Assembly: GCA_017405965.1 (NCBI GenBank) | Contig: JAFQZK010000011.1 | Location: forward strand, 1 to 64,000 | DNA length: 64,000 nt | Direction: 5' to 3' | DNA from: Muribaculaceae bacterium | Lineage (GTDB): Bacteria > Bacteroidota > Bacteroidia > Bacteroidales > Muribaculaceae | Part shown: piece after piece, positions 1 through 64,000 of the stretch | Layout of the letters: every line of letters starts with the position of its first letter | How positions within the stretch are numbered: position 1 is the first letter of the stretch | The notes under the pieces: model-generated | Seen by the model: only the letters and a program-made list of their open reading frames with translations | Told to the model about the DNA's origin: nothing | Database searches by the model: none | Made by a program: the position numbers and the translations under genes

Positions 1-216
1 GGGCGCCAAGGATTCGCTGTGCTCGTTTTTGTCACTACCTGTCTTTAGGAATCTTGACGCGGACTCGGGAGTTTCCCTTCCTTGTCTCTGCACTGTCAAT
101 TTTCCTCATTGCAAACATTTCAAAGAACTGAGCTTCCCGACCGCGGCCCCTTCAGACAAGGCGTCAAAAAAAACCGCTCACTCAATCGCATGAGTCTCGT
201 GAGCCGAAAAGCGTTG
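1..216 (-). other. Transcribed leader running off the left edge (possible rRNA operon leader)
   Basis: Downstream (leftward) of a good promoter there are about 210 bases with no convincing gene. The minus strand carries GTTCTTTGAAATGTTTGC (bases 111-128), which resembles the GTTCTTTGAAAT element in leaders of Bacteroides 16S rRNA genes as I remember them. The plus-strand open frame at 82-276 has no start context and looks accidental. A 16S rRNA gene just left of the window is an inference; a short ORF leader or another stable RNA is also possible. Confidence 0.35.
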
Positions 217-247
217 CAAAATTACAGCCGCCGAGCAAACCGGCAAA
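217..247 (-). promoter_or_regulatory. Bacteroidota promoter reading left
   Basis: On the minus strand TTTG (244-247) is followed by exactly 19 bases and then TAATTTTG (217-224), the TTTG-N19-TAnnTTTG layout of primary-sigma promoters in Bacteroidota. It drives the leader that exits the window. Confidence 0.6.
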
Positions 248-294
248 ACATTTCGGCAGGAAAATCTAATAAATAACATACGTTAACAAATTTA

Positions 295-331
295 TGGCGG
301 TGTTTTATCGGTAAACAATAAAACACCGCCA
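295..331. terminator. Strong hairpin terminator
   Basis: A 14-bp perfect stem (TGGCGGTGTTTTAT pairing with ATAAAACACCGCCA) has a 9-base loop. T5 follows on the plus side and a U-rich stretch on the minus side. It separates the radical SAM gene (minus) from the next minus promoter, so it most likely ends the radical SAM transcript. Confidence 0.75.
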
Positions 332-358
332 TTTTTGGCTATTTTTCTATCTCTGCTA

Positions 359-1138
359 TCAGGCGTTCACCTGGACTTTGATGCCGGCATCGCGGAATCG
401 CTGTGCAACGCGCTCGAGTTCCTCCTTGGAAACCTTCTCAAGATTCTCGGCAGGCGTCTTGCGGTCAATGCTGTAGAGCATCACCTCGCGCGGTTGGATC
501 TGCTTGTAAGCGTCCAACAGGGCGTCCAGTTCCTCGTCGGTAGTGTTGTCGAAGTGCTTGCCCTCATACTCTCCCCTGAGCATAATCGTCTGCACGATAC
601 ACTTCCCGTTGTATTTCTTGAGGTCAGCGATGACGCCCTCGGGGATGCAGTTGGGCGAAGTGGGGCGATTGATGGCAATGAAGGTGTGCGCGATTGCGCT
701 GTCCAGCTTCAGGATGTTGTTGTCCACCTTGAGCAGGGCATCGGCCACCTCAGCTTTTCCTGCCATGGTGGAATTGCTCAGCACCGACACCTTGGCATCG
801 GGGAAGAATTCGGTGCGCAGCCTCAACACGTCCTCCACCACCTTCTTGAACTCGGGATGCAGGGTGGGCTCACCGTTACCCGAGAAAGTGATGACGTCGA
901 GCGTCTGACCATTGGCTTTCATCTCCTCGAGTTTGCGGCGCAACTGTTTTTTCACGGCTTCTCTTGTGGGCACGCCGTCTTTGCCCGGCCCCTGGGCATT
1001 GAAACCCGCCTCGCAGTAGAGGCAATCAAACGAACAAATCTTGCCGTCGTTAGGCATGAGGTTGATACCGAGCGACATTCCCAACCTGCGGCTGTGGATG
1101 GGACCGTATATCGTCGAATGGAAAAGTACTGTCTGCAT
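359..1138 (-). CDS. Radical SAM protein, TYW1-like (COG0731)
   Basis: This 259-residue protein has the radical SAM cysteine cluster CX3CX2C at C35, C39 and C42 (CSFDCLYC), followed by a glycine/glutamate segment (SGNGEPTLHP, about 105-114) that helps bind S-adenosylmethionine. Length and the N-terminal HSRRLGMSLGINL motif match the COG0731 group, related to the wyosine tRNA-modifying enzyme TYW1. The bacterial members have no settled substrate, so a tRNA or cofactor role is inference. It is a single gene between a terminator on its 3' side and an AT-rich gap on its 5' side. The family call is firm; the reaction is unknown. Confidence 0.85.
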   Translation of the reverse strand: MQTVLFHSTIYGPIHSRRLGMSLGINLMPNDGKICSFDCLYCEAGFNAQGPGKDGVPTREAVKKQLRRKLEEMKANGQTLDVITFSGNGEPTLHPEFKKVVEDVLRLRTEFFPDAKVSVLSNSTMAGKAEVADALLKVDNNILKLDSAIAHTFIAINRPTSPNCIPEGVIADLKKYNGKCIVQTIMLRGEYEGKHFDNTTDEELDALLDAYKQIQPREVMLYSIDRKTPAENLEKVSKEELERVAQRFRDAGIKVQVNA

Positions 1139-1222
1139 GTTATTTAGTTTTAAGTTCAGTTCTAAGTGATATGGCTAGCGGTCAGCCGTATTACACATTA
1201 TATATAATATAAAAAATGGAAA

Positions 1223-1738
1223 TCAGGCTAAATTCAGCTGTTGAAGGATGTCATTGACATCGATATGCGACAAGGTGCGACGTTGCTGCAGCATGTCGGC
1301 GAAGGTGTCCATCGCCTTGCGCACCCGCGAATCGGCAAACAGACGCGACATGTTGTTGAACGCCTCGTCAAAGATGGGCTCGACCTCATCACGCTCGAGC
1401 TGACAGAAGTCACGTCCGTCCTCAAAGGCGGCATTGAACAGCTCGTCACGCAACTCGTTGTCCACGGCCTCGTTGTCAAGTATCATGCGGCGACACAGGG
1501 CGTTAGCTACAGCCAGCCCCACCGAGATACGATAATGGCTCAAGATATACTGCCATGCCCCGCGGGGTGACAGACGCGGATTGCCGGCAAAGAAGTACTC
1601 GGGTGTGAATTGGATACATCCCGGGCCACCGGTGTCGAGCGACACTGCCGTAAACAGATCCTCAGCATCAAACACTGCCAACCCAAGCGCCATGCCAGCT
1701 GCGCCGTAGCACTTGTCCAATTCATCACGATATTTCAT
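1223..1738 (-). CDS. Conserved hypothetical protein downstream of RNase HI
   Basis: I do not recognise a family. The 171-residue product is acidic, lacks a signal peptide or membrane segment, and its C-terminal half looks helical (an aromatic/acidic stretch, then DTFADMLQQR and a final NDILQQL). The frame is open upstream to 1843. An ATG at 1774 overlaps the stop of the RNase HI gene as ATGA, while the ATG at 1738 is preceded by AAGGAAA and begins the compact part (MKYRDELDKCYG); I chose the latter with low certainty. It is clearly co-transcribed with the RNase HI gene. Confidence 0.55.
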   Translation of the reverse strand: MKYRDELDKCYGAAGMALGLAVFDAEDLFTAVSLDTGGPGCIQFTPEYFFAGNPRLSPRGAWQYILSHYRISVGLAVANALCRRMILDNEAVDNELRDELFNAAFEDGRDFCQLERDEVEPIFDEAFNNMSRLFADSRVRKAMDTFADMLQQRRTLSHIDVNDILQQLNLA

Positions 1739-1770
1739 TACAATCGGTTTTTCCTTCATCGCTTTCATCG

Positions 1771-2415
1771 TCATTTGCGCCCGAAGTCGGCCGGAATCTC
1801 TCCCCACTCGGCGGTATTCCACTTGAGCAGAGCGTTGGGCCACGTGTGGGTAGCCAGCCAGCGCTCGGCACGTCCAATGATTTCAAACAACCGGGCATTG
1901 GCATCGGTGCGAGCCAACTTGGTGCGACATTGCTTTGCCCTGATCCATGACAACGCCGTCTTGCTGTCACTGTAGATGGCCGTGTGGTCATTTTTCTGGT
2001 TGTGGAACAACGCCAGGGCATGGACAATGGCCAGGAACTCTCCGATATTGTTGGTGGCATCGGGGAACGGTCCTTGTCGGAACAGTTCGGCCCCGGTAGG
2101 CACGTCCACACCACGGTACTCCATGATGCCGGGATTACCCGAGCAAGCCCCGTCCACAGCGATGCTGTCGTGAACCACACCGGGGATGGCGTCATAGTTT
2201 ACGAACTCGCGCGGCGCACGGGCAATGGCACGCAGGATGTCCATCTCCCCGGGGTCGTTGCGGAAAGCCTCAACGGCCTCTTCCTGAGTGTTGAACCCCT
2301 TGTAGCGGGCACCGGGAAACCCCTTGACACGCAACTCGCATTCGGCCCACGAGTCACAGATGCCAGGTTCGGTTCCCTGCCACACCACATACCACTTGTG
2401 CTTATCGCTTGACAT
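1771..2415 (-). CDS. rnhA: Ribonuclease HI with N-terminal viroplasmin-like domain
   Basis: The 214-residue protein cleaves RNA in RNA-DNA hybrids. Residues about 6-50 (WYVVWQG, then FNTQEEAVEAF) form the caulimovirus viroplasmin-like hybrid-binding domain found in eukaryotic RNase H1 and Bacillus halodurans RNase H. The catalytic domain follows with the Asp of AVDGACSGNPG, the Glu of NIGEFLAIVHAL, the Asp of IYSDSKTALSW and the C-terminal GEIPADFGRK, which matches the last metal-binding Asp of the B. halodurans enzyme. The start at 2415 (MSSDKHKW) is preferred over the upstream 2448 because it lies 30 bases after the -7 element. Confidence 0.93.
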   Translation of the reverse strand: MSSDKHKWYVVWQGTEPGICDSWAECELRVKGFPGARYKGFNTQEEAVEAFRNDPGEMDILRAIARAPREFVNYDAIPGVVHDSIAVDGACSGNPGIMEYRGVDVPTGAELFRQGPFPDATNNIGEFLAIVHALALFHNQKNDHTAIYSDSKTALSWIRAKQCRTKLARTDANARLFEIIGRAERWLATHTWPNALLKWNTAEWGEIPADFGRK

Positions 2416-2445
2416 GAATCCTTTTCTACAGATTGCTTGAAACGA

Positions 2446-2477
2446 CAAAATTACATCAAATTTCTGAAAACGGCAAA
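2446..2477 (-). promoter_or_regulatory. Promoter of the RNase HI operon
   Basis: On the minus strand TTTG (2474-2477) precedes TAATTTTG (2446-2453), with 20 bases between the TTG and TAnnTTTG. It lies between the end of aroK and the RNase HI start and supports the 2415 start codon. Confidence 0.65.
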
Positions 2478-2514
2478 TCCGGGGATTTACTGGACCAGAG
2501 GCCGATGTCGCCCA

Positions 2515-3048
2515 CTACTCCTGCAACAATGCTGCCAGACGGCAGGCGGTGCGCTCGGTGGCCTCGGCAGTCTCGATGTCGGTGGAGTCGAATCTCATCT
2601 GAGCCTGACTGTAAAACGGCGTTCGGGCTTGCAGTTCGGCCTTGACCAGGGGCAGCACATCCTCGTCAGGGAGATGACAGACCTTGGGACGTTTGCACTT
2701 CTGCTCGGGCACGAGAAGACGGGCGGTGATGCGCTCGGGACTGGTAGTGAGCCAAACGGTGATGCCAGCCTGTTTCATCAGCGCCATATTGTCTCCGTGG
2801 CAGGGGGTGCCGCCACCGGTGCCAATGATGACATCGGTCATCGTCGCCGTGTCTTGCAGTGCCTGGATTTCCAATTCCCTGAAACGAGTCTCACCCAATT
2901 CCTCAAAGATGCTGTTGATTGACATGCCTTGACGGGCTTCAATCACCTCGTCAAGGTCGATATAGTGCATACCCATCTGCCGGGCAAGCACTTCGCCCAG
3001 CGTGGTCTTGCCACAACCCATATAGCCAATGAGGTAAACCGGTTTCAT
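2515..3048 (-). CDS. aroK: Shikimate kinase
   Basis: This 177-residue P-loop kinase phosphorylates shikimate at the 3-hydroxyl in the chorismate pathway. It has a Walker A motif near the N-terminus (GYMGCGKTT), the Asp of IDLDEVIEA and the GTGGGTP shikimate-binding loop, and RFRELE carries the conserved Arg. The length is typical. The start is the ATG at 3048, whose ATGA overlaps the stop of the upstream epimerase; the longer frame to 3072 is not needed. It is the last gene of the miaB-to-aroK cluster. The enzyme for the next pathway step, AroA, lies separately at 11.5-12.8 kb. Confidence 0.94.
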   Translation of the reverse strand: MKPVYLIGYMGCGKTTLGEVLARQMGMHYIDLDEVIEARQGMSINSIFEELGETRFRELEIQALQDTATMTDVIIGTGGGTPCHGDNMALMKQAGITVWLTTSPERITARLLVPEQKCKRPKVCHLPDEDVLPLVKAELQARTPFYSQAQMRFDSTDIETAEATERTACRLAALLQE

Positions 3049-4055
3049 AGCCATCCCGCCTCGCGGTACCATGCTACAGCCTCGCGAATGCCGTCACGCA
3101 GAGAATACTTGGGACGGAAATTGAAGTCGCGCTGCGCGTCGCTGGTGTCGCACTGCCAGTTGCGCTGTTTCAGGATTTTGAACTTGTCGCGGTTCAGGGT
3201 GCTCGCCTTCATCGTCACCTTGCCCACAAACTCGGCCACATGACACACGATCTTGACCAGCCACAAGGGACAGGTCACCGGAATGACGAATTTCTTGCCG
3301 AGTTCCTCACACACGATTTTGCGGAACTCCTGTTGTGTGTATGCCTTGTCTTCGCTGATGAAATAGGCTTTGCGCAGCGGGCCCTTCTCCAACGCGTCCA
3401 TCACACCCGTCACCAGGTCCTTGACATAGATGAAGGTGAGCATCTGCTTTTTAAAGCCCACGCTGAAGTCAAAACCGCGTTTTATGCTCTTGATCATCAG
3501 GTAATAATCACGCTCGTGCGGCCCATAGACTCCCGTGCAGCGGAAAATGGTATAAGGAAAACCCTCGACACTCTGCAGATAGGTCTCGCCCTTGAGTTTC
3601 GACACGCCGTAGAAAGTGTTGGGCAAGGGGATATCGGTCGATTTGATCGGCTGATAGGTCTTCTCGTCGCCAGGCCCCATGACACTGAGGCTGCTCATCA
3701 TCAGGAACACGTCAGGAGTCATCACGGTCTCCTGCAGGGCATCGACCAACGTGCGCAGGTAACCATAGTTGACCGATTCAAAGTCAAGGTAATTGGTGCT
3801 CTTGGTTACGCCCAGGTTGTGGACGATATAATCCCACCTGCCCCACTCGCCCATGTGGTCACGCAGCGTTTCCTCCAGGCGGTCCTGGTCGGTATAGTCC
3901 AGTTCGATGAAATGGATGCGCTCGTCTTGCAGGAATTCGCGGCTTGTGGTAGAACGCACAGCCGCCCAAGTGTCATAGCCTCGCTCTAGCGCAGCCTCAA
4001 CCAGGAAGCCGCCTATAAAGCCACCGGCTCCGGTGATAAGTATGCTCTTCTTCAT
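3045..4055 (-). CDS. NAD(P)-dependent epimerase/dehydratase
   Basis: This is a 336-residue extended short-chain dehydrogenase. The nucleotide-binding TGAGGFIGG is at residues 8-16, and the catalytic pair appears as YGVSK with its serine in the MMSSLSVMG segment. The substrate is probably a nucleotide-activated sugar or a related small molecule; the sequence does not settle it. Its start overlaps the stop of the preceding GT9 gene by ATGA and its stop overlaps the aroK start by ATGA, so all three are likely translationally coupled. Placement beside LPS-type glycosyltransferases suggests an envelope role. Confidence 0.85.
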   Translation of the reverse strand: MKKSILITGAGGFIGGFLVEAALERGYDTWAAVRSTTSREFLQDERIHFIELDYTDQDRLEETLRDHMGEWGRWDYIVHNLGVTKSTNYLDFESVNYGYLRTLVDALQETVMTPDVFLMMSSLSVMGPGDEKTYQPIKSTDIPLPNTFYGVSKLKGETYLQSVEGFPYTIFRCTGVYGPHERDYYLMIKSIKRGFDFSVGFKKQMLTFIYVKDLVTGVMDALEKGPLRKAYFISEDKAYTQQEFRKIVCEELGKKFVIPVTCPLWLVKIVCHVAEFVGKVTMKASTLNRDKFKILKQRNWQCDTSDAQRDFNFRPKYSLRDGIREAVAWYREAGWL

Positions 4056-5179
4056 TCTTTGGTATCGAGTGATTGATTGTCTTTCCTCCGCTCCATGGCC
4101 AGCTTGGTCAACTTGGTATTATGCTCGACATTATACTCCACAGCCTTGATGACATGCTCGGCGACGTACTCGGGCTTGATGTTCTTCAGGCAAGGGAAGT
4201 CACCGAACTTGCACGGCTTGTCGCCGGTGATGGAGCACGGGCGGCAATCCATGTCAAGCTGGATGTCGTCTTCCACCACTTGATTGTAGCCCAGATAACC
4301 GCAGGCGGGCGATGTCGGCCCCCAAATCGTCATGGCCTGTAGATCCACCAGTGACGCTAGGTGCATATTGGCCGACTCCATCGTGAGCATCAGGTCACAC
4401 TTGCCCAACAAGGCATACTCGTCGATGAACCGGTGCTTGACCTCGGCCATCGAAACGACATTCTTGTACTTGCGGGCAATGGAGCGCAAGGCGATTTTCT
4501 CGGTTTTGCCGCCACCCATGAGGAAAATCCAGTAGTTCTCCTGCTTGATGAGCTCGGCGATGACCTGTTCCATCTGTTCCAGGGGATATGCTTTCTGGCG
4601 GTGCGACGAGAAGGGCGAAATGGCAATCCAGCGCTGTCCCGGTTCCTTCTTGGGAACGATGGGGCTGTCAGGCATCTCGCGGCCCTCATACAGATGGGTG
4701 AAATTATCGGGTGTTTCAAAACCCAGCTCCCTGAACACCCAGCGGTAACGCTCATGGATGGGCGTCACGGGCTCATTGGTCCTGTGGTTGACAAGAGCCC
4801 TGCGTTTAGACTTCTCACGGTTCATGCGAGCGATCTTAGCGCCACGCAATCTCAGGTAGGCATCGATAATCCAGGTGCCTGACACGTTGTGCAGGTCGGC
4901 TACAGCGTCGATGTCATAGAGTTTGTACAGCTGTGCAGCAAGCTTGAGCAATCCGAACAGACCGCTGTGATTCTCGTGGACGTCAAAGTCCACTACTTTC
5001 AGGTTGGCGGGACGGTCATGAAACATCGAAGCGGGCCACTTCTTGGTCAGCATGATGAAGCGCGTGTCAGGGTTGGCCTTACACACGGGATATAACACGG
5101 GAATGGTCATCGCCACATTGCCCAGCACCGAAAGACGCATGACGAGCACGTTGCGGAAAGGTCTTTTGTTCTCTGCCAT
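4052..5179 (-). CDS. Glycosyltransferase family 9 paralogue with catalytic Asp replaced by Asn
   Basis: This 375-residue GT9 protein resembles heptosyltransferases that extend the LPS core. It is a close paralogue of the next gene upstream: both open with NVLV(M/I)RLS-LG-VAMTIPVLYPVC and share KKWPASMFHDRP. In E. coli WaaC the Asp of the MGDV loop is the proposed catalytic base. The upstream paralogue keeps D21 (LGDVAMT), but here the codon is AAT, giving N21 (LGNVAMT). The rest of the fold, including the late GPTSPACGYLGY nucleotide-sugar region, looks intact. It may be an altered or inactive enzyme or a partner subunit. It has its own promoter at 5205-5235. Confidence 0.88.
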   Translation of the reverse strand: MAENKRPFRNVLVMRLSVLGNVAMTIPVLYPVCKANPDTRFIMLTKKWPASMFHDRPANLKVVDFDVHENHSGLFGLLKLAAQLYKLYDIDAVADLHNVSGTWIIDAYLRLRGAKIARMNREKSKRRALVNHRTNEPVTPIHERYRWVFRELGFETPDNFTHLYEGREMPDSPIVPKKEPGQRWIAISPFSSHRQKAYPLEQMEQVIAELIKQENYWIFLMGGGKTEKIALRSIARKYKNVVSMAEVKHRFIDEYALLGKCDLMLTMESANMHLASLVDLQAMTIWGPTSPACGYLGYNQVVEDDIQLDMDCRPCSITGDKPCKFGDFPCLKNIKPEYVAEHVIKAVEYNVEHNTKLTKLAMERRKDNQSLDTKE

Positions 5180-5204
5180 AAAGCACAGGATTTGATTTCA
5201 ATGG

Positions 5205-5235
5205 CAAAGTTAAACAATAAAGGCAAAATATGCAA
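5205..5235 (-). promoter_or_regulatory. Internal promoter for the second GT9 gene
   Basis: On the minus strand TTG (5233-5235), 20 bases, then TAACTTTG (5205-5212). It lies in the 67-base gap between the two GT9 genes, so the distal GT9-epimerase-aroK part can be transcribed independently of miaB. Confidence 0.6.
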
Positions 5236-5246
5236 CAATTAATCGA

Positions 5247-6296
5247 TTATTTGTGCTTGAGAACGTCAAACACTTGATTTATCACCATCTCCGGAGTGAT
5301 TTTTGACAAGCATCGGTAGTCGCCGAACTTGCATTCCCGCTCGCCATAGATGGAACACGGACGACACGGCATATCGAGCTGGACATCACAGTCCGAAGTC
5401 TGTCCATACCCCTGAAAACCGCACTCGGGTGCTGTAGCGCCCCAGATGGTGACGGTCTTCACGCCCATGAGCGATGCCAGATGCATGTTGGCCGAGTCCA
5501 TCGTGATCATCAGGTCGCACTTGGCCAGCAGAGCATATTCGTCAACAAAGCCGTGCTTGATCTCGGCCATTGAAATGACATTCTTGTTTTCGCGGGCGAT
5601 CTTGCGCAATGCGATTTTCTCGTCCTTACCCCCACCCATGAGGAAAACCCAGTAATGCTCCTCGCGGCTCAATCTTGCCACCACCTGCCTCATCAGGTCC
5701 AGGGGATATACCTTGCCTTCATGAGCCGAAAATGGCGAAACGGCGATCCAGCGCTGACCGGGTTTCTTGTCAAGGATGAGAGGGCTGACGGGCGCATCCT
5801 TGCCGTCATACAGGCGGGTGAAATCATCGGGTGCCGACAGCCCTAACCGTGTGAATACCGCACGATAGCGGTCGATGGTGGGTGTGACAGGCTGGTCACT
5901 GCGATGGTTGATGAGGGCCTTGCGGCGGGCACGCTCCTTATCGAGGTGCACGACCGTAATGCCGCGCATCTTGAGCGCAACACCGATGATGCGTGAACGC
6001 AACACATTGTGCAGGTCGGCAACAGCATCAATTCTATATTGGCCACGCAACCGACCGGCAAGTTTCATCAGGCCGAAGAGGCCCTTATGGTCCTTGGTGT
6101 CGATGCCCACCACCATCAAGTTGTCTGGGCGGTCGTGGAACATCGAGGCGGGCCATTTCTTGGTGAGCATGACGAACCGTGTGCCCGGGTTGGCACGGCA
6201 AACCGGGTACAGCACGGGAATGGTCATCGCCACGTCTCCCAGCGCCGAGAGGCGTATGACGAGCACGTTGCGCGGGGCTGCCTCACTTTTTGGCAT
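5247..6296 (-). CDS. Glycosyltransferase family 9 (heptosyltransferase-like)
   Basis: The 349-residue protein has the GT9 N-terminal signature RLSALGDVAMT with the predicted catalytic Asp at D21, and the C-terminal half carries MTMDSANMHLASLMG and a GATAPECGF loop that fits ADP-sugar binding. It should add a heptose or similar sugar to the lipid A core on the cytoplasmic face; the donor is not proven. The N-terminus overlaps the DUF4254 gene by 14 bases. It seems to be the intact member of a tandem duplication. Confidence 0.9.
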   Translation of the reverse strand: MPKSEAAPRNVLVIRLSALGDVAMTIPVLYPVCRANPGTRFVMLTKKWPASMFHDRPDNLMVVGIDTKDHKGLFGLMKLAGRLRGQYRIDAVADLHNVLRSRIIGVALKMRGITVVHLDKERARRKALINHRSDQPVTPTIDRYRAVFTRLGLSAPDDFTRLYDGKDAPVSPLILDKKPGQRWIAVSPFSAHEGKVYPLDLMRQVVARLSREEHYWVFLMGGGKDEKIALRKIARENKNVISMAEIKHGFVDEYALLAKCDLMITMDSANMHLASLMGVKTVTIWGATAPECGFQGYGQTSDCDVQLDMPCRPCSIYGERECKFGDYRCLSKITPEMVINQVFDVLKHK

Positions 6297-6891
6297 ACAG
6301 TACGGGGTTGGTGTCAGGATCGTTGTACATCTTCATCTGCTTGTACACCTTCATGAACTTACGGCCAGCCGCGATATCATCGAGTAACTGGTTGATGGCG
6401 ACCGTGAGATCAATACGCTGCTCAAGCAGCACATCGAGTTTTGCCTGGCACTTGGCGATATGGGCGGCATCGGCGTCACTACGCTCGGTCTGCTCGCGCA
6501 TGTGCCAGATTTTGAGTGCGAGAATCGACAAGCGGTCCACCGCCCAGGCAGGGCTCTCGGTGTTGATGGTGGCGTCAGGAGCGACGTCCACATCGGCATA
6601 TTGACGACGGAAGTAAGCGTCAATCTCCTCCACGAGGTCGGTGCGATCCTGGTTGCTGTGGTCGATGCGACGTTTCAGGGCAAGGGCCTTGACGGGGTCT
6701 ATCGCCTCGTCGCGGATGATGTCCTCGAGGTGCCATTGAACGGCGTCAATCCAGCACTTGCGGGCCAGGCTGCTCTCAATCGTCCCTTCGTCAAACGGGT
6801 TGTTGAACACGGCATCCACATCGTCGGTGACGTGATAGATTTTCACGGTCTGATCAAATATCTCATTGCACTTATTGGCAAATTCCATCAT
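6283..6891 (-). CDS. DUF4254 family protein
   Basis: This 202-residue soluble, mostly helical protein contains a long helical segment with SPAWAVDRLSILALKIWHM, characteristic of DUF4254. Members commonly sit beside GT9 transferases in Bacteroidota, as here, but I know no defined biochemical function. The gene begins 18 bases after the miaB stop and overlaps the first GT9 gene by 14 bases, placing it inside the same transcript. Start is MMEF at 6891 or 6888. Confidence 0.85.
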   Translation of the reverse strand: MMEFANKCNEIFDQTVKIYHVTDDVDAVFNNPFDEGTIESSLARKCWIDAVQWHLEDIIRDEAIDPVKALALKRRIDHSNQDRTDLVEEIDAYFRRQYADVDVAPDATINTESPAWAVDRLSILALKIWHMREQTERSDADAAHIAKCQAKLDVLLEQRIDLTVAINQLLDDIAAGRKFMKVYKQMKMYNDPDTNPVLYAKK

Positions 6892-6909
6892 CGGTTTTAT
6901 GTTAATCGG

Positions 6910-8283
<1,374 letters not shown>

Positions 8284-8311
8284 GAATATCGCTATTTCAG
8301 ATTTTGACTGG

Positions 8312-8342
8312 CAAAGGTACACATTTTCCCACACTCCCGCAA
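8312..8342 (-). promoter_or_regulatory. miaB promoter
   Basis: On the minus strand TTG (8340-8342), 20 bases, TACCTTTG (8312-8319). The predicted transcription start falls near 8305, about 22 bases before the chosen miaB start, and rules out the longer N-terminus to 8334. Confidence 0.7.
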
Positions 8343-8383
8343 CTACGGGGGCCGTTTCGTGCCGTGCGGCATCACTCGCTCAC

Positions 8384-9955
8384 TCAGTCCAGTTCCATCT
8401 TGTCGATGTCGGGGAGCCACACGCCATCGTTCCACAGCCGGATGACGTTGTTGCCCTCCTGGAGGTCAATGTCCACTCTTATGGTCTGAGGCTTAGACCC
8501 GTCAGTGCCTCTGACGGAATAGGACCCGAGTTGCTTGCCGTTGACCTCAACACGGATTTCGCGCCAATCACCGACAAAGTAATGTAGTGTCATGGTGCGG
8601 CGTCCGGCCTTATCCACACGGACGTTCTGCCACTGGATGTCGTTGCCGGGACGATAGCCCAAGTAGCAGGCGGCGTAACCGCCCGAGGCTGCCGCGTTGG
8701 GAAGATAAACCGCAGTGCACAAGTCGTAGTACCATTGCAGTTCCTGGTATTTGCTCATATAAGCGCTCTCGGCTTCATAGACCTTGCGCTCGAGGCGTTT
8801 CTGCGCCTTTGCCCGATAGATCTTGGTGCCATGGGCGGGGACGTTGATGACCATCGACCCAGTGGCTGTGCCGGCGTCCTTCTGTGCAAAGCAGTCATAT
8901 AGTTCAACCTTGCCGCCCAAGTCAATGGTCTGGAAATCAAGGTTGACGGTTTGGTCGTTGTCGCTGGGGTTATAGACCGCAAAGGCGCGTTCCTTGCCGT
9001 AGAGTTGCTTGATGTCCTTGACCATAATGAAGCTCTCGCCCTGCTTAGCGGCCAGGTAGGCCTGCAGGTGCAAGGGGTCCTGGTTGAGGGCTATGAGGTC
9101 GCGGTTGGTGAGCAACTTGAGTGCCGTTGGCTTTATGGTGGCCATATCACAACCGATGAGCAGCGGCGAGGCCATGATGCACCACATGCCGAAGTGGGTC
9201 TCGTCCTCGGTCTGGGACATGGAGCGGCCCACCTCGAGCATATCCATGTCGTTATAGTGGCCGTCGTGGCAGTAGGCACTCAGGCAAAGGTTCTCGGCAA
9301 GGATTTCCTTGACCGATTTCCAGTTGTCATAGATGTCACCCGTCGTACGCCAGGAGTCGGCGACATCGGCGACCCAGTTGCCGGGATAGGCCCAGCGGCA
9401 GATGTTGAACACGATGTCCTGCTTGCCGCAGTTGCGTATGGCATTGGAAATCTTGGTATATTGCTCCTGTTCATTGAGGCCCAGATGGCGGCCGCCACAC
9501 CAGTCCACCTTGATGAAATCAAAGTCCCAGTCGCGGAAGTAGAGCTGGCAGTCCTGCTCTTCGTGTCCGACAAATCCCACACCGACGCCCCACGCTTGTC
9601 GGTTGCCAGAGCCACAGGTGTTGTCGCCTGCATCGCTGTAGATGCCCGCTTTGAGACCCAGCGAGTGGATGTAGTCCACGAGGGCCCGCATCCCACCGGG
9701 GAAACGCACAGGGTTCAGTTTCAAGCGGCCGTCGTCGCCACGCCCCAGCCAGTAGCCGTCATCGATGTTGATGTAGCGGTATCCGGCCTCCTGCAGCCCG
9801 CTGTTGTGCATGGCGTCGGCCTGCTGGCGGATGAGGTCCTCGTTGATGTCGAGGGCAAAGGTGTTCCATGAGCTCCAGCCCATGGTGGGGGTGCGCTGAG
9901 CTGCTGCCGACAATGCCATTGCCAGCGCAACAAGGATAATCGATAGTCTGTTCAT
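8384..9955 (-). CDS. Secreted GH27 alpha-galactosidase with C-terminal carbohydrate-binding module
   Basis: The 523-residue product starts with a Sec signal peptide ending AAAQ. The GH27 barrel follows, opening with TPTMGWSSWN; the nucleophile is predicted at D151 (FIKVDWCGG) and the acid/base at D207 (TTGDIYDNW). A small all-beta domain, then a region from about residue 390 starting YEAESAY and ending in ELD, looks like a CBM35-type module. It should release terminal alpha-galactose (or, less likely, beta-arabinopyranose) from plant or host glycans in the periplasm or outside. The start at 9955 is chosen because the signal peptide begins there; the frame extends to 10000. Confidence 0.92.
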   Translation of the reverse strand: MNRLSIILVALAMALSAAAQRTPTMGWSSWNTFALDINEDLIRQQADAMHNSGLQEAGYRYINIDDGYWLGRGDDGRLKLNPVRFPGGMRALVDYIHSLGLKAGIYSDAGDNTCGSGNRQAWGVGVGFVGHEEQDCQLYFRDWDFDFIKVDWCGGRHLGLNEQEQYTKISNAIRNCGKQDIVFNICRWAYPGNWVADVADSWRTTGDIYDNWKSVKEILAENLCLSAYCHDGHYNDMDMLEVGRSMSQTEDETHFGMWCIMASPLLIGCDMATIKPTALKLLTNRDLIALNQDPLHLQAYLAAKQGESFIMVKDIKQLYGKERAFAVYNPSDNDQTVNLDFQTIDLGGKVELYDCFAQKDAGTATGSMVINVPAHGTKIYRAKAQKRLERKVYEAESAYMSKYQELQWYYDLCTAVYLPNAAASGGYAACYLGYRPGNDIQWQNVRVDKAGRRTMTLHYFVGDWREIRVEVNGKQLGSYSVRGTDGSKPQTIRVDIDLQEGNNVIRLWNDGVWLPDIDKMELD

Positions 9956-9999
9956 GATTGTGGTGGTCACTGTTCTAGAGGTTAAAGTTTCAGCGACCA

Positions 10000-10007
10000 C
10001 AAATATA
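10000..10007 (-). promoter_or_regulatory. Probable -7 box for the GH27 gene
   Basis: TATATTTG on the minus strand, 44 bases before the start codon. The only upstream TTG is at 16-base spacing, so the -33 element is poor. Confidence 0.4.
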
Positions 10008-10050
10008 GCGCTTTTTTGCCTAACAATGACTGCCGAGGCTAAAAAAGCGC
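10008..10050 (-). terminator. Hairpin after the metallophosphoesterase gene
   Basis: GCGCTTTTTTGCCT at 10008-10021 can pair with AGGCTAAAAAAGCGC at 10036-10050, leaving a 14-base loop and one bulge. It lies six bases past the metallophosphoesterase stop and just before the GH27 promoter, the expected place for a terminator. A clean U-tract after the stem is missing. Confidence 0.45.
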
Positions 10051-10055
10051 ACCTT

Positions 10056-11525
10056 TTACAACTTCACGGTAAGACGCAGGTCATCGGTACGGGATTCCAT
10101 ATCGGTGCCCGCGGCATTGACGTCACCCAGGACACTGCGAACGAAGGGCTCCAGCCTGGGATAGACATCGCTCAAGAAAAACTCCCACAGGTTGTCGGCC
10201 TGGTCGGGAACGACTTCCTCAATCATGGCGTGTATGCCCTGCTTGCCCTCGTTGATGATGTCCTCGATATCGGCTTCGCTGTCATTTGCCTCGACCACGG
10301 CAAGGACGGCACGGGAGAGCACCTCGCGCAGGTGCCTCAGCGCCAGTTGTGTCGCCTGCTGGGGCGTCTCGGGCAGATTGGCTTTGCCGCCACCCATCTC
10401 AAGCATCATCTTGAGTTGATTCATGCGGCCACCCAACTTGTCCCACGCTTTCCCCGAGAGCATCGCGGCCATACCGGGAGTGGAATTGATGATGCGTTGA
10501 CGGCCCAATTCACGCAGGGTGGGACATGCCGCCGTGGCTGTGAGCCAACGGGTATCCACGTCAAGCGTATTTTTCTTGTAATTGACAGTCGCGGTGCGCA
10601 GGGCGAAGGGATAGCAGATGGCCGAACCGGTGGCGATTTCCACAATGCTGTCAGCGCGGTCATCGGCATACAACTTGGCGACATCGGTCACATGAAGGTG
10701 ACCGGTGAAGATGGTATGGATGCCCGCTTGCAGCAACTGTTTTGCGACTTCGTCATGATGCTTGACGATGTAGTTGGTCAGCAGACGGTCCTCGTTGTCA
10801 AAATGCGGCACCAGATGGTGATGCATCATGGCAATGACTTGTTTACCCTGTTTCCGAGCTTCGCTGGCACGGTCAACGATCCACTGCAGGGTCTCGGACT
10901 TGATGTTGCCGGCATTGTGGTAGGTATCGGCACTGTCGCCACGGCAGGTGAGCGTGTTCAATTCATCCATGTTGCTGTCGATGCCGATGACAACGATGCC
11001 CTTTAACGGCTCGCAGCAATAGCTGAGCGACGCCGTGTCGCGCAGGGATGAGTCACCGTAGCCGAAGTCATGGTAAATCTGCGCAAACTCCTCGCGCGTG
11101 ACGGTAGCGGCCGGCAACGTCTGGTCGCCGTCGAAGCGCCTCGCGTTGGGATTGTTGCAGTCATGATTACCCGGTATGACCAGCGGCTGAATACCCTTCT
11201 GTTTCAGGCGGTTCAAGTGCCAGGCCATGCGCTCATGGCTCAATCGTTCGCCGTTGTGCGTCAAATCGCCGGTGAGCAGCACTATAGCCGGGTCCAAGTC
11301 GATGATGCTGTCGGTGAGCGTAGCCATGATCTCGTCGCTCATCGCCATCATCTTGCTTTCGACGGCATCGGCGCGGTCAATGGCGGCACCGGGCGTCACC
11401 AGTTCAGGACTCAGCAAGTGCACATCACTGATAACGACAATGCGGTTGCGGGTAGCGCGCGCCGACATATCCAATGCAAACAGTGTTGATATTGCCATTA
11501 TGATGATAAAAAGTCTTGTTTTCAT
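10056..11525 (-). CDS. Exported calcineurin-like metallophosphoesterase
   Basis: The 489-residue protein has an N-terminal signal peptide (FIIIMAISTLFALDMSARA). All metal-binding motifs of the calcineurin-like phosphoesterase fold follow in order: SDVHL, GDLTHNGE, PGNHDCN, MMHHHLVPH and GHLH. The C-terminal third (after about residue 330) is helical and of unknown role. Substrate cannot be told from sequence; a periplasmic phosphodiester or nucleotide is likely. The start at 11525 (MKTRLF) is better than 11537. The gene begins 20 bases after the aroA stop, so it is probably co-transcribed with it. Confidence 0.88.
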   Translation of the reverse strand: MKTRLFIIIMAISTLFALDMSARATRNRIVVISDVHLLSPELVTPGAAIDRADAVESKMMAMSDEIMATLTDSIIDLDPAIVLLTGDLTHNGERLSHERMAWHLNRLKQKGIQPLVIPGNHDCNNPNARRFDGDQTLPAATVTREEFAQIYHDFGYGDSSLRDTASLSYCCEPLKGIVVIGIDSNMDELNTLTCRGDSADTYHNAGNIKSETLQWIVDRASEARKQGKQVIAMMHHHLVPHFDNEDRLLTNYIVKHHDEVAKQLLQAGIHTIFTGHLHVTDVAKLYADDRADSIVEIATGSAICYPFALRTATVNYKKNTLDVDTRWLTATAACPTLRELGRQRIINSTPGMAAMLSGKAWDKLGGRMNQLKMMLEMGGGKANLPETPQQATQLALRHLREVLSRAVLAVVEANDSEADIEDIINEGKQGIHAMIEEVVPDQADNLWEFFLSDVYPRLEPFVRSVLGDVNAAGTDMESRTDDLRLTVKL

Positions 11526-11545
11526 AATCATTTCCACTATTGCAT

Positions 11546-12781
11546 TTATTGTGCCAATTGTTCAATTTCAAAGCCAACCTGCTCAAGATGACGCCAATAG
11601 GCGGGGTAAGACTTGGACACCACTTGGGCATCGGCGATGATGAGACCGGGATAACGGACTGCGGCGGGAGCGAATGCCATGGCCAGACGATGATCGCCAT
11701 GCGGGTCGATGACGGGAGCCTCATGCGCAGTCTTGACACGCTCGCCATACCACGAGATGGCATCATCACTCTCGATCTTCAACACATAACCCAACTTGAG
11801 CAGTTCCTCGCGCAGGGTCTCGATGCGGTCACTCTCCTTCAGGCGCAACGTCCTCACGCCGGTCATGCGGAAGGAGCGTTCAAGCAAGCACAGCAGCACA
11901 ACCCACGAGGGCACGAGGTCGGGCGTAGCGGTCATGTCGGCAAAGGCCGAACAACAGCAACCGATGAAATGGCTGTTGTCCAAGGTTGCACCTTGCGAGT
12001 CAAACCGCGTTTCCAGGCCCAGTTTCCTGCCCAACTCAACAAGCCGGGCATCACCCTGGATGCTGTCAGCATTCAGTCCTTGAAGAATCAACGACGATTC
12101 GGGCAACAAGGCTGCAAGGGCATACCACGGAGCGGCGGCGCTCCAGTCGGCCTCGACGAGATAATCACCGCCCCTGTAACCGGCAGTGATGCCTATCCGA
12201 TTACCAGCGATGTCCACGTCTGCACCCATGTCACGCATCACGGCTGCGGTCATGTGGATGTAAGGTGCCGAGACGATGTCGCCCGTGAGGGTGATACTGC
12301 CGCCACCGATGACCGGCAGAATCATCATCACAGCCGAAATGAACTGCGAACTCACACCTCCCGGCATCACGATGTCACCACCATGCAGGGCAGTGCCGTG
12401 GATGCGCAACGGCGGAAAACCATCCTCTCCCAGGTAGTCGATACGGGCGCCCAACGTGCGCAGGGCATCGACCAGCACGCCGATGGGACGCTGGCGCATG
12501 CGGCCGGCGCCGTCAAGGGTCACGACGCCCTCGCGTGTCGCGAAATAGGCCGTGAGAAAACGCATCGTGGTACCTGCCTCGCCCACATCGATGACATCTC
12601 GGTCTTGATGCGACAAGGCCTCAATCATGACAGCGGTATCGTCGCACAAGGCGGGATGCATCACCTGGAACTCGCCGTCGCACAACGCTGAAATGAGCAA
12701 TGCGCGGTTCGAGATGCTCTTCGAGGTGGGCATCGCTATCGTGGCATCCACACGAGGTGGCGCAGTGAGCTTGAGTTTCAT
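11546..12781 (-). CDS. aroA: 3-phosphoshikimate 1-carboxyvinyltransferase (EPSP synthase)
   Basis: The 411-residue enzyme transfers enolpyruvyl from PEP to shikimate-3-phosphate. It has the N-terminal PTSKSISNRALL, the PEP-binding loop VGEAGTTMRFLTAYF, the Asp in TATPDLVPSW and the RLKESDRIETLR motif, ending with DPHGDHRLAM and the VVSKSYPAYW lysine. Length is a little under the 425-430 residues of enteric enzymes, as usual in Bacteroidales. It lies in a minus-strand run between the CvpA-like gene (40-base gap) and the metallophosphoesterase. Confidence 0.94.
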   Translation of the reverse strand: MKLKLTAPPRVDATIAMPTSKSISNRALLISALCDGEFQVMHPALCDDTAVMIEALSHQDRDVIDVGEAGTTMRFLTAYFATREGVVTLDGAGRMRQRPIGVLVDALRTLGARIDYLGEDGFPPLRIHGTALHGGDIVMPGGVSSQFISAVMMILPVIGGGSITLTGDIVSAPYIHMTAAVMRDMGADVDIAGNRIGITAGYRGGDYLVEADWSAAAPWYALAALLPESSLILQGLNADSIQGDARLVELGRKLGLETRFDSQGATLDNSHFIGCCCSAFADMTATPDLVPSWVVLLCLLERSFRMTGVRTLRLKESDRIETLREELLKLGYVLKIESDDAISWYGERVKTAHEAPVIDPHGDHRLAMAFAPAAVRYPGLIIADAQVVSKSYPAYWRHLEQVGFEIEQLAQ

Positions 12782-12821
12782 GATTGACGAGGTTTACACG
12801 GATGAACAGCCTCTGTCCCCC

Positions 12822-13388
12822 TTAGTCAAAGGAGGTTGTATCCACGGGGACGGGTTCGATGAGGTCGCGGTAGAGCTTGAGGGAATCACTCGGCATCTGC
12901 TCGCTGCCCAGCACGATGGGCATCAGGTCGAGTGTGAACTCGTAGGGCTTGTTGTCCAGCATGTGACGGGTGCCGAAGGTTTCCATGTCGGGGTTGATGG
13001 CATACAGCAGGTTGAGTATGATGCTCAGGATAAACGCATACTTGAACATGAACAGCAGCGAGCCGCCAAACTTGTCGACAAATCCCAGTTTCGTGCTGTC
13101 GAGTGCCCCCTTGAACAGGCGCATGGCCAGCCTGATAATCACCATCACGATGAGAAAAGCAAAGGCCAGCGACACGGTTTTGACCGTGATGCTCGACAAC
13201 GGCCACTGCGCGGCACTGGGCACGATGGACAAGAAGATGTCCCTGACCAGATCGCCGCATTTATAGCACAACACGATGGCCACCACCCACGAGATGAGCG
13301 ACGACAACTGCCCGATAAAGCCCTTGCGGTATCCCAGTACCAGTCCACCCAGCACAATCAGGATGATAATGGCGTCAATGATAGTCAT
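12822..13388 (-). CDS. CvpA family inner-membrane protein
   Basis: The 188-residue protein has about four hydrophobic segments: 4-22, 31-45, 65-88 and 105-128, the last two separated by a basic amphipathic stretch (RLFKGALDSTKLGFVDKFGGSL). This is the CvpA fold, named for colicin V production and linked to envelope homeostasis. The polar C-terminal tail is predicted to be outside the membrane. Exact role unknown. It lies 18 bases after the GH25 lysozyme gene. Confidence 0.82.
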   Translation of the reverse strand: MTIIDAIIILIVLGGLVLGYRKGFIGQLSSLISWVVAIVLCYKCGDLVRDIFLSIVPSAAQWPLSSITVKTVSLAFAFLIVMVIIRLAMRLFKGALDSTKLGFVDKFGGSLLFMFKYAFILSIILNLLYAINPDMETFGTRHMLDNKPYEFTLDLMPIVLGSEQMPSDSLKLYRDLIEPVPVDTTSFD

Positions 13389-13406
13389 GATTGTATCTTG
13401 TTTTGA

Positions 13407-14159
13407 TTATTTGTCTTCGGTTGGCGGCAGCAGGATTTCGTCGATCCAGCCGTCTTTACGGTAGCGGCACAGGTCCACATAGGCGTCGATGCCGGGAATG
13501 ATGCCTGTCTCGCTGTATTGCCAGATGGTGTATTCTCCCTCCCAGTTGATTTCGGGCTCGGAATTGGAATAGCGACCGATGTACAGGCGATGCTGGTTGA
13601 AACGTGGCGCCAGATTCTTGTTGTAGAAGCCCATCGTGCTGTAAATCATGGGTTGGACGCCGTACACCCTTTCCACAAGTGCACAGAACTTCTCCACGCT
13701 GTCCTGCAACTGGCTTCTCGACCACTCTCCGCGCGTCTCGATGTCAAGCATCGGGATAAGGTCCTGCACCTGCTTGAGCGCAAACTTGGAGAAGTTCTCG
13801 AACTGCTTGTCGATGGTCGATGTCGAGGTCAGGTAATGATAACTGCCCACGAGCATGCCGTGACGGCGGGCCTGAGTGATGTTGTGGGCATAGTGTGGCG
13901 AGCGGTAAGTAGCGCCCTCGGTGGCCTTGATATACACAAAGCGGATGTTCTTGTCGCTGCTCACCTTCTCCCAGTCGATGTAGCCTTGATAACTCGAAAT
14001 GTCGATACCGTCATACACGGCATCCTGGTTGCGGGGTTCCACTTGTCTCGACGCAGGCGTCTTGCTCACATTCCCGTTGCATGCACACAACAAGGCCATT
14101 GCCAGCAGCAGGGCTTGCAATGACCAGGTCGGGTGAATGTAACGGTCTCGTTTAATCAT
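13407..14159 (-). CDS. GH25 lysozyme, putative lipoprotein
   Basis: This 250-residue muramidase should cleave the MurNAc-GlcNAc bond of peptidoglycan. The GH25 domain covers about residues 48-240: YDGIDISSYQG, YIKATEGA, the catalytic DxE in IPMLDIETRG and a late YTIWQYSETG. The N-terminus has a hydrophobic segment ending LLCACNGN, which could act as a lipobox with C27 as the lipid-modified cysteine. The start overlaps the end of the next GH25 gene by 8 bases, so the two lysozymes are co-translated paralogues. Confidence 0.9.
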   Translation of the reverse strand: MIKRDRYIHPTWSLQALLLAMALLCACNGNVSKTPASRQVEPRNQDAVYDGIDISSYQGYIDWEKVSSDKNIRFVYIKATEGATYRSPHYAHNITQARRHGMLVGSYHYLTSTSTIDKQFENFSKFALKQVQDLIPMLDIETRGEWSRSQLQDSVEKFCALVERVYGVQPMIYSTMGFYNKNLAPRFNQHRLYIGRYSNSEPEINWEGEYTIWQYSETGIIPGIDAYVDLCRYRKDGWIDEILLPPTEDK

Positions 14160-15705
14160 TGTCGGCCGAACTTTTATTTGTTTTACGGCCTTGGGTTTTA
14201 GCAGAACGGATGCTGTCGTTGCGCTGCGTCTGCGAGATGCCTCGCGAGCCGCTGTACAAGCTCACAGTCGAATTTGACTTCTTTTGGGATTGCTTAGCCT
14301 GAGCCTCACGGTTTTTCTTGGCTTCGGCTTTGCGCTTGGCTTTGGCATCAGCCTCGGCTTTCGCCTTGGCGTCAGCTTCGGCCTTGGCTTTGGCGCGGGC
14401 TTTAGCTTCGGCCTCAGCCTTGGCTTTAGCCTTTGCTTTGGCATCGGCTTCGGCTTTTGCCTTGGCGTCAGCACGGGCTTTGGCTTCGGCTTTGGCCTTG
14501 TTCTTGGCGTCGGCTTTCGCCTTGGCGTCGGCCTCGGCCTTAGCCTTCTTCTTATCGGATTCTGCTTTCCTCTTTTCTATCTCGGCCTTCTTGTTGGCTT
14601 CTTCTTTCTGCTTGGCCGTCTGTGCCGGAGTTTCCTTGGTCTTGGGCTCCTCCTTCATGTTGACGGTCGTGGGTTTGGGCTTATTGCGGTCCACGGCATC
14701 CTTGACGCTGATCTTGGGCTTGCCCTTGGGGGGACGATACAGGATGTCATTGATCGAGACTCCGGTATTGAACCTGCCCAAGTCAACATACCCGTTGATA
14801 CCGTTGATGCGGCCGGTCTCCGAGAATTGCCAGATCAACCATTTCACGCCGTTGATGTTGGGCTTGTCGTCAGGATTCTTGGGATACTTGGCGATAAAGA
14901 TGGGATAGTGGGCGAACGCCTTTCCCAGGTAAGACTTGAAAAAAGTCTCGTAGGTATAAATGATGGGCTTGCAGCCATAGTAGTCCTCGACCATGCGGGC
15001 AAACACCATCAGGCTGTCTCTGAGTTGCTGAGCGCTCCACTGCTTGCACACCTCGACATCAATGACGGGAATGAGGTCCTGCTCGTCACGGTTGGCGGTG
15101 GTGGCAAAGTTCTTGAACTGGGTCGTCACGCTCGACCTGTTGCTCAAGTAATGGTAACTGCCCACTTTCAAGCCGGCTTGACGGGCCTCACGGATGTTCC
15201 TCTGATAGCATTCGTCAACCAGGTCGCTGCCCTCGGTCGCCTTGATATAGACATATTTGATGCGGGAATTCTTCTTGATGGCATCCCAATTGATTTTACC
15301 CTGATGTTTCGACACGTCGATTCCGTCATACACCACATTGGCGGGCGTGAGTGCAGGAGGAGCAGGCTTTTGCTCCTTCTTCTCTTCAACGGTCTCTTCT
15401 TTCTTGTCGTCAGCCTTCTTGACTTCGGCGTTCTTCTTGTCGACGTCGTCCTTCTTCACATCCTTTTTGACAGGCTGTGAGGCAGTTTCAACCTTTGGCT
15501 GGGCCTTCTTGGTGGCATCATCCTTCTTGGTATCTTTTTTTGTGTCTTTATTGGCGTCTTTCTTGTCGTCAGCCTTCTTGCTGTCTTTCTTGACGCGCTC
15601 GCGGGTAGGCTTGTTGATATCGGCCTGCTGCGGTGATGCGGCTCCGGCTTGGGGCAGGAGCAAAATAAGAAACGCTAAAATGGAATATAGTATCGTCTTG
15701 TACAT
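14152..15705 (-). CDS. GH25 lysozyme with long Lys/Ala-rich flanking tails
   Basis: From the start at 15705 (MYKTILYSIL) there are 517 residues. A signal peptide (to about residue 23) precedes a lysine/aspartate-rich stretch (about 35-115), then a GH25 domain (about 125-315: YDGIDVSKHQG, YIKATEGSD, catalytic DVE in IPVIDVEV). A long Ala/Lys/Glu/Asp segment without aromatic residues (about 365-475) follows, resembling the TolA helical rod, and then a Ser/Asn/basic tail. The domain is ordinary; the tails are not. They could span the periplasm, bind anionic polymers or hold the enzyme on peptidoglycan. The frame continues to 15756, but its -7 box at 15754 excludes that start. Confidence 0.88.
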   Translation of the reverse strand: MYKTILYSILAFLILLLPQAGAASPQQADINKPTRERVKKDSKKADDKKDANKDTKKDTKKDDATKKAQPKVETASQPVKKDVKKDDVDKKNAEVKKADDKKEETVEEKKEQKPAPPALTPANVVYDGIDVSKHQGKINWDAIKKNSRIKYVYIKATEGSDLVDECYQRNIREARQAGLKVGSYHYLSNRSSVTTQFKNFATTANRDEQDLIPVIDVEVCKQWSAQQLRDSLMVFARMVEDYYGCKPIIYTYETFFKSYLGKAFAHYPIFIAKYPKNPDDKPNINGVKWLIWQFSETGRINGINGYVDLGRFNTGVSINDILYRPPKGKPKISVKDAVDRNKPKPTTVNMKEEPKTKETPAQTAKQKEEANKKAEIEKRKAESDKKKAKAEADAKAKADAKNKAKAEAKARADAKAKAEADAKAKAKAKAEAEAKARAKAKAEADAKAKAEADAKAKRKAEAKKNREAQAKQSQKKSNSTVSLYSGSRGISQTQRNDSIRSAKTQGRKTNKSSADND

Positions 15706-15753
15706 GCGTGTAAAAACCATTGCTATTGCTATCGTCAGAGTAAAAGGTGGCTG

Positions 15754-15784
15754 CAAAGATAGTGCATGTCAAGCGAAATGCCAA
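15754..15784 (-). promoter_or_regulatory. Promoter of the GH25 lysozyme operon
   Basis: Minus strand TTG (15782-15784), 20 bases, TATCTTTG (15754-15761). It is divergent from the rnr promoter 19 bases away. Confidence 0.7.
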
Positions 15785-15803
15785 GTAAAAAATACTTTTT
15801 TTC

Positions 15804-15834
15804 TTGCCGTTGTCCACGACTTGCACTATCTTTG
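15804..15834 (+). promoter_or_regulatory. rnr promoter
   Basis: TTG (15804-15806), 20 bases, TATCTTTG (15827-15834), giving a predicted leader of about 45 bases before the rnr ATG. Confidence 0.7.
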
Positions 15835-15884
15835 TAGGATTTAACAAGAGTCAATAACCACTACGAATCAAAACCGAACCATAT

Positions 15885-18287
15885 ATGGCTAGAAAAAGCG
15901 GATTGCAATCGTTGAAACAGGAACGTCGTGAATTCCACGACCGCGTCATCAACTTCTTCAATGAGCAGGGAGAGGCTCCCTTCAATTACAAGCAGGTGTC
16001 GGCTGCCGTCGGCGCCAATACACCCAAACGCCGTACACTCATCGTCGATATTCTGGAACAACTGGCGGTGGACGGCTTCCTGGTACAGGTGGGACCCGGC
16101 AGTTTCAAGGCCATGAACCGGTCATCGGTCGCCGAGGGCATCTTCATCCGTCGCAGCAACGGCAAGAACAGTGTGGACACCGCCTGCGATGACGGACAAC
16201 CAATCATGGTTGCCGAGCGCAACTCGATGCATGCCTTGAACGGGGACCGCGTGCTGGTGCACATCCGTGCCGCACGCCACGGTCTGGAACCCGAGGCCGA
16301 GGTGGTGAAAATCCTGGAACGCAAGGAACAGGTGTTCGTGGGAACCCTGCAAGTGCTGAAATACTTCGCACAACTGGCCAGCGACAGCAAGTTCTTGGCC
16401 ACCGATATCTTCATCCCGCTGGATAAACTCGCCGGAGGAAAGACCGGCGACAAGGTGGTGGTGAAAATCGTGGACTGGCCCGAGGACGCCAACTCGCCCA
16501 TCGGCGAAGTGGTGGATGTGCTGGGCTTGGCTGGCGAGAATAATGCCGAGATCCATGCCATCCTTGCCGAGTTCGGCTTGCCTTACAAGTATCCCGAAAA
16601 CGTCACACAGGCCGCCGAGGCCCTTGACCCCGGCATCACCCCCGAGGAGATCGCCAAGCGACGCGACATGCGCGGTGTGACCACTTTCACCATCGACCCT
16701 GCCGACGCCAAGGACTTTGACGATGCGTTGTCGATCGAGAAACTCAAGAACGGCAATTGGGAAATCGGCGTGCACATCGCCGACGTGAGCCACTATGTGA
16801 CACCGGGCTCCATCATCGACAAGGAGGCCTATGAGCGCGCCACATCGGTCTATCTGGTGGACCGCACCGTGCCCATGCTGCCCGAGAAACTCTGCAATTT
16901 CATCTGCTCGCTGCGACCCCACGAGGACAAACTCACCCACTCGGTCATCATGGAGATGGACGCCGAGGCCAAGGTGAAGAAATACTCGATTTGCCACACC
17001 GTCACCAACAGTGACAGGCGCTTCTCCTACGAGGAAGCCCAGCACATCCTGGAGACCGGCAAGGGCGACCTCGCCGAGGAACTCGCCGTCCTTAACGAGA
17101 TGGCGAAGCAACTGAGGAAACGACGCTTCGACGAGGGCGGCTCGGTGTCTTTCAACCGCGAGGAAATCAAGTTTGAAATCGACGAGCAGGGCAAGCCCAC
17201 CGCTGTGCACGTCCACGTGGCCCAGGACGCCAACAAACTCATCGAGGAATTCATGCTCCTGGCCAACTGCAAGGTGGCCGAGCACATCGGCAAGGTGCCC
17301 AAGAACAGGAACGCCAAGTCCTTTGTCTATCGTGTGCACGACCAGCCCGATCTGGACAAACTCCAGAACTTCGCCGACATCGCCGCCCACTTCGGCTACA
17401 AGGTGCGTACCAAGGGGTCGGGCCGCGACATCAACAGGTCCATCAACAAGATGCTGGAACAGGCCAAGGGCAAACCCGAGGAGGAGATGCTCTCCATCCT
17501 CGCCATCCGTTCGATGGCAAAGGCCATCTACAGCGCCACCAACATCGGCCACTACGGACTGGCATTCGACTTCTATACCCATTTCACCTCACCCATCCGC
17601 CGTTACCCCGACTTGATGGTTCACCGCTTGCTGGACGTGTATGCTGCAGGCGGCAAGAGCGTGGATCCCGTGAAGTTGGAAGACCAGTGCAAGCACATGA
17701 GTTCCCAGGAGCAGCTCGCCGCCAACGCCGAACGCGCCTCCATCAAGTACAAGGAGGTCGAGTTCATGGGACAGCGCCTGGGCGGTGTGTTCAAGGGACA
17801 CATCTCGGGCGTGACCGAGTGGGGCCTGTATGTGGAGCTCGAGGAGACCCATTGCGAGGGTCTGGTGGGCATCCGCGGCTTGGATGACGACTTCTATGAG
17901 TTCGACGAGAAGAACTATTGCATCCGTGGCTGTCGCCGCAACCGCGTCTATCGCTTGGGCGACCCCATCACCATCCAGGTGGCACGCGCCGACCTCATCA
18001 AGAAACAGCTCGACTTTGTACTCGTCGATAAGGAGAACCCTGCCGACAGCCACCGCATCGACAAGGAGCCCATCACCGAGCAGAACAGCCGCAGCACCAG
18101 CGGACGCCTGTCGCGTGACGAGCGCCAGCGCATGCAGTACGAGGGTGGTAGTGCCTCACGTCGCCAGCAACGCGGCAATCGCGGCAACAGCACCCGCCGT
18201 CAGGCCCGTGAGGTGCGTGACAACAAAGTCGGGAAAATAGGCCGCAAATCCGGCCGCTCAGGCAAACCCCGCGGCCGCAAAAGATAG
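15885..18287 (+). CDS. rnr: Ribonuclease R
   Basis: The 800-residue 3'-5' exoribonuclease of the RNB family degrades structured RNA. An N-terminal winged-helix region (about 15-75) precedes two cold-shock OB domains. The catalytic RNB domain has the metal-binding cluster IDPADAKDFDDALS (about 271-284), and SPIRRYPDLMVHRLL is the late conserved motif. An S1 domain (about 645-725) contains GHISGVTEWGLYVELEE, followed by a strongly basic tail of about 60 residues rich in Arg, Gly and Ser. The gene is followed by a 12-unit nonamer array that runs up to mtaB. Confidence 0.95.
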   Translation: MARKSGLQSLKQERREFHDRVINFFNEQGEAPFNYKQVSAAVGANTPKRRTLIVDILEQLAVDGFLVQVGPGSFKAMNRSSVAEGIFIRRSNGKNSVDTACDDGQPIMVAERNSMHALNGDRVLVHIRAARHGLEPEAEVVKILERKEQVFVGTLQVLKYFAQLASDSKFLATDIFIPLDKLAGGKTGDKVVVKIVDWPEDANSPIGEVVDVLGLAGENNAEIHAILAEFGLPYKYPENVTQAAEALDPGITPEEIAKRRDMRGVTTFTIDPADAKDFDDALSIEKLKNGNWEIGVHIADVSHYVTPGSIIDKEAYERATSVYLVDRTVPMLPEKLCNFICSLRPHEDKLTHSVIMEMDAEAKVKKYSICHTVTNSDRRFSYEEAQHILETGKGDLAEELAVLNEMAKQLRKRRFDEGGSVSFNREEIKFEIDEQGKPTAVHVHVAQDANKLIEEFMLLANCKVAEHIGKVPKNRNAKSFVYRVHDQPDLDKLQNFADIAAHFGYKVRTKGSGRDINRSINKMLEQAKGKPEEEMLSILAIRSMAKAIYSATNIGHYGLAFDFYTHFTSPIRRYPDLMVHRLLDVYAAGGKSVDPVKLEDQCKHMSSQEQLAANAERASIKYKEVEFMGQRLGGVFKGHISGVTEWGLYVELEETHCEGLVGIRGLDDDFYEFDEKNYCIRGCRRNRVYRLGDPITIQVARADLIKKQLDFVLVDKENPADSHRIDKEPITEQNSRSTSGRLSRDERQRMQYEGGSASRRQQRGNRGNSTRRQAREVRDNKVGKIGRKSGRSGKPRGRKR

Positions 18288-18288
18288 C

Positions 18289-18396
18289 CCCTAAAGTCCC
18301 TCAAGACCTTAATGACCCTAAAGTCCTTAATGTCCTTAAAGACCTTAATGTCCTTAAAGTCCTTAAAGTCCTTAAGGCCCTTTAAAACCCTCAACG
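18289..18396 (+). repeat. Array of twelve 9-base units between rnr and mtaB
   Basis: Beginning two bases after the rnr stop there are twelve consecutive 9-mers with consensus CCTTAAAGT (variants CCCTAAAGT, CCTTAATGT, CCTTAAGGC). The spacing is exact throughout, and the array ends 7 bases before the mtaB start. It is the largest member of a class of short-period arrays in this window. Confidence 0.9.
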
Positions 18397-18403
18397 ATTA
18401 AAA

Positions 18404-19714
18404 TTGAACGCCGAACATCAATATACTGTAAAGCTCGAGACCCTGGGCTGCAAGCTCAACTTCTCCGAGACCGCGACGATGCAGTCACTGCTCGCCCGCC
18501 ACGGCATTGTTCCTGTCGCCAGAGGCGAAGCACCCGACGTGTGCGTGGTCAACACATGCAGCGTGACGGCGCTTGCCGACAGCAAGTGCAGGCAACACAT
18601 ACGCCACCTCATCCGTCAATACCCCGACACCCTGATGGTGGTAACAGGTTGCTATGCCCAGCTCAAGGGCAAGGAAATCGCCGAGATTCCCGGGGTGGAC
18701 ATCGTATTGGGCAGTGAGCACAAGGCCGAGATCGCGCAGTATGTGCTGCAATGGTTCAAGGACCGCAAACAGCGCACCGAGGTGACACCCTCGCTCGACA
18801 TACACACGTTCTCGCCCTCCTGTGACCATGGTGACCGCACGCGCTACTGGCTCAAGGTCCAGGACGGCTGCGATTACTGGTGCAGCTACTGCACCATCCC
18901 AGCCGCTCGTGGCCGCAGCCGCAGCGGCACGATTGCCGATCTCACGGCCCAAGCCCGCGAGGTGGCCGCCGAAGGGGGCAAGGAAATCGTCATCACGGGC
19001 GTGAACATCGGCGACTTTGGCAAGAACACGGGCGAGGACTTCCTCGACCTGCTCAAGGCGCTCGACGACATCGAGGGCATTGAGCGCTACCGCATCTCGT
19101 CGATCGAGCCCGACCTGCTCTCCGATGACATCATCGACTGGTGCGCCCGGTCAAGGGCTTTCATGCCGCATTTCCACATCCCCTTGCAGAGCGGCAGCGA
19201 CCCCATCCTCAAACTCATGCGCCGCCACTACAACCGCCAGTTGTTCGCCGACAAGGTGCAACGCTGCCGCGAACTGATGCCCGACTGCTTCATCGGGGTG
19301 GACGTGATGGTGGGCACCCGAGGCGAGACGCCCGACCTGTTCGAGGACAGCTATGAATTCATCAAGGGGCTGAAAGTGCAACACCTGCACGTGTTCCCCT
19401 ATAGCGAGCGCCCCGGCACGATGGCGCTGCGCATCCCCTATATCGTCACCCAGCAGGACAAGCAGGCTCGCGCTGCACGCATGATTGCCCTGAGCGACGA
19501 GAAACAGGCCGACTTCACGCGTCGCTACTTGGGCACCGTGCGCCCCGTCTTGCTGGAACATGGCCGCGGCAAGGGCTTGATGCACGGCTTCACCGACAAC
19601 TACATCCGTGTCAATGTCGAGCCAGACATGAGTCTTGCCAACCAAATCGTGAATGTGAAACTTCTTACCCTAAACGAGGACTTGAGCGTCAATGCCCAAG
19701 TCATAACGGAATGA
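18404..19714 (+). CDS. mtaB: tRNA t6A37 methylthiotransferase
   Basis: The 436-residue enzyme is a radical SAM methylthiotransferase that makes ms2t6A37. The three cysteines of the N-terminal cluster are in LGCKLNFSE, NTCSV and TGCYAQ, and the radical SAM triad is in QDGCDYWCSYCTIPAARGRSRS. A TRAM-like C-terminal end follows. MtaB is favoured over MiaB because of the GCKLN motif and because miaB is already present. The start is a TTG at 18404: no ATG or GTG lies in frame between the stop at 18383 and the first cysteine motif. It overlaps the GT2 gene by ATGA. Confidence 0.92.
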   Translation: MNAEHQYTVKLETLGCKLNFSETATMQSLLARHGIVPVARGEAPDVCVVNTCSVTALADSKCRQHIRHLIRQYPDTLMVVTGCYAQLKGKEIAEIPGVDIVLGSEHKAEIAQYVLQWFKDRKQRTEVTPSLDIHTFSPSCDHGDRTRYWLKVQDGCDYWCSYCTIPAARGRSRSGTIADLTAQAREVAAEGGKEIVITGVNIGDFGKNTGEDFLDLLKALDDIEGIERYRISSIEPDLLSDDIIDWCARSRAFMPHFHIPLQSGSDPILKLMRRHYNRQLFADKVQRCRELMPDCFIGVDVMVGTRGETPDLFEDSYEFIKGLKVQHLHVFPYSERPGTMALRIPYIVTQQDKQARAARMIALSDEKQADFTRRYLGTVRPVLLEHGRGKGLMHGFTDNYIRVNVEPDMSLANQIVNVKLLTLNEDLSVNAQVITE

Positions 19715-20733
19715 AAAAAGTAGCTGTTATCATATTGAACTGGAACGGAGCCAAGCTGCTGCGCCACTACCTGCCCACAGTGATTGCGGGCTCCGATGAC
19801 ACTATTGCCGACGTTATCGTCGCCGACAACGGCAGCTCCGACGACAGCTTGCAGGTGCTCCAACAGGACTTCCCGCAAGTCAAAGTACTGAAATTTGACG
19901 TCAACTACGGATTCGCCGAGGGTTACAACCTGGCCATCCGTCAGACCATGTACCCTTATACCGTCCTGCTCAACAGCGATGTACGCACGCCCCAAGGGTG
20001 GCTCAACCCGCTGCTGGAATACATGGAGGACCATCCCGACGTGGGCGCCGTGATGCCCAAACTGTTGCACGACCGCGACGACGGCAAGCAGATGTTTGAA
20101 TATGCCGGCGCTGCAGGCGGCTATATCGACTGCCACGGCTATCCCTATTGCAGGGGACGCATCTTTGAGTACCTGGAAGAGGACAAGGGGCAGTACGACG
20201 ACGGCCCCAAGAGCGTCTTCTGGGCCACGGGAGCATGCCTGATGGTGCGCAGCCAGTTGTATCAACAAGTGGGCGGACTCGACAAGGATTTCTTCGCCCA
20301 CATGGAGGAGATCGACCTGTGCTGGCGCATACGCTTGGCGGGCAGCGAACTGATGATGGTGCCCACGAGCCACGTCTATCACCTGGGCGGCGGCAGTCTG
20401 CCCCAGGGCAACCCCCGCAAGACCTACCTCAACTTCCGCAACAACCTGTTGCTGCTGCACAAGAATCTGCCTCATGACGAGGGCAAACGTCTGCTTTTCA
20501 TCAGGCGCCTGCTGGACACGCTGGCCTTCGGCATGGCACTGGGCAAATTCCACTTCAAGGATGCCTGGGCCATCGTGAGAGCCCACCGCGACTTCCGCGA
20601 GAAGAGGAAGAACTACAAGTCGCAACCCTCGGTCAACCTGCTCAAGGCGCTGCCCGAGGAGCGCGTCAACATCATCACCGCCCACTATCTGCGCGGCGTG
20701 AAACGCTTCCCCGACCTGAGAATCAACTACTAA
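19711..20733 (+). CDS. Glycosyltransferase family 2, rhamnosyltransferase-like
   Basis: This 340-residue GT-A enzyme opens with VAVIILNWNGAKLL and has the DNGSSDDS loop and LLNSDVRTP metal-binding motif. A CLMVRSQL segment and the catalytic HMEEIDLCWRIRLAG follow (general base Glu/Asp). Such proteins add rhamnose or another sugar to O-antigen or capsule chains. No transmembrane anchor is evident, although the C-terminal third has a weakly hydrophobic helix. It overlaps the mtaB stop by ATGA, so it is probably translationally coupled to mtaB even though the functions are unrelated. Confidence 0.88.
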   Translation: MKKVAVIILNWNGAKLLRHYLPTVIAGSDDTIADVIVADNGSSDDSLQVLQQDFPQVKVLKFDVNYGFAEGYNLAIRQTMYPYTVLLNSDVRTPQGWLNPLLEYMEDHPDVGAVMPKLLHDRDDGKQMFEYAGAAGGYIDCHGYPYCRGRIFEYLEEDKGQYDDGPKSVFWATGACLMVRSQLYQQVGGLDKDFFAHMEEIDLCWRIRLAGSELMMVPTSHVYHLGGGSLPQGNPRKTYLNFRNNLLLLHKNLPHDEGKRLLFIRRLLDTLAFGMALGKFHFKDAWAIVRAHRDFREKRKNYKSQPSVNLLKALPEERVNIITAHYLRGVKRFPDLRINY

Positions 20734-20745
20734 GGTTCCCAAACT

Positions 20746-20808
20746 CCCTAAAGTCTTTAAAGTCCCTAAAGACCTTAAAGACCCTAAGGACCCTAGAAAC
20801 CCAAAAAA
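20746..20808 (+). repeat. Array of seven 9-base units before the aldo-keto reductase
   Basis: Units CCCTAAAGT, CTTTAAAGT, CCCTAAAGA, CCTTAAAGA, CCCTAAGGA, CCCTAGAAA, CCCAAAAAA share their consensus with the rnr-mtaB array. The array ends 9 bases before the start codon. Confidence 0.85.
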
Positions 20809-20817
20809 TAAACGACA

Positions 20818-21930
20818 ATGAGAAAGCTTGGATTTGGACTGATGCGTCTGCCCCTGGTCAACCCTGACGATCAGACGAGCATCGACATCGAGAAATTTAA
20901 GGAGATGGCCGACTTGTTCATCGAGCGTGGCTTCACCTACTTCGACACCGCCTATCCCTATCACGGCGGCAAGAGTGAGGAAGCCTTGCGCGAGGCTGTC
21001 GTCAAGCGCTATCCCCGCGAATCATTCACCGTCACCAGCAAGATGCCCGTGTGGGCCATCAAGGAGGAAGCCGACATGGAACGCATCTTCAACGAGCAGC
21101 TGGAGAAGTGCGGCTTGGACTATTTCGACTATTACTGGCTCCACGCCCTAAACCGTGAGCGCGTTGCAGCCATCGACAGTGTTGACGGCTGGGGCTTCGT
21201 GGTAAGCAAGCGTGATGAGGGCAAAATCCGCCACATCGGATTCTCGTTCCACGATGAATCAAAACTGCTGGCCGAGATTCTGGACAAGCATCCCGAGATG
21301 GAATATGTGCAGTTGCAGATCAACTATCTGGACTGGGACAGCCCGGCCATCGAGTCCAAGGTGTGCTATGAACTCTGCGAGAAACACGGCAAGCCGGTCA
21401 TCGTCATGGAACCCGTCAAGGGTGGTTCACTGGCCCACGTCCCCGAGGCTGTCGGTCGCCTGTTCAAGGAGTATAACCCCGAGGCCAGCCCTGCATCCTG
21501 GGCCATACGCTACTGCGCCTCGTTGCCCAATGTGTTAACGGTATTGAGCGGCATGAGCAACATCGAGCAGATCGACGACAACACCGCCTACATGCAGGAC
21601 TTCCAACCTTTCAATGACGAGGAGCAAGCGATCATCGCCCAAGTCACCCAGACCATCCGCGATGCCATCGCCATTCCCTGCACCGCCTGCCAGTATTGTT
21701 GTGACGGATGCCCGCAGCAGATTGCCATCCCGGCCTATTTCAACCTCTACAACACGACGCAGCAGTTCCCTGGTCTTAAGAGCAACAGCAAACTTTACTA
21801 CGACCTGCTCGCCAAGAGCCACGGCCGTGCCAGCGAGTGCCTGGAGTGTGGCCAGTGTGAGGCCCAGTGCCCCCAGCACATCGACATCATCGACAACCTG
21901 AAACTTGTCGCCGAAACCTTCGAGCAATAA
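20818..21930 (+). CDS. Aldo/keto reductase with C-terminal ferredoxin domain
   Basis: This 370-residue protein has an aldo/keto reductase barrel in residues about 1-280, with the catalytic Asp/Tyr in YFDTAYPYHGG, Lys in TSKMP and His in WLHALNRE. It is followed by a ferredoxin-like domain with two 4Fe-4S motifs, CTACQYCCDGCP and CLECGQCEAQCP. This architecture is known in anaerobes, where the reductase probably draws electrons from ferredoxin as well as NAD(P)H; the substrate is unknown. The nonamer array replaces a conventional leader. Confidence 0.9.
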   Translation: MRKLGFGLMRLPLVNPDDQTSIDIEKFKEMADLFIERGFTYFDTAYPYHGGKSEEALREAVVKRYPRESFTVTSKMPVWAIKEEADMERIFNEQLEKCGLDYFDYYWLHALNRERVAAIDSVDGWGFVVSKRDEGKIRHIGFSFHDESKLLAEILDKHPEMEYVQLQINYLDWDSPAIESKVCYELCEKHGKPVIVMEPVKGGSLAHVPEAVGRLFKEYNPEASPASWAIRYCASLPNVLTVLSGMSNIEQIDDNTAYMQDFQPFNDEEQAIIAQVTQTIRDAIAIPCTACQYCCDGCPQQIAIPAYFNLYNTTQQFPGLKSNSKLYYDLLAKSHGRASECLECGQCEAQCPQHIDIIDNLKLVAETFEQ

Positions 21931-22092
21931 GCCGGCCCGCCCCGCAATGGACGGTCCTTGTAAGCCACTATCCGGCCCACCGCGCCTCAGCGTCTCATCG
22001 CATGGCACGGTTGGCAGCATCATGGCCGTGGCTTGGAGATTGTGTTAATAACTTTTTAAGGTGAAAAACGCGCCGATGTTGCGGGAAAGCAT

Positions 22093-22100
22093 TAACTTTG
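22093..22100 (+). promoter_or_regulatory. Probable -7 box of tdk
   Basis: TAACTTTG 73 bases before the tdk ATG, in a 243-base gap after the aldo/keto reductase. I see no TTG at 19-21 bases, so the -33 is weak. Confidence 0.45.
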
Positions 22101-22173
22101 TTGTCGCTCACAACTTAACAAATCACCACTACACATCAACCAGTCATTAAAGGCACTGCCTCAAGAACGATAT

Positions 22174-22803
22174 ATGAACAGAGTAGGTAAACTATATTTC
22201 AAGTATGGCACGATGGGATCGGCCAAGACGGCTATGCTCCTCACCCAGGCTTACAACTTCGAGGAACGTGGCATGAAATACCTGTGCATGAAACCCATCA
22301 TCGACGACCGCGAGAACGATAACGTCATCCGATCACGCATCGGCATCGAGCGCAAGTGCTCCTGGATCTACCCCGACAGCGACCTCTATGCCATGCTCAA
22401 GCAGATGTTCGAAAACTCTCAAAACGTCAAGGACTGGATTCTCATCGACGAGTGCCAGTTCCTCTCGACCCTGCAGATCGACCAGCTGGCACGCATCGTC
22501 GATGACTATGGCGTGAATGTGGTGTGCTACGGACTGCGCACCGACTTCCAGTCTCATGCTTTTGAAGGCTCGAAGCGACTGTTCGAGTTGGCCGACACCA
22601 TCGAGGAAATCAAGTCCACATGCTCATGCGGCCGCAAGACCATCATCAACGCGCGCATCGACAGCACGGGAAACATCGTCACCGATGGTGATCAGGTCGA
22701 AATCGGCGGCGACGACAAGTACGTGTCACTGTGCCGCCGATGCTGGCGCAACCGCAGCATCGAGAGCACGCAACGCGGTGCCATCAAGTTCGAAGACGAA
22801 TAG
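22174..22803 (+). CDS. tdk: Thymidine kinase
   Basis: The 209-residue type II thymidine kinase phosphorylates thymidine in the salvage pathway. The phosphate-binding loop is GTMGSAKT, with Ala where E. coli has Gly in SAMNAGKS. The base ILIDECQF motif supplies the catalytic Glu. CSCG and CRRCW are the zinc-binding pairs at the C-terminus, and the substrate loop is in the RIDSTGNIVTDGDQVEIGGDDKYVSLC region. Length is normal. The gene is followed by a short 7-base repeat and the convergent holin-like gene. Confidence 0.92.
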   Translation: MNRVGKLYFKYGTMGSAKTAMLLTQAYNFEERGMKYLCMKPIIDDRENDNVIRSRIGIERKCSWIYPDSDLYAMLKQMFENSQNVKDWILIDECQFLSTLQIDQLARIVDDYGVNVVCYGLRTDFQSHAFEGSKRLFELADTIEEIKSTCSCGRKTIINARIDSTGNIVTDGDQVEIGGDDKYVSLCRRCWRNRSIESTQRGAIKFEDE

Positions 22804-22810
22804 CACCAAC

Positions 22811-22838
22811 TAACAGCTAACAGCTATATGCTGATAGC
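22811..22838. repeat. Four 7-base units after tdk
   Basis: TAACAGC, TAACAGC, TATATGC, TGATAGC, with exact 7-base phase, followed by ACTTTTTC. It includes a weak AGCTAT/ATAGCT hairpin and may serve as a terminator for both convergent genes. Confidence 0.55.
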
Positions 22839-23188
22839 TACTTTTTCTTCTTTTTGTTCGGGAAAAACAAGTGCAGCAGCCAGCTCACCAGCGTGAGCAC
22901 GATGCTGAAGGCCATAGCCCACCACAGGCTATCCACCTCGAAATGGGTTCTTACAAGCCACGAGCACAGCATCACCATCAAGGCGTTGATGACAAAGGTG
23001 AACAACCCCAACGTCAACAAGTTGATGGGAAGTGCCAGGAATTTGACAATCGGCTTGATGCACGAATTGACAAATCCAAGCACAATGGCGATAATCACAG
23101 CCCACCACCAGGGGTCCACGGTCACGCCGTCAAGCGTGAGGGCGGTGATGAGCACGGCGAGCGACGAAATAATCAACCTTGTTACCAT
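22838..23188 (-). CDS. Small four-helix membrane protein, phage holin superfamily IV / YvlD-like
   Basis: The 116-residue protein consists almost entirely of four hydrophobic helices (about 5-22, 28-44, 50-75 and 88-108) with a basic KKKKK C-terminus. The pattern and the GFVNSCIKPIVKFLALPINLLTLGLFTFVINALMV-type core (conserved Pro/Asn/Leu) fit the YvlD/holin-IV family. No phage genes are nearby, so the holin name reflects homology, not lysis. Function unknown. It is convergent with tdk. Confidence 0.75.
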   Translation of the reverse strand: MVTRLIISSLAVLITALTLDGVTVDPWWWAVIIAIVLGFVNSCIKPIVKFLALPINLLTLGLFTFVINALMVMLCSWLVRTHFEVDSLWWAMAFSIVLTLVSWLLHLFFPNKKKKK

Positions 23189-23318
23189 AATGCACTTATT
23201 ATAATATATTAATGTGTCGATTCAAGTAGCCTTTGATTTGGCCCTCTAAAATTACTGTTATTTTTGCTAAAAACACCTAAAAATCAGGCAAAATTTAAGA
23301 ATTACTGAAAAAATTCAG

Positions 23319-23326
23319 TAATTTTG
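23319..23326 (+). promoter_or_regulatory. Probable -7 box of the YitT gene
   Basis: TAATTTTG lies 22 bases before the ATG. No TTG is at the ideal distance upstream; an AT-rich stretch lies there instead. Confidence 0.45.
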
Positions 23327-23348
23327 CGGCCCAAAATAGGATATAACT

Positions 23349-24269
23349 ATGACTGACAAGACAAGAAAATACTTCAAGCTGGCCCAGGACTACGTGATGA
23401 TCACCTTGGGTTTGTTTACCTATGCCTTCGGTTTCACAGCATTCATCCTGCCCGAGAAGATCGTGATTGGTAGCGTGACCGGTCTGTCCTCATTGATACA
23501 CTTCTGGTTGGGATGGAACGTGGCGCTCACCTACTATGCCATCAACATCATCCTGTTGTGCATCGCTTTCCGCAGCGTGGGCAAGCAGTTCGTGTTGCGC
23601 ACCATCATCGGTGCATCTATCGCCACATTCTTCATCGGTGTGCTGCAACCCATGTTCCCGACTCCCATTGTCGAGCAACAGACGTTCATGAACGTGATTC
23701 TGGGTGCCGTGCTTTGCGGCTTGGGACTGGGCGTCGTGTTCACCCATGGCGGCAGCACCGGCGGCACCGACATCATCGCTGCCATGGTCGCCAAGCACAG
23801 CACGATTTCGTTCGGACGCACGATGATGTACTGCGACGTGCTCATCATCTGCTCCTCATGGCTGCTGTTCCACTCGATCGACAAGATCGTTTACGGTCTC
23901 ATCTACATGGTCATCTACTCGGTGGCTGCCGACCGCGTCATCAACAACACGCGCCAGAGCGTGCAATTCATGATCATCAGCAAGAAATGGCAACAGATTG
24001 CCGACAATATCAATAGTGTGGCCCACCGTGGATGCACCATCCTTGACGGTATCGGCTGGTACACCAAGGACGCCGTCAAGATCGTCATGGTCATGTGCCG
24101 CAAGCACGAGAGCGTGAACATCTTCCGTATCATCAAGGAAACCGACCGCGAGGCCATCATCACCCAGAGCAACGTCAACGGCGTGTACGGCTTCGGATTC
24201 GACGAGTTGAAGGTGCGCGTTTCTTCCAAAAAGGCTGCAACAACCGATTCTGACGCTAAACAAGATTAG
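23349..24269 (+). CDS. YitT family membrane protein (DUF161/DUF2179)
   Basis: This 306-residue protein has five to six membrane helices in residues about 12-205 (for example LGLFTYAFGFTAFILPEKIVIG, then a glycine-rich GGSTGGTDIIAAMVAKH). A soluble C-terminal domain of about 80 residues containing TILDGIGWYTKDAVKIVMVMCRKHE is typical of DUF2179. Members are thought to act in transport or sensing, but the substrate is not established. A strong terminator follows, so it is probably monocistronic. Confidence 0.85.
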   Translation: MTDKTRKYFKLAQDYVMITLGLFTYAFGFTAFILPEKIVIGSVTGLSSLIHFWLGWNVALTYYAINIILLCIAFRSVGKQFVLRTIIGASIATFFIGVLQPMFPTPIVEQQTFMNVILGAVLCGLGLGVVFTHGGSTGGTDIIAAMVAKHSTISFGRTMMYCDVLIICSSWLLFHSIDKIVYGLIYMVIYSVAADRVINNTRQSVQFMIISKKWQQIADNINSVAHRGCTILDGIGWYTKDAVKIVMVMCRKHESVNIFRIIKETDREAIITQSNVNGVYGFGFDELKVRVSSKKAATTDSDAKQD

Positions 24270-24312
24270 AGTTCTTAACCATTTAGCACGATTTTACTTA
24301 AAAACTAACTTA

Positions 24313-24346
24313 TTTTGGGCGAGAAGTTCACTTTTCTCGCCCAAAA
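24313..24346 (+). terminator. Terminator of the YitT gene
   Basis: A perfect 13-bp stem (TTTTGGGCGAGAA pairing with TTCTCGCCCAAAA) with an 8-base loop. It lies 43 bases after the stop and just before the C10 peptidase promoter. Confidence 0.8.
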
Positions 24347-24347
24347 A

Positions 24348-24378
24348 TTGTATATTTTCAAAAAGATTAATATTTTTG
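24348..24378 (+). promoter_or_regulatory. Promoter of the C10 peptidase gene
   Basis: TTG (24348-24350), exactly 20 bases, TATTTTTG (24371-24378). The leader is then about 80 bases. Confidence 0.65.
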
Positions 24379-24461
24379 CAATCTCATCGCTTCACTGTGG
24401 TTATGAACGAAGTGATCTTTATTACATCTGATTAATCTTTAATTAACATTAAACTAGAGAC

Positions 24462-27400
24462 ATGAGAAAAATCTTAATGTTAGCAGCGATCCTTTTCGCT
24501 GCCACCATGGCGGCGGCGCCTGTCCAGCCTGATAAAGCTATGAAGTCCGCAAATCAATTCATGCAACAACATCGCACTGGTATCCATCTGCAGAAAACAC
24601 CCGCAAACACTGGTCGTATTTGCTCCAATGCACAAAACCCCGCATTCTACATCTTCAATACCACGGGCGACAATGGTTACGTGATCGTGTCGGGCGACGA
24701 CCGCACGATTCCCGTGCTGGGTTACATCGACCACGGCAACTTCGATGCCGACAACCTGCCTGCCAACATGAAGGTATGGCTCGAGAACTATGAACAGCAA
24801 ATCGCCCTATTAGACCGATTGGGCATCACCCAGGAGTATAATTCCATCAATGCACCTAAGCCCACACGCAACAGCATCTCACCGATGATTACCACTCACT
24901 GGGATCAGGGTGACCCCTATTGGGGACAATGCCCCGAGTTCATGGACATCGACGAGAATGGCGACACCGTGGGCGAGTTGGCCTACACCGGATGCGTTGC
25001 CACGGCCATGGCCCAGGTCATGAACTATTATAAATTCCCGTTGGTTTGTTCAAAGACTATTCCATCTTATCAAGTAGTCTATTATCTGAACGAGGAATAC
25101 GGTATCTTTGACACCGAACCCTTGTACCCCATGTACTTTGATTGGGATAACATGAAGGACCGTTATACCGGAGCCGAGACACAAGAGCAGAAAGATGCTG
25201 TGGCATGGCTCATGCTCTACGCCGGTTGCGCCGCACACATGCAGTATGGCGTCAACGCATCGAGCACCAGCGATCCCTATATCCCCACGGCACTGAACAA
25301 GTACTTCAACTATGAAGCAAAGCTGGTTTACCGCAGCGACTATGAACAGGGTGACTGGGAAGAGATGATTTACCAGGAACTGGCCGCTGGACGTCCCATG
25401 ATCTACAACGGACGCGCCGGATCGGGCGGTGGTCATTCCTTCGTTTGTGACGGTTATGCTTATGGCGACCTCTTCCACATCAACTGGGGATGGGGAGGCA
25501 TCGGCGACGGTTACTTCGTCCTGTCGGTACTCAACCCCTATGCCAGTGGTGTGGGTGCAGCCCACAGCATGGAAGGCTACAACATCGACCAGACGGCCAT
25601 CATCGGCATTGAACCCGGCTACAGTGGTGTGCCCGAGGAAGTGGACCACCGACTCACCGTATGGAACATGTACTACACGGGAACCCGCACGTTTGAGCGC
25701 AGCGACGACGGTAACTTCAAGCTCAACAAGAACCGCCGCATCAAGGTGACGGCCGAGGACCACATCGACGACGGCACCAAGTACCTGCGCGGTATCGCCC
25801 TCTTTGACAGCAACGACAACTTCGTGGAACTGATCGCCCAGACTTACTATGGAGCCAGCTATCTGTCAGTCACCGACAGCTGGCCCGAGGCACAGGGTTC
25901 AACAACTTATCCCTTCGGTAAGAACATCACCAGCGGAACCTACAAGATTGTTCCCGTCAGCTCACTCCCCGCCAGCAACGTGTGGGATCCCATGATCGAG
26001 AGCGACCGTTATTATGTCGAGGCTACCTTCAACGGCAATTGGGTCACCTTCGCCGACCATCCCGTCGTAAACCTCCAGGCCACCAATTTTGAATTCACTG
26101 GCGGCGAGAAAGTGGGTACGGCCGAGCAGTGCCATGTGACTGTCAAGAACAACAGCGCCGACCGTTACAGCGGCCGACTGTTCCTCTACATCGAGAACGA
26201 GCCGATTGATGAATATGGTGAATACACCACGGTCATCGAGGCCGAGATTCCCGCTGGCGGAACCAAGGTGGTGACCTTCAACTTCACCCCGAAGAACGCT
26301 GGCAACAAGACCGCCCATCTGTCAACCTACGACAACACCTGGTCCGATCCTATTCCTGGAACCGGCAACGTGAGCATCGCCGAGAGTGCGATGGTGCCCA
26401 TGAACCTTACTGTTGACATCAACGCCATCGGCGCCGACGAGAACATGATCGTGTACGACAGCTTCATCCGCTTCAAGGTGGACGTGACCAACCACGCCAA
26501 CGGCGACTACACCCGCTACCTGCTGGCGCCCATCTTCATCGTCGATGAGAATAACCACGGCACGATGATCAGCTACCAGAACGTGTCAGTCAACATCCCC
26601 GCAGGAACCACCCAGACGTTCTACTTCGACTTCGACAACCTGGCTGTAGGCTCGCGCTACGCTCTCAACATCTACGGCCGCAACGAGAACGACTCGACCA
26701 AGAACCTCGTGCCTCCCGGTGGTTCCAAGATTTATACCATCGACCGCGGTATGGTAGTCTGGGATGGTCAAGGTAACCGTCTGGGTTACAAGCCCTACAA
26801 CGGCATTCGCGTTCCCGAGAATGCCGCAGCTGTCAGCCTCGAGGGATTGAACCTCACCTCGCTCATTCCCAACGACAACCCCAACACGCTGTACTTCATC
26901 GGCAACAACGAGAGATACATTCCCGCCGGCCTTGAGGCTTGCAATGTCATCCAGAACAACACAGCAGTCCGCGGCATTGAGCTCAAGCACGGATATGACT
27001 TCTTCACACCCCACCGCTTCGTGGCCGAGAACATCAGCTATGAGCGCAAGTTCAACAAGGGTCGTCACGCCGGTCAAGAAGGTGGATGGAGCACCATGGT
27101 GCTGCCCTTCTCTGCCACCAGTGTGACTGCCGACGGCACAGCCATCGACTGGATGCACAGCAAGACCGATGCCAAGGGATTGTGGGTCTGCAACTTCAAC
27201 GAGGAAGAGGACACTGCCGACGATGCCATGCTCATGGCCGAATACATGGGCGACACGCTCGAGGCCAACGTGCCCTACTTCGTGGCTCCCTACGACGGTG
27301 CCAACGGTACCGACATGCGCGGCAAGACTTTCGTCTTCAGCGCCAACAATGTGACCGTGAAGCCCAATCCCAGCGCGATCACCAGCGGCACCTACCACAT

Positions 27401-27773
27401 GACAGTCGGTGAATTTGCCCAAAAGACCATTCAGGATGCCTACTTCCTGAACAGCGAGGGCAGTCACTTCGTCAAAGCAGCCAGCGGCAACGTAAATGCC
27501 TTCGAAGCCTATGCTGGCGACGTGATGGCCAGCAACGCCACACTGCTGCAGATTGTCCTTGACGAAATTGCCGAGGATGCTCCCACTGTAGTGCGCGGCG
27601 ACGTGAACCACGACGGTTTGGTCAACATCACCGACGTGTCACTCATCATCAGCTACGTGCTGGGTACAGTGAACGACATCGACCTGGTTGCTGCCGACTA
27701 CAACAACGACGGTACAATCAGCATCACCGATGTTTCTACCCTCATCAATTACCTGATCACAACCGGCAGATAA
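24462..27773 (+). CDS. Secreted C10 cysteine peptidase with C-terminal dockerin-like repeat
   Basis: The 1103-residue protein has a signal peptide (to about residue 19), a Spi-like inhibitory propeptide (about 20-130) and a streptopain-type C10 catalytic domain. The nucleophile is predicted at C178 (AYTGCVATAMAQV), the His at H325 (GSGGGHSFVCDGY), and INWGWGG starts at 340. The next 650 residues are beta-rich domains, one binding-like with WSTMVLPFSAT. The last 65 residues are a dockerin-type pair (GDVNHDGLVNITDVS and ADYNNDGTISITDVS), each with a calcium-loop Asp/Asn pattern. It is probably a secreted protease on the cell surface; the target is unknown. Confidence 0.9.
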   Translation: MRKILMLAAILFAATMAAAPVQPDKAMKSANQFMQQHRTGIHLQKTPANTGRICSNAQNPAFYIFNTTGDNGYVIVSGDDRTIPVLGYIDHGNFDADNLPANMKVWLENYEQQIALLDRLGITQEYNSINAPKPTRNSISPMITTHWDQGDPYWGQCPEFMDIDENGDTVGELAYTGCVATAMAQVMNYYKFPLVCSKTIPSYQVVYYLNEEYGIFDTEPLYPMYFDWDNMKDRYTGAETQEQKDAVAWLMLYAGCAAHMQYGVNASSTSDPYIPTALNKYFNYEAKLVYRSDYEQGDWEEMIYQELAAGRPMIYNGRAGSGGGHSFVCDGYAYGDLFHINWGWGGIGDGYFVLSVLNPYASGVGAAHSMEGYNIDQTAIIGIEPGYSGVPEEVDHRLTVWNMYYTGTRTFERSDDGNFKLNKNRRIKVTAEDHIDDGTKYLRGIALFDSNDNFVELIAQTYYGASYLSVTDSWPEAQGSTTYPFGKNITSGTYKIVPVSSLPASNVWDPMIESDRYYVEATFNGNWVTFADHPVVNLQATNFEFTGGEKVGTAEQCHVTVKNNSADRYSGRLFLYIENEPIDEYGEYTTVIEAEIPAGGTKVVTFNFTPKNAGNKTAHLSTYDNTWSDPIPGTGNVSIAESAMVPMNLTVDINAIGADENMIVYDSFIRFKVDVTNHANGDYTRYLLAPIFIVDENNHGTMISYQNVSVNIPAGTTQTFYFDFDNLAVGSRYALNIYGRNENDSTKNLVPPGGSKIYTIDRGMVVWDGQGNRLGYKPYNGIRVPENAAAVSLEGLNLTSLIPNDNPNTLYFIGNNERYIPAGLEACNVIQNNTAVRGIELKHGYDFFTPHRFVAENISYERKFNKGRHAGQEGGWSTMVLPFSATSVTADGTAIDWMHSKTDAKGLWVCNFNEEEDTADDAMLMAEYMGDTLEANVPYFVAPYDGANGTDMRGKTFVFSANNVTVKPNPSAITSGTYHMTVGEFAQKTIQDAYFLNSEGSHFVKAASGNVNAFEAYAGDVMASNATLLQIVLDEIAEDAPTVVRGDVNHDGLVNITDVSLIISYVLGTVNDIDLVAADYNNDGTISITDVSTLINYLITTGR

Positions 27774-27802
27774 TCTGTAACTATCAGGTCATCACATGAT
27801 AG

Positions 27803-27834
27803 CAAGGGCGCGACTCAGCAAAGTCGCGCCCTTG
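27803..27834 (+). terminator. Terminator of the C10 peptidase gene
   Basis: A perfect 13-bp stem (CAAGGGCGCGACT pairing with AGTCGCGCCCTTG), 6-base loop, 30 bases after the stop codon. The T-tract is weak. Confidence 0.75.
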
Positions 27835-27948
27835 TCATTAAACTCCGACCGGCTCACATTAAATAAACGATTAGGGTGTCCGGTAATAGCCAAAGCTTTC
27901 CTATAAATACCTCTATATCAATGTCATTATGGCGTTTTTGCATTAAGA

Positions 27949-28174
27949 AGCCCATTAGGGCTGGTCAGGGCTTAGGCAGGGGTGAAGCGAAGCGGAACCC
28001 CTGTAAATAAGGGTTACACATGATCAATAGCCCCATTGGGGCGACACGCTGTGTTTCAATGTTTTACTGCCGCCCCGATGGGGCTTGAACGTGTGTTCTC
28101 AACTGGTGCAGGGCTTACACTCGGCTTCGCCTCGTTACACCCCTGCCTAAACCCTGGTCGCCCCTAACGGGGCT
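27949..28174. repeat. Composite REP-like inverted repeat
   Basis: Outer arms (about 27949-28002 and 28121-28174) are inverted copies sharing GGTTTAGGCAGGGGTG-type sequence. Nested inside them are two palindromes, CCCCATTGGGG (28031-28041) and CGCCCCGATGGGGC (28071-28084). There is no ORF. The design resembles Bacteroidales repetitive extragenic palindromes associated elsewhere with REP-associated tyrosine transposases; no such transposase lies in this window. It sits between the convergent C10 peptidase and MBOAT genes. The rest of 27775-28304 holds only AT-rich sequence. Confidence 0.7.
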
Positions 28175-28304
28175 TTTTCCCCGAACAGCAATGTTAAAAT
28201 ACCAAGCAATTGTTCTACTTCTTTCGGCTAATTCGCTTCATTAGCGAAATTCACGTTAAGTAAACTTCCTGGCTAGTCCCCTGATTATGATTTTAATCGG
28301 GTGA

Positions 28305-29702
28305 TCAGAACTGGAAATAGATGAACTGCGTGCTGTAGTCAAGGCTGGCAACAGCGATGCCTGCAAGCAAGCCCCAATAGATGAGCCAACGGGCGACTCG
28401 GGGCATGCGCATCTGCTCCAACGGGAACTCCTGATGACGCCCCAGCCACTCGATGACAAAGAAGGGCACGATATAGTAGAGACCCTCGATGAACTGCGGA
28501 ACAGCCAACCACGACCCGTGCATCATCACGTCGCAGATCTGGCCCAGATGGGTGATTCCGTCGGCCCTGAACACGAGGAACACGGCCGCGAATATCAGGA
28601 ACGTCAGCACGCAGCGGGGTAAGTCGCGCAAACGGGCATCATCCACGCGTTTGCTGCGAGGCATGAAGATGAACGGCAACAGCAGCAGGCCGTTGACAGT
28701 GCCCCATATCACGAACGTCCAGTCGGCACCGTGCCACAAGCCCGACAGCGAGAACACCACCATCGTGTTGAACACCGTGCGCCAGCGGCCCCGACGGGAT
28801 CCGCCCAGCGGGAAATAGACATAGTGCCTGAACCAGGTCATCAGCGAGATGTGCCACCGCTGCCACAATTCCTTCATGTCGCGAGAGAAGAACGGGTAAC
28901 GGAAGTTGGGCTTGAGTCTGATGTTCAGCAATCGGGCCGAGCCGATGGCGATGTCGCTGTAACCCGAGAAGTCGGCATAGATCTGCACCGCGAACAGGAT
29001 ACCGGCCCAAACCATACTCGACGCCGAGTAATAATAGGGATTCTCGAGCAACTGGTTCACATAGTGGCCCATTCCGTCGGCAATGATCAGTTTCTTGGCC
29101 AGGCCCCACAGGATTTGACGCATACCCACGACCGCCGTCTCGTAGTCAAACGTCTTGGTGCGCAGGAACTGCGGCAACAGATTGGTTGCACGCTCAATAG
29201 GGCCGGCTACCAGTTGCGGGAAAAATGCGATGAACACCCCGAACGCCACCACGTCACGCGTGGGCTTGATGTCGCCGCGATACACGTCAACCGTGTAGCT
29301 GATGGCCTGGAACGTGTAGAACGAGATACCCACCGGCAGCAGGATGTAAAGCGTGGGCCAATCGGGATTTACACCGAACAGTCCCAGGAAGTGGACAAAA
29401 CTGTCGCGCAGGAAGTTCAGATACTTGAACATGCACAGGATGCCCAGATTGAGCACGATGTTCAGCGCAGCCCACGTCTTGTCGGCGCGCGAACGGTCGC
29501 CACGCATCAGCATCGCGCTGCCCCATGTCGTGACCGACGTGAGGATAATCAGACACAACATACGCCAGTCCCACCAGCCGTAGAACACATAGCTGGCTAC
29601 AAGCAGGAACAGGTTCTGCCACTTGAGATGACGCCGCAACCCCCAGTAGATGAAGAACACCAGGGGAAGGAACAGGGCGTAAGTGTAAGTGTCGAATTGC
29701 AT
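28305..29702 (-). CDS. MBOAT O-acyltransferase, AlgI-like
   Basis: This 465-residue polytopic protein has about ten membrane helices. It belongs to the membrane-bound O-acyltransferase family: the catalytic His is predicted in SLSGLWHGADWTF, and the conserved upstream WQRWHISLMTWFRHYVYFPLGG holds the second histidine. AlgI-type members acetylate extracellular polysaccharides or teichoic-type polymers, usually with an SGNH partner. No AlgJ/AlgX or DltD-like partner is next door here, so the acceptor is unknown. Monocistronic, with its own promoter. Confidence 0.9.
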   Translation of the reverse strand: MQFDTYTYALFLPLVFFIYWGLRRHLKWQNLFLLVASYVFYGWWDWRMLCLIILTSVTTWGSAMLMRGDRSRADKTWAALNIVLNLGILCMFKYLNFLRDSFVHFLGLFGVNPDWPTLYILLPVGISFYTFQAISYTVDVYRGDIKPTRDVVAFGVFIAFFPQLVAGPIERATNLLPQFLRTKTFDYETAVVGMRQILWGLAKKLIIADGMGHYVNQLLENPYYYSASSMVWAGILFAVQIYADFSGYSDIAIGSARLLNIRLKPNFRYPFFSRDMKELWQRWHISLMTWFRHYVYFPLGGSRRGRWRTVFNTMVVFSLSGLWHGADWTFVIWGTVNGLLLLPFIFMPRSKRVDDARLRDLPRCVLTFLIFAAVFLVFRADGITHLGQICDVMMHGSWLAVPQFIEGLYYIVPFFVIEWLGRHQEFPLEQMRMPRVARWLIYWGLLAGIAVASLDYSTQFIYFQF

Positions 29703-29727
29703 AGTTCTTGTCAGGACTAAGAAACTG

Positions 29728-29757
29728 CAAAGGTAGCATTTTTTGCCTCAGACACAA
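29728..29757 (-). promoter_or_regulatory. MBOAT gene promoter
   Basis: Minus strand TTG (29755-29757), 19 bases, TACCTTTG (29728-29735). The leader is about 20 bases. Confidence 0.7.
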
Positions 29758-29805
29758 AATTTCATTGCACTTTACCCGTTATCTTAAAAAAACGGGGCTA
29801 AAGTC

Positions 29806-29836
29806 TTGACAAAGGGCTCCGATTGTAGTAATTTTG
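29806..29836 (+). promoter_or_regulatory. Promoter of the DUF3098-uppP-truB-queA run
   Basis: TTG (29806-29808), exactly 20 bases, TAATTTTG (29829-29836). Its predicted start site (near 29843) leaves about 70 bases before the DUF3098 ATG and favours that ATG over the upstream frame start at 29854. Confidence 0.65.
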
Positions 29837-29913
29837 CACCAAATTGAGGTGGTATGCCCCTTTGGGCCCGACTCCTTCAAAACAAGATATTATTTAGGAT
29901 TAGAACTGGAATA

Positions 29914-30207
29914 ATGGCAAAACAAGAAAAGAAAACTCAAGTTGAGAACAAGCCGAAAGGCAATGTGACCTATCCGCTGGGTAAGATTAATTTCATCCTC
30001 ATGGCTATCTGCCTGTTGCTCATCATCATAGGTTTCTGGTTGATGACCGGTAGCGCCAACGTCGGCGACACCTTCAACAAGGACCTGTTCGAGAGCAGCC
30101 GCGTCACTGTGGGTCCCATCATTGCCTTCCTGGGCTTTGTGCTCATGGCATTCGCCATCATCTATCGCAAGAAAGACAAGAACCCTTCAGATCAGGATAA
30201 CGAATAA
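29914..30207 (+). CDS. DUF3098 small membrane protein
   Basis: The 97-residue protein has a charged N-terminus and two transmembrane helices (about 29-47 and 68-86) with [15 protein letters not shown] between them, matching the short DUF3098 family common in Bacteroidota. Its function is unknown. The start at 29914 (MAKQEKK) is chosen over a 20-residue longer frame because the shorter form has the usual length. Six bases separate it from uppP, so they are co-transcribed. Confidence 0.8.
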
Positions 30208-30212
30208 ACACA

Positions 30213-31028
30213 ATGAGTTGGATTGAAGCGTTGATTCTGGGCATTGTCCAGGGTCTGACCGAATATCTCCCTGTCAGCAGCAGTGGCCATCTGGCCATTG
30301 GAAGCTATCTCTTCGGACTCAACGGGGCCGACAACCTCACATTCACCGTGCTGGTCCACGTGGCTACCGTGCTCAGCACCTTTGTCGTGCTCTGGAGCGA
30401 GATCGACTGGATTTTGAAGGGCCTGTTCAAGTTCAAGATGAATGAGGAGACCAAGTACTTCCTTAACATCCTGGTGTCGATGATTCCTATCGCCATCGTG
30501 GGTTTCTGCTTCAAGGACAAGGTGGAGGAAATCTTCGGCAGCGGACTGCTTATCGTGGGCATCATGCTCCTGGTGACAGCCTCACTGCTCATCTTCTCCT
30601 ACTATGCCAAACCACGGCAAAAGGAGAGAATCTCCTGGCGAGACGCGCTCATCATCGGCGTCGCCCAGGCTTGTGCCGTGATGCCTGGACTGTCGCGTTC
30701 GGGCAGCACCATCGCCACGGGTCTGCTGCTGGGTAACAAGAAGGAGTCACTGGCACAGTTCTCGTTCCTCATGGTCATCCCGCCCATCCTGGGCGAGGCC
30801 CTGCTCGACATCCTCAAGGTGGTCAAGGGCGAGGAAGCCTTCGGTGGAATCGAGACCTTACCGTTGATTGTGGGATTCATCGCTGCTTTCCTGGCTGGAT
30901 GCCTGGCCTGCAAGTGGATGATCAACATCGTGAAGAAAGGGAAACTGTTGTGGTTCGGCGTGTACTGCATTATCGCAGGTCTTGTAGCCATAGCACTCTC
31001 CCAACTCATGCCCGCCCCCGCCTTTTAA
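30213..31028 (+). CDS. uppP: Undecaprenyl-diphosphate phosphatase
   Basis: This 271-residue inner-membrane phosphatase recycles the lipid carrier undecaprenyl pyrophosphate for peptidoglycan and polysaccharide synthesis. The first conserved block [14 protein letters not shown] is at residues 12-25 and the second, [13 protein letters not shown], near 155. About eight membrane helices are visible. It belongs to the DUF3098-uppP-truB-queA run; a small nonamer array fills the spacer to truB. Confidence 0.93.
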
Positions 31029-31032
31029 CATC

Positions 31033-31068
31033 CCACTATAGCCACTATAATCACTATAGCCACTATTA
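31033..31068 (+). repeat. Four 9-base units between uppP and truB
   Basis: CCACTATAG, CCACTATAA, TCACTATAG, CCACTATTA, exactly 9 bases apart; ends 10 bases before truB. It starts 4 bases after the uppP stop. Confidence 0.85.
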
Positions 31069-31078
31069 AAAAAGCCCA

Positions 31079-31933
31079 ATGCTCAACCCTATAGAAGGCG
31101 AAATATTCTGCATCGACAAGCCGCTGAGGATGACCTCGTTTGCAGCGGTCAAGAAAGTGCGTGCCGTCTTACGCACTCATCTGGGGACGCGTCAGGTCAA
31201 GGTGGGCCATGCCGGCACCCTCGACCCGCTGGCCACAGGAGTGCTGCTGCTCTGCACCGGCCATGCCACCAAGCGCATCGACGAGTTGCAGGCTGGTGTC
31301 AAGGAATATATCGCCGACCTGAGGCTGGGCGCCACCACTCCGAGTTATGACCTGGAGACCGAGGTGGATGCCACCTTCGAGTGGCAACACATCGACCGCG
31401 ACCTCATCGACCGCGTGCTGCAAGAGCAGTTCACGGGCAGCATCGAGCAGGTACCACCCTCATTCTCGGCCTGCAAAATCGACGGCAAGCCCGCCTACAA
31501 GATGGCTCGCAAAGGCCAGGAGGTGGAAATCAGGCCCAAGACCCTGGTCATCGACGAGATTGAAGTGCTGCAATGCGGTCTCCCGGCCGAGCTCACCCTG
31601 CAGCTGCGCGTGGTCTGCAGCAAGGGCACTTACATCCGCGCCCTGGCACGCGACATCGGGGTGGCACTGGGTAGCGGAGCGCACCTGACGGGCCTGCGCC
31701 GCACCCGCGTGGGCGAGGTCACAATCGACCAATGCCTCACACTGGAAGCCCTGGTTGACAAACTCGACAACGAGACCTATGTCTCGCCCGAACAGGCTGC
31801 CGCCGAACGACTGGAGCGCGAACGCATCGAGAACCGCGAGCGCGCCGCCCGCCAAAAGGCCGAACAAGCCGCCCGCAAGCAAGCCAAACAACGCTGTGAC
31901 GCGCCGCCCAAGCGCACCTCGCAGATCAAATAA
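31079..31933 (+). CDS. truB: tRNA pseudouridine-55 synthase
   Basis: The 284-residue enzyme makes pseudouridine at position 55 of tRNA. The catalytic Asp is in GHAGTLDPLATGVL, and SFAAVKKVR, YKMARKGQEVE and RALARDIG are family landmarks. The last 35 residues (from about 250) are a charged Ala/Arg/Lys extension not needed for the fold; such tails occur in other Bacteroidales TruB proteins. A nonamer array precedes it, another follows it. Confidence 0.93.
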   Translation: MLNPIEGEIFCIDKPLRMTSFAAVKKVRAVLRTHLGTRQVKVGHAGTLDPLATGVLLLCTGHATKRIDELQAGVKEYIADLRLGATTPSYDLETEVDATFEWQHIDRDLIDRVLQEQFTGSIEQVPPSFSACKIDGKPAYKMARKGQEVEIRPKTLVIDEIEVLQCGLPAELTLQLRVVCSKGTYIRALARDIGVALGSGAHLTGLRRTRVGEVTIDQCLTLEALVDKLDNETYVSPEQAAAERLERERIENRERAARQKAEQAARKQAKQRCDAPPKRTSQIK

Positions 31934-31941
31934 ACAATAAT

Positions 31942-31977
31942 TTCTAGAACGTCTAGACCATCTAGATTATCTAGACC
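31942..31977 (+). repeat. Four 9-base units between truB and queA
   Basis: TTCTAGAAC, GTCTAGACC, ATCTAGATT, ATCTAGACC; each unit carries the palindrome TCTAGA. The array ends 22 bases before queA. Confidence 0.85.
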
Positions 31978-31999
31978 AAAAACATAAAAACTGATAGAT

Positions 32000-33055
32000 A
32001 TGAAACTCTCAGAATTCAACACCCACATGCCCGAGGAGCTGATTGCCTCCTATCCCAGCCCCGTGCGCGATGAATCGCGCCTGATGGTGCTTCACAAGAA
32101 GAGCCGCGAAATCGAGCACAAGGTGTTCAAGGAAATCATTGACTACTTCAACCCGCACGACTTGTTCGTCTTCAACGACACCCAGGTGTTCCCGGCCAAG
32201 TTGTTCGGCAACAAGGAGAAAACAGGTGCACGCATCGAGGTCTTCCTGCTCCGTGAGCTCAACCCCAACAACAAGTTGTGGGACGTGCTTGTAGAGCCCG
32301 CTCGCAAGATCCGCATCGGCAACAAACTGTACTTCGGACTTGACGATTCAATGGTGGCCGAGGTCATCGACAACACCACGTCGCGCGGCCGCACGTTGCG
32401 ATTCCTGTACGATGGCGACCATGACCAGTTCAAGAAGGACCTCTACAATCTGGGCAACACGCCGCTGCCCTATTACATCCCCCGTGACCCCGAGCCCGAA
32501 GACGCCGAGCGCTACCAGACCATCTTCGCCAGCAAGGAAGGTGCCGTGGTGGCTCCCGCAGCCGGACTCCACTTCTCGCGCGAACTGTTGCGCCGCATGG
32601 AAATCCGCGACATCGACAGCGATTTCCTCACCATGCACATCAGCCTGGGCAGTTACCGCGACATTGATGTCGAGGACCTCAGCAAGCACCGCATGGACAG
32701 CGAGGAAATGGACGTGAGCGTCGAACTGGCACAGAAAGTCAACACCCTGCGCGACGACGGCAACAAGGTGTGCGCCATCGGCACATCGGTGCTGCGCGCC
32801 TTCGAGACCTGCGTGGGCATGAACGGTCACATCAAGCCCTACGGCGGCTGGAGCAACAAGTTCCTCTTCCCGCCTTACGTCTGCACGACATGTGACGCTC
32901 TGGTTTCCAACTTCCACATGCCCTACTCCATCATGCTCATGGCACAGGCATCGTTCGGCGGTTACGAAGAGACCATGGAGGCCTACCGTGTCGCCATCGA
33001 GGAGAAATACCGCTTCGGCGCCTACGGCGACGCCTTGCTCATCCTCAACGACTAA
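32000..33055 (+). CDS. queA: S-adenosylmethionine:tRNA ribosyltransferase-isomerase
   Basis: This 351-residue enzyme builds epoxyqueuosine in the wobble position of certain tRNAs. Landmarks are MPEELIASYP near the N-terminus, FNDTQVFPAKLFG, GRTLRFLYDG, PLPYYIPRDPEPED, and GAVVAPAAGLHFS with the catalytic-region His. The length is normal. It closes the DUF3098-uppP-truB-queA transcript, with a strong terminator 27 bases later. Confidence 0.95.
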   Translation: MKLSEFNTHMPEELIASYPSPVRDESRLMVLHKKSREIEHKVFKEIIDYFNPHDLFVFNDTQVFPAKLFGNKEKTGARIEVFLLRELNPNNKLWDVLVEPARKIRIGNKLYFGLDDSMVAEVIDNTTSRGRTLRFLYDGDHDQFKKDLYNLGNTPLPYYIPRDPEPEDAERYQTIFASKEGAVVAPAAGLHFSRELLRRMEIRDIDSDFLTMHISLGSYRDIDVEDLSKHRMDSEEMDVSVELAQKVNTLRDDGNKVCAIGTSVLRAFETCVGMNGHIKPYGGWSNKFLFPPYVCTTCDALVSNFHMPYSIMLMAQASFGGYEETMEAYRVAIEEKYRFGAYGDALLILND

Positions 33056-33082
33056 GCAGCACTCCCACTGAGACGTATTTCC

Positions 33083-33119
33083 ATGGCCCGGAATTGCCGC
33101 AAAAGCAATTCCGGGCCAT
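33083..33119 (+). terminator. Terminator of queA
   Basis: A 15-bp perfect stem (ATGGCCCGGAATTGC pairing with GCAATTCCGGGCCAT), 7-base loop, then a T/A-rich tail. Confidence 0.85.
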
Positions 33120-33255
33120 TATTATATTTATTCTCCACACATTCTCCTTGCCACAAACGGGCAAAATACCATATTACAAGACAATTAGTAACACTGCCAA
33201 AATCATGTTAAGTAAGGTTTTCAGTTAATTTATTAAAATATTGAAAATATTTTCT

Positions 33256-33263
33256 TATCTTTG
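33256..33263 (+). promoter_or_regulatory. Probable -7 box of the fumarate reductase operon
   Basis: TATCTTTG lies 61 bases before the cytochrome b gene, following an AT-rich stretch. No TTG is at the best distance upstream. Confidence 0.5.
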
Positions 33264-33324
33264 CAGGATAATTGTTTGACAAAATTTTAACAACACAATT
33301 AATAACTAAAAAATCATCAATTTT

Positions 33325-33981
33325 ATGTGGTTAACTAATTCATCTGTAGGACGCAAGGTGATCATGTCGGTAACCGGCCTTTTCCTTGTCCTATTTGTCA
33401 CATTTCATGCGCTGATGAATGCAGTGGCTCTGATCAAGTTTGAATACTATGATGCCATCTGCGAATTCCTCGGTGCCAATTGGTATGCTGTGGCTGGCAC
33501 TCTGGTGCTCGCCGCCGGCTTTGCAATTCACATCATCTTCGCGTTCATTCTCACGTTCCAGAACCGCAAGGCACGTGGCAATAACCGCTATGCTGTGACC
33601 TCCAAGCCCAAGGATGTAGAGTGGGCTTCTCAGAACATGCTCGTTCTGGGTATTATCGTTTTAGGTGTCATGGTTTTGCACCTCACCCAGTTCTGGGCCA
33701 AGATGCAGTTGCCCGAGATGATGGGTGAGCATGTGATGAACGGCACGTATTACCTGCAGGCTACCTTCAGCCATCTGTGGGTTCTTCCCGTTTACCTGAT
33801 TTGGTTCGCTGCCCTGTGGTTCCACATCAGCCACGGCTTCTGGAGCGCTTTCCAGACCCTGGGTACCGCCAACGACAAGTGGATTCCCCGCTGGCAGTGC
33901 ATCTCCAAGTGGTGGGCCACCATCGTGTTTATCCTGTTTGCTGTAGAGGCTTGCTACTTTACCTGGTTCTTTGCCCTCTAA
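33325..33981 (+). CDS. sdhC: Fumarate reductase/succinate dehydrogenase cytochrome b subunit
   Basis: This 218-residue five-helix membrane anchor carries heme and quinone for the complex. Helices are near 11-35, 50-75, 105-125, 150-172 and 190-212. Candidate heme ligands are H28 (TFHALMN), the His of AIHIIF, the His of VLHLTQF and the His of WFHISHGFW. It is the di-heme type B architecture found in Bacteroides and Wolinella, where the complex reduces fumarate in anaerobic respiration. First of three adjacent genes; the next gene is 36 bases downstream. Confidence 0.92.
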   Translation: MWLTNSSVGRKVIMSVTGLFLVLFVTFHALMNAVALIKFEYYDAICEFLGANWYAVAGTLVLAAGFAIHIIFAFILTFQNRKARGNNRYAVTSKPKDVEWASQNMLVLGIIVLGVMVLHLTQFWAKMQLPEMMGEHVMNGTYYLQATFSHLWVLPVYLIWFAALWFHISHGFWSAFQTLGTANDKWIPRWQCISKWWATIVFILFAVEACYFTWFFAL

Positions 33982-34017
33982 TCGCTGAGTATTAACCTTT
34001 TAAAATTTGTAACACAA

Positions 34018-36018
34018 ATGGAAGAAACTAAAATCAACGCTCAGCCCATCGATTCCAAGATTCCCGAGGGACCCATCGCTGAGAAGTGGACTAACTATAA
34101 GGCTCATCAGAAACTCGTCAACCCCGCCAACAAGCGCCGCCTCGACATCATCGTCGTGGGTACCGGTCTGGCAGGTGCGTCGGCAGCAGCCACGCTGGGC
34201 GAGATGGGCTTCAACGTGCTGAACTTCTGCATCCAGGATTCACCCCGTCGCGCTCACTCGATCGCTGCACAGGGTGGTATCAACGCAGCCAAGAATTATC
34301 AGAACGACGGTGACTCGGTTTACCGCTTGTTCTACGACACCGTCAAGGGTGGTGACTACCGTGCCCGCGAAGCCAACGTTTACCGTCTGGCCGAGGTGTC
34401 GAACAATATCATCGACCAGTGCGTGGCACAGGGCGTTCCCTTCGCTCGTGAGTACGGCGGTCTGCTGGCCAACCGTTCGTTCGGTGGCGCTCAGGTGAGC
34501 CGCACGTTCTACGCCAAGGGTCAGACCGGCCAGCAGCTGCTGCTCGGTGCTTACTCGAGCCTCAACCGCATGATCCATGCCGGCAAGGTAAAGAGCTACA
34601 ACCGCTACGAGATGCACGACGTGGTTATCATCGACGGCCGTGCCCGCGGTATCATCGCCAAGAATCTGGTAACCGGTAAGCTCGAGCGCTTTGCCGCCCA
34701 CGCTGTGGTTATCGCCACCGGTGGTTATGGTAACACCTACTTCTTGAGCACCAACGCTATGGGTTGCAACTGCTCGGCTGCCATGGCTTGCTATCGCCAC
34801 GGTGCTTACTTTGCTAACCCCGCTTACGTGCAGATTCACCCCACCTGTATTCCCGTTCACGGTGACAAGCAGTCCAAGCTGACGCTGATGAGTGAGTCGC
34901 TGCGTAACGACGGCCGCATCTGGGTGCCCAAGAACATCGAGGACGCCAAGAAACTGCAGGCAGGTCAAATCAAGGGCAGTGACATCCCCGAGGAGGAGCG
35001 CGACTACTACCTGGAGCGCCGCTACCCGGCCTTCGGTAACCTCGTGCCCCGTGACGTGGCCAGCCGCGCCGCCAAGGAGCGCTGCGACAAGGGCTTCGGC
35101 GTGAACAACACCGGCAAGGCTGTGTTCCTCGACTTCAGCGAGGCCATCAACCGCCTGGGCATCGACGTGATCCGTCAGCGCTACGGCAACCTGTTCGACA
35201 TGTATGAGGAAATCACCGACGTGAATCCCGGCGAGCTCGCCAACGAGATCAACGGCGTGAAGTACTACAATCCCATGATGATCTATCCCGCCATCCACTA
35301 CACGATGGGCGGTATCTGGGTAGACTATGAGCTGCAGACCAGCATCAAGGGTCTGTTCGCCATCGGTGAGTGCAACTTCAGTGACCACGGTGCTAACCGC
35401 CTCGGTGCTTCGGCGCTGATGCAGGGTCTGGCCGACGGCTACTTCGTTCTCCCCTACACCATCCAGAACTACCTGAGCGACCAGATCACCGTGCCTCACT
35501 TCTCAACCGACACGCCCGAGTTTGACGCTGCCGAGAAGAAGGTACAGGCCAACCTCGACCACCTGATGAGCATCAAGGGTAAACGCTCGGTCGACAGCAT
35601 CCACAAGGAGCTGGGTAACGTCATGTGGGACTATGTGGGCATGGCGCGCACCAAGGAGAGCCTCGAGACCGCTCTCGAGAAACTCAAAGACCTGCGCAAG
35701 GAATTCGAGACCAACCTGTTCATCCCCGGCACTCAAGAGGGCATGAACATCGAGCTCGACAAGGCATTCCGCCTGCGCGACTTCATCACCATGGGTGAGT
35801 TGATCGCCTATGATGCACTGAACCGCCACGAGAGCTGCGGTGGCCACTTCCGCGAGGAGCATCAGACCGAGGAAGGCGAGGCCAAGCGCGACGACGAGAA
35901 CTTCTTCTATGTCGCTTGCTGGAAGTACAACGGTAACGATGAGACCGCTCCCACCCTCATCAAGGAGCCGCTTCACTACGAGGCCATCAAGGTCCAGACG
36001 CGTAACTATAAGTCATAA
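34018..36018 (+). CDS. sdhA: Fumarate reductase/succinate dehydrogenase flavoprotein subunit
   Basis: The 666-residue catalytic subunit interconverts fumarate and succinate using covalent FAD. The Rossmann motif is in [14 protein letters not shown]. The FAD-linking His is in [14 protein letters not shown]. The substrate-site His/Arg are in [25 protein letters not shown] and GEYN-type elements, and the later [12 protein letters not shown] is the conserved FAD/helix region. Length is that of type B enzymes, longer than SdhA of E. coli. It is co-transcribed with the cytochrome b and iron-sulfur genes. Confidence 0.95.
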
Positions 36019-36048
36019 TCAACCACCCTTTAAAATTCATCGAATACA

Positions 36049-36804
36049 ATGGATACGAATATAAGTTTCAAACTTAAGGTTTGGCGTCAGGCCAACGCTC
36101 ATGCCGAGGGCCGCTTTGAGACCTACGAGATGCGCGACATTCCCACCGACACCTCCTTCCTCGAGATGATGGACATCCTCAACGAGCAACTCATCGAGAA
36201 GGGCGAGGAGCCTGTCACCTTCGACCACGACTGCCGCGAGGGTATCTGCGGTATGTGCTCCCTCTATGTGAACGGTCATCCCCACGGTCCCGCAACGGGT
36301 GCCACCACTTGCCAGCTCTACATGCGTCGCTTCAAGGATGGCGACACCATCACTGTTGAGCCCTGGCGCTCGGCTGCATTCCCCGTAATCAAGGACTTGA
36401 TGGTGAACCGCAACGCCTTCGATCAGATTCAGCAGGCCGGCGGTTACGTCAGCTTCCAGACTGGCGGTGCCCAGGATGCCAACGCCATCCCCATCAGCAA
36501 GGAGGCCGCCGACGAGGCCATGGACAGCGCTACCTGCATCGGCTGCGGTGCCTGTGTTGCTGCTTGCAAGAATGGTTCGGCCATGCTGTTCCTCAGCGCC
36601 AAGGTCAGCCAGTTCGCTCTGCTGCCCCAGGGACGTGCCGAGGCCAAGCGCCGCGTGAAGGCCATGCTGGCCAAGATGGACGAGCTCGGATTCGGTAACT
36701 GCACCAACACCGGTGCATGTGCCGCCGAGTGCCCCAAGAACATCAAGCTGAGCAACATCGCCCGCTTGAACCGCGAGTTCATCTGCGCCAAGTGCGCCGA
36801 CTAA
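36049..36804 (+). CDS. sdhB: Fumarate reductase/succinate dehydrogenase iron-sulfur subunit
   Basis: The 251-residue electron-transfer subunit binds three clusters: [2Fe-2S] by CREGICGMC and the distant Cys of TTC, [4Fe-4S] by [12 protein letters not shown], and [3Fe-4S] by [13 protein letters not shown]. It carries electrons between quinone at the cytochrome b subunit and the flavin. The gene is the last of the three and is followed by a bidirectional terminator. Confidence 0.95.
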
Positions 36805-36831
36805 ACGGCAAGACCAACCTTAATCCAACAA

Positions 36832-36862
36832 CAAGCCGCGGGAGTTTCGTTCCCGCGGCTTG
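36832..36862 (+). terminator. Terminator after the fumarate reductase operon
   Basis: A 12-bp perfect stem (CAAGCCGCGGGA pairing with TCCCGCGGCTTG), 7-base loop, followed by ATTGTTTT. It lies 28 bases after the stop and may also serve the convergent lipoprotein gene. Confidence 0.85.
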
Positions 36863-36914
36863 ATTGTTTTAGCCGGTTTGACTCACACAGCAATGGTGTG
36901 ATTGTCTATCCTGT

Positions 36915-37418
36915 TTACTCCTTCTTGTCTCTTGCCTTGATGGCGCGAGAGAGCGATTTCACAGCACTTGTCTTCTCCACTTTGGCGGCTTTGTCAACCT
37001 CAGGCAGCGCCTTGGCTTGATCATAGTAGCCGACGGGACGGTAGGCAGTGTACTGGTAGAAGCGGCTGTCGGTCGACAGGATCAGGTCGCCGTTGCGATC
37101 GTAGCCGTAGTACAGGTACTCGCTGTCACCATCATAGTAGTGGATGATCAGGCGGTCACCATAGGTCGACCAGTCAAAGTCTACATAGCTCAGGCCGTAG
37201 TAGGAATAGTAGGTGTAACGGCCAGTGTAGTTGGCATAGAAATCATATCTTACCGCGTCGTAACCCATGATATCGTATTCGCCGTACATGTCATGTCCGT
37301 AGTAGGAAATCCAGCTGCCTACGATATCGTCAACATAGTAGGGAGAATCCCAGTCGTGACATGAAGTCATTGTCATCGACACCAATGCTAAAAGCATCAT
37401 GTAGTAAATCTTTTTCAT
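36915..37418 (-). CDS. Tyrosine-rich hypothetical lipoprotein
   Basis: I do not recognise a family. The 167-residue product has a lipoprotein signal ending MTSC (lipobox, C20), then a beta-rich region of about 110 residues that is very rich in tyrosine: I count 30 Tyr in the protein, many as YY pairs. A basic, helix-like tail (KSLSRAIKARDKKE) follows. The alternating pattern (VGSWISYYG, YGDRLIIHYYDG, YLYYGYDRNGDLILS) suggests a small lipocalin-like barrel. It is probably anchored to a periplasm-facing or surface membrane. Monocistronic. Confidence 0.6.
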   Translation of the reverse strand: MKKIYYMMLLALVSMTMTSCHDWDSPYYVDDIVGSWISYYGHDMYGEYDIMGYDAVRYDFYANYTGRYTYYSYYGLSYVDFDWSTYGDRLIIHYYDGDSEYLYYGYDRNGDLILSTDSRFYQYTAYRPVGYYDQAKALPEVDKAAKVEKTSAVKSLSRAIKARDKKE

Positions 37419-37451
37419 AGCGCGTGAATTTTTAAATTGTTAATCTTGTTG

Positions 37452-37459
37452 CAAAAGTA
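37452..37459 (-). promoter_or_regulatory. Probable -7 box of the tyrosine-rich lipoprotein
   Basis: TACTTTTG on the minus strand, 33 bases before the ATG; the -33 region is weak. Confidence 0.45.
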
Positions 37460-37498
37460 ATGATAAAATCGGCATTTTAAACATTTTTGCCAGAAAAA

Positions 37499-37532
37499 GC
37501 GCGTGCCATCGGTGTGAATTAACGGCACGCGC
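37499..37532 (-). terminator. Terminator of the PorT-like barrel gene
   Basis: A 9-bp stem GCGCGTGCC/GGCACGCGC with a 16-base loop; on the minus strand it is followed by TTTTTCT, the expected U-tract. Confidence 0.7.
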
Positions 37533-37563
37533 CGCCCAGAGATTACGTCATTGGCAAAAAAGC

Positions 37564-38247
37564 CTAAAAGTTCACACCTATGTTTAACGTGAAGCACCCA
37601 TTGTGAGTGTCGTCGAAATTGTCTTGCCCGATGTTGGACAAGCCTATATCGTAGCTCGCATCCAGGTAGAGCATGTTGAAGCCTACGCCGCAACCGATCT
37701 TGAGGCCTCCGTCAAAGCGGTTGAAATAGCCGTTGTCAAAGGAGCTGAATGCTGTTCGTGTTCCGTAATTCTTGATGTCTCCGTCGGTCCCCAGGGCCAG
37801 ATAACCGCCCGCATAGGGCTGGATGCTCGTCTGGTTGCCCACAAAATGCTTGTACTTGATGAGCAGGGGGACTTCAAGATAGTTCAGGTCGTAGGTGAAT
37901 TTGTCGGCGCCTCGGCCGCTCTTGCCACCCTTCTGGCTGTAATAGAGACCGGTTTCCAGGAATAGCGGAGCGCGGTAGGTGAGCTGGGTGCCGGCGGCAA
38001 GACCGATGTTCAGGCCCGTCTTTACACTGCTGCCGTCCAGCACAGGGCTCTCACTGCTCACGTGAGAGGCATTCATGCCCACTCGCAGTCCGAAGTAGTA
38101 GCGGTGCCAAGCAATGTATTCGTTACCGTGACGGCCTACAGTCTGCACGCGGGGCTGAGGGCTACGGCCATAATATCGACCGGGTTGTGCAATCGCAGGC
38201 AATGCCAGCATCATGCAAATCAAGCTGAAGATAATCGTCCTTTTCAT
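37564..38247 (-). CDS. PorT-like outer-membrane beta-barrel protein
   Basis: The 227-residue protein has a signal peptide (to about residue 20, ending AIAQ) and then repeated amphipathic beta strands with Tyr/Gly edges: LRVGMNASHV, GLNIGLAAGTQLTYR, FLETGLYYSQKGG, YLEVPLLIKYKH, QPYAGGYLALG. This is the PorT/outer-membrane protein beta-barrel family (eight strands), ending in an aromatic residue (NIGVNF) as barrel proteins do. Substrate or partner unknown. A terminator follows it. Confidence 0.82.
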   Translation of the reverse strand: MKRTIIFSLICMMLALPAIAQPGRYYGRSPQPRVQTVGRHGNEYIAWHRYYFGLRVGMNASHVSSESPVLDGSSVKTGLNIGLAAGTQLTYRAPLFLETGLYYSQKGGKSGRGADKFTYDLNYLEVPLLIKYKHFVGNQTSIQPYAGGYLALGTDGDIKNYGTRTAFSSFDNGYFNRFDGGLKIGCGVGFNMLYLDASYDIGLSNIGQDNFDDTHNGCFTLNIGVNF

Positions 38248-38431
38248 CGTTGTAGTGTTTTAAGTAGTTGTTTTCTGACTCTTAGACCTATAGCACGTCC
38301 CTGAAGTTTAACTTACCGTTTTGAATAAACGATGAGCAGCCAGTTCACACCGATAAACGACCTACAAAAAACGACTAACCGCACATGATGGCGACCAATC
38401 GTCCTATCTGTCTGATATGTAAAAACGGATA

Positions 38432-39895
38432 CTAAGGCAACGAGGGGAAATAGTGGGATAAGGGCGGGAGATGCAAGAACGAGGACACGACACCTCGCTG
38501 CAGTTCAAGGCAAACCAGCAGTGCCAGGGCCACCACCACTATCAGACAACCCATCCACCACACGAACGGCCGGCGCCATCGTCTTTCCCTCACACGGCAC
38601 AGCACATACACCACCGCAGGCATCATCATCGTCTCGACGGGCAGCAGATAGCGCACTGTCGTCCCGCCCATGATATAGGCCAGAATCATGTAGTAAATCA
38701 CCGGCCACCACACCCACATGCCGATGTTGTCGTGACGACGCCAACTCATGAACAGCACGTAGAACCAGAAAACGCCGCCCACCAGGTACCAACCGTAGGA
38801 AACGCGGCAGAAGATGCTCAACAGGTTGGGATCGGCCGAGGCGGGCAACCATGGCAAGGGCAGGATGAACTGCACCGACATGGTAATGGGCAGGAGCGCC
38901 AGCTTGTGCCATGGCGAGTACAAGAAATAATAGCCGAGGATGCGTTTATAGATGGCTTCGGTGTTGCGCGTGAACAGGCGCTGCATATTCCAGCCGCCGC
39001 TCACGATCTCGGCATGACGGCCGAAGGAGTAAGACGCGAAATGGTTTCCCACGATCAACAGCACGAAAATCACGCCTATCAGGCACAACGACAGCACCCA
39101 GTCGCGACGCCAGTGGGGCAACGTCATCACCACCACACCCAGCAACAACACATACAGGAAGGTGGTGCGAACGAAGGTCATCAGCAGACAGGCCACCACA
39201 AAAAGGGCGATATCACGCCACAGGTGATGACGGTTTTCGTCGTTGGTCACCATCGACGCCAGAGAGTAGCCGGCCATCGCCACCGACAAGAAGAGGACGC
39301 CTTCCTTCAGGATGCAGATGCCCGACATGAGATAATAGGGCAACAGGAGCATGAGCAGCATGCCGCCCAGCACCAGCCCCTCGGGCGACCGCGAGACGCG
39401 ACCGGCAAGCACACGACGCGTGGTCATGCCGGTAAGCACCACCGATGTCAACGTGCACATCTGGTTCATGGCTTGAGGCCACACGACACTCAATCCCAGC
39501 ATTTTCCACAGCCCCACCATCATCAAGGGGAAACCCGAGAAGACCACCTGTGTGGGTTCCACACTGCCGTCAAAATGATACAAGGCCCACTTGTAATACT
39601 GGCGCGCATCACCATCAAGGTTGGGGCGCTGCAACGAGTATCCTTCAAGCCTGACCCATCGCATCAATGAATCAAACGACACCCAGGCCAGGAAAATCGC
39701 TATCAGCAGCAATACCAGATGCGCGGCATGACTGGTGCCGCGGGCGCGCTTGAGAACGGTCAGGGGAATAAGATAGGCGACGAGATAGGCGGCGGTGATG
39801 CGTGCCCCATCGGCATAGCCGAAATGGCTCGACGCGACGATAGCGAGCACAGCGACTGCGATCACCTCTACCAGGCGCAACAGCATTCCTGGCAT
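38432..39895 (-). CDS. Polytopic membrane protein, possible GT-C glycosyltransferase
   Basis: About eleven membrane helices are visible in the 487 residues. An early loop with LDGDARQYYKWALYHFDGS, which sits between the first helices, resembles the acidic D-x-D loop of lipid-linked-sugar glycosyltransferases (ArnT/PMT type). The last helices contain YIMGGTTVRYLLPVETMMMPAVVY, also typical. I cannot name the sugar or acceptor. A frame to 39976 exists, but a promoter -7 box lies inside it (39963-39970), so translation must start later, at 39895 or 39886. Monocistronic. Confidence 0.6.
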   Translation of the reverse strand: MPGMLLRLVEVIAVAVLAIVASSHFGYADGARITAAYLVAYLIPLTVLKRARGTSHAAHLVLLLIAIFLAWVSFDSLMRWVRLEGYSLQRPNLDGDARQYYKWALYHFDGSVEPTQVVFSGFPLMMVGLWKMLGLSVVWPQAMNQMCTLTSVVLTGMTTRRVLAGRVSRSPEGLVLGGMLLMLLLPYYLMSGICILKEGVLFLSVAMAGYSLASMVTNDENRHHLWRDIALFVVACLLMTFVRTTFLYVLLLGVVVMTLPHWRRDWVLSLCLIGVIFVLLIVGNHFASYSFGRHAEIVSGGWNMQRLFTRNTEAIYKRILGYYFLYSPWHKLALLPITMSVQFILPLPWLPASADPNLLSIFCRVSYGWYLVGGVFWFYVLFMSWRRHDNIGMWVWWPVIYYMILAYIMGGTTVRYLLPVETMMMPAVVYVLCRVRERRWRRPFVWWMGCLIVVVALALLVCLELQRGVVSSFLHLPPLSHYFPSLP

Positions 39896-39962
39896 CGTCC
39901 ATCTGTTCTTCAAGCGTTCCAACCTAGCAGTTAATCGGTATATTAATAATGGTTCTAGAGTG

Positions 39963-39992
39963 CAAAGGTAATGCAAGCCGAGCGGAAAACAA
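39963..39992 (-). promoter_or_regulatory. Promoter of the polytopic membrane protein
   Basis: Minus strand TTG (39990-39992), 19 bases, TACCTTTG (39963-39970). This promoter decides the start codon of the gene. Confidence 0.65.
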
Positions 39993-40316
39993 AATAAATT
40001 TTGATTTTGGAAACGATATAGTAGTTGGTCCTGAAAGTTTTTTTAATGAGAATTTCGCCAATGAGACTAATTTCACGGAAAAACAAAAAAGTCAAAAATC
40101 AAAAATTCGCAGTAAATTAGATTAATTCGTGTAATTGGCTTCGCCGAACTTAAGTTTCGCATTAGCCCCGCAGGGTTTTAGGCCAACAGCTATATCATTG
40201 CCTTGATTTTCCCGAGCTGCAACCCGTCTTGACCGAACAAAGGATGGGAAAATGGGACTTTTCACTTGAATTGGCATTTTTTTTATCCTTGAAGTGATTT
40301 TTTAATGAAAAATACC
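39993..40316. other. AT-rich gap without genes
   Basis: No ORF or RNA gene is evident in these 324 bases. Part of it (40117-40139, AAATTAGATTAATTCGTGTAATT) resembles the AAATTCGCGTAATTCG stretch at 53261-53275, suggesting a dispersed repeat remnant. A T-rich run precedes the acyltransferase promoter. Confidence 0.4.
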
Positions 40317-40324
40317 TAACTTTG
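40317..40324 (+). promoter_or_regulatory. Probable -7 box of the glycine-lipid operon
   Basis: TAACTTTG, 30 bases before the ATG. The nearest upstream TTG is at 25-base spacing, longer than usual. Confidence 0.45.
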
Positions 40325-40354
40325 TATGTTTAATCTGACCGAAAAGACGAAAAC

Positions 40355-41188
40355 ATGAACGACAAGCCAATGAAAATAGATGTAGATCAAGTGCTCAGGG
40401 CTAGACTGCCCCGGCACTACCGCTATATCCCTCGGTTTGTCGTCCGATGGCTCGAACGCACCATCTGCCAGGACAAACTCAACGCTATCCTCGTCAAGAT
40501 GGCAGGAAAAGACGGTGTGGATGCGAGCATTGCCGCACTCGACGAGATGAACATCACCATCGAGACCGAGGGGATGGACCGTCTGCCCGACGGACGCTAC
40601 ATGTTCGTGTCCAACCACCCTCTGGGGGGACTTGACGGACTCGCCTTGATATCGCTGCTGGGACAACGCTATGACCACAAAATCAAATTCCTGGTCAACG
40701 ACCTGCTCATGGCCGTGGAACCCCTGCGCGACGTCTTCCTGCCCGTGAACAAGTACGGCAGCCAGTCGCGTGCAGCAGCCACCCAGATCGAGGAGGCGCT
40801 CAAGAGCGACAACCAGTTCATCACCTTCCCCGCCGGCCTGTGCTCACGCATGCAACCCGATGGCTCCATCGCCGACCTGCCGTGGCAGAAGGCCGCCATC
40901 GTTCATGCCGCCACCCATCAGCGTGACGTCGTCCCGGTATTCTTCGATGCTCATAACTCAAAATTCTTCTACCGCTTCGCCAAATGGCGCAAGAAGTTGG
41001 GTATCAAGTTCAATATCGAACTCATCTTCCTGCCCAAGGAGATGATCAAGAAGTGTGGCTCCACCCTGCGCGTCATCATCGGCGAGCCCATTCCCTGGAC
41101 TTCGCTTGATGCTTCACGACCTAAGCAGGAAGCAGCCCGACTGCGGCAGGCAGTCATCGACATGGCACCTAATACATCAAAAACCTAA
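40355..41188 (+). CDS. PlsC-like O-acyltransferase, GlsA-like
   Basis: The 277-residue protein is a lysophospholipid acyltransferase-type enzyme. The catalytic His/Asp are H88 and D94 in SNHPLGGLDG, spaced by five residues instead of the PlsC four, as I recall for the haemolysin-like subgroup; TFPAGLCSRM supplies the phosphate-binding Arg region. In Bacteroides thetaiotaomicron the neighbour pair GlsA (O-acyltransferase) and GlsB (N-acyltransferase) makes glycine lipids, and this gene plus the next have the same order and families. That assignment is inference from synteny and family. Confidence 0.75.
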   Translation: MNDKPMKIDVDQVLRARLPRHYRYIPRFVVRWLERTICQDKLNAILVKMAGKDGVDASIAALDEMNITIETEGMDRLPDGRYMFVSNHPLGGLDGLALISLLGQRYDHKIKFLVNDLLMAVEPLRDVFLPVNKYGSQSRAAATQIEEALKSDNQFITFPAGLCSRMQPDGSIADLPWQKAAIVHAATHQRDVVPVFFDAHNSKFFYRFAKWRKKLGIKFNIELIFLPKEMIKKCGSTLRVIIGEPIPWTSLDASRPKQEAARLRQAVIDMAPNTSKT

Positions 41189-41196
41189 AAACGTCT

Positions 41197-42135
41197 ATGA
41201 AACCTATTATCGACCCTATCCCCGTCCAACTCATTGAGCAGGAGCTCACTCCTGACCGTCGGTTGCGCCATACCAACAAGGCCGAAAACGACATCTATGT
41301 CGTCACCGCCCACAATGCGCCCAACACGATGCGTGAAATAGGACGATTGCGTGAAATCACGTTCCGCGCTGCCGGTGGTGGCACCGGTAAGGAGTGTGAC
41401 ATCGATGAATTTGACCTCATGGATCCGCCATGCCAGCAACTGCTGGTGTGGAATCCCGAGAAGAAGGAAATCATCGGTGCCTACCGCTTCATCTGCGGAT
41501 GGGATGTGAAAGTCGAGAACCGCGTGCCGCGCATCGCCACGGGGCACCTGTTCAAGTTCAATGACAGATTCCTGAACGAGATATTACCCGTGACCATCGA
41601 GTTGGGACGTTCGTTTGTGCGCCCCGAGTACCAAGCCACCAGTGCCGGCGCCCGCGCGCTGTTCGCGCTCGACAACCTGTGGGACGGTCTTGGCGCATTG
41701 ACCATCATCTACCCGAAGGTCAAATACATGTTCGGCAAGATGACGATGTATCCGAGCTACGTGCGCGACTGCCGCGACATGCTCCTGTGCTTCCTCAACC
41801 TCTACTTCAAGGACAAGGAGGGGCTGGTGGTGCCCATCGACCCGCTGCCCGACACACGCAACGACGATCCCGAACTGATGTCTCAATTCGTGGGCAACGA
41901 CTTCCGTGAGGACTACAAGCGGTTGAACACCTTCATCCGCAATCACGGCATCAACATCCCGCCGCTGGTCAATGCCTATATGGGGCTGTCGCCCAAGATG
42001 CTGCTGCTCGGCACCGCCATCAACCGCGAGTTCGGCGACGTGGAGGAGACCGGCATTCTCATCAACCTCGACGAGATTGCCGACGAGAAAAAGCGACGTC
42101 ACATCGACTCCTATCTGGCGAACATCGAACGATAA
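41197..42135 (+). CDS. GNAT-type N-acyltransferase, GlsB-like
   Basis: This 312-residue GNAT-fold protein belongs to the group that acylates amino-acid headgroups (OlsB/GlsB). Family landmarks are REITFRAAGGGTGKECDIDEFD, VWNPEKKEIIGAYRF and ELGRSFVRPEYQ. In Bacteroides GlsB N-acylates glycine to start glycine-lipid synthesis. It follows the PlsC-like gene by 8 bases, so a two-enzyme glycine-lipid operon is likely. The C-terminal 90 residues are charged and specific to the family. Confidence 0.78.
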   Translation: MKPIIDPIPVQLIEQELTPDRRLRHTNKAENDIYVVTAHNAPNTMREIGRLREITFRAAGGGTGKECDIDEFDLMDPPCQQLLVWNPEKKEIIGAYRFICGWDVKVENRVPRIATGHLFKFNDRFLNEILPVTIELGRSFVRPEYQATSAGARALFALDNLWDGLGALTIIYPKVKYMFGKMTMYPSYVRDCRDMLLCFLNLYFKDKEGLVVPIDPLPDTRNDDPELMSQFVGNDFREDYKRLNTFIRNHGINIPPLVNAYMGLSPKMLLLGTAINREFGDVEETGILINLDEIADEKKRRHIDSYLANIER

Positions 42136-42149
42136 CATCCCTATACATC

Positions 42150-43745
42150 ATGATAAGATGCACTTTATCATTACTCATCATGCTCACCGCTGCCCTGGGT
42201 GTGGTGGGGCAGGTTCCCGTGGACAGTGTTCAAGCAAAAAGCACTAAGTATTCCACATCAGACCCTGTTGAGACCCGCATTTTCGAGACCTTCTACTCAG
42301 TAGGCATGATTGCTAACGCCGGTAACAGCGAGTTGGCACCTTACTACATTTCCTCCAACAACGGTGGCAACATCACCCAGCAGTATTCTGCCCTGCTGAA
42401 CGCCAGTCTGGTTCATAGCACGGATCCTGACAAGCGTTTTGCTTGGGGAGCGGGCATCGAAGTTTGGGGCGGCTACGCATCCAGTGCAGGCTATCAGCGC
42501 TACAAGGGCGATGGCCAGTTTGAGGTACAAAAGCAACATCCTGCACGGGTATGGATCCAACAAGCCTACCTGGCAGCCAAGTACCGCAGCATCTTTGCCG
42601 TGGCGGGCCAAACGTATAAATCCTCACCTATTGTCAACGGTAAGTTGAGCAGCGGTGACCTCGTGTGGAGCAACAATGCCCGCCCGCCAGTGGGGCTGTG
42701 TGCTGGTTTCTTCAATTACCAGAACATCCCGTTCACCAAGGGATGGGTGCAGATAAACGGTGAATTCGGCTACTTCCGCCAACTAGATGACAAGTGGTTA
42801 GAGAACCACTATAACTACTATAACCACTTCATCACCACCGGCTTGTGGCTGCATTACAAGAGCCTGCACTTCCGCACCAACCCCGACCAGCCCGTCGTGT
42901 TCACCATCGGTGCCCAGTCGGCCTGTCAGTTCGGCGGCACGGCCAAATACTACAAGGACGGTCAACTTGATCACACGGTCAAGATGAAAGCCGACGCCAA
43001 GGCCTTCTGGCGCACATTCATCGCCGGCAGCGGCGGCAATAGCGCAGGCGACTCGTTTGTCGAGGGAAACCACCTGGGCACCTGGGACATCGCCCTTGAA
43101 GGCAACCTGAACGACGGCAAGCAGTTGCGCGCCTACACCCAGTGGCTGTGGGAGGACGGCTCGGGCATCGGCAAAATGAACGGCTTTGACGGCCTGTGGG
43201 GACTGGAATACCGCAATGCTGTAGGGCAACCCTTGATTGAAAGCGCAGTCATCGAGTACATCGACTTCACCAACCAGAGCGGCCCTATCCACTGGACACC
43301 CAACGACCACGAGGGCACCCCCATCACCAGCCACTCGTCGGGTGCCGACGACTACTACAACAACTACATCTACAACGGCTACCAGAGCCGCGGCATGTCC
43401 ATCGGCTCACCCTTTGTCAAGTCGCCGCTCTACAATCAAGATGGCTATATGCGCTATCGCGACAACGTGCTGCGCGGTTTTCATGTCGCCATGAAGGGCT
43501 ATTTGAGCCCCGAATGGACATACTGCCTGAAAGGTTCCTACCGCAAGGCATGGGGTACTCCTATCATTCCGCGCGCTGGCAGCGTCGATGACTTCTCAAT
43601 GTTACTCGAAGCCAACTATCACACCCATAACAGATGGGAATTCAAGGCCCAATTCGCCATGGACCGCGGCAAGCTCTACGGCAACAACTGGGGCGGATTG
43701 CTGGGAATTACCTACAGTGGTCCTTTTAACGTCAAGAAACGATGA
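42150..43745 (+). CDS. Wzi-family capsule assembly outer-membrane protein
   Basis: The 531-residue protein has a signal peptide (to about residue 20) followed by about 16 amphipathic beta strands with the aromatic edges of a large outer-membrane barrel (FETFYSVGMIANAGNSELAPYYISSNN, then SWTFEGN-like segments later). DIALEGNLNDGKQLRAYTQWLWEDGSG is the Wzi-family landmark. Wzi proteins help attach capsular polysaccharide to the surface. It starts 14 bases after the GlsB-like gene, linking membrane-lipid and capsule functions, and overlaps the next gene by ATGA. Confidence 0.75.
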   Translation: MIRCTLSLLIMLTAALGVVGQVPVDSVQAKSTKYSTSDPVETRIFETFYSVGMIANAGNSELAPYYISSNNGGNITQQYSALLNASLVHSTDPDKRFAWGAGIEVWGGYASSAGYQRYKGDGQFEVQKQHPARVWIQQAYLAAKYRSIFAVAGQTYKSSPIVNGKLSSGDLVWSNNARPPVGLCAGFFNYQNIPFTKGWVQINGEFGYFRQLDDKWLENHYNYYNHFITTGLWLHYKSLHFRTNPDQPVVFTIGAQSACQFGGTAKYYKDGQLDHTVKMKADAKAFWRTFIAGSGGNSAGDSFVEGNHLGTWDIALEGNLNDGKQLRAYTQWLWEDGSGIGKMNGFDGLWGLEYRNAVGQPLIESAVIEYIDFTNQSGPIHWTPNDHEGTPITSHSSGADDYYNNYIYNGYQSRGMSIGSPFVKSPLYNQDGYMRYRDNVLRGFHVAMKGYLSPEWTYCLKGSYRKAWGTPIIPRAGSVDDFSMLLEANYHTHNRWEFKAQFAMDRGKLYGNNWGGLLGITYSGPFNVKKR

Positions 43746-44212
43746 AAAAGACATCATTATATGATAATAATCACTCCCCCTCTAAGATTAGAGGGGGCCA
43801 GGGGGCGTTGATAACAATCATCTGTACGATTATGATTCTGTTATCGGCCTGCACCCGCAACCACGGCGACATCGGCATCTGGTTCGGCACCTGGCACGTC
43901 GAGCAAATCACCGCCGGCGGCACGCCCGTCAACGTCGAGGGTGACTACTTCTTCCAGTTCCAGAGCAAGGTCTTCAGGGTATCGCAGGTCTATGGCCATG
44001 AGCATCTTATCGACAGCTATGGTACATGGGAAGAGAACGGTGACAAGATGACCATCAGTTTCCCCGACCCATCAACGTTTTACATCACCATGCCTGGTCT
44101 GGAGAGCCGCAACGACTTCACGGTGACCACTACATCATCGCGAGAGGTCACATTCACCAAAACCGATGCCAATGGCACGACTTTTGCTTACCACCTCAAG
44201 AAACAACCTTGA
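43742..44212 (+). CDS. Hypothetical lipoprotein with a palindromic element in its signal region
   Basis: The 156-residue product ends its N-terminal hydrophobic segment with LLSAC (lipobox, C37), but the N-region is unusually long. It contains SPSKIRGGQG, encoded by the palindrome CCCCCTCTAAGATTAGAGGGGG and the GGCCAGGGGGCG that follow it. The mature part is a small beta-rich domain (IWFGTWHVEQI, FFQFQSKVF, YGTWEENGDKMTISF) resembling lipocalin-type lipoproteins. The start overlaps the Wzi-family stop by ATGA. Confidence 0.65.
   Translation: MKKTSLYDNNHSPSKIRGGQGALITIICTIMILLSACTRNHGDIGIWFGTWHVEQITAGGTPVNVEGDYFFQFQSKVFRVSQVYGHEHLIDSYGTWEENGDKMTISFPDPSTFYITMPGLESRNDFTVTTTSSREVTFTKTDANGTTFAYHLKKQP
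43776..43797. repeat. Short palindrome inside the lipoprotein N-region
   Basis: A ten-base stem (CCCCCTCTAA pairing with TTAGAGGGGG) with a two-base loop, followed by CCAGGGGGCG. It lies in frame within the signal-peptide region and looks like an inserted REP-like element that left the frame open. Confidence 0.65.
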
Positions 44213-44269
44213 GAAAACGGGCAAAATGAAAAAAATGGCAAGAATTTAATGAAATATTAAAAAAATTCC

Positions 44270-44277
44270 TATATTTG
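44270..44277 (+). promoter_or_regulatory. Probable -7 box of the YpfJ-like gene
   Basis: TATATTTG, 85 bases before the ATG; the heptamer array lies between it and the start. The -33 region is AT-rich without TTG. Confidence 0.5.
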
Positions 44278-44308
44278 CACTCTTTCAAGGTTACACAAAT
44301 AACTAGTA

Positions 44309-44350
44309 ACTAAAAGCTAAAGACTAAAGACTAAGGACTAAAAACTAAAA
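44309..44350 (+). repeat. Six 7-base units upstream of the YpfJ-like gene
   Basis: ACTAAAA, GCTAAAG, ACTAAAG, ACTAAGG, ACTAAAA, ACTAAAA, exact 7-base phase. It occupies the 5' leader and ends 12 bases before the ATG. Confidence 0.85.
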
Positions 44351-44362
44351 ATATTTATCATT

Positions 44363-45232
44363 ATGAGATTAGACGGAAGACGCGAAAGCGAAAATGTTGA
44401 AGATCGCCGCGGTATGGGCACAGGTACCAAGATTGGCCTGGGCGGTATCGGTGGATTGATTATCGCCGGACTGATCACCCTGCTGATGGGTGGCAATATC
44501 GGTGACGTGCTGCAACAGGTGGGAGGATCGGCTATCCAGACCGAAAACGGTCATGAGGCAACCGCCGAAGAAGAGGAACTCGCTGTATTTGCCAGCCAAG
44601 TGATTGCCAGCACCGAGGATATATGGGCACAGATTTTCAAGGAGTATGGTATCGGCCAATACCCCGCTCCCACACTGGTACTTTACACCGGTGCGACTCA
44701 GACTGCCTGTGGTCAGGGTCAGGCTGCCATGGGCCCCTTCTATTGCTCGGGTGACCAGAAGGTTTATCTTGATCTGGCTTTCTTCCAGACGATGGACAGG
44801 CAACTCGGCGTGAAGGGTGACAATTCCAGCCTCGCTAAGGCTTACGTCATCGCCCATGAGGTGGGACACCACATCGAGTACCTGATGGGTACACTGGACA
44901 AGGCTCATCGCAAGATGCAGGCCACCAATCAGACTAATGCCAACAAGTACAGCGTACGCCTGGAGCTGATGGCCGACTTCTATGCCGGTGTGTGGGCACA
45001 CTATGAGAACCGCTACTTCAACTCCATCAGTGACAGGGATTTGCAAGAGGCTATCGACTGCGCTCAGAAGATCGGTGACGACTACCTGCAGAAGCGCGCT
45101 CAGGGTTACGCACAGCCTGAGAGCTTCACCCACGGCACCAGCGCACAGCGCATGAAGTGGTTCAAGCTCGGTTACCAGACCGGCGACGTGCGCCGCGCCA
45201 CCACCTTCCAGGAGAGCGACGCCACCCTGTAA
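44363..45232 (+). CDS. YpfJ-type neutral zinc metallopeptidase
   Basis: The 289-residue protein has a short charged N-terminus (MRLDGRRESENVEDRRG), one membrane helix (about 27-43) and a large soluble domain. The zinc site is HEVGHH (about residue 169), with a second conserved segment LELMADFYAGVWAH providing the third ligand, the Asp/Glu-containing helix. This is the YpfJ/KPN_00489 family, membrane-anchored with the catalytic part probably outside. Substrate unknown. The leader holds a 7-base repeat array; a strong terminator follows. Confidence 0.88.
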   Translation: MRLDGRRESENVEDRRGMGTGTKIGLGGIGGLIIAGLITLLMGGNIGDVLQQVGGSAIQTENGHEATAEEEELAVFASQVIASTEDIWAQIFKEYGIGQYPAPTLVLYTGATQTACGQGQAAMGPFYCSGDQKVYLDLAFFQTMDRQLGVKGDNSSLAKAYVIAHEVGHHIEYLMGTLDKAHRKMQATNQTNANKYSVRLELMADFYAGVWAHYENRYFNSISDRDLQEAIDCAQKIGDDYLQKRAQGYAQPESFTHGTSAQRMKWFKLGYQTGDVRRATTFQESDATL

Positions 45233-45253
45233 TCAACTCACAACATCACAAGG

Positions 45254-45286
45254 AACGGGACAAAAGAGCAGTTCTTTTGTCCCGTT
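45254..45286. terminator. Terminator between the YpfJ-like and pgeF genes
   Basis: A 14-bp perfect stem (AACGGGACAAAAGA pairing with TCTTTTGTCCCGTT) with T-tract on the plus strand. It serves the YpfJ-like gene and probably also pgeF, its convergent neighbour. Confidence 0.85.
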
Positions 45287-45292
45287 TTTGTA

Positions 45293-46081
45293 TTATTTCC
45301 TGTAAATTCCGGTGAAGGTTCGGCCGCTTTTGATGCCCAGGCGGCGAGCCGAGAAGAATCGGTTTTGTTCACAGCGGGAGCAATGCTGCGACAAGGAAAT
45401 ATGCCCCGCTGCCACTCCTGCGGCAATCAGGACAGCCTCGTTGGCGGCACGCAGGTCGATATGCGCCTTGCCGGTGGTGGGGTTTCGCTTGACGATGGCA
45501 TCCAAGTCGAAATGCGCCTGCCCGAAAGCCTCGACCACCTCATCTCCCACCTCAAAGCATTCCTGGCAGATGCTTGGGCCCATTGCAGCCTGAATGCGGT
45601 CGGCACGCGCGCCTTGACGGCACATCTCCTCCACAACCTTGCCCGCGATGCAGCCCGCGGTTCCCCGCCAACCCGCATGGGCAACAGCGATGACACCGGC
45701 CTGCTCATCGGCAAGGACGATAGGAACACAATCGGCGGTGTTCACCCCAATGACCACTCCCGTGAGCGATGTCACCAGGGCATCCACCCCTTCGAGCGCT
45801 GCCTCCTGCTTGTCGATGTCCATCGTGCGAAACGCCTCGTCGACGACGGCCACGCGGCACGAGTGGGTCTGCCGCGGCATCACCAGGTCGTCGAGGTCGA
45901 TACCCAATTGCATCGCCAGCATGAGACGAGCATCCAGCACACGCAGGGCATCATCTCCCACATAGTCACACAGGTTCACACCCGAATAGGCGTTACGCCT
46001 ATCCACCTCGCCACGCGTCGTGCTGAACGCAGCTACACCCTCAACGGGCTTCACGAAATCCAAAGTCAAAAGTTCCACCAT
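45293..46081 (-). CDS. pgeF: Peptidoglycan editing factor / multicopper polyphenol oxidase-like (PgeF/YfiH)
   Basis: The 262-residue protein has the conserved zinc-binding motifs: QTHSCRV, GVNTADCVPIVLAD and AHAGWRGTAGC, with a late SLSQHCSRC. YfiH homologues act as purine nucleoside phosphorylase-like enzymes and edit peptidoglycan precursors in E. coli. The ATG at 46081 is needed for the N-terminal LTLDFVKPVEGVAAFSTTRG. It lies only 5 bases from the -7 box, so the mRNA may be leaderless. Confidence 0.9.
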   Translation of the reverse strand: MVELLTLDFVKPVEGVAAFSTTRGEVDRRNAYSGVNLCDYVGDDALRVLDARLMLAMQLGIDLDDLVMPRQTHSCRVAVVDEAFRTMDIDKQEAALEGVDALVTSLTGVVIGVNTADCVPIVLADEQAGVIAVAHAGWRGTAGCIAGKVVEEMCRQGARADRIQAAMGPSICQECFEVGDEVVEAFGQAHFDLDAIVKRNPTTGKAHIDLRAANEAVLIAAGVAAGHISLSQHCSRCEQNRFFSARRLGIKSGRTFTGIYRK

Positions 46082-46086
46082 GATGA

Positions 46087-46094
46087 CAAAGATA
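46087..46094 (-). promoter_or_regulatory. pgeF -7 box
   Basis: TATCTTTG on the minus strand, 5 bases (TCATC) before the pgeF ATG. No TTG is at the right distance upstream. Confidence 0.55.
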
Positions 46095-46138
46095 GCATTT
46101 TATCCTCATTTCATCGGCATAGATCGGGAAAAAAGCAG

Positions 46139-46146
46139 TACTTTTG
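46139..46146 (+). promoter_or_regulatory. recF -7 box
   Basis: TACTTTTG, 5 bases (TCATC) before the recF ATG, mirroring the pgeF arrangement. The predicted start site is at or next to the A of the ATG. Confidence 0.55.
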
Positions 46147-46151
46147 TCATC

Positions 46152-47264
46152 ATGACACTCAATACTGCCACCATACTCAACTACAAGAACATCGCCGAAG
46201 CGCGACTGGAATTCTCGCCCAAGCTGAATTGCCTGATCGGCAACAACGGCCAGGGCAAGACCAATGTGCTCGATGCCATCTACTACCTGAGTATGTGCCG
46301 CTCCTACGCCGCCACCGGCGACAACAGCGCCGTCATACGTCACGGCGAGCCTTACATGATGCTGCAAGGCAATTACACCCGCTGCGAAACGCCGCTCGAG
46401 GTGAGCGTGGCACTGCAGCGCGGCAAGCGCAAGGTCGTGCGCCGCGACGGCAAGGAATACCAGCGCTTGAGCCAGCACATCGGCTTGCTGCCCGTGGTGA
46501 TGGTGTCGCCCATGGACTGGGACCTCGTGCGTGGCAGCGGCGAGGAACGCCGCCGTTTCATGGACTTAATCATCTCCCAGAACGACAGCGAGTATCTTGA
46601 TGCGCTCATCCGCTACAACAAGGCCGTTGAGCAACGCAACGCCATGATCAAGAAAGAGATGAGCGACCCGCTGCTCTACGAGACCGTGGAGATGGAGATG
46701 GCACGTCATGCCACCCTGCTGCATCAGCGACGCAAGCAATGGGTCGAGCAGTTCCTGCCCATCTTCATGTACTACTACAATGCCGTGGCTGGCGAGGGCG
46801 AGACCGTGAGTCTGCACTACAAGAGCCACCTCAACGAGGCCACTATGCTCGAGCATCTGGCGGCGACACGCGAGCGCGACCTCATCATCGGCTACACCAC
46901 GCGCGGCATTCACCGCGATGACATCGAGCTCATGCTCAACGACTACCCGATGCGCCGAACCGGCAGCCAGGGACAATGCAAGACCTACACCATCGCCCTG
47001 CGCTTCGCCCAATTCGACTTCCTCAAGGCCAACAACCCGGCGGTGCCCATCCTGCTGCTCGACGACATCTTCGACAAACTTGACGCCAGCCGCGTCGAGC
47101 GCATCGTCGATGTCGTGTCAAGCGACCGCTTCGGCCAGATTTTCATCACCGATACCAACCGCACCCACCTCGACGAAATCGTCGCCCGTCACGGCGGCGG
47201 CCACTGCCTGATGCATGTCGAGAACGGTGTGGTCAGCGTCCTGAAAGGAGGTGACACCGCATGA
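46152..47264 (+). CDS. recF: DNA replication and repair protein RecF
   Basis: The 370-residue SMC-like ATPase helps load RecA at single-stranded gaps. Walker A is GNNGQGKT (residues about 31-38) and Walker B ILLLDDIFDKLD near 300; the signature motif RTGSQGQCKTYTIALRF lies between. The start at 46152 (MTLNTATILNYKNI) fits the family N-terminus, where the longer frame to 46020 does not. It overlaps the DciA-like gene by ATGA. Confidence 0.94.
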   Translation: MTLNTATILNYKNIAEARLEFSPKLNCLIGNNGQGKTNVLDAIYYLSMCRSYAATGDNSAVIRHGEPYMMLQGNYTRCETPLEVSVALQRGKRKVVRRDGKEYQRLSQHIGLLPVVMVSPMDWDLVRGSGEERRRFMDLIISQNDSEYLDALIRYNKAVEQRNAMIKKEMSDPLLYETVEMEMARHATLLHQRRKQWVEQFLPIFMYYYNAVAGEGETVSLHYKSHLNEATMLEHLAATRERDLIIGYTTRGIHRDDIELMLNDYPMRRTGSQGQCKTYTIALRFAQFDFLKANNPAVPILLLDDIFDKLDASRVERIVDVVSSDRFGQIFITDTNRTHLDEIVARHGGGHCLMHVENGVVSVLKGGDTA

Positions 47265-47551
47265 AGCGCACCGAGGCCAAGAACATCGGACAGATCATCA
47301 ACGACCTGCTCAAGCAGGAGAACCTCGACGTGGCGCTCGACGAGCACCGCGCCAGCGCCCTGTGGCCCCAAATCGTGGGCGACGGCATCAACCGTTACAC
47401 CATCAGGCGCTATGTCAAGGACGGCGTGATGACGATACATCTCTCATCGGCCTCACTGGCCAATGAATTGATGCTCAACCGCGCATCCATCATCCAGCGC
47501 ATCAACGAAGCCATCGGCCGCGACATCATCCGTGAAATCATCTTCAAGTAA
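47261..47551 (+). CDS. DciA-like DUF721 protein
   Basis: The 96-residue protein has a WPQIVGDGINRYT segment and a hydrophobic beta core (YVKDGVMTIHLSSASLANELMLN) typical of DUF721. DciA interacts with the replicative helicase in bacteria that lack DnaC. The ATG overlaps the recF stop (ATGA), matching the frequent recF-DUF721 pairing. Followed by a tandem 44-base repeat. Confidence 0.85.
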   Translation: MKRTEAKNIGQIINDLLKQENLDVALDEHRASALWPQIVGDGINRYTIRRYVKDGVMTIHLSSASLANELMLNRASIIQRINEAIGRDIIREIIFK

Positions 47552-47552
47552 A

Positions 47553-47720
47553 ACGGTCCCCCATGTCAAGGCCCCAAAAGTAAAAACGGTCCCCCGTGTC
47601 GAGGCTCTGCCTCGGCCCCAAAAGAAAAAAGGTCCCCCGTGTCGAGGCTCCGCCTCGGCCCCAAAAGTAAAAACGGTCCCCCGTGTCGAGGCTCCGCCTC
47701 GGCCCCTAAAATAAAAGAAA
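47553..47720 (+). repeat. Four tandem units of about 44 bases with GC-rich hairpins
   Basis: Units begin GGTCCCCC at 47555, 47589, 47631 and 47675. Three contain a hairpin GAGGCTCCGCCTC (one variant GAGGCTCTGCCTC) followed by GGCCCCAAAAG. The first copy lacks the hairpin arm, giving spacings of 34, 42 and 44. The array fills the spacer between the DciA-like and thioesterase genes. Confidence 0.85.
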
Positions 47721-47722
47721 AA

Positions 47723-48172
47723 ATGAATCACGCTATCGAAGCTCAATACCCGTTCAAGTGCACCACCCCACTTCAGCTGCGTTTCAACGACGTGGACGCG
47801 CTCGGCCATGTCAACAACTCGGTCTATTTCCAGTTCTTTGATCTGGGCAAGACGCAATACTTCAAAGGGTTGAAAGTCCAGGCCGACATCGACTGGCGGC
47901 GCCCCACCGTCATCATCGCCAACGTGAACTGCAGTTTCCTGAAGCCCACACTGTTCAACGAGCAGGTCGAGGTCCTCACCCAATGCGCCCGTCTGGGCAA
48001 CAAGAGCCTCACGCTGCTCCAGCACCTGGTCAACAGCGAGACACGGGAGGTGAAATGCACCTGTGCCACCGTCATGGTCAACCTCGCCCCCGAGAACAAC
48101 CAGCCCTCACCCATCCCACAAGTGTGGCGCGATGCCATCATCGCCTACGAGGGCCACGACATGAGCGAGTGA
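47723..48172 (+). CDS. 4-hydroxybenzoyl-CoA-type acyl-CoA thioesterase
   Basis: The 149-residue hotdog-fold protein has the catalytic Asp in RFNDVDALGHVNNSVYFQFF, as in YbgC-type thioesterases, and a later hydrophobic dimer strand (VNCSFLKPTLF). Such enzymes cleave acyl-CoA or acyl-ACP thioesters. The start is the ATG at 47723; the frame runs on through the repeat to 47639, but the repeat translation has no protein character. Immediately downstream lies an inverted repeat and then the convergent DUF3667 gene. Confidence 0.85.
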   Translation: MNHAIEAQYPFKCTTPLQLRFNDVDALGHVNNSVYFQFFDLGKTQYFKGLKVQADIDWRRPTVIIANVNCSFLKPTLFNEQVEVLTQCARLGNKSLTLLQHLVNSETREVKCTCATVMVNLAPENNQPSPIPQVWRDAIIAYEGHDMSE

Positions 48173-48210
48173 AAAAACAGAGGGGTGTTTTATAATCAAC
48201 TGCTAGAATT

Positions 48211-48286
48211 ATAACCGCCCTGCGGGCGGGAAATCAATCAAATTAATTATAAAATTTGTTTAATTTCCCGTGCGACAGCACGGTTA
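48211..48286. repeat. REP-like inverted pair with covarying stems
   Basis: ATAACCG-(CCCTGCGGG)-CGGGAAAT at 48211-48233 and its inverted counterpart at 48263-48286, ATAACCG-(TGCTGTCGCA)-CGGGAAAT when read on the minus strand. Each arm forms its own hairpin, and the stem bases differ compensatorily (CCGCCC/GGGCGG versus CCGTGC/GCACGG). An AT-rich middle separates the arms. It lies between the convergent thioesterase and DUF3667 genes. Confidence 0.7.
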
Positions 48287-48315
48287 TATTACCGAGCCAC
48301 AATAATGGCACGGCC

Positions 48316-49290
48316 TTATTTTTCTCTTTCCCTGATTAATTCTTCCTTTTTCTTCCTGAACCGGTTGCGTGTCACCAATCGATTCAACAAGAATCCCACT
48401 ACCATGACAATGAATGAGAAGATAAAGAAAAACATCGAAAAGCCCAACTGATATCCAACCTTGGTCGGGGAACCCACAGCATCATCAATAAGCACTATGC
48501 CGCCAGTCGCCACAAGCACTCCTGCAAGCAAGAACGCGAAGCTTACCCACATGAACACTTGCCGCCAAATGGTTCCCCATACCCCATAGCCGAACAATTG
48601 ACGATAGGCAATATAGTAATAGGCAACAAGAACAATAAAATTAATGAATAAGTAAATCATTTCGTACTGTGACAACAACAATTTAGTGACCAGATCTAGC
48701 ACGATAAACAGTACATTCATCAGAACCTGGATGAAAAATCCCTCAGGTAGCGTGTGAAGCGGATAACGAGGCGCATATCGGAACAAAAACCATGTGGGCA
48801 GGATATACACAATGCTGAACATCAACGTTGACCAGCTGAAATAATTCCTTTGCCACGCAAGGTAAGGGACAGCATTAATGCTCTCCTGGTCTATGGGTTC
48901 AAGTTCGACATGCAAGACGTGAGGGAAAAACCAATAGAAGATGAATGAATAAATGACTGCAACGATAAACAGCATTTTCACGGGCGGGAAACACGCTTGA
49001 CGCTTGCCGCTGATGTAATCCTTGATCAGATAACCGGGGCGCCATATCAGTTGCCACAGGCTGTAGAGCAGCGACCGTGTGCCCAAACCCCAAATGTCCA
49101 TGATGCCACGATGAACGCTGCGCCAGCCCACACGGCCCAAATCGGCCTTCTGAGAGCAGCAGGGGCAGTAATTGCCGGTGAATGAGTGTCCGCAGTTCTT
49201 GCAACGATGCTTCTCGTTGCTCATGTCGTATTTAATCGGGTGACGCTGCCACCGCTTGAAACGCTCATATTGTTCTTTCAATGATACCAT
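48316..49290 (-). CDS. DUF3667 membrane protein with N-terminal zinc ribbon
   Basis: The 324-residue protein carries a zinc-ribbon-like segment CKNCGHSFTGNYCPCC at residues about 30-45, a motif WQLIWRPGYLIKDYISGKRQ typical of DUF3667, and about five membrane helices. The basic tail (RFRKKKEELIREREK) lies inside. Function unknown. The ATG at 49290 is preferred to an adjacent GTG at 49296. Bacteroidota-specific family, usually monocistronic. Confidence 0.78.
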   Translation of the reverse strand: MVSLKEQYERFKRWQRHPIKYDMSNEKHRCKNCGHSFTGNYCPCCSQKADLGRVGWRSVHRGIMDIWGLGTRSLLYSLWQLIWRPGYLIKDYISGKRQACFPPVKMLFIVAVIYSFIFYWFFPHVLHVELEPIDQESINAVPYLAWQRNYFSWSTLMFSIVYILPTWFLFRYAPRYPLHTLPEGFFIQVLMNVLFIVLDLVTKLLLSQYEMIYLFINFIVLVAYYYIAYRQLFGYGVWGTIWRQVFMWVSFAFLLAGVLVATGGIVLIDDAVGSPTKVGYQLGFSMFFFIFSFIVMVVGFLLNRLVTRNRFRKKKEELIREREK

Positions 49291-49318
49291 ATTCACTGAG
49301 TTTCATTTTTTGTGAGTG

Positions 49319-49326
49319 CAAAAATA
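49319..49326 (-). promoter_or_regulatory. Probable -7 box of the DUF3667 gene
   Basis: TATTTTTG on the minus strand, 28 bases before the ATG; -33 weak. Confidence 0.45.
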
Positions 49327-49401
49327 ATATTCTTTTTGCCATTAGACACACTTGTACCCCCAAAACCTACAACAAATGAACAAAAACTGAAAACTATTTA
49401 C

Positions 49402-49409
49402 TACCTTTG
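49402..49409 (+). promoter_or_regulatory. Probable -7 box of the KdsD-like gene
   Basis: TACCTTTG, 32 bases before the ATG; -33 weak. Confidence 0.5.
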
Positions 49410-49441
49410 CAAGTTGAAAACCATCTTATACCGTTTTATAT

Positions 49442-50050
49442 ATGGACGTGAAACAATCAATGCGCGAAATACTGGAGGCCGAGAGCAAGGCCGTCCTGAA
49501 CATACCTGTTACCGATGCCTACGAGGAGGCTGTGAAACTCATCGTTGAGCAAGTCAAGCACGAGGGGGGCAAGCTGGTCACCTCGGGCATGGGCAAGTGC
49601 GGCCAAATCGCCGACAACATTGCCACAACTTTCTCTTCAACGGGAATTCCCGCCATCTTCCTCCACCCCAGCGAGGCACAGCATGGCGACTTGGGCGTTG
49701 TACAACCCCACGACGTGCTCTTGCTGCTGTCCAACTCGGGACGCACCAACGAAATCTGCGCCTTGGTCTCACTGGCACACAACCTGTATCCACAACTCAA
49801 GATCGTGGTCATCACGGGCAACAAGGACAGCGAACTGGCCCATCTGGCCGACATCTGCCTCTGGACCGGCAACACCAAGGAGGTTTGCCCCCTGGGACTC
49901 ACTCCCACCACATCGACCACAGTGATGACAGTCATCGGCGACGTGCTGGTGGTCAACACCATGCGCGCCACCGGATTCACCAAGGAGGACTATGCCCTGC
50001 GCCACCACGGCGGTTACCTGGGCAGCATCGCCAAGGGCACTAAATACTAA
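49442..50050 (+). CDS. Single-domain arabinose-5-phosphate isomerase (SIS domain)
   Basis: This 202-residue SIS-fold isomerase has SGMGKCGQIADNIATTFSSTG (phosphosugar binding), LSNSGRTNEI and LTPTTSTT, all KdsD/GutQ landmarks. KdsD makes arabinose-5-phosphate for Kdo, an inner LPS sugar. The usual C-terminal CBS pair of enteric KdsD is absent, so the protein is only the SIS domain; I recall single-domain versions in Bacteroides. A 6-phospho-3-hexuloisomerase is an alternative. Confidence 0.82.
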   Translation: MDVKQSMREILEAESKAVLNIPVTDAYEEAVKLIVEQVKHEGGKLVTSGMGKCGQIADNIATTFSSTGIPAIFLHPSEAQHGDLGVVQPHDVLLLLSNSGRTNEICALVSLAHNLYPQLKIVVITGNKDSELAHLADICLWTGNTKEVCPLGLTPTTSTTVMTVIGDVLVVNTMRATGFTKEDYALRHHGGYLGSIAKGTKY

Positions 50051-50051
50051 G

Positions 50052-50096
50052 AGGTCCCGTACCATCAGTAATATCCGTCATATCCGTCCCGTCAGA
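50052..50096 (+). repeat. 9-base repeat between the KdsD-like and TPR genes
   Basis: Units ACCATCAGT, AATATCCGT, CATATCCGT, CCCGTCAGA, spaced by 9 bases and less regular than others; the array starts right after the stop and ends 7 bases before the next ATG. Confidence 0.7.
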
Positions 50097-50103
50097 TAAA
50101 AAG

Positions 50104-51882
50104 ATGAACTCGCTTCCCGTCACGATAGCGCTGCCGCACCTCAAGAACGACATGACCATTGCCCGTGCGCAAATGGCCTCCAGCGGCACCATGCCCTCGA
50201 CCAAGGGGCTGGACAACGACATCGTCACCGAGATGAAGATGTGCTACATCGAATACCTCATTGCCGACAATCGCGACCTGGAGGCCGAACAAGTCATCGA
50301 GGAGTTCATCTATGACGACGATATCATGCAGGCCCTGCCCGAACTGTATGCAGCCTGGTTGTGGCTCGCTCGCATGGCTTTGCTCATCGACAGCGGCAAC
50401 CCGTCGCTCTCGCTGGGAGCCGCCGAGAACACCCTGCTCGTCTTGTCCAACCATCAAGGCAAGAAGACCGAGGACTTCAACGCTATCGTCACCTCTCTGA
50501 TTTTCAACCTGGCACTGGCTCATCACGACATGGGCGACAACAGCCGCGCGGCCAAGGAGCTGACCAAGGCGCAGCAACTGCTGGAACGACTTTCCAAGCG
50601 CAACGAAGCCCGATTCTCGGCGATGTTGCTCATGGCCGTCGAGGCGTCGACCGAGGTCATCAAATCCAAGACCAAGCAGATGAACGTCCTGGCTCACTAC
50701 CAGACCGCCAGCGAACTCTACATGAGCGAGTTGAACAGTGGCGACGCCAATGCCACTCGCACGGCGATGTCCAATCTGGTGGACACACTGGGCAAGCAAG
50801 GCGACATCATGCTCGAGATGGGCAACGGACGCAACGCCGTCAAGTATTACACCAAGGCGCTGCGATACCAGAAGAAACTGGGCGACAAGATGGGCCACCG
50901 AGACCTGCAACTGTCCATCGGACTCGCCAAGGCACTCATGCGACTCATCAACCGCAGGGCCGCCGCCGAGCAGTTGCTGCGCTCACTCCTGCCGTTAGCC
51001 CAGCGACTGGATGCCGTAGCCGAAGTGAATGAAATACAAGACCTGTTGAACAATAAGAATAAAAACGTGAACATCATGACACTGCTCAAGAGCATTTTCA
51101 CCGCTGCCCTCATCATCGTGGGCACACTGAGCATGCAGGCTCAGCTCATCGTAGGACATCGCGGCTCGCAATGGGGTGTAGAAAATACCAGGGCGGCCTT
51201 TATCAACGGCGCAGAAGCCGGGGCTTGGGGCCTGGAGTGTGACATCCGCGTCACTGCCGACGGAACCTTTGTCGTCAGCCATGACGACAGTTACAAGCGC
51301 TTGGGCGGACCCGCTACCAAGATCGCCAATATGACGACCCAGGAAGTACTCGACACCAGGCTGACCAGCGAGCGACACGGCATCACCTATGCCGGCAATC
51401 CTTGCACCTTGGGCGAATTCCTCGACATCTGCATCGAGCGCAAAGTCGTGCCCGTCGTCGAGGTGAAAGTGTGCACATCCATCCACAGCAACACCAAGGC
51501 CGAGAACGAGCCCGTCTTTGACGGCATTCCCGCCCTGATCAACCTGATTGACCAGAAAGGCCTCACCGACAAGGTGGTCATTATATCCTTCATGCCCGGC
51601 GTGGTGGACTTCATCCACCGCCACTACCCCGACGTCACCGTGCAGGTGCTCGCCGGTGAAGAGGACGGCACCATCGACGAATGGGTAAACTGGTGCATCG
51701 AGTACAACATGGACCTTGACGTCGTTCACACCCTCGTCACCAAGGAAGCCGTGGACCGCATGCATGCCGCAGGACTCAAGGTCAACGTATGGACCGTGGA
51801 CCGCGTCGAGGACTTTGAGCGAGTAAAAGCCGCCGGTGTGGACTTCATCACCACCAACGCCCGCTTCCCCAAACAACTATAG
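50104..51882 (+). CDS. Continuous ORF: TPR protein fused to a glycerophosphodiester phosphodiesterase
   Basis: The frame is open for 592 codons. Residues 1-324 are a helical TPR-type protein with no signal peptide (LSLGAAENTLLVLSNHQG, NLALAHHDMGDNSRAAKELTKAQQLLERL, GNGRNAVKYYTKALRYQKKLGD). Residues 325-592 are a complete GDPD: signal peptide (MTLLKSIFTAALIIVGTLSMQAQ), GHRGSQWGVENTRAAF, LECDIRV, FVVSHDD and PVVEVKV. A signal peptide in mid-protein makes no sense in one polypeptide, so the junction probably marks a lost stop codon or an internal start at 51076. Treat as one ORF encoding two proteins unless expression says otherwise. Confidence 0.75.
   Translation: MNSLPVTIALPHLKNDMTIARAQMASSGTMPSTKGLDNDIVTEMKMCYIEYLIADNRDLEAEQVIEEFIYDDDIMQALPELYAAWLWLARMALLIDSGNPSLSLGAAENTLLVLSNHQGKKTEDFNAIVTSLIFNLALAHHDMGDNSRAAKELTKAQQLLERLSKRNEARFSAMLLMAVEASTEVIKSKTKQMNVLAHYQTASELYMSELNSGDANATRTAMSNLVDTLGKQGDIMLEMGNGRNAVKYYTKALRYQKKLGDKMGHRDLQLSIGLAKALMRLINRRAAAEQLLRSLLPLAQRLDAVAEVNEIQDLLNNKNKNVNIMTLLKSIFTAALIIVGTLSMQAQLIVGHRGSQWGVENTRAAFINGAEAGAWGLECDIRVTADGTFVVSHDDSYKRLGGPATKIANMTTQEVLDTRLTSERHGITYAGNPCTLGEFLDICIERKVVPVVEVKVCTSIHSNTKAENEPVFDGIPALINLIDQKGLTDKVVIISFMPGVVDFIHRHYPDVTVQVLAGEEDGTIDEWVNWCIEYNMDLDVVHTLVTKEAVDRMHAAGLKVNVWTVDRVEDFERVKAAGVDFITTNARFPKQL
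51076..51882 (+). other. Internal start: exported glycerophosphodiester phosphodiesterase part of the ORF
   Basis: ATG at 51076 begins a 268-residue product with its own signal peptide and full GDPD motifs. It hydrolyses glycerophosphodiesters, probably in the periplasm. It is in frame with the upstream TPR coding sequence with no stop between. I found no TAnnTTTG box or ribosome-binding site near 51076. Confidence 0.6.
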
Positions 51883-51892
51883 GAGGAACCAG

Positions 51893-51937
51893 TAACCCCG
51901 TTACATCCGTTATCTCCGTTACATCCGTTACAATCGT
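51893..51937 (+). repeat. Five 9-base units between the TPR-GDPD ORF and ribH
   Basis: TAACCCCGT, TACATCCGT, TATCTCCGT, TACATCCGT, TACAATCGT, exact 9-base phase, ending 5 bases before ribH. It shares ATCCGT with the array at the 5' side of the same ORF. Confidence 0.85.
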
Positions 51938-51942
51938 CAATA

Positions 51943-52431
51943 ATGTCAACCCAATTAAATAAGAACGAGGGCACCAGCGCCCTCCACACCCTCCCCCATG
52001 TGGACGGCCTCACCGTGGGCATCGTCTGCGCCGAGTGGAACGACCAGATTACAGGAGCCCTGCTCCAAGGCGCCCTTGACCTGTTTGAAAAAGAAGGCTA
52101 TGAAGATATCACCGTGGCCCGTGTGCCCGGAACCGTGGAACTGACCTACGGTGCGGCACAGATGGCACGCACCGGCCGTTACGACGCCGTCATCATGATC
52201 GGTTGCGTCATCCGTGGAGGAACGCCCCACTTCGACTACGTCTGCGACAGTGCCACTCAGGGTTGCTCCTATCTCAATGCCACACAAGATGTCCCCATCA
52301 TCTTCTGCGTACTCACGACCGACGACCTCCAGCAGGCCCTCGACCGTGCCGGCGGCGCCCTGTGCAACAAGGGCACCGAAGCAGCCGAAGCAGCCATCAA
52401 GATGGCCCACTTCGCCCGCTCCCTGCGCTGA
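51943..52431 (+). CDS. ribH: 6,7-dimethyl-8-ribityllumazine synthase
   Basis: The 162-residue enzyme catalyses the penultimate riboflavin step and normally forms large capsids. Landmarks are WNDQITGALLQGAL, RVPGTVELTYGAAQMARTG and GCVIRGGTPHFDYVCDSATQG, which holds the catalytic His. It is not next to other rib genes and has no FMN riboswitch visible; a nonamer array takes its leader position. Confidence 0.94.
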   Translation: MSTQLNKNEGTSALHTLPHVDGLTVGIVCAEWNDQITGALLQGALDLFEKEGYEDITVARVPGTVELTYGAAQMARTGRYDAVIMIGCVIRGGTPHFDYVCDSATQGCSYLNATQDVPIIFCVLTTDDLQQALDRAGGALCNKGTEAAEAAIKMAHFARSLR

Positions 52432-52440
52432 TTGCTTTTA

Positions 52441-53172
52441 TTACATCAGGAAATTAATCAGAGCCATCACATCCGAGATGGTCACTTCTCCGTCGCCGTC
52501 AAAGTCATACTTCTTCTCGCTGTTCTGACCCAGGATGGCGTCTATCACTGCATTGACATCGGCAATGGTCACTTCGCCGTCACCGTTCAGGTCTCCGGTT
52601 ATCGGCTTCACAATGCCAGGAACTACAAGTGTTATCTTGTCTGTTATGTCATTGTATCCTTCGGCCTGGCCCCATGCCGTCAACTCATATAGCATATCGC
52701 CGTCGGGACTACGCTCGATGCTGTAAGGATTATCAACCGGTACGCCATCACAGAACAAACTCACTGTAAAATGATCATCATCACTATAAGCAAATACCGT
52801 GTAATATTCGTCTCCTTCTATGACATCAAAATAAAGCATTGGGGGCGGACTGGGTAATGGCGTTTGTTCCAGAGCAGGAACCAGCAGCCAATAGTCCACG
52901 ACATTGCTGTAGTACCAGCTACCCTCACTATATATTTCAGCGTAGGCCATGATGTGGTATTCTACATCTTCTTCCAGGCGTTGGATGACATAAGGGGTTT
53001 CTATCTCCCAATTACCATTGAACACACGCAACCCATAATCGCCCTCGACTTCAACATCAACGACGTAGTATTCTTCCCCCTCGGTTACAGTGATGACGGG
53101 GTCAGGAACCTCAATGGCGTGGGCTACGCTCGCCATGAGAAACATCAACAGGAAATACAATACTTTTTTCAT
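52441..53172 (-). CDS. Secreted protein with C-terminal dockerin-like pair
   Basis: The 243-residue protein has a signal peptide (to about residue 19, ending AHA). Two beta-rich repeats follow (about 22-100 and 105-185; VTEGEEYYVVDVEVEGDYGL and VIEGDEYYTVFAYSDDDHF are similar to each other). A dockerin-type pair ends it (GDLNGDGEVTIADVN, then YDFDGDGEVTISDVM). I do not recognise the beta domains, but they are probably fibronectin-like. Likely surface-attached or periplasmic. Confidence 0.7.
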   Translation of the reverse strand: MKKVLYFLLMFLMASVAHAIEVPDPVITVTEGEEYYVVDVEVEGDYGLRVFNGNWEIETPYVIQRLEEDVEYHIMAYAEIYSEGSWYYSNVVDYWLLVPALEQTPLPSPPPMLYFDVIEGDEYYTVFAYSDDDHFTVSLFCDGVPVDNPYSIERSPDGDMLYELTAWGQAEGYNDITDKITLVVPGIVKPITGDLNGDGEVTIADVNAVIDAILGQNSEKKYDFDGDGEVTISDVMALINFLM

Positions 53173-53211
53173 CTTAAAATTAAAATTTGTTCAGAAAGCA
53201 TCTTGAGCACA

Positions 53212-53266
53212 GATGCCATTCGTTAAATTCGTAATAATTGTACGCGGATGCCATTCGTTAAATTCG
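53212..53266. repeat. Direct repeat of 20 bases
   Basis: GATGCCATTCGTTAAATTCG occurs at 53212-53231 and again at 53247-53266, 35 bases apart, between the dockerin protein and the symporter. The right copy continues as CGTAATTCGTAG. Confidence 0.75.
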
Positions 53267-53296
53267 CGTAATTCGTAGTTTCAAAACCGTTGATTG

Positions 53297-54661
53297 TTAT
53301 TTTTTGAAGTAGCTCTTCATCAGTTCCTTGACGCGAGGACTCAATTTGATGATGGTGAACATCGTGCAGCAGGCCATCAGGGCGAAAGCCAGGTCCATGA
53401 TGCTGACCATGAGTTTGAGCGGAATCATCGCAGCTACGACAATCATCGCCAGATAGTAGTAGTTATACCACTTCACGTTGTGGGCGCCGAAGAGGTAGTT
53501 GGTACACTTCTGACCGTAATAGCTGTAGGAGAACATCGTCGAGAAAGCGAAGAAGAAGACAATCACCATCAGCAACAGATGGCCGATGCCGGGCAGCAAC
53601 TGGCCCCACGCACCCAAGGCGACAAAGAGGCCCTTGGGGTCGCTCAAGCCCACGTAATTCCCGGCGATGATGATGGGAATAGAGGTCAACGTGCACACCA
53701 GACCCGAGTCGATGGCCGGGCCCAGCATGGCGATGAGACCTTCGCGAATGGGGTCGGTGTTCTTGCTGGCTCCGTGCATCATCGAGGCGGTACCCACACC
53801 GGCCTCATTGACAAAGGCGGCGCGGCGTGCACCTGTCAAGGCCACGAACGCAAATGCGCCAAAGCCTGCTTTCATGCTGAAGGCACCTTCAAAAATCTGG
53901 CCGAACACGCCGGGAATCTCCCTGAAGTGCATCGCCATGATAATGATCACCAATATCAGATAGAGAATGACCATCACCGGCACGATGCGCGAGGCAAACA
54001 ACGCGATCCGTTTGATGCCACCCAGGATGACGGCACCCACGATGGCAACCATCACAAGGCCCATGATGAAACGCAGCATCAAGGTGTTCTCGATGCCCAT
54101 CGGCGTGGTGAACACCGTGGTCACCGATTCCACCAACTGGTTGGCCTGCATGAAGCACAGGGTGCCCACGAGACCGAATATCGAGAAGGCCACTGCCAGC
54201 GGTTTCCATTTTTCACCCATACCCTTGGTGATGATATACATGGGGCCGCCCTGCACCTCACCGGCACTGTCGCGTCCCTTGTACATGATGGAAAGCGAGC
54301 CTTCAAAGAACTTGGTGGACATGCCCACAAGGGCACTCACCCACATCCAGAAGACAACACCCGGGCCACCTATCGTCAAGGCGATGGCGACACCGGCAAT
54401 GTTGCCCATGCCCACCGTAGCGGCAATGGCACTCAGCAGCGCCTGCACCGAACTGATCTGGCCCGATTGCTTGCCTTGGTCACTGGCCTGCTTGTCGCGT
54501 AACGCACGCATCGCCCACGGCAACCGCTTGATAGACACTGCACCCGAATACAGGAACAGGAACAAGCCGCCTCCTATCAGGAGGAAGAAGTAAGGATAGC
54601 CGCACACAGTGTCGCTCACGCTCACTATCCATTCACTCAAACCATTGAGTATGTCTTCCAT
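53297..54661 (-). CDS. Sodium:alanine/glycine symporter (AGCS family)
   Basis: The 454-residue carrier has about ten to eleven membrane helices and the family motif region with NEAGVGTASMMHGASKNTDPIREG (conserved GVG and Pro/Arg). It imports alanine or glycine with sodium. The start at 54661 (MEDILNGL) is preferred; the frame extends to 54769, but a -7 box at 54693-54700 lies in that part. Monocistronic. Confidence 0.9.
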   Translation of the reverse strand: MEDILNGLSEWIVSVSDTVCGYPYFFLLIGGGLFLFLYSGAVSIKRLPWAMRALRDKQASDQGKQSGQISSVQALLSAIAATVGMGNIAGVAIALTIGGPGVVFWMWVSALVGMSTKFFEGSLSIMYKGRDSAGEVQGGPMYIITKGMGEKWKPLAVAFSIFGLVGTLCFMQANQLVESVTTVFTTPMGIENTLMLRFIMGLVMVAIVGAVILGGIKRIALFASRIVPVMVILYLILVIIIMAMHFREIPGVFGQIFEGAFSMKAGFGAFAFVALTGARRAAFVNEAGVGTASMMHGASKNTDPIREGLIAMLGPAIDSGLVCTLTSIPIIIAGNYVGLSDPKGLFVALGAWGQLLPGIGHLLLMVIVFFFAFSTMFSYSYYGQKCTNYLFGAHNVKWYNYYYLAMIVVAAMIPLKLMVSIMDLAFALMACCTMFTIIKLSPRVKELMKSYFKK

Positions 54662-54692
54662 ATAAATTTCAAGATTAAAAAGATTTTCTTCG

Positions 54693-54700
54693 CAAAGGTA
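54693..54700 (-). promoter_or_regulatory. Probable -7 box of the alanine symporter
   Basis: TACCTTTG on the minus strand, 31 bases before the ATG. The closest upstream TTG has a 17-base spacer. Confidence 0.5.
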
Positions 54701-54809
54701 CAACCATTTTCCTGATTCAACACCCTGATAAGACAACGATTTGCAATCGTTTTCAATAACATGTGACAAAAAGTGAGGACCATAGCGAGTGTATTTGTCA
54801 GTAAAATAG

Positions 54810-54817
54810 TATCTTTG
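54810..54817 (+). promoter_or_regulatory. Probable -7 box of glgB
   Basis: TATCTTTG, 63 bases before the chosen glgB start. A closer in-frame ATG at 54821 lies only 3 bases downstream and is too near for normal initiation. Confidence 0.5.
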
Positions 54818-54880
54818 CCAATGGCGAAGGATGACTTGCGCCTCCTTTATTGTTCATCACCTATCAACGACTGCGCAATT

Positions 54881-56944
54881 ATGAGAAAGAAAAAGAATCT
54901 TGCGATCATCAACGATGACCCCTGGCTGGAGCCCTACAGCGATGCCATCAACGGACGTCACCAGGACGCCGTGAACAAGATTGACGAGCTCACCGGCGGC
55001 ACAGGCAACCTCGTGGAGTTTGCCAATGCCTACAACTACTACGGCCTGCACCACACCTCCGACGGTGGATGGGTTTTCCGCGAATGGGCACCCAATGCCA
55101 CCGAGGTCTATCTCGTCGGCCAGTTCAACGACTGGCGCGAGTGTGCGCCCTACAAGCTGAAACGCTTGAAAGACGGCAACTGGGAAATCAAGCTGCCTAA
55201 GCGCGCCCTGCACCACGGCGACCTGTACAAGCTGCGCATCCACTGGCCAGGTGGCGAGGGGGAGCGCATTCCCGCTTATGCTACGCGCGTCGTTCAGGAC
55301 GATAAGACCTACATCTTCTCGGCCCAAGTGTGGGACCCTGAAGAACCTTACAAATTCAAGGCAACGAAATTCAAGCCCAACACGAGTCCCCTGCTCATCT
55401 ACGAGTGCCACATCGGTATGGCTCAGAACCGCGAGGGCGTGGGCACCTACGAGGAATTCCGCGTGAATGTGCTGCCGCGCATCGCCGCCGACGGCTACAA
55501 CGCCATCCAGATCATGGCCATCCAGGAGCACCCCTACTACGGCTCGTTCGGCTACCACGTGTCGAGTTTCTATGCCGCCTCGTCGCGTTTCGGCACCCCC
55601 GAGGAACTCAAGCACCTCATCGATGACGCGCACGCCCAGGGCATCGCGGTCATCATGGACATCGTGCACAGCCATGCGGTGAAGAACGAGGTCGAGGGCT
55701 TGGGCTGCTTCGACGGCACGGGCGACCTCTACTTCTACGGTGACGACAAGCGCGAGCATCCCGCTTGGGACTCGCTGTGCTTCGACTACGGCAAGAATGC
55801 GGTGCTCAACTTCCTGCTCTCCAACTGCAAGTTCTGGCTCGAGGAGTACAAGTTCGACGGATTCCGCTTCGATGGCGTGACCTCGATGCTGTACTACAGC
55901 CACGGCTTGGGACAGGCATTCGGCAGCTATGACGATTACTACAACGGCACTCAGGACACCAACGCCATCACCTATCTCACGCTGGCCAATGTCCTGATCC
56001 ACGAGGTCAATCCCAATGCCATCACCATCGCCGAGGAGATGAGCGGCATGCCCGGTCTGGCACGCACTTTCAAGGACGGCGGCATCGGCTTTGACTACCG
56101 CATGGCCATGGGCATCCCCGACTACTGGATCAAGACCATCAAGGAGCGCAAGGACGAGGACTGGAAGCCCACGTCCATCTTCTGGGAACTGACCAACCGT
56201 CGTGCCGACGAGAAGACCGTCTCCTATGCCGAGAGCCACGACCAGGCACTCGTGGGCGACAAGACCATCATCTTCCGCCTCATCGACAAGGAGATGTACT
56301 GGCACATGATGACAGGCGACCACGACGGCACGGTGGACCGCGGCATGGCGCTCCACAAGATGATTCGTCTGGTGACCTTGTCCCTCATCAATGGTGCCTA
56401 CCTCAACTTCATGGGCAACGAGTGGGGACATCCCGAGTGGATCGACTTCCCCCGCGAGGGCAACGGCTGGAGCTACAAGTATGCACGACGCCAGTGGGAC
56501 CTCGTGGACCGCGAGGACCTCAAGTACCAGTTCCTCAACAACTGGGACAACGACATGATTCACCTCGTCGGCGGCGTGAAGAACTTCCAGAAACTGCCCG
56601 TGCGCAAGCTCTGGGACAAGGACGACGACCAGGTGCTGGCCTACATGCGCGGCGACCTCGTGTTCGTGTTCAACTTCAGCCCCACGCAGTCTCATGTGGA
56701 CTATCCGATGCTGGCCCCCGAGGGCGAGTACCAGGGCGTGTTCGACAGCGACGATGCCCGCTATGGCGGCTACGGCAACATTGACAGCAGCGTGAGCCAC
56801 CTCACCGAGCACGACGGCCTCTATGCCGACGCCCACCTCGGCTGGCTCAAGCTCTATCTGCCCGCCCGCAGCGCCCAAGTCCTCCGCATGAAGGCGCCCA
56901 AACGCAAACCTACGCCCCGCAAAGCTCCGGCCAAGAAGAAGTGA
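54881..56944 (+). CDS. glgB: 1,4-alpha-glucan branching enzyme
   Basis: The 687-residue GH13 enzyme introduces alpha-1,6 branches into glycogen. An N-terminal CBM48-like domain (GGWVFREWAPNATEVYLVGQFNDW, about 60-85) precedes the barrel, with catalytic Asp in FDGFRFDGVTSMLY, Glu in TIAEEMSGMPG and Asp in ESHDQALVGDK. A short basic tail (KAPKRKPTPRKAPAKKK) ends it. The start at 54881 (MRKKKNLAIINDDPWLEPY) matches known Bacteroides enzymes; the longer frame to 54773 crosses the promoter. No other glycogen gene is near. Confidence 0.93.
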   Translation: MRKKKNLAIINDDPWLEPYSDAINGRHQDAVNKIDELTGGTGNLVEFANAYNYYGLHHTSDGGWVFREWAPNATEVYLVGQFNDWRECAPYKLKRLKDGNWEIKLPKRALHHGDLYKLRIHWPGGEGERIPAYATRVVQDDKTYIFSAQVWDPEEPYKFKATKFKPNTSPLLIYECHIGMAQNREGVGTYEEFRVNVLPRIAADGYNAIQIMAIQEHPYYGSFGYHVSSFYAASSRFGTPEELKHLIDDAHAQGIAVIMDIVHSHAVKNEVEGLGCFDGTGDLYFYGDDKREHPAWDSLCFDYGKNAVLNFLLSNCKFWLEEYKFDGFRFDGVTSMLYYSHGLGQAFGSYDDYYNGTQDTNAITYLTLANVLIHEVNPNAITIAEEMSGMPGLARTFKDGGIGFDYRMAMGIPDYWIKTIKERKDEDWKPTSIFWELTNRRADEKTVSYAESHDQALVGDKTIIFRLIDKEMYWHMMTGDHDGTVDRGMALHKMIRLVTLSLINGAYLNFMGNEWGHPEWIDFPREGNGWSYKYARRQWDLVDREDLKYQFLNNWDNDMIHLVGGVKNFQKLPVRKLWDKDDDQVLAYMRGDLVFVFNFSPTQSHVDYPMLAPEGEYQGVFDSDDARYGGYGNIDSSVSHLTEHDGLYADAHLGWLKLYLPARSAQVLRMKAPKRKPTPRKAPAKKK

Positions 56945-56966
56945 TAATAAATCTAATCTAAATAGA

Positions 56967-57002
56967 TGATCCCCAAATGCCGAGTTCGGCATTTGGGGAT
57001 CA
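56967..57002. terminator. Bidirectional terminator between glgB and the PKD protein
   Basis: A perfect 17-bp stem (TGATCCCCAAATGCCGA pairing with TCGGCATTTGGGGATCA) with a two-base loop, which the ribosome-free RNA would open slightly. It lies 22 bases after the glgB stop and serves both convergent genes. Confidence 0.85.
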
Positions 57003-57056
57003 CTTTGATTTCACACCCTGTTGTTAAACGGTGATTATCGCAATGCTGAATAAAGC

Positions 57057-58892
57057 TTACTTCATCACCTTGCTGGCGCTGCTGGTGCCGTCGCTATATC
57101 GGGTAACCACGATGTTCAGGCCGTCAAAAGGCACGTCGCTTGACATACCGGCCAGATTATAATAGGTATGACCGAGCACCTGCTTGCCCTCCACAATCTG
57201 GTCGATGCAGGTGGGAGGCGCGGGAGCAACGAAACTGAGCACGGGAGCCACAGCGAGCGACAGAGGATCGTCGGTGTTCTTGTACCAAGTACCGGTCTCG
57301 AGGTACTCATAACCCTCCTCGTCATACACGAAGTGATAGCCGGTGCATTTCTCGCCCGGGTCACGACGGCACAGCAGGATGGCGATATCATCACCGTAAT
57401 CGTTGGGGAAGGGACCCACGACTGCAAAGAACTCGGTTCCGGCAGGAACGACCACGGGCTCGTCAAAGACAAACTCGGTGGCGTTGACCGTCGTCGGGTC
57501 ATAGGCCAGGTCGCCGGCCTTCACCCTGGTAGTACCCAACACGGCACCGGGCATGCCGTCGGCATCGGCAGTCATGATCTTCATCTCGATATCGGCATCG
57601 GTCGAGGTGGCAGTGGTCTTGCCGAAATAGACGTTCACTTGCTTGATCTGTGCATCGGTGGCGGGAGCGTCGAAGTGCTCGGCAAATTCGCCGATACCCA
57701 GCCAGTTGGTGCCGGCATAGTTGCCATACCAGCCCATCTCCATCATTGTCAAGTCACTGTTCTCCTCGGGGGCGATGTTCCAGATTTCCTGTTCGCCGCC
57801 GGCTTGAATAGCCGTGTTGACATACTCATCCACACTCGAACCCACTTCATTGGCCACCTCAAGTTTCAGGCCGTAGGTGCCCTCCTGCAGATAGGTCACG
57901 GTGGGATTCTGCTCGGCACTGGTAGCGATATCGGTGCCGTCAAAGGTCCACAGCCACGAGGTGGGGTTGCCGGTAGAGGCGTCCTTGAAGGTCAAGGGCA
58001 CATCGACGGGAACAAACATCATCACCCACGGCGACAGGTAGGCGCCGTCGGGCAAGCCGACATGAGCAACGGGAGCCTCGGCGTGAACAATGACGTATGC
58101 GGCACGCGACTTAGTGGCAGTTTCCGTACCGTCACCCACGGTGAGCGTCACGGCATAGGAACCGGCATGGTTGTAGGTCACCACGGGATTCTGTTCGGTG
58201 CTGGTAGCGGGTTCACCGCCCTCAAAGGTCCAGTTCCATGAGGTCACATTGCCTGTGGACATGTCCTTGAAGTGCACGCTCTCGCCCTCGTTGATGTTGA
58301 TGACGGCATCATCACCGGCATCGGCTTGCAGAATCCTGAAACCGTCGATGGCCTCGTCCTCGCCATAGTTGCCTTCATAGACAAACGAGAACTTCACTTG
58401 CTGGCCGGCAAACGCGGCAAGGTCAACGGTGAAGCGCTCCCAGCTGGGGCCGTCATAACCGGCGTCCTGAGCCCACATGAACTGGTCAATGAGCAGCGTG
58501 GGCGTGTCATCGACGATGGCATAGAGTTTCCATGCGCCGTAAACCAGATAAATGCCACTGGCATAGCAGTAGAACTCGAGCGTGCTGTTGGGCCTGATCT
58601 CGATAGCGGGCGAGGTGGCCGTCTCGTTCTGACCTGAACCGTAGTTGAGGATCATCGAAGCAACGTTGGTCAGATCGATGGTCCCGAACGACTGCGACGG
58701 GTTGCCCTGTCGCCAGGTACTGCTGCTGGTAGCCTCATAGGTCCAGCTATCAAACTCGCTGGGCGTGTCCCAACCCATCGTGTAATAGGGCACCGAAGCC
58801 TCCTCGGCAGCAAATGATGCCGTCAAGCCCTGTCCCCAAGCGCTCATCACCGCAACAGCGGCAAATAGCAAAACAAACGTAATTTTCTTCAT
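57057..58892 (-). CDS. Secreted PKD-domain protein
   Basis: The 611-residue protein has a signal peptide (to about residue 20), then a MAM/choice-of-anchor-like beta sandwich (about 35-190; SQSFGTIDLTNVASMILNYGS, DLAAFAGQQVKFSFVYEG). Two PKD domains follow (about 190-275 and 285-365; both with SWNWTFEGG/SWLWTFDG and VTYNHAGSYAVTLTV patterns), then a beta-rich segment (about 370-560). The C-terminal tail LGHTYYNLAGMSSDVPFDG and the final VTRYSDG resemble type IX-like secretion tails in a degenerate form. Probably surface-exposed; ligand unknown. Confidence 0.75.
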   Translation of the reverse strand: MKKITFVLLFAAVAVMSAWGQGLTASFAAEEASVPYYTMGWDTPSEFDSWTYEATSSSTWRQGNPSQSFGTIDLTNVASMILNYGSGQNETATSPAIEIRPNSTLEFYCYASGIYLVYGAWKLYAIVDDTPTLLIDQFMWAQDAGYDGPSWERFTVDLAAFAGQQVKFSFVYEGNYGEDEAIDGFRILQADAGDDAVININEGESVHFKDMSTGNVTSWNWTFEGGEPATSTEQNPVVTYNHAGSYAVTLTVGDGTETATKSRAAYVIVHAEAPVAHVGLPDGAYLSPWVMMFVPVDVPLTFKDASTGNPTSWLWTFDGTDIATSAEQNPTVTYLQEGTYGLKLEVANEVGSSVDEYVNTAIQAGGEQEIWNIAPEENSDLTMMEMGWYGNYAGTNWLGIGEFAEHFDAPATDAQIKQVNVYFGKTTATSTDADIEMKIMTADADGMPGAVLGTTRVKAGDLAYDPTTVNATEFVFDEPVVVPAGTEFFAVVGPFPNDYGDDIAILLCRRDPGEKCTGYHFVYDEEGYEYLETGTWYKNTDDPLSLAVAPVLSFVAPAPPTCIDQIVEGKQVLGHTYYNLAGMSSDVPFDGLNIVVTRYSDGTSSASKVMK

Positions 58893-58959
58893 AAGCAACA
58901 CATTATAATGGTTAGTAAGGTATCTTTCGCAAAGATGGCATCCCACTGTTGCCTCGCTT

Positions 58960-60210
58960 TCACTGCTTGGGCGTCACGGGCTGCCACAGGTAGAGCTTGT
59001 CGCTAGGACGGATTTTCTCAGGCACCGCGATAGAGAAATGTTCGCCCTTGACAGTTTTCTCCACTGGTTTGAGATCGACGCGTATTTCCTCAATGGTCAA
59101 GGGGATGGCTCCCGTCGTGGGACCGATGATCCAGGCTTCGTCGCCCACGTGCAGTTCGCCGGCTTCCATCAGGAACTCGGCGACACCCAGTTTGCTGTAG
59201 TAGCGGATGCCCTTGGCGACATAGACCTTGACGCGCGTGGCGCTGGAACCGTATTTGGCCGACCACTCGCCCAGCCTTTGACCCATGTAGTAGCCGTCCC
59301 AGAAACCGCGGTTGAACACCTTGCCCAGTCGTTCGTTCCACGCCTCGATGCGCTCCTCGGTATAGGTGCCGTCGCAGATGGCCTTCAACGCCTCGTCATA
59401 GCAACCGACCACCGTGCGCACGTATTCCGGTCCGCGTGCCCTGCCCTCGATCTTGAAGACGGTGACCCCGGCATCCACCATCTTGTTGATGAAGTGGATG
59501 GTCTTCAGGTCTTTGGGCGACATGATATACTTGTTCTCGATGGCAAGTTCATCGCCGTTGACCAGGTCGGTGACCAGATAGCCGCGACGGCATATCTGGC
59601 GGCAGGCGCCGCGGTTGGCACTGGTGTTCTCCTGGTGCAAGCTCATGTAGCACTTGCCGCTCACAGCCATGCACAACGCGCCGTGGCAGAACATCTCCAG
59701 CCTCACGCGCTCACCATGCGGGCCCCGCACGTCATTTTCCTCGATGAAACGGGAGATTTTGGTCACCTGCTCAAGGTTCAACTCGCGTGCGAGCACCATG
59801 ACGTCGGCCCATTGGCTATAGTAGCGCACCGCCTCGCTGTTGCTCACGTTGACCTGGGTGGAGATATGTACCTCCACGCCGATTGAACGCGCAAACAGGA
59901 TGGTCGCCATGTCGCTGGCGATGATGGCGCTCACCTTGGCGTTACGGGCGGCAGTGACAATCTGCTTCATGTAGTCCATGTCCTCGTCATAGACGATAGT
60001 GTTGACCGTCAGGTAGCTCTTCATGCCGTGCTCGTGGCACCACTCGGCTATCGTGCGCAAGTCCTCGAGCGTGAAATTAACACTCGAGCGCGAACGCATG
60101 TTCAGCCCCTCGATGCCGAAGTAGATGGCATCGGCGCCCCCCTGATGGGCGGCATACAGTGATTCCCAAGAGCCCACAGGGGCCATAATCTCAAAATCAG
60201 ATCGATTCAT
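58960..60210 (-). CDS. U32 family peptidase-like protein (TrhP/YegQ type)
   Basis: The 416-residue protein carries the U32 signature EMFCHGALCMAVSGKCYMS, with further cysteines in RGACRQICRRG that would bind a cluster. U32 proteins of this branch (TrhP) are needed for 5-hydroxylation of wobble uridine in tRNA; others act on collagen. Length and lack of a signal peptide favour the tRNA role, by inference. Its leader holds a CCTTAAAGT-type array; mutS lies upstream. Confidence 0.82.
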   Translation of the reverse strand: MNRSDFEIMAPVGSWESLYAAHQGGADAIYFGIEGLNMRSRSSVNFTLEDLRTIAEWCHEHGMKSYLTVNTIVYDEDMDYMKQIVTAARNAKVSAIIASDMATILFARSIGVEVHISTQVNVSNSEAVRYYSQWADVMVLARELNLEQVTKISRFIEENDVRGPHGERVRLEMFCHGALCMAVSGKCYMSLHQENTSANRGACRQICRRGYLVTDLVNGDELAIENKYIMSPKDLKTIHFINKMVDAGVTVFKIEGRARGPEYVRTVVGCYDEALKAICDGTYTEERIEAWNERLGKVFNRGFWDGYYMGQRLGEWSAKYGSSATRVKVYVAKGIRYYSKLGVAEFLMEAGELHVGDEAWIIGPTTGAIPLTIEEIRVDLKPVEKTVKGEHFSIAVPEKIRPSDKLYLWQPVTPKQ

Positions 60211-60220
60211 TGTTATCAGT

Positions 60221-60274
60221 TTCTTAGGTCTTTATGTCTTTAAGAACTTTAAGGTCCCTAAAGACCTTTAGGAC
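60221..60274 (-). repeat. Six 9-base units between mutS and the U32 gene
   Basis: Read on the plus strand: TTCTTAGGT, CTTTATGTC, TTTAAGAAC, TTTAAGGTC, CCTAAAGAC, CTTTAGGAC. On the minus strand this gives the CCTTAAAGT family seen at 18289 and 20746. It ends 10 bases before the U32 start. Confidence 0.8.
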
Positions 60275-60279
60275 TGTGG

Positions 60280-62901
60280 TTATCTCTCTTTCTTGCCGGT
60301 GAGGATGCCCTTGATGTCGTACAGTTTGTTCAGGGCCTCCATGGGCGTGAGGTTGTTGATGTCGATGGTAAGAATCTCGTCACGTATCTGGGTCAGCACG
60401 GGGTCATCGAGCTGGAAAATCGACAACTGGTAACCCGACCGGCTACTGGCCACGTCGCCCAGGTCCTTGGTGATGGCCGCGTCGTTGCGGTTGTTGGTCT
60501 CGAGCTGCTTGAGCACTTCATTGGCCCGCTTGACGATCGACGGCGGCATACCCGCCAGTTTGGCGACATGGATACCGAAGCTGTGCTCGCTGCCGCCCTT
60601 GACCAGCTGACGCACGAACACCACCTTACCGTTGATTTCCTTCACGCTCACGTTGTAATTCACGATGCGCTTGAAGGACTTCTCCATCTCGTTCAACTCA
60701 TGATAGTGAGTGGCAAACAGCGTCTTGGGGCGTGCGGCGTGTTCGTGGATGTGTTCGACGATGCTCCAGGCGATGCTGATGCCGTCATAGGTACTCGTGC
60801 CACGGCCCAACTCGTCAAACAGGATAAGGCTCCGCTGGCTCATGTTGTTCAGGATGGCGGCAGCCTCGGTCATCTCGACCATGAAGGTGGATTCGCCCAG
60901 CGAGATGTTGTCGCTGGCCCCCACTCGGGTGAATATCTTGTCCACCACGCCGATGCGGGCCTGCTGGGCGGGCACGAAGCTGCCCATCTGCGCCATCAGC
61001 GTGATGAGCGCCGTCTGGCGCAGCAACGCCGACTTACCGGCCATGTTGGGACCGGTGATGATGATGATCTGCTGGTCATCGTTGCTCAAGCGGATGCTGT
61101 TGGGCACATAGGTCTCGCCCGGCGGCAACTGGCACTCGATGACGGGATGGCGGCCCATGGCAATGTCGATGTCCAGACTGTCGTCGAGCACGGGACGGTT
61201 ATAGCGGTTTTCCATCGCCACGCGCGTCAAGGCGTTCAGGCAGTCGAGCTGGGCGATGATGGCGCTGTCGTTCTGGATAGCGGGGATATATTCGGTCACT
61301 GCGGTCACCAGTTCGTTGAACAGACGGCCTTCGATGATGAGTATCTTCTCCTCGGCGCCCAAGATCTTCTCCTCATATTCCTTGAGCTCCTGCGTCACAT
61401 AGCGCTCGGCATTGACCAGCGTCTGCTTGCGTATCCAGTCCTCGGGCACTTTGTCCTTGTGGGTGTTGCGCACCTCGATATAGTAGCCGAACACGTTGTT
61501 GTAGGCTATCTTCAGGCTGGGAATGCCGGTCTGGTCACTCAGCGACCGCTGCATGGCCACCAGGTAGTCCTTGCCGCTGCTGGAGATGTCGCGCAACTCG
61601 TCGAGTTGGGCATCCACGCCACGGCAGATGATGTTGCCTCTGTTGGTCTGGTTGGGTGCATCGGGGTTGATTTCGCGCTCGATGCGGTCGCGTATCAGGG
61701 TGCAGGGATTCAACTGCTCGCCCAGGCTGCGCAGCACGTCGCACGGCGACTGGCTGCAGTACTGCTTGATGGGTTCGATGGCCTGCAAGGCACTCTTGAG
61801 CTGCACCAGCTCGCGCGGTGTGATGCGACCCACAGCGGCCTTTGACGTCAGGCGCTCCAAGTCACCGATAAGCTCAAGTCGTTCCCTGATGAGTTCCCGC
61901 CCGTCGGGGTCGCGCATGAATTGCTCCACCACGTCGAGGCGACGGTTGATGGCCTTCACGTCTTGCAAGGGGAACAGTACCCAGCGACGCATCATGCGGC
62001 CGCCCATCGGCGAGATGGTGCGGTCAATGACGTCGAGCAACGATTTGCCGTCGTCGCTCATGGGTGCCACAAGCTCCAGGTTGCGGATGGTGAATTTGTC
62101 CAGACGCACATAGCGCTCGGCCTCGATGCGTGACAGGTGGGTGATATGCCCCAACTGGGTGTGCTGGGTGATGTCAAGATAATGCAGGATGGCACCGCTG
62201 GCGATGATGGCATTGTCCATGCTCGTGATGCCGAAGCCCTTGAGGTTCTGGGTCTCGAAATGCTTCAACAGGCGGTCGTGGGCCGATTCAAAAGTGAACA
62301 CCCAGTCCTCGAGCTCAAACGTCAGGTATCTCGACGAGAAAGTGGCGGCAAACCGTTGGCGGTTGCTGCGCTCAATGAGCACCTCTTTGGGCGAGAAATT
62401 GACCAGCAGCTTATCGACGTATTCTTCGTTGCCCTCGGCAGTGAGGAACTCGCCCGTGCTGATGTCGAGGAACGACACGCCCAGCAACTTCTTGCCGAAG
62501 TGAACCGACGCCAGCCAGTTGTTCTCCTTGCGGTCGAGCATCGTGCCGCCCACGACCACACCGGGCGTCACCAGCTCGGTGATGCCGCGCTTCACAAGTT
62601 TCTTGGTCAACTTGGGATCCTCCAGCTGGTCGCAGATGGCGACCCGCTTGCCGGCACGCACCAGCTTGGGCAGGTAGGTGTCCAGTGCATGATGCGGGAA
62701 ACCGGCCATCTCGGTCGCTGCGGCGGCGCCGTTGCTGCGCCGCGTGAGTGTGATGCCCAGGATCTCGCTGGCCGTCACGGCATCCTCCAGGTATGTCTCA
62801 TAGAAGTCTCCAACACGAAACAGCAGCACAGCGTCGGGATGCTTGGCTTTCATCTCGACAAATTGCTTCATCATCGGCGTATTCAACGGGTCCTTGGCCA
62901 T
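60280..62901 (-). CDS. mutS: DNA mismatch repair protein MutS
   Basis: The 873-residue protein binds mismatches and starts repair. The mismatch-reading Phe and Glu are F33 and E35 in [12 protein letters not shown]. Walker A is [15 protein letters not shown], Walker [15 protein letters not shown]; a late FATHYHEL follows. The start at 62901 ([11 protein letters not shown]) is preferred to 62940, since the promoter -7 box (62930-62937) lies in between. Confidence 0.95.
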
Positions 62902-62929
62902 CTCTTTCGCTGCATTTTTAATTGAACTA

Positions 62930-62959
62930 CAAAGGTACAAAAAGTTTGTAGAGAGGCAA
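62930..62959 (-). promoter_or_regulatory. mutS promoter
   Basis: Minus strand TTG (62957-62959), 19 bases, TACCTTTG (62930-62937). The -33 sits inside a palindrome shared with the tyrS promoter. Confidence 0.7.
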
Positions 62960-62978
62960 AATTTTGCACCTCTACAAA
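62945..62978. promoter_or_regulatory. 34-base palindrome between the mutS and tyrS promoters
   Basis: TTTGTAGAG-AGG-CAAAA, then TTTTG-CAC-CTCTACAAA: 15 of 17 positions are symmetrical. Its centre CAAAATTTTG supplies the -33 element of both divergent promoters. It could be an operator, but a terminator-like or accidental origin is not excluded. Confidence 0.65.
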
Positions 62979-62993
62979 AAATTATTACCTTTG
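62963..62993 (+). promoter_or_regulatory. tyrS promoter
   Basis: TTTG (62963-62966), 19 bases, TACCTTTG (62986-62993). The leader is about 35 bases. Confidence 0.7.
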
Positions 62994-63034
62994 CCGTTCA
63001 AATCGCATATAACTCATCAATAACAATAAAGACA

Positions 63035-64000
63035 ATGAATTTTGTAGAAGAACTGAAATGGCGCGGAATGATCAATGACATCATGCCCGGTGCCGAGGAA
63101 CAACTCAACAAGGAAATGACCAGTGGATACGTGGGAATCGACCCCACCGCCGACTCTCTGCACATCGGCCACCTCGTGGGCGTGATGATGCTCAAGCACC
63201 TGCAGCGCGCAGGCCATCGTCCCATCGCTCTGATCGGCGGTGCAACCGGCATGATCGGCGACCCCTCGATGAAGTCACAGGAGCGCAAGCTCATCGACGA
63301 GGAGACCCTTCGCCACAACCAGGAGTGCATCCGCAAGCAACTGGCCAAGTTCCTGGACTTTGACAGCGATGCCCCCAACCACGCCATCGTGGTCAACAAC
63401 TATGACTGGATGAAGAATTTCACTTTCCTGAGCTTCATCCGCGACATCGGCAAGCACATCACCGTCAACTACATGATGGCCAAGGACAGCGTCAAGAAAC
63501 GCCTGGCTGCCAATGCCGACCATGGCATGTCGTTCACCGAGTTCTCCTATCAGTTGCTGCAGGGTTACGACTTCCTGTACCTCTACGAGCACGAGGGCTG
63601 CAAGCTCCAGATGGGCGGCAGTGACCAGTGGGGCAACATCACCACCGGCACCGAGCTCATTCGCCGCATCAACGGCGGCGAGGCCTACGCCATCACCTGC
63701 CCGCTCATCACCAAGAGCGACGGCACCAAGTTCGGCAAGACCGAGGGCGGCAACGTGTGGCTCGACCCCAAGCGCACCTCACCCTACAAGTTCTACCAGT
63801 TCTGGATCAACGTGAGCGACGAGGATGCCAAGAAGTACATCAAGATCTTCACCGCCCTGCCCCAGGACGAGATCGAAGAGCTGATCGCCGAGCAGGAGAA
63901 GGATCCCGGCCTGCGCCCGCTGCAGAAGCGCCTCGCCAAGGAGATCACCACCATGGTACACAGCGCCGAGGACTATGATATGGCTGTCGAGGCCTCTCAG
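63035..64000 (+). CDS. tyrS: Tyrosyl-tRNA synthetase (truncated by the window end)
   Basis: The first 322 codons are present and the frame is open to the edge. The HIGH motif is in [10 protein letters not shown] (about residues 40-49) and the KMSKS-equivalent appears as KFGKTEGG near 230, as in bacterial TyrRS of this group. Further Tyr-binding residues ([20 protein letters not shown]) are seen. The enzyme charges tRNA-Tyr. The start at 63035 is the first ATG after the promoter. The rest, including the S4 domain, lies beyond the window. Confidence 0.95.

Follow-up and report, generated by a model that had tools for sequence, protein, structure and literature searches.

Heptamer and nonamer tandem arrays in intergenic spacers of a Muribaculaceae bacterium and its relatives

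Dispersed intergenic heptamer arrays are already in print, also for Bacteroidetes. In the portions of the reports drawn on here, TAACTGA heptamer direct repeats are described from Beggiatoaceae, Cyanobacteria and five Bacteroidetes (MacGregor, 2015; PMC4679880). These repeats are sense-oriented, lie 5′ of start codons, in the main species mostly lack a Shine-Dalgarno site, and differ mostly by 7-nt steps between two Cyanothece strains (PMC4679880). Xanthomonas and Nostoc provide the second described case, heptamer arrays with the unit GGGNATC (Rehm, 2015; PMC4692102). In Xanthomonas these arrays are intergenic and mostly co-directional, with 7-8% between divergent genes, and lie nearer the 5′ ORF; some positions of the unit are more conserved than others, inverted pairs occur, and the related species lacked arrays of similar length at those genes (PMC4692102). 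Both reports also summarize the long simple-sequence repeats of Mrazek (2007), which have units of 5-11 nt, with heptamers the commonest in most genomes, and for which polymerase slippage was proposed (PMC4679880; PMC4692102). Those summaries mention neither nonamers nor stop-codon register nor turnover at orthologous spacers in Bacteroidales. An earlier note, made from the letters of the present DNA, had put forward its tandem arrays as a candidate for something undescribed. For dispersed heptamer arrays this does not hold; for nonamer spacer arrays in Bacteroidales and for a register with stop codons, no description was found in the open-licence literature searched.

The window, i.e., the whole stretch of DNA analysed, comprises 64 kb of contig C6 from a host genome of 3.6 Mb in 40 contigs. 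All nine arrays claimed for it were confirmed at their sites, and in each the claimed period was the best among periods 3-12. The periodicity was equalled in none of 5000 same-base shuffles for eight arrays and in 1/5000 for the ninth (60221-60274). They had been called exact, but adjacent units agree at only 56-83% of positions, and identical adjacent units are rare (1/11 in the longest array, 18289-18396). Array 1 (18289..18396, + strand; period 9, ~12 units of the CCTTAAAGT family; adjacent match 74/99, shuffles 0/5000) occupies most of the spacer between the ribonuclease R gene (15885..18287, +; TIGR02063, 756.6 bits, above cut-off) and the gene for an MtaB-type tRNA methylthiotransferase (18404..19714, +; TIGR01579, 389.1 bits). 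The latter starts with TTG at 18404, as it does in L009, a very close relative whose MtaB is 98% identical; by eye, many relatives in the genus have ATG. Array 2 (20746..20808, +; 41/54, shuffles 0/5000) is of the same family and period, has ~7 units, and lies between genes for a family 2 glycosyltransferase (19711..20733, +; PF00535) and an aldo/keto reductase with a ferredoxin domain (20818..21930, +; PF00248).

Four further period-9 arrays on the plus strand, each with 0/5000 shuffles, were located in the BacA-TruB spacer (CCACTATAG unit; 31033..31068, 21/27), the TruB-QueA spacer (TCTAGANNN unit; 31942..31977, 20/27), the spacer from a KdsD-like gene to GDPD (a weaker array of ATATCCGTC units; 50052..50096, 22/36) and the GDPD-RibH spacer (ATCCGTTAC unit; 51893..51937, 27/36). 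On the minus strand, the spacer between MutS and a peptidase U32 gene holds a degenerate array that has period 9 and belongs to the CCTTAAAGT family (60221..60274; 25/45, shuffles 1/5000). Two arrays have period 7. One (CTAACAG; 22811..22838, unstranded; 14/21, shuffles 0/5000) sits between convergent genes for thymidine kinase (PF00265) and a holin-like protein (PF04020), and the other (ACTAAAG/ACTAAGG unit; 44309..44350, +; 29/35, shuffles 0/5000) lies within the leader of a gene for a zinc peptidase (PF04228). The neighbours of the arrays are ordinary genes (RNase R, MtaB, BacA, TruB, QueA, lumazine synthase [RibH], MutS). Within the window, Rfam gave no match at gathering scores, and no tRNA was found. 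The distance of 5-22 nt to the next start that had been given was confirmed for the seven arrays measured on the plus strand, and the end of the minus-strand array at 60221 is 10 nt from the ATG at 60210. That the unit differs by locus was borne out insofar as several families are present; the arrays at 18289, 20746 and 60221, however, share a CCTTAAAGT-like pattern, the last of them matching the genome-wide form of that pattern with a unit that reads as sense-strand. Nor are all remaining units unrelated, as those at 50052 and 51893 share ATCCGT (by eye).

Spacer arrays were then counted in 464 kb of the host genome (the window plus 400 kb), in which 264 spacers comprise 65,617 nt. At the 3-span setting we found 29 arrays of period 7, 11 of period 9 and none of period 8, and all other periods from 4 to 20 gave 0-2 arrays (period 14, two). 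Ten shuffles of these spacers produced a mean of 0.0 arrays for periods 7 and 9, and the coding sequence of the same sample (339 stretches, 375,654 nt) contained no array of period 7 or period 9 at this setting. Among 35 loci of the same genus, 71 kb of spacer held 63 arrays of period 7, 6 of period 8 and 13 of period 9 (shuffle, 0), and the corresponding numbers in 614 kb of coding sequence were 3, 0 and 12. With shuffles at or near zero and arrays far rarer in coding sequence, a comparison for which the earlier note had asked, the arrays are a genuine, non-chance class with preferred periods. Period 9, which had been taken for the main one, is outnumbered by period 7 by 29 to 11 in the 464 kb. 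At the 2-span setting, periods 7 and 9 gave 26 and 12 arrays in the host genome, 21 and 5 in G048, and 4 and 2 in G018 (shuffles, 0), so that arrays are few in the G018 sample. G048 and G018, like G207 and G124, were sampled at 200 kb each. The last two belong to other families, outside the genus, and each yielded three arrays of period 7, four of period 8 and none of period 9. The 7-plus-9 spectrum is therefore strong in part of the genus and is not a property of the order as a whole.

Gene calls came from a home-made codon model, applied to MAGs that are incomplete. Because start positions are uncertain, the placement of arrays was tested under two start rules. With starts extended upstream, 46 arrays from three genomes of the genus were available in co-directional spacers of ≤400 nt; 22 were ≤25 nt from a start, as against 23.0 expected by chance, and 18 were ≤10 nt behind a stop, as against 10.3 expected (P 0.004). 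Under the other rule, applied to a wider set, 31/88 were near a start (39.2 expected) and 32 were near a stop (16.7 expected). Abutment on the next start codon, which had been described as typical of the arrays, is thus no rule; the shortness of the spacers accounts by chance for the nearness seen. The excess on the stop side comes from TTAG-type heptamers (19/25 vs. 3.5 expected), and ACTNA heptamers were near starts in 13/23 cases (10.7 expected, P 0.2). A location mostly between co-directional genes, also claimed, was upheld: one or more arrays occurred in 45/332 co-directional, 9/71 convergent and 1/75 divergent spacers (Fisher P 0.0012). This avoidance of divergent spacers fits either tolerance, with no promoter harmed, or a role behind genes. 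The stop codon of the preceding gene was in register with the units in 20/33 stop-proximal heptamer arrays, among which orthologous arrays are not independent, and in 0/6 stop-proximal nonamer arrays. In the three-genome set, the register was found in 5/8 arrays of the host (0.9 expected at random phase), 2/9 of G048 (0.7 expected) and 0/1 of G018. Start codons do not belong to the arrays, since a start was in register in only 1/31.

Like the TAACTGA repeats, the arrays of this host include heptamers in intergenic spacers, and the commonest heptamer family here (ACTGAAA, ACTGACA) is one base off ACTGATA, a rotation of TAACTGA (PMC4679880). In the main species with TAACTGA repeats a single unit predominates and heptamers like it are uncommon (PMC4679880), whereas here many heptamer families occur alongside nonamer families, stop-side arrays are mostly TTAG, and nearness to starts does not exceed the chance level. 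With the GGGNATC arrays of Xanthomonas, those of the present genus share the co-directional bias, the avoidance of divergent spacers, the stop-side position, inverted pairs, unit positions of unequal conservation and differences between related species at the same genes (PMC4692102). The GGGNATC unit, however, is G-rich and quadruplex-forming (PMC4692102); here GGG was present on the sense strand of only 2/105 heptamer and 0/28 nonamer consensus units, and nonamers are found as well.

Six gene pairs were compared in 170 unique spacers, the window's included; several of the relatives' loci represent the same species, and only identical ones were dropped. Twenty-two of these spacers were ≤12 nt long (RNase R-MtaB 14, GT2-AKR 4, GDPD-RibH 4). 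The other 148 gave 37 calls of period 7, 20 of period 9, three of period 5, two of period 6 and one of period 8, against 0.35, 0.05, 4.05, 1.2 and 0, respectively, in shuffles, and 88 of them were array-free. Arrays at orthologous spacers are common, not obligatory. All six spacers carry both 7- and 9-base arrays, depending on the species, which contradicts the notion of one fixed period. The proposed comparison of unit turnover came out positive, with different families in relatives and arrays present or absent. Among the 36 RNase R-MtaB spacers, 15 carried arrays, with four or more types of unit among them, and seven were longer than 12 nt but array-free. In the GDPD-RibH spacer, the window has ATCCGTTAC units, and L140 and L144 have CCTTAAAGT-type units by eye, below the array-call threshold; the TruB-QueA spacer of L124 carries the same family, with the TCTAGANNN unit, as the window. 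Within one genus, then, the same operon spacer can be near-absent, array-free or filled with a 7- or 9-base array whose make-up varies from species to species. Compared with L009, array 1 is 36 bp longer in the window (spacers of 116 vs. 80 nt), and array 2 shows two further 9-bp steps in L009 plus one single-base gap (84 vs. 101 nt); a few substitutions also separate the arrays. In this one genome pair and these two arrays, copy number has thus changed by whole units, as fits the suggestion that the arrays are hotspots tuning spacer length.

Taken as a whole, these results suggest that the arrays are probably long simple-sequence repeats that have expanded by lineage and turn over by slippage in gene-downstream spacers, with 7 and 9 as favoured units. 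Overlong tandem runs of units in the 5-11-nt range are what was found (29 + 11 vs. 0.0 shuffled), the runs being imperfect. Whole-unit change, orthologous arrays that differ or are absent, and clade-specific abundance are traits of slippage-prone dispersed repeats. Units would be gained and lost by replication slippage or unequal pairing, and the spacers behind stop codons would be the places where such change is tolerated, because changes there spare the reading frame and the promoter. Secondarily, some copies may serve as A-rich leaders of the next gene that are free of Shine-Dalgarno sites, and other copies may form hairpins with matched heptamer arms.

Several observations run against slippage as the whole account. 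Local slippage from random seeds alone predicts neither shared families nor variation in few columns of the unit. Pure local slippage also does not predict that 78/86 heptamer units contain a sense stop codon, as compared with a shuffled mean of 52.0 and a maximum of 63 in 500 shuffles (antisense, 62). Shared families, few-column variation and sense stops could mean selection on the unit. Slippage as such does not account for a preference for 7 and 9 but hardly 8; the stop register, for its part, is weaker in the independent sample G048. The main fact that slippage leaves unexplained is the spread of families between loci without their flanks.

A CCTTAAAGT-type pattern (≤3 mismatches in 20) had 49 overlapping matches at 23 places in the host genome, and the reversed-pattern control had none. 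All 23 places are between co-directional genes, for which the make-up of 20-200-nt spacers gives a chance of 0.0075 by count or 0.0024 by bases, and the unit is strand-neutral across them (11 vs. 11, one tie). The 150-nt flanks of the 23 loci are unrelated save for one 16-nt match; the shared ends or flanks of transposon-like repeats (MITE, REP) are thus lacking in this family. Matches to the pattern numbered 49 in G000, 35 in G002 and 17 in G018, and 0-6 in the 22 other genomes from this genus, with 0-3 for the reversed control. Across these 25 genomes, matches to TTAGG heptamers reached 465 in G009, 396 in G006, 202 in G021 and 184 in G024 and were 0 in G003, G010, G012, G013, G014 and G016; the control gave ≤9 within the genus but 103 in G040. 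The two counts covary over the whole set (Spearman 0.68, P 0.0002), which is expected of a propensity that acts genome-wide. Among 149 order-level genomes, the host's included, the 9-mer ATCCGTTNN (≤2 mismatches) matched in 10, six of them with a single match; its reversed control matched in one. Four consecutive AACTNAN units were found in 29/149, and the reversed control also matched in many. We read the control matches in the AACTNAN and TTAGG searches as other heptamer families.

An RRM-type protein is a possible binder of such repeats, and the units may be putative sites for a protein that binds RNA or DNA repetitively (cold-shock, S1 or RRM type), with the core as the site and the variable bases as a linker. 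Binding of this kind was proposed for the TAACTGA arrays, with heptamer binding by CspB cited (PMC4679880). Within arrays, variation does cluster in few columns (combined z 8.5 over 25 heptamer arrays, of which 9 have P<0.05 individually; combined z 5.8 over 12 nonamer arrays, of which 4 do), ACT is near-invariant in 43 arrays, though this set was selected for majority ACT, and unit families recur at unrelated loci. The column concentration is, however, partly inflated by block duplication, which has the same effect on variants. Several families differ in core and would call for several proteins, orthologous spacers carry other families, and the strand neutrality of the CCTTAAAGT unit argues against a site on the RNA strand for that family. 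We regard protein-binding arrays as unlikely.

The arrays could also act as ribosome-loading tracts, that is, as leaders that are rich in A, free of structure and suited to initiation in which no Shine-Dalgarno pairing takes part, although this too seems quite improbable. Upstream adenines, together with mRNA structure, tune initiation in Flavobacterium johnsoniae (PMC6847099). The fraction of A in the 25 nt preceding the start was 0.43 in 51 heptamer spacers, compared with 0.35 in 120 of 311 array-free spacers (P 0.0009), and 19/34 sense ACTNA heptamer arrays end ≤25 nt from a start; a start-codon function is most plausible for these ACTNA heptamers. On the other hand, no A enrichment before the start was detected in 17 nonamer spacers (P 0.49), and the MFE of the start region revealed no significantly weaker folding (P 0.09 and 0.21). 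As reported above, arrays do not lie closer to starts than if placed at random, ACTNA heptamers included, and convergent spacers, which precede no start, also carry them. The raised A content of heptamer spacers lends weak and incomplete support to the low-structure loading tracts suggested earlier; the nonamers and the folding at starts speak against them.

RNA hairpins within operons, formed by pairing of stop-proximal with start-proximal heptamer arrays or by folding of self-complementary nonamers, might act as signals for processing, stability or termination. A second heptamer array was found in 28/129 heptamer-array spacers, mostly with a TTAG- or AGTT-like array first and an ACT-like array last, and pairs from the same spacer were slightly more complementary than permuted pairs (-11.67 vs. 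-10.10; P 0.03, 28 spacers). Matched inverted arms were seen in L154, L205, L206, L011, L093 and L039, and inverted heptamer pairs are also known from Xanthomonas (PMC4692102). The 17 nonamer spacers had a mean folding z of -2.56, which was marginal when compared with array-free spacers (P 0.06), and nonamer units contained 6-nt palindromes in 8/28 cases vs. 3.7 when shuffled (maximum 10 in 1000 shuffles), which is suggestive; the corresponding figure for heptamer units was 4/105 vs. 3.6. Heptamer-array spacers, however, fold like array-free ones (z -1.38 vs. -1.16, P 0.33), which rules out hairpins as a general explanation for heptamers, and only the minority of spacers noted above hold a second array. 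Hairpins are therefore a doubtful explanation of the arrays, and we give them little weight.

On a further reading, the array families would be spread by a sequence-specific process that copies the repeat alone, flanks excluded, between spacers, keeps the registers of 7 and 9, and starts heptamers on stop codons. We consider such a process improbable. If real, it would constitute an unrecognised way of building or rewriting operon spacers, possibly tied to translation termination, because most heptamer units carry a sense stop and stops therefore fall in all three frames. A three-frame stop cassette was considered as a general function and rejected; it fits the heptamers, but stops in nonamer units are alike on both strands (16 sense and 20 antisense of 23 units), and none of the six stop-proximal nonamer arrays had the gene's stop in register. 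The differences at the same spacer within the genus open two questions to direct test, namely why 7 (here also 9, hardly 8) is preferred in bacterial repeats and how a family reaches many loci without flanks, and the tie between heptamers and stop codons provides a handle on where arrays begin. It is very improbable that the arrays derive from a mobile or templated element that a transposase or reverse transcriptase has spread, for although families are common to many loci and show clade-specific expansions, flanks were not shared in the one family compared, save for one 16-nt match, and in 25 genomes the counts of Y1 transposase, the candidate spreader, did not correlate with those of the arrays (Spearman 0.19, P 0.36, and 0.05, P 0.80).

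Some minor observations were made in passing. A hairpin core like TTGGCGGATGCCAA adjoins heptamer arrays in L101 (17510-17596), L120, L124 and L126, and its pattern has four exact matches in the host genome. In the TruB-QueA spacer of L113, L115, L118 and L122, period-8 units of the CTTAGCGN type are followed by a GCGTGAGGCCAATAAGG-like segment. Dockerin type I domains are associated with cellulosome-like systems, and the window encodes a protein with a C-terminal domain of this type (PF00404) at 52441-53172. Finally, a 44-bp tandem repeat of 3.4 copies with 93% matching is located at 47570-47716, between two small called genes.
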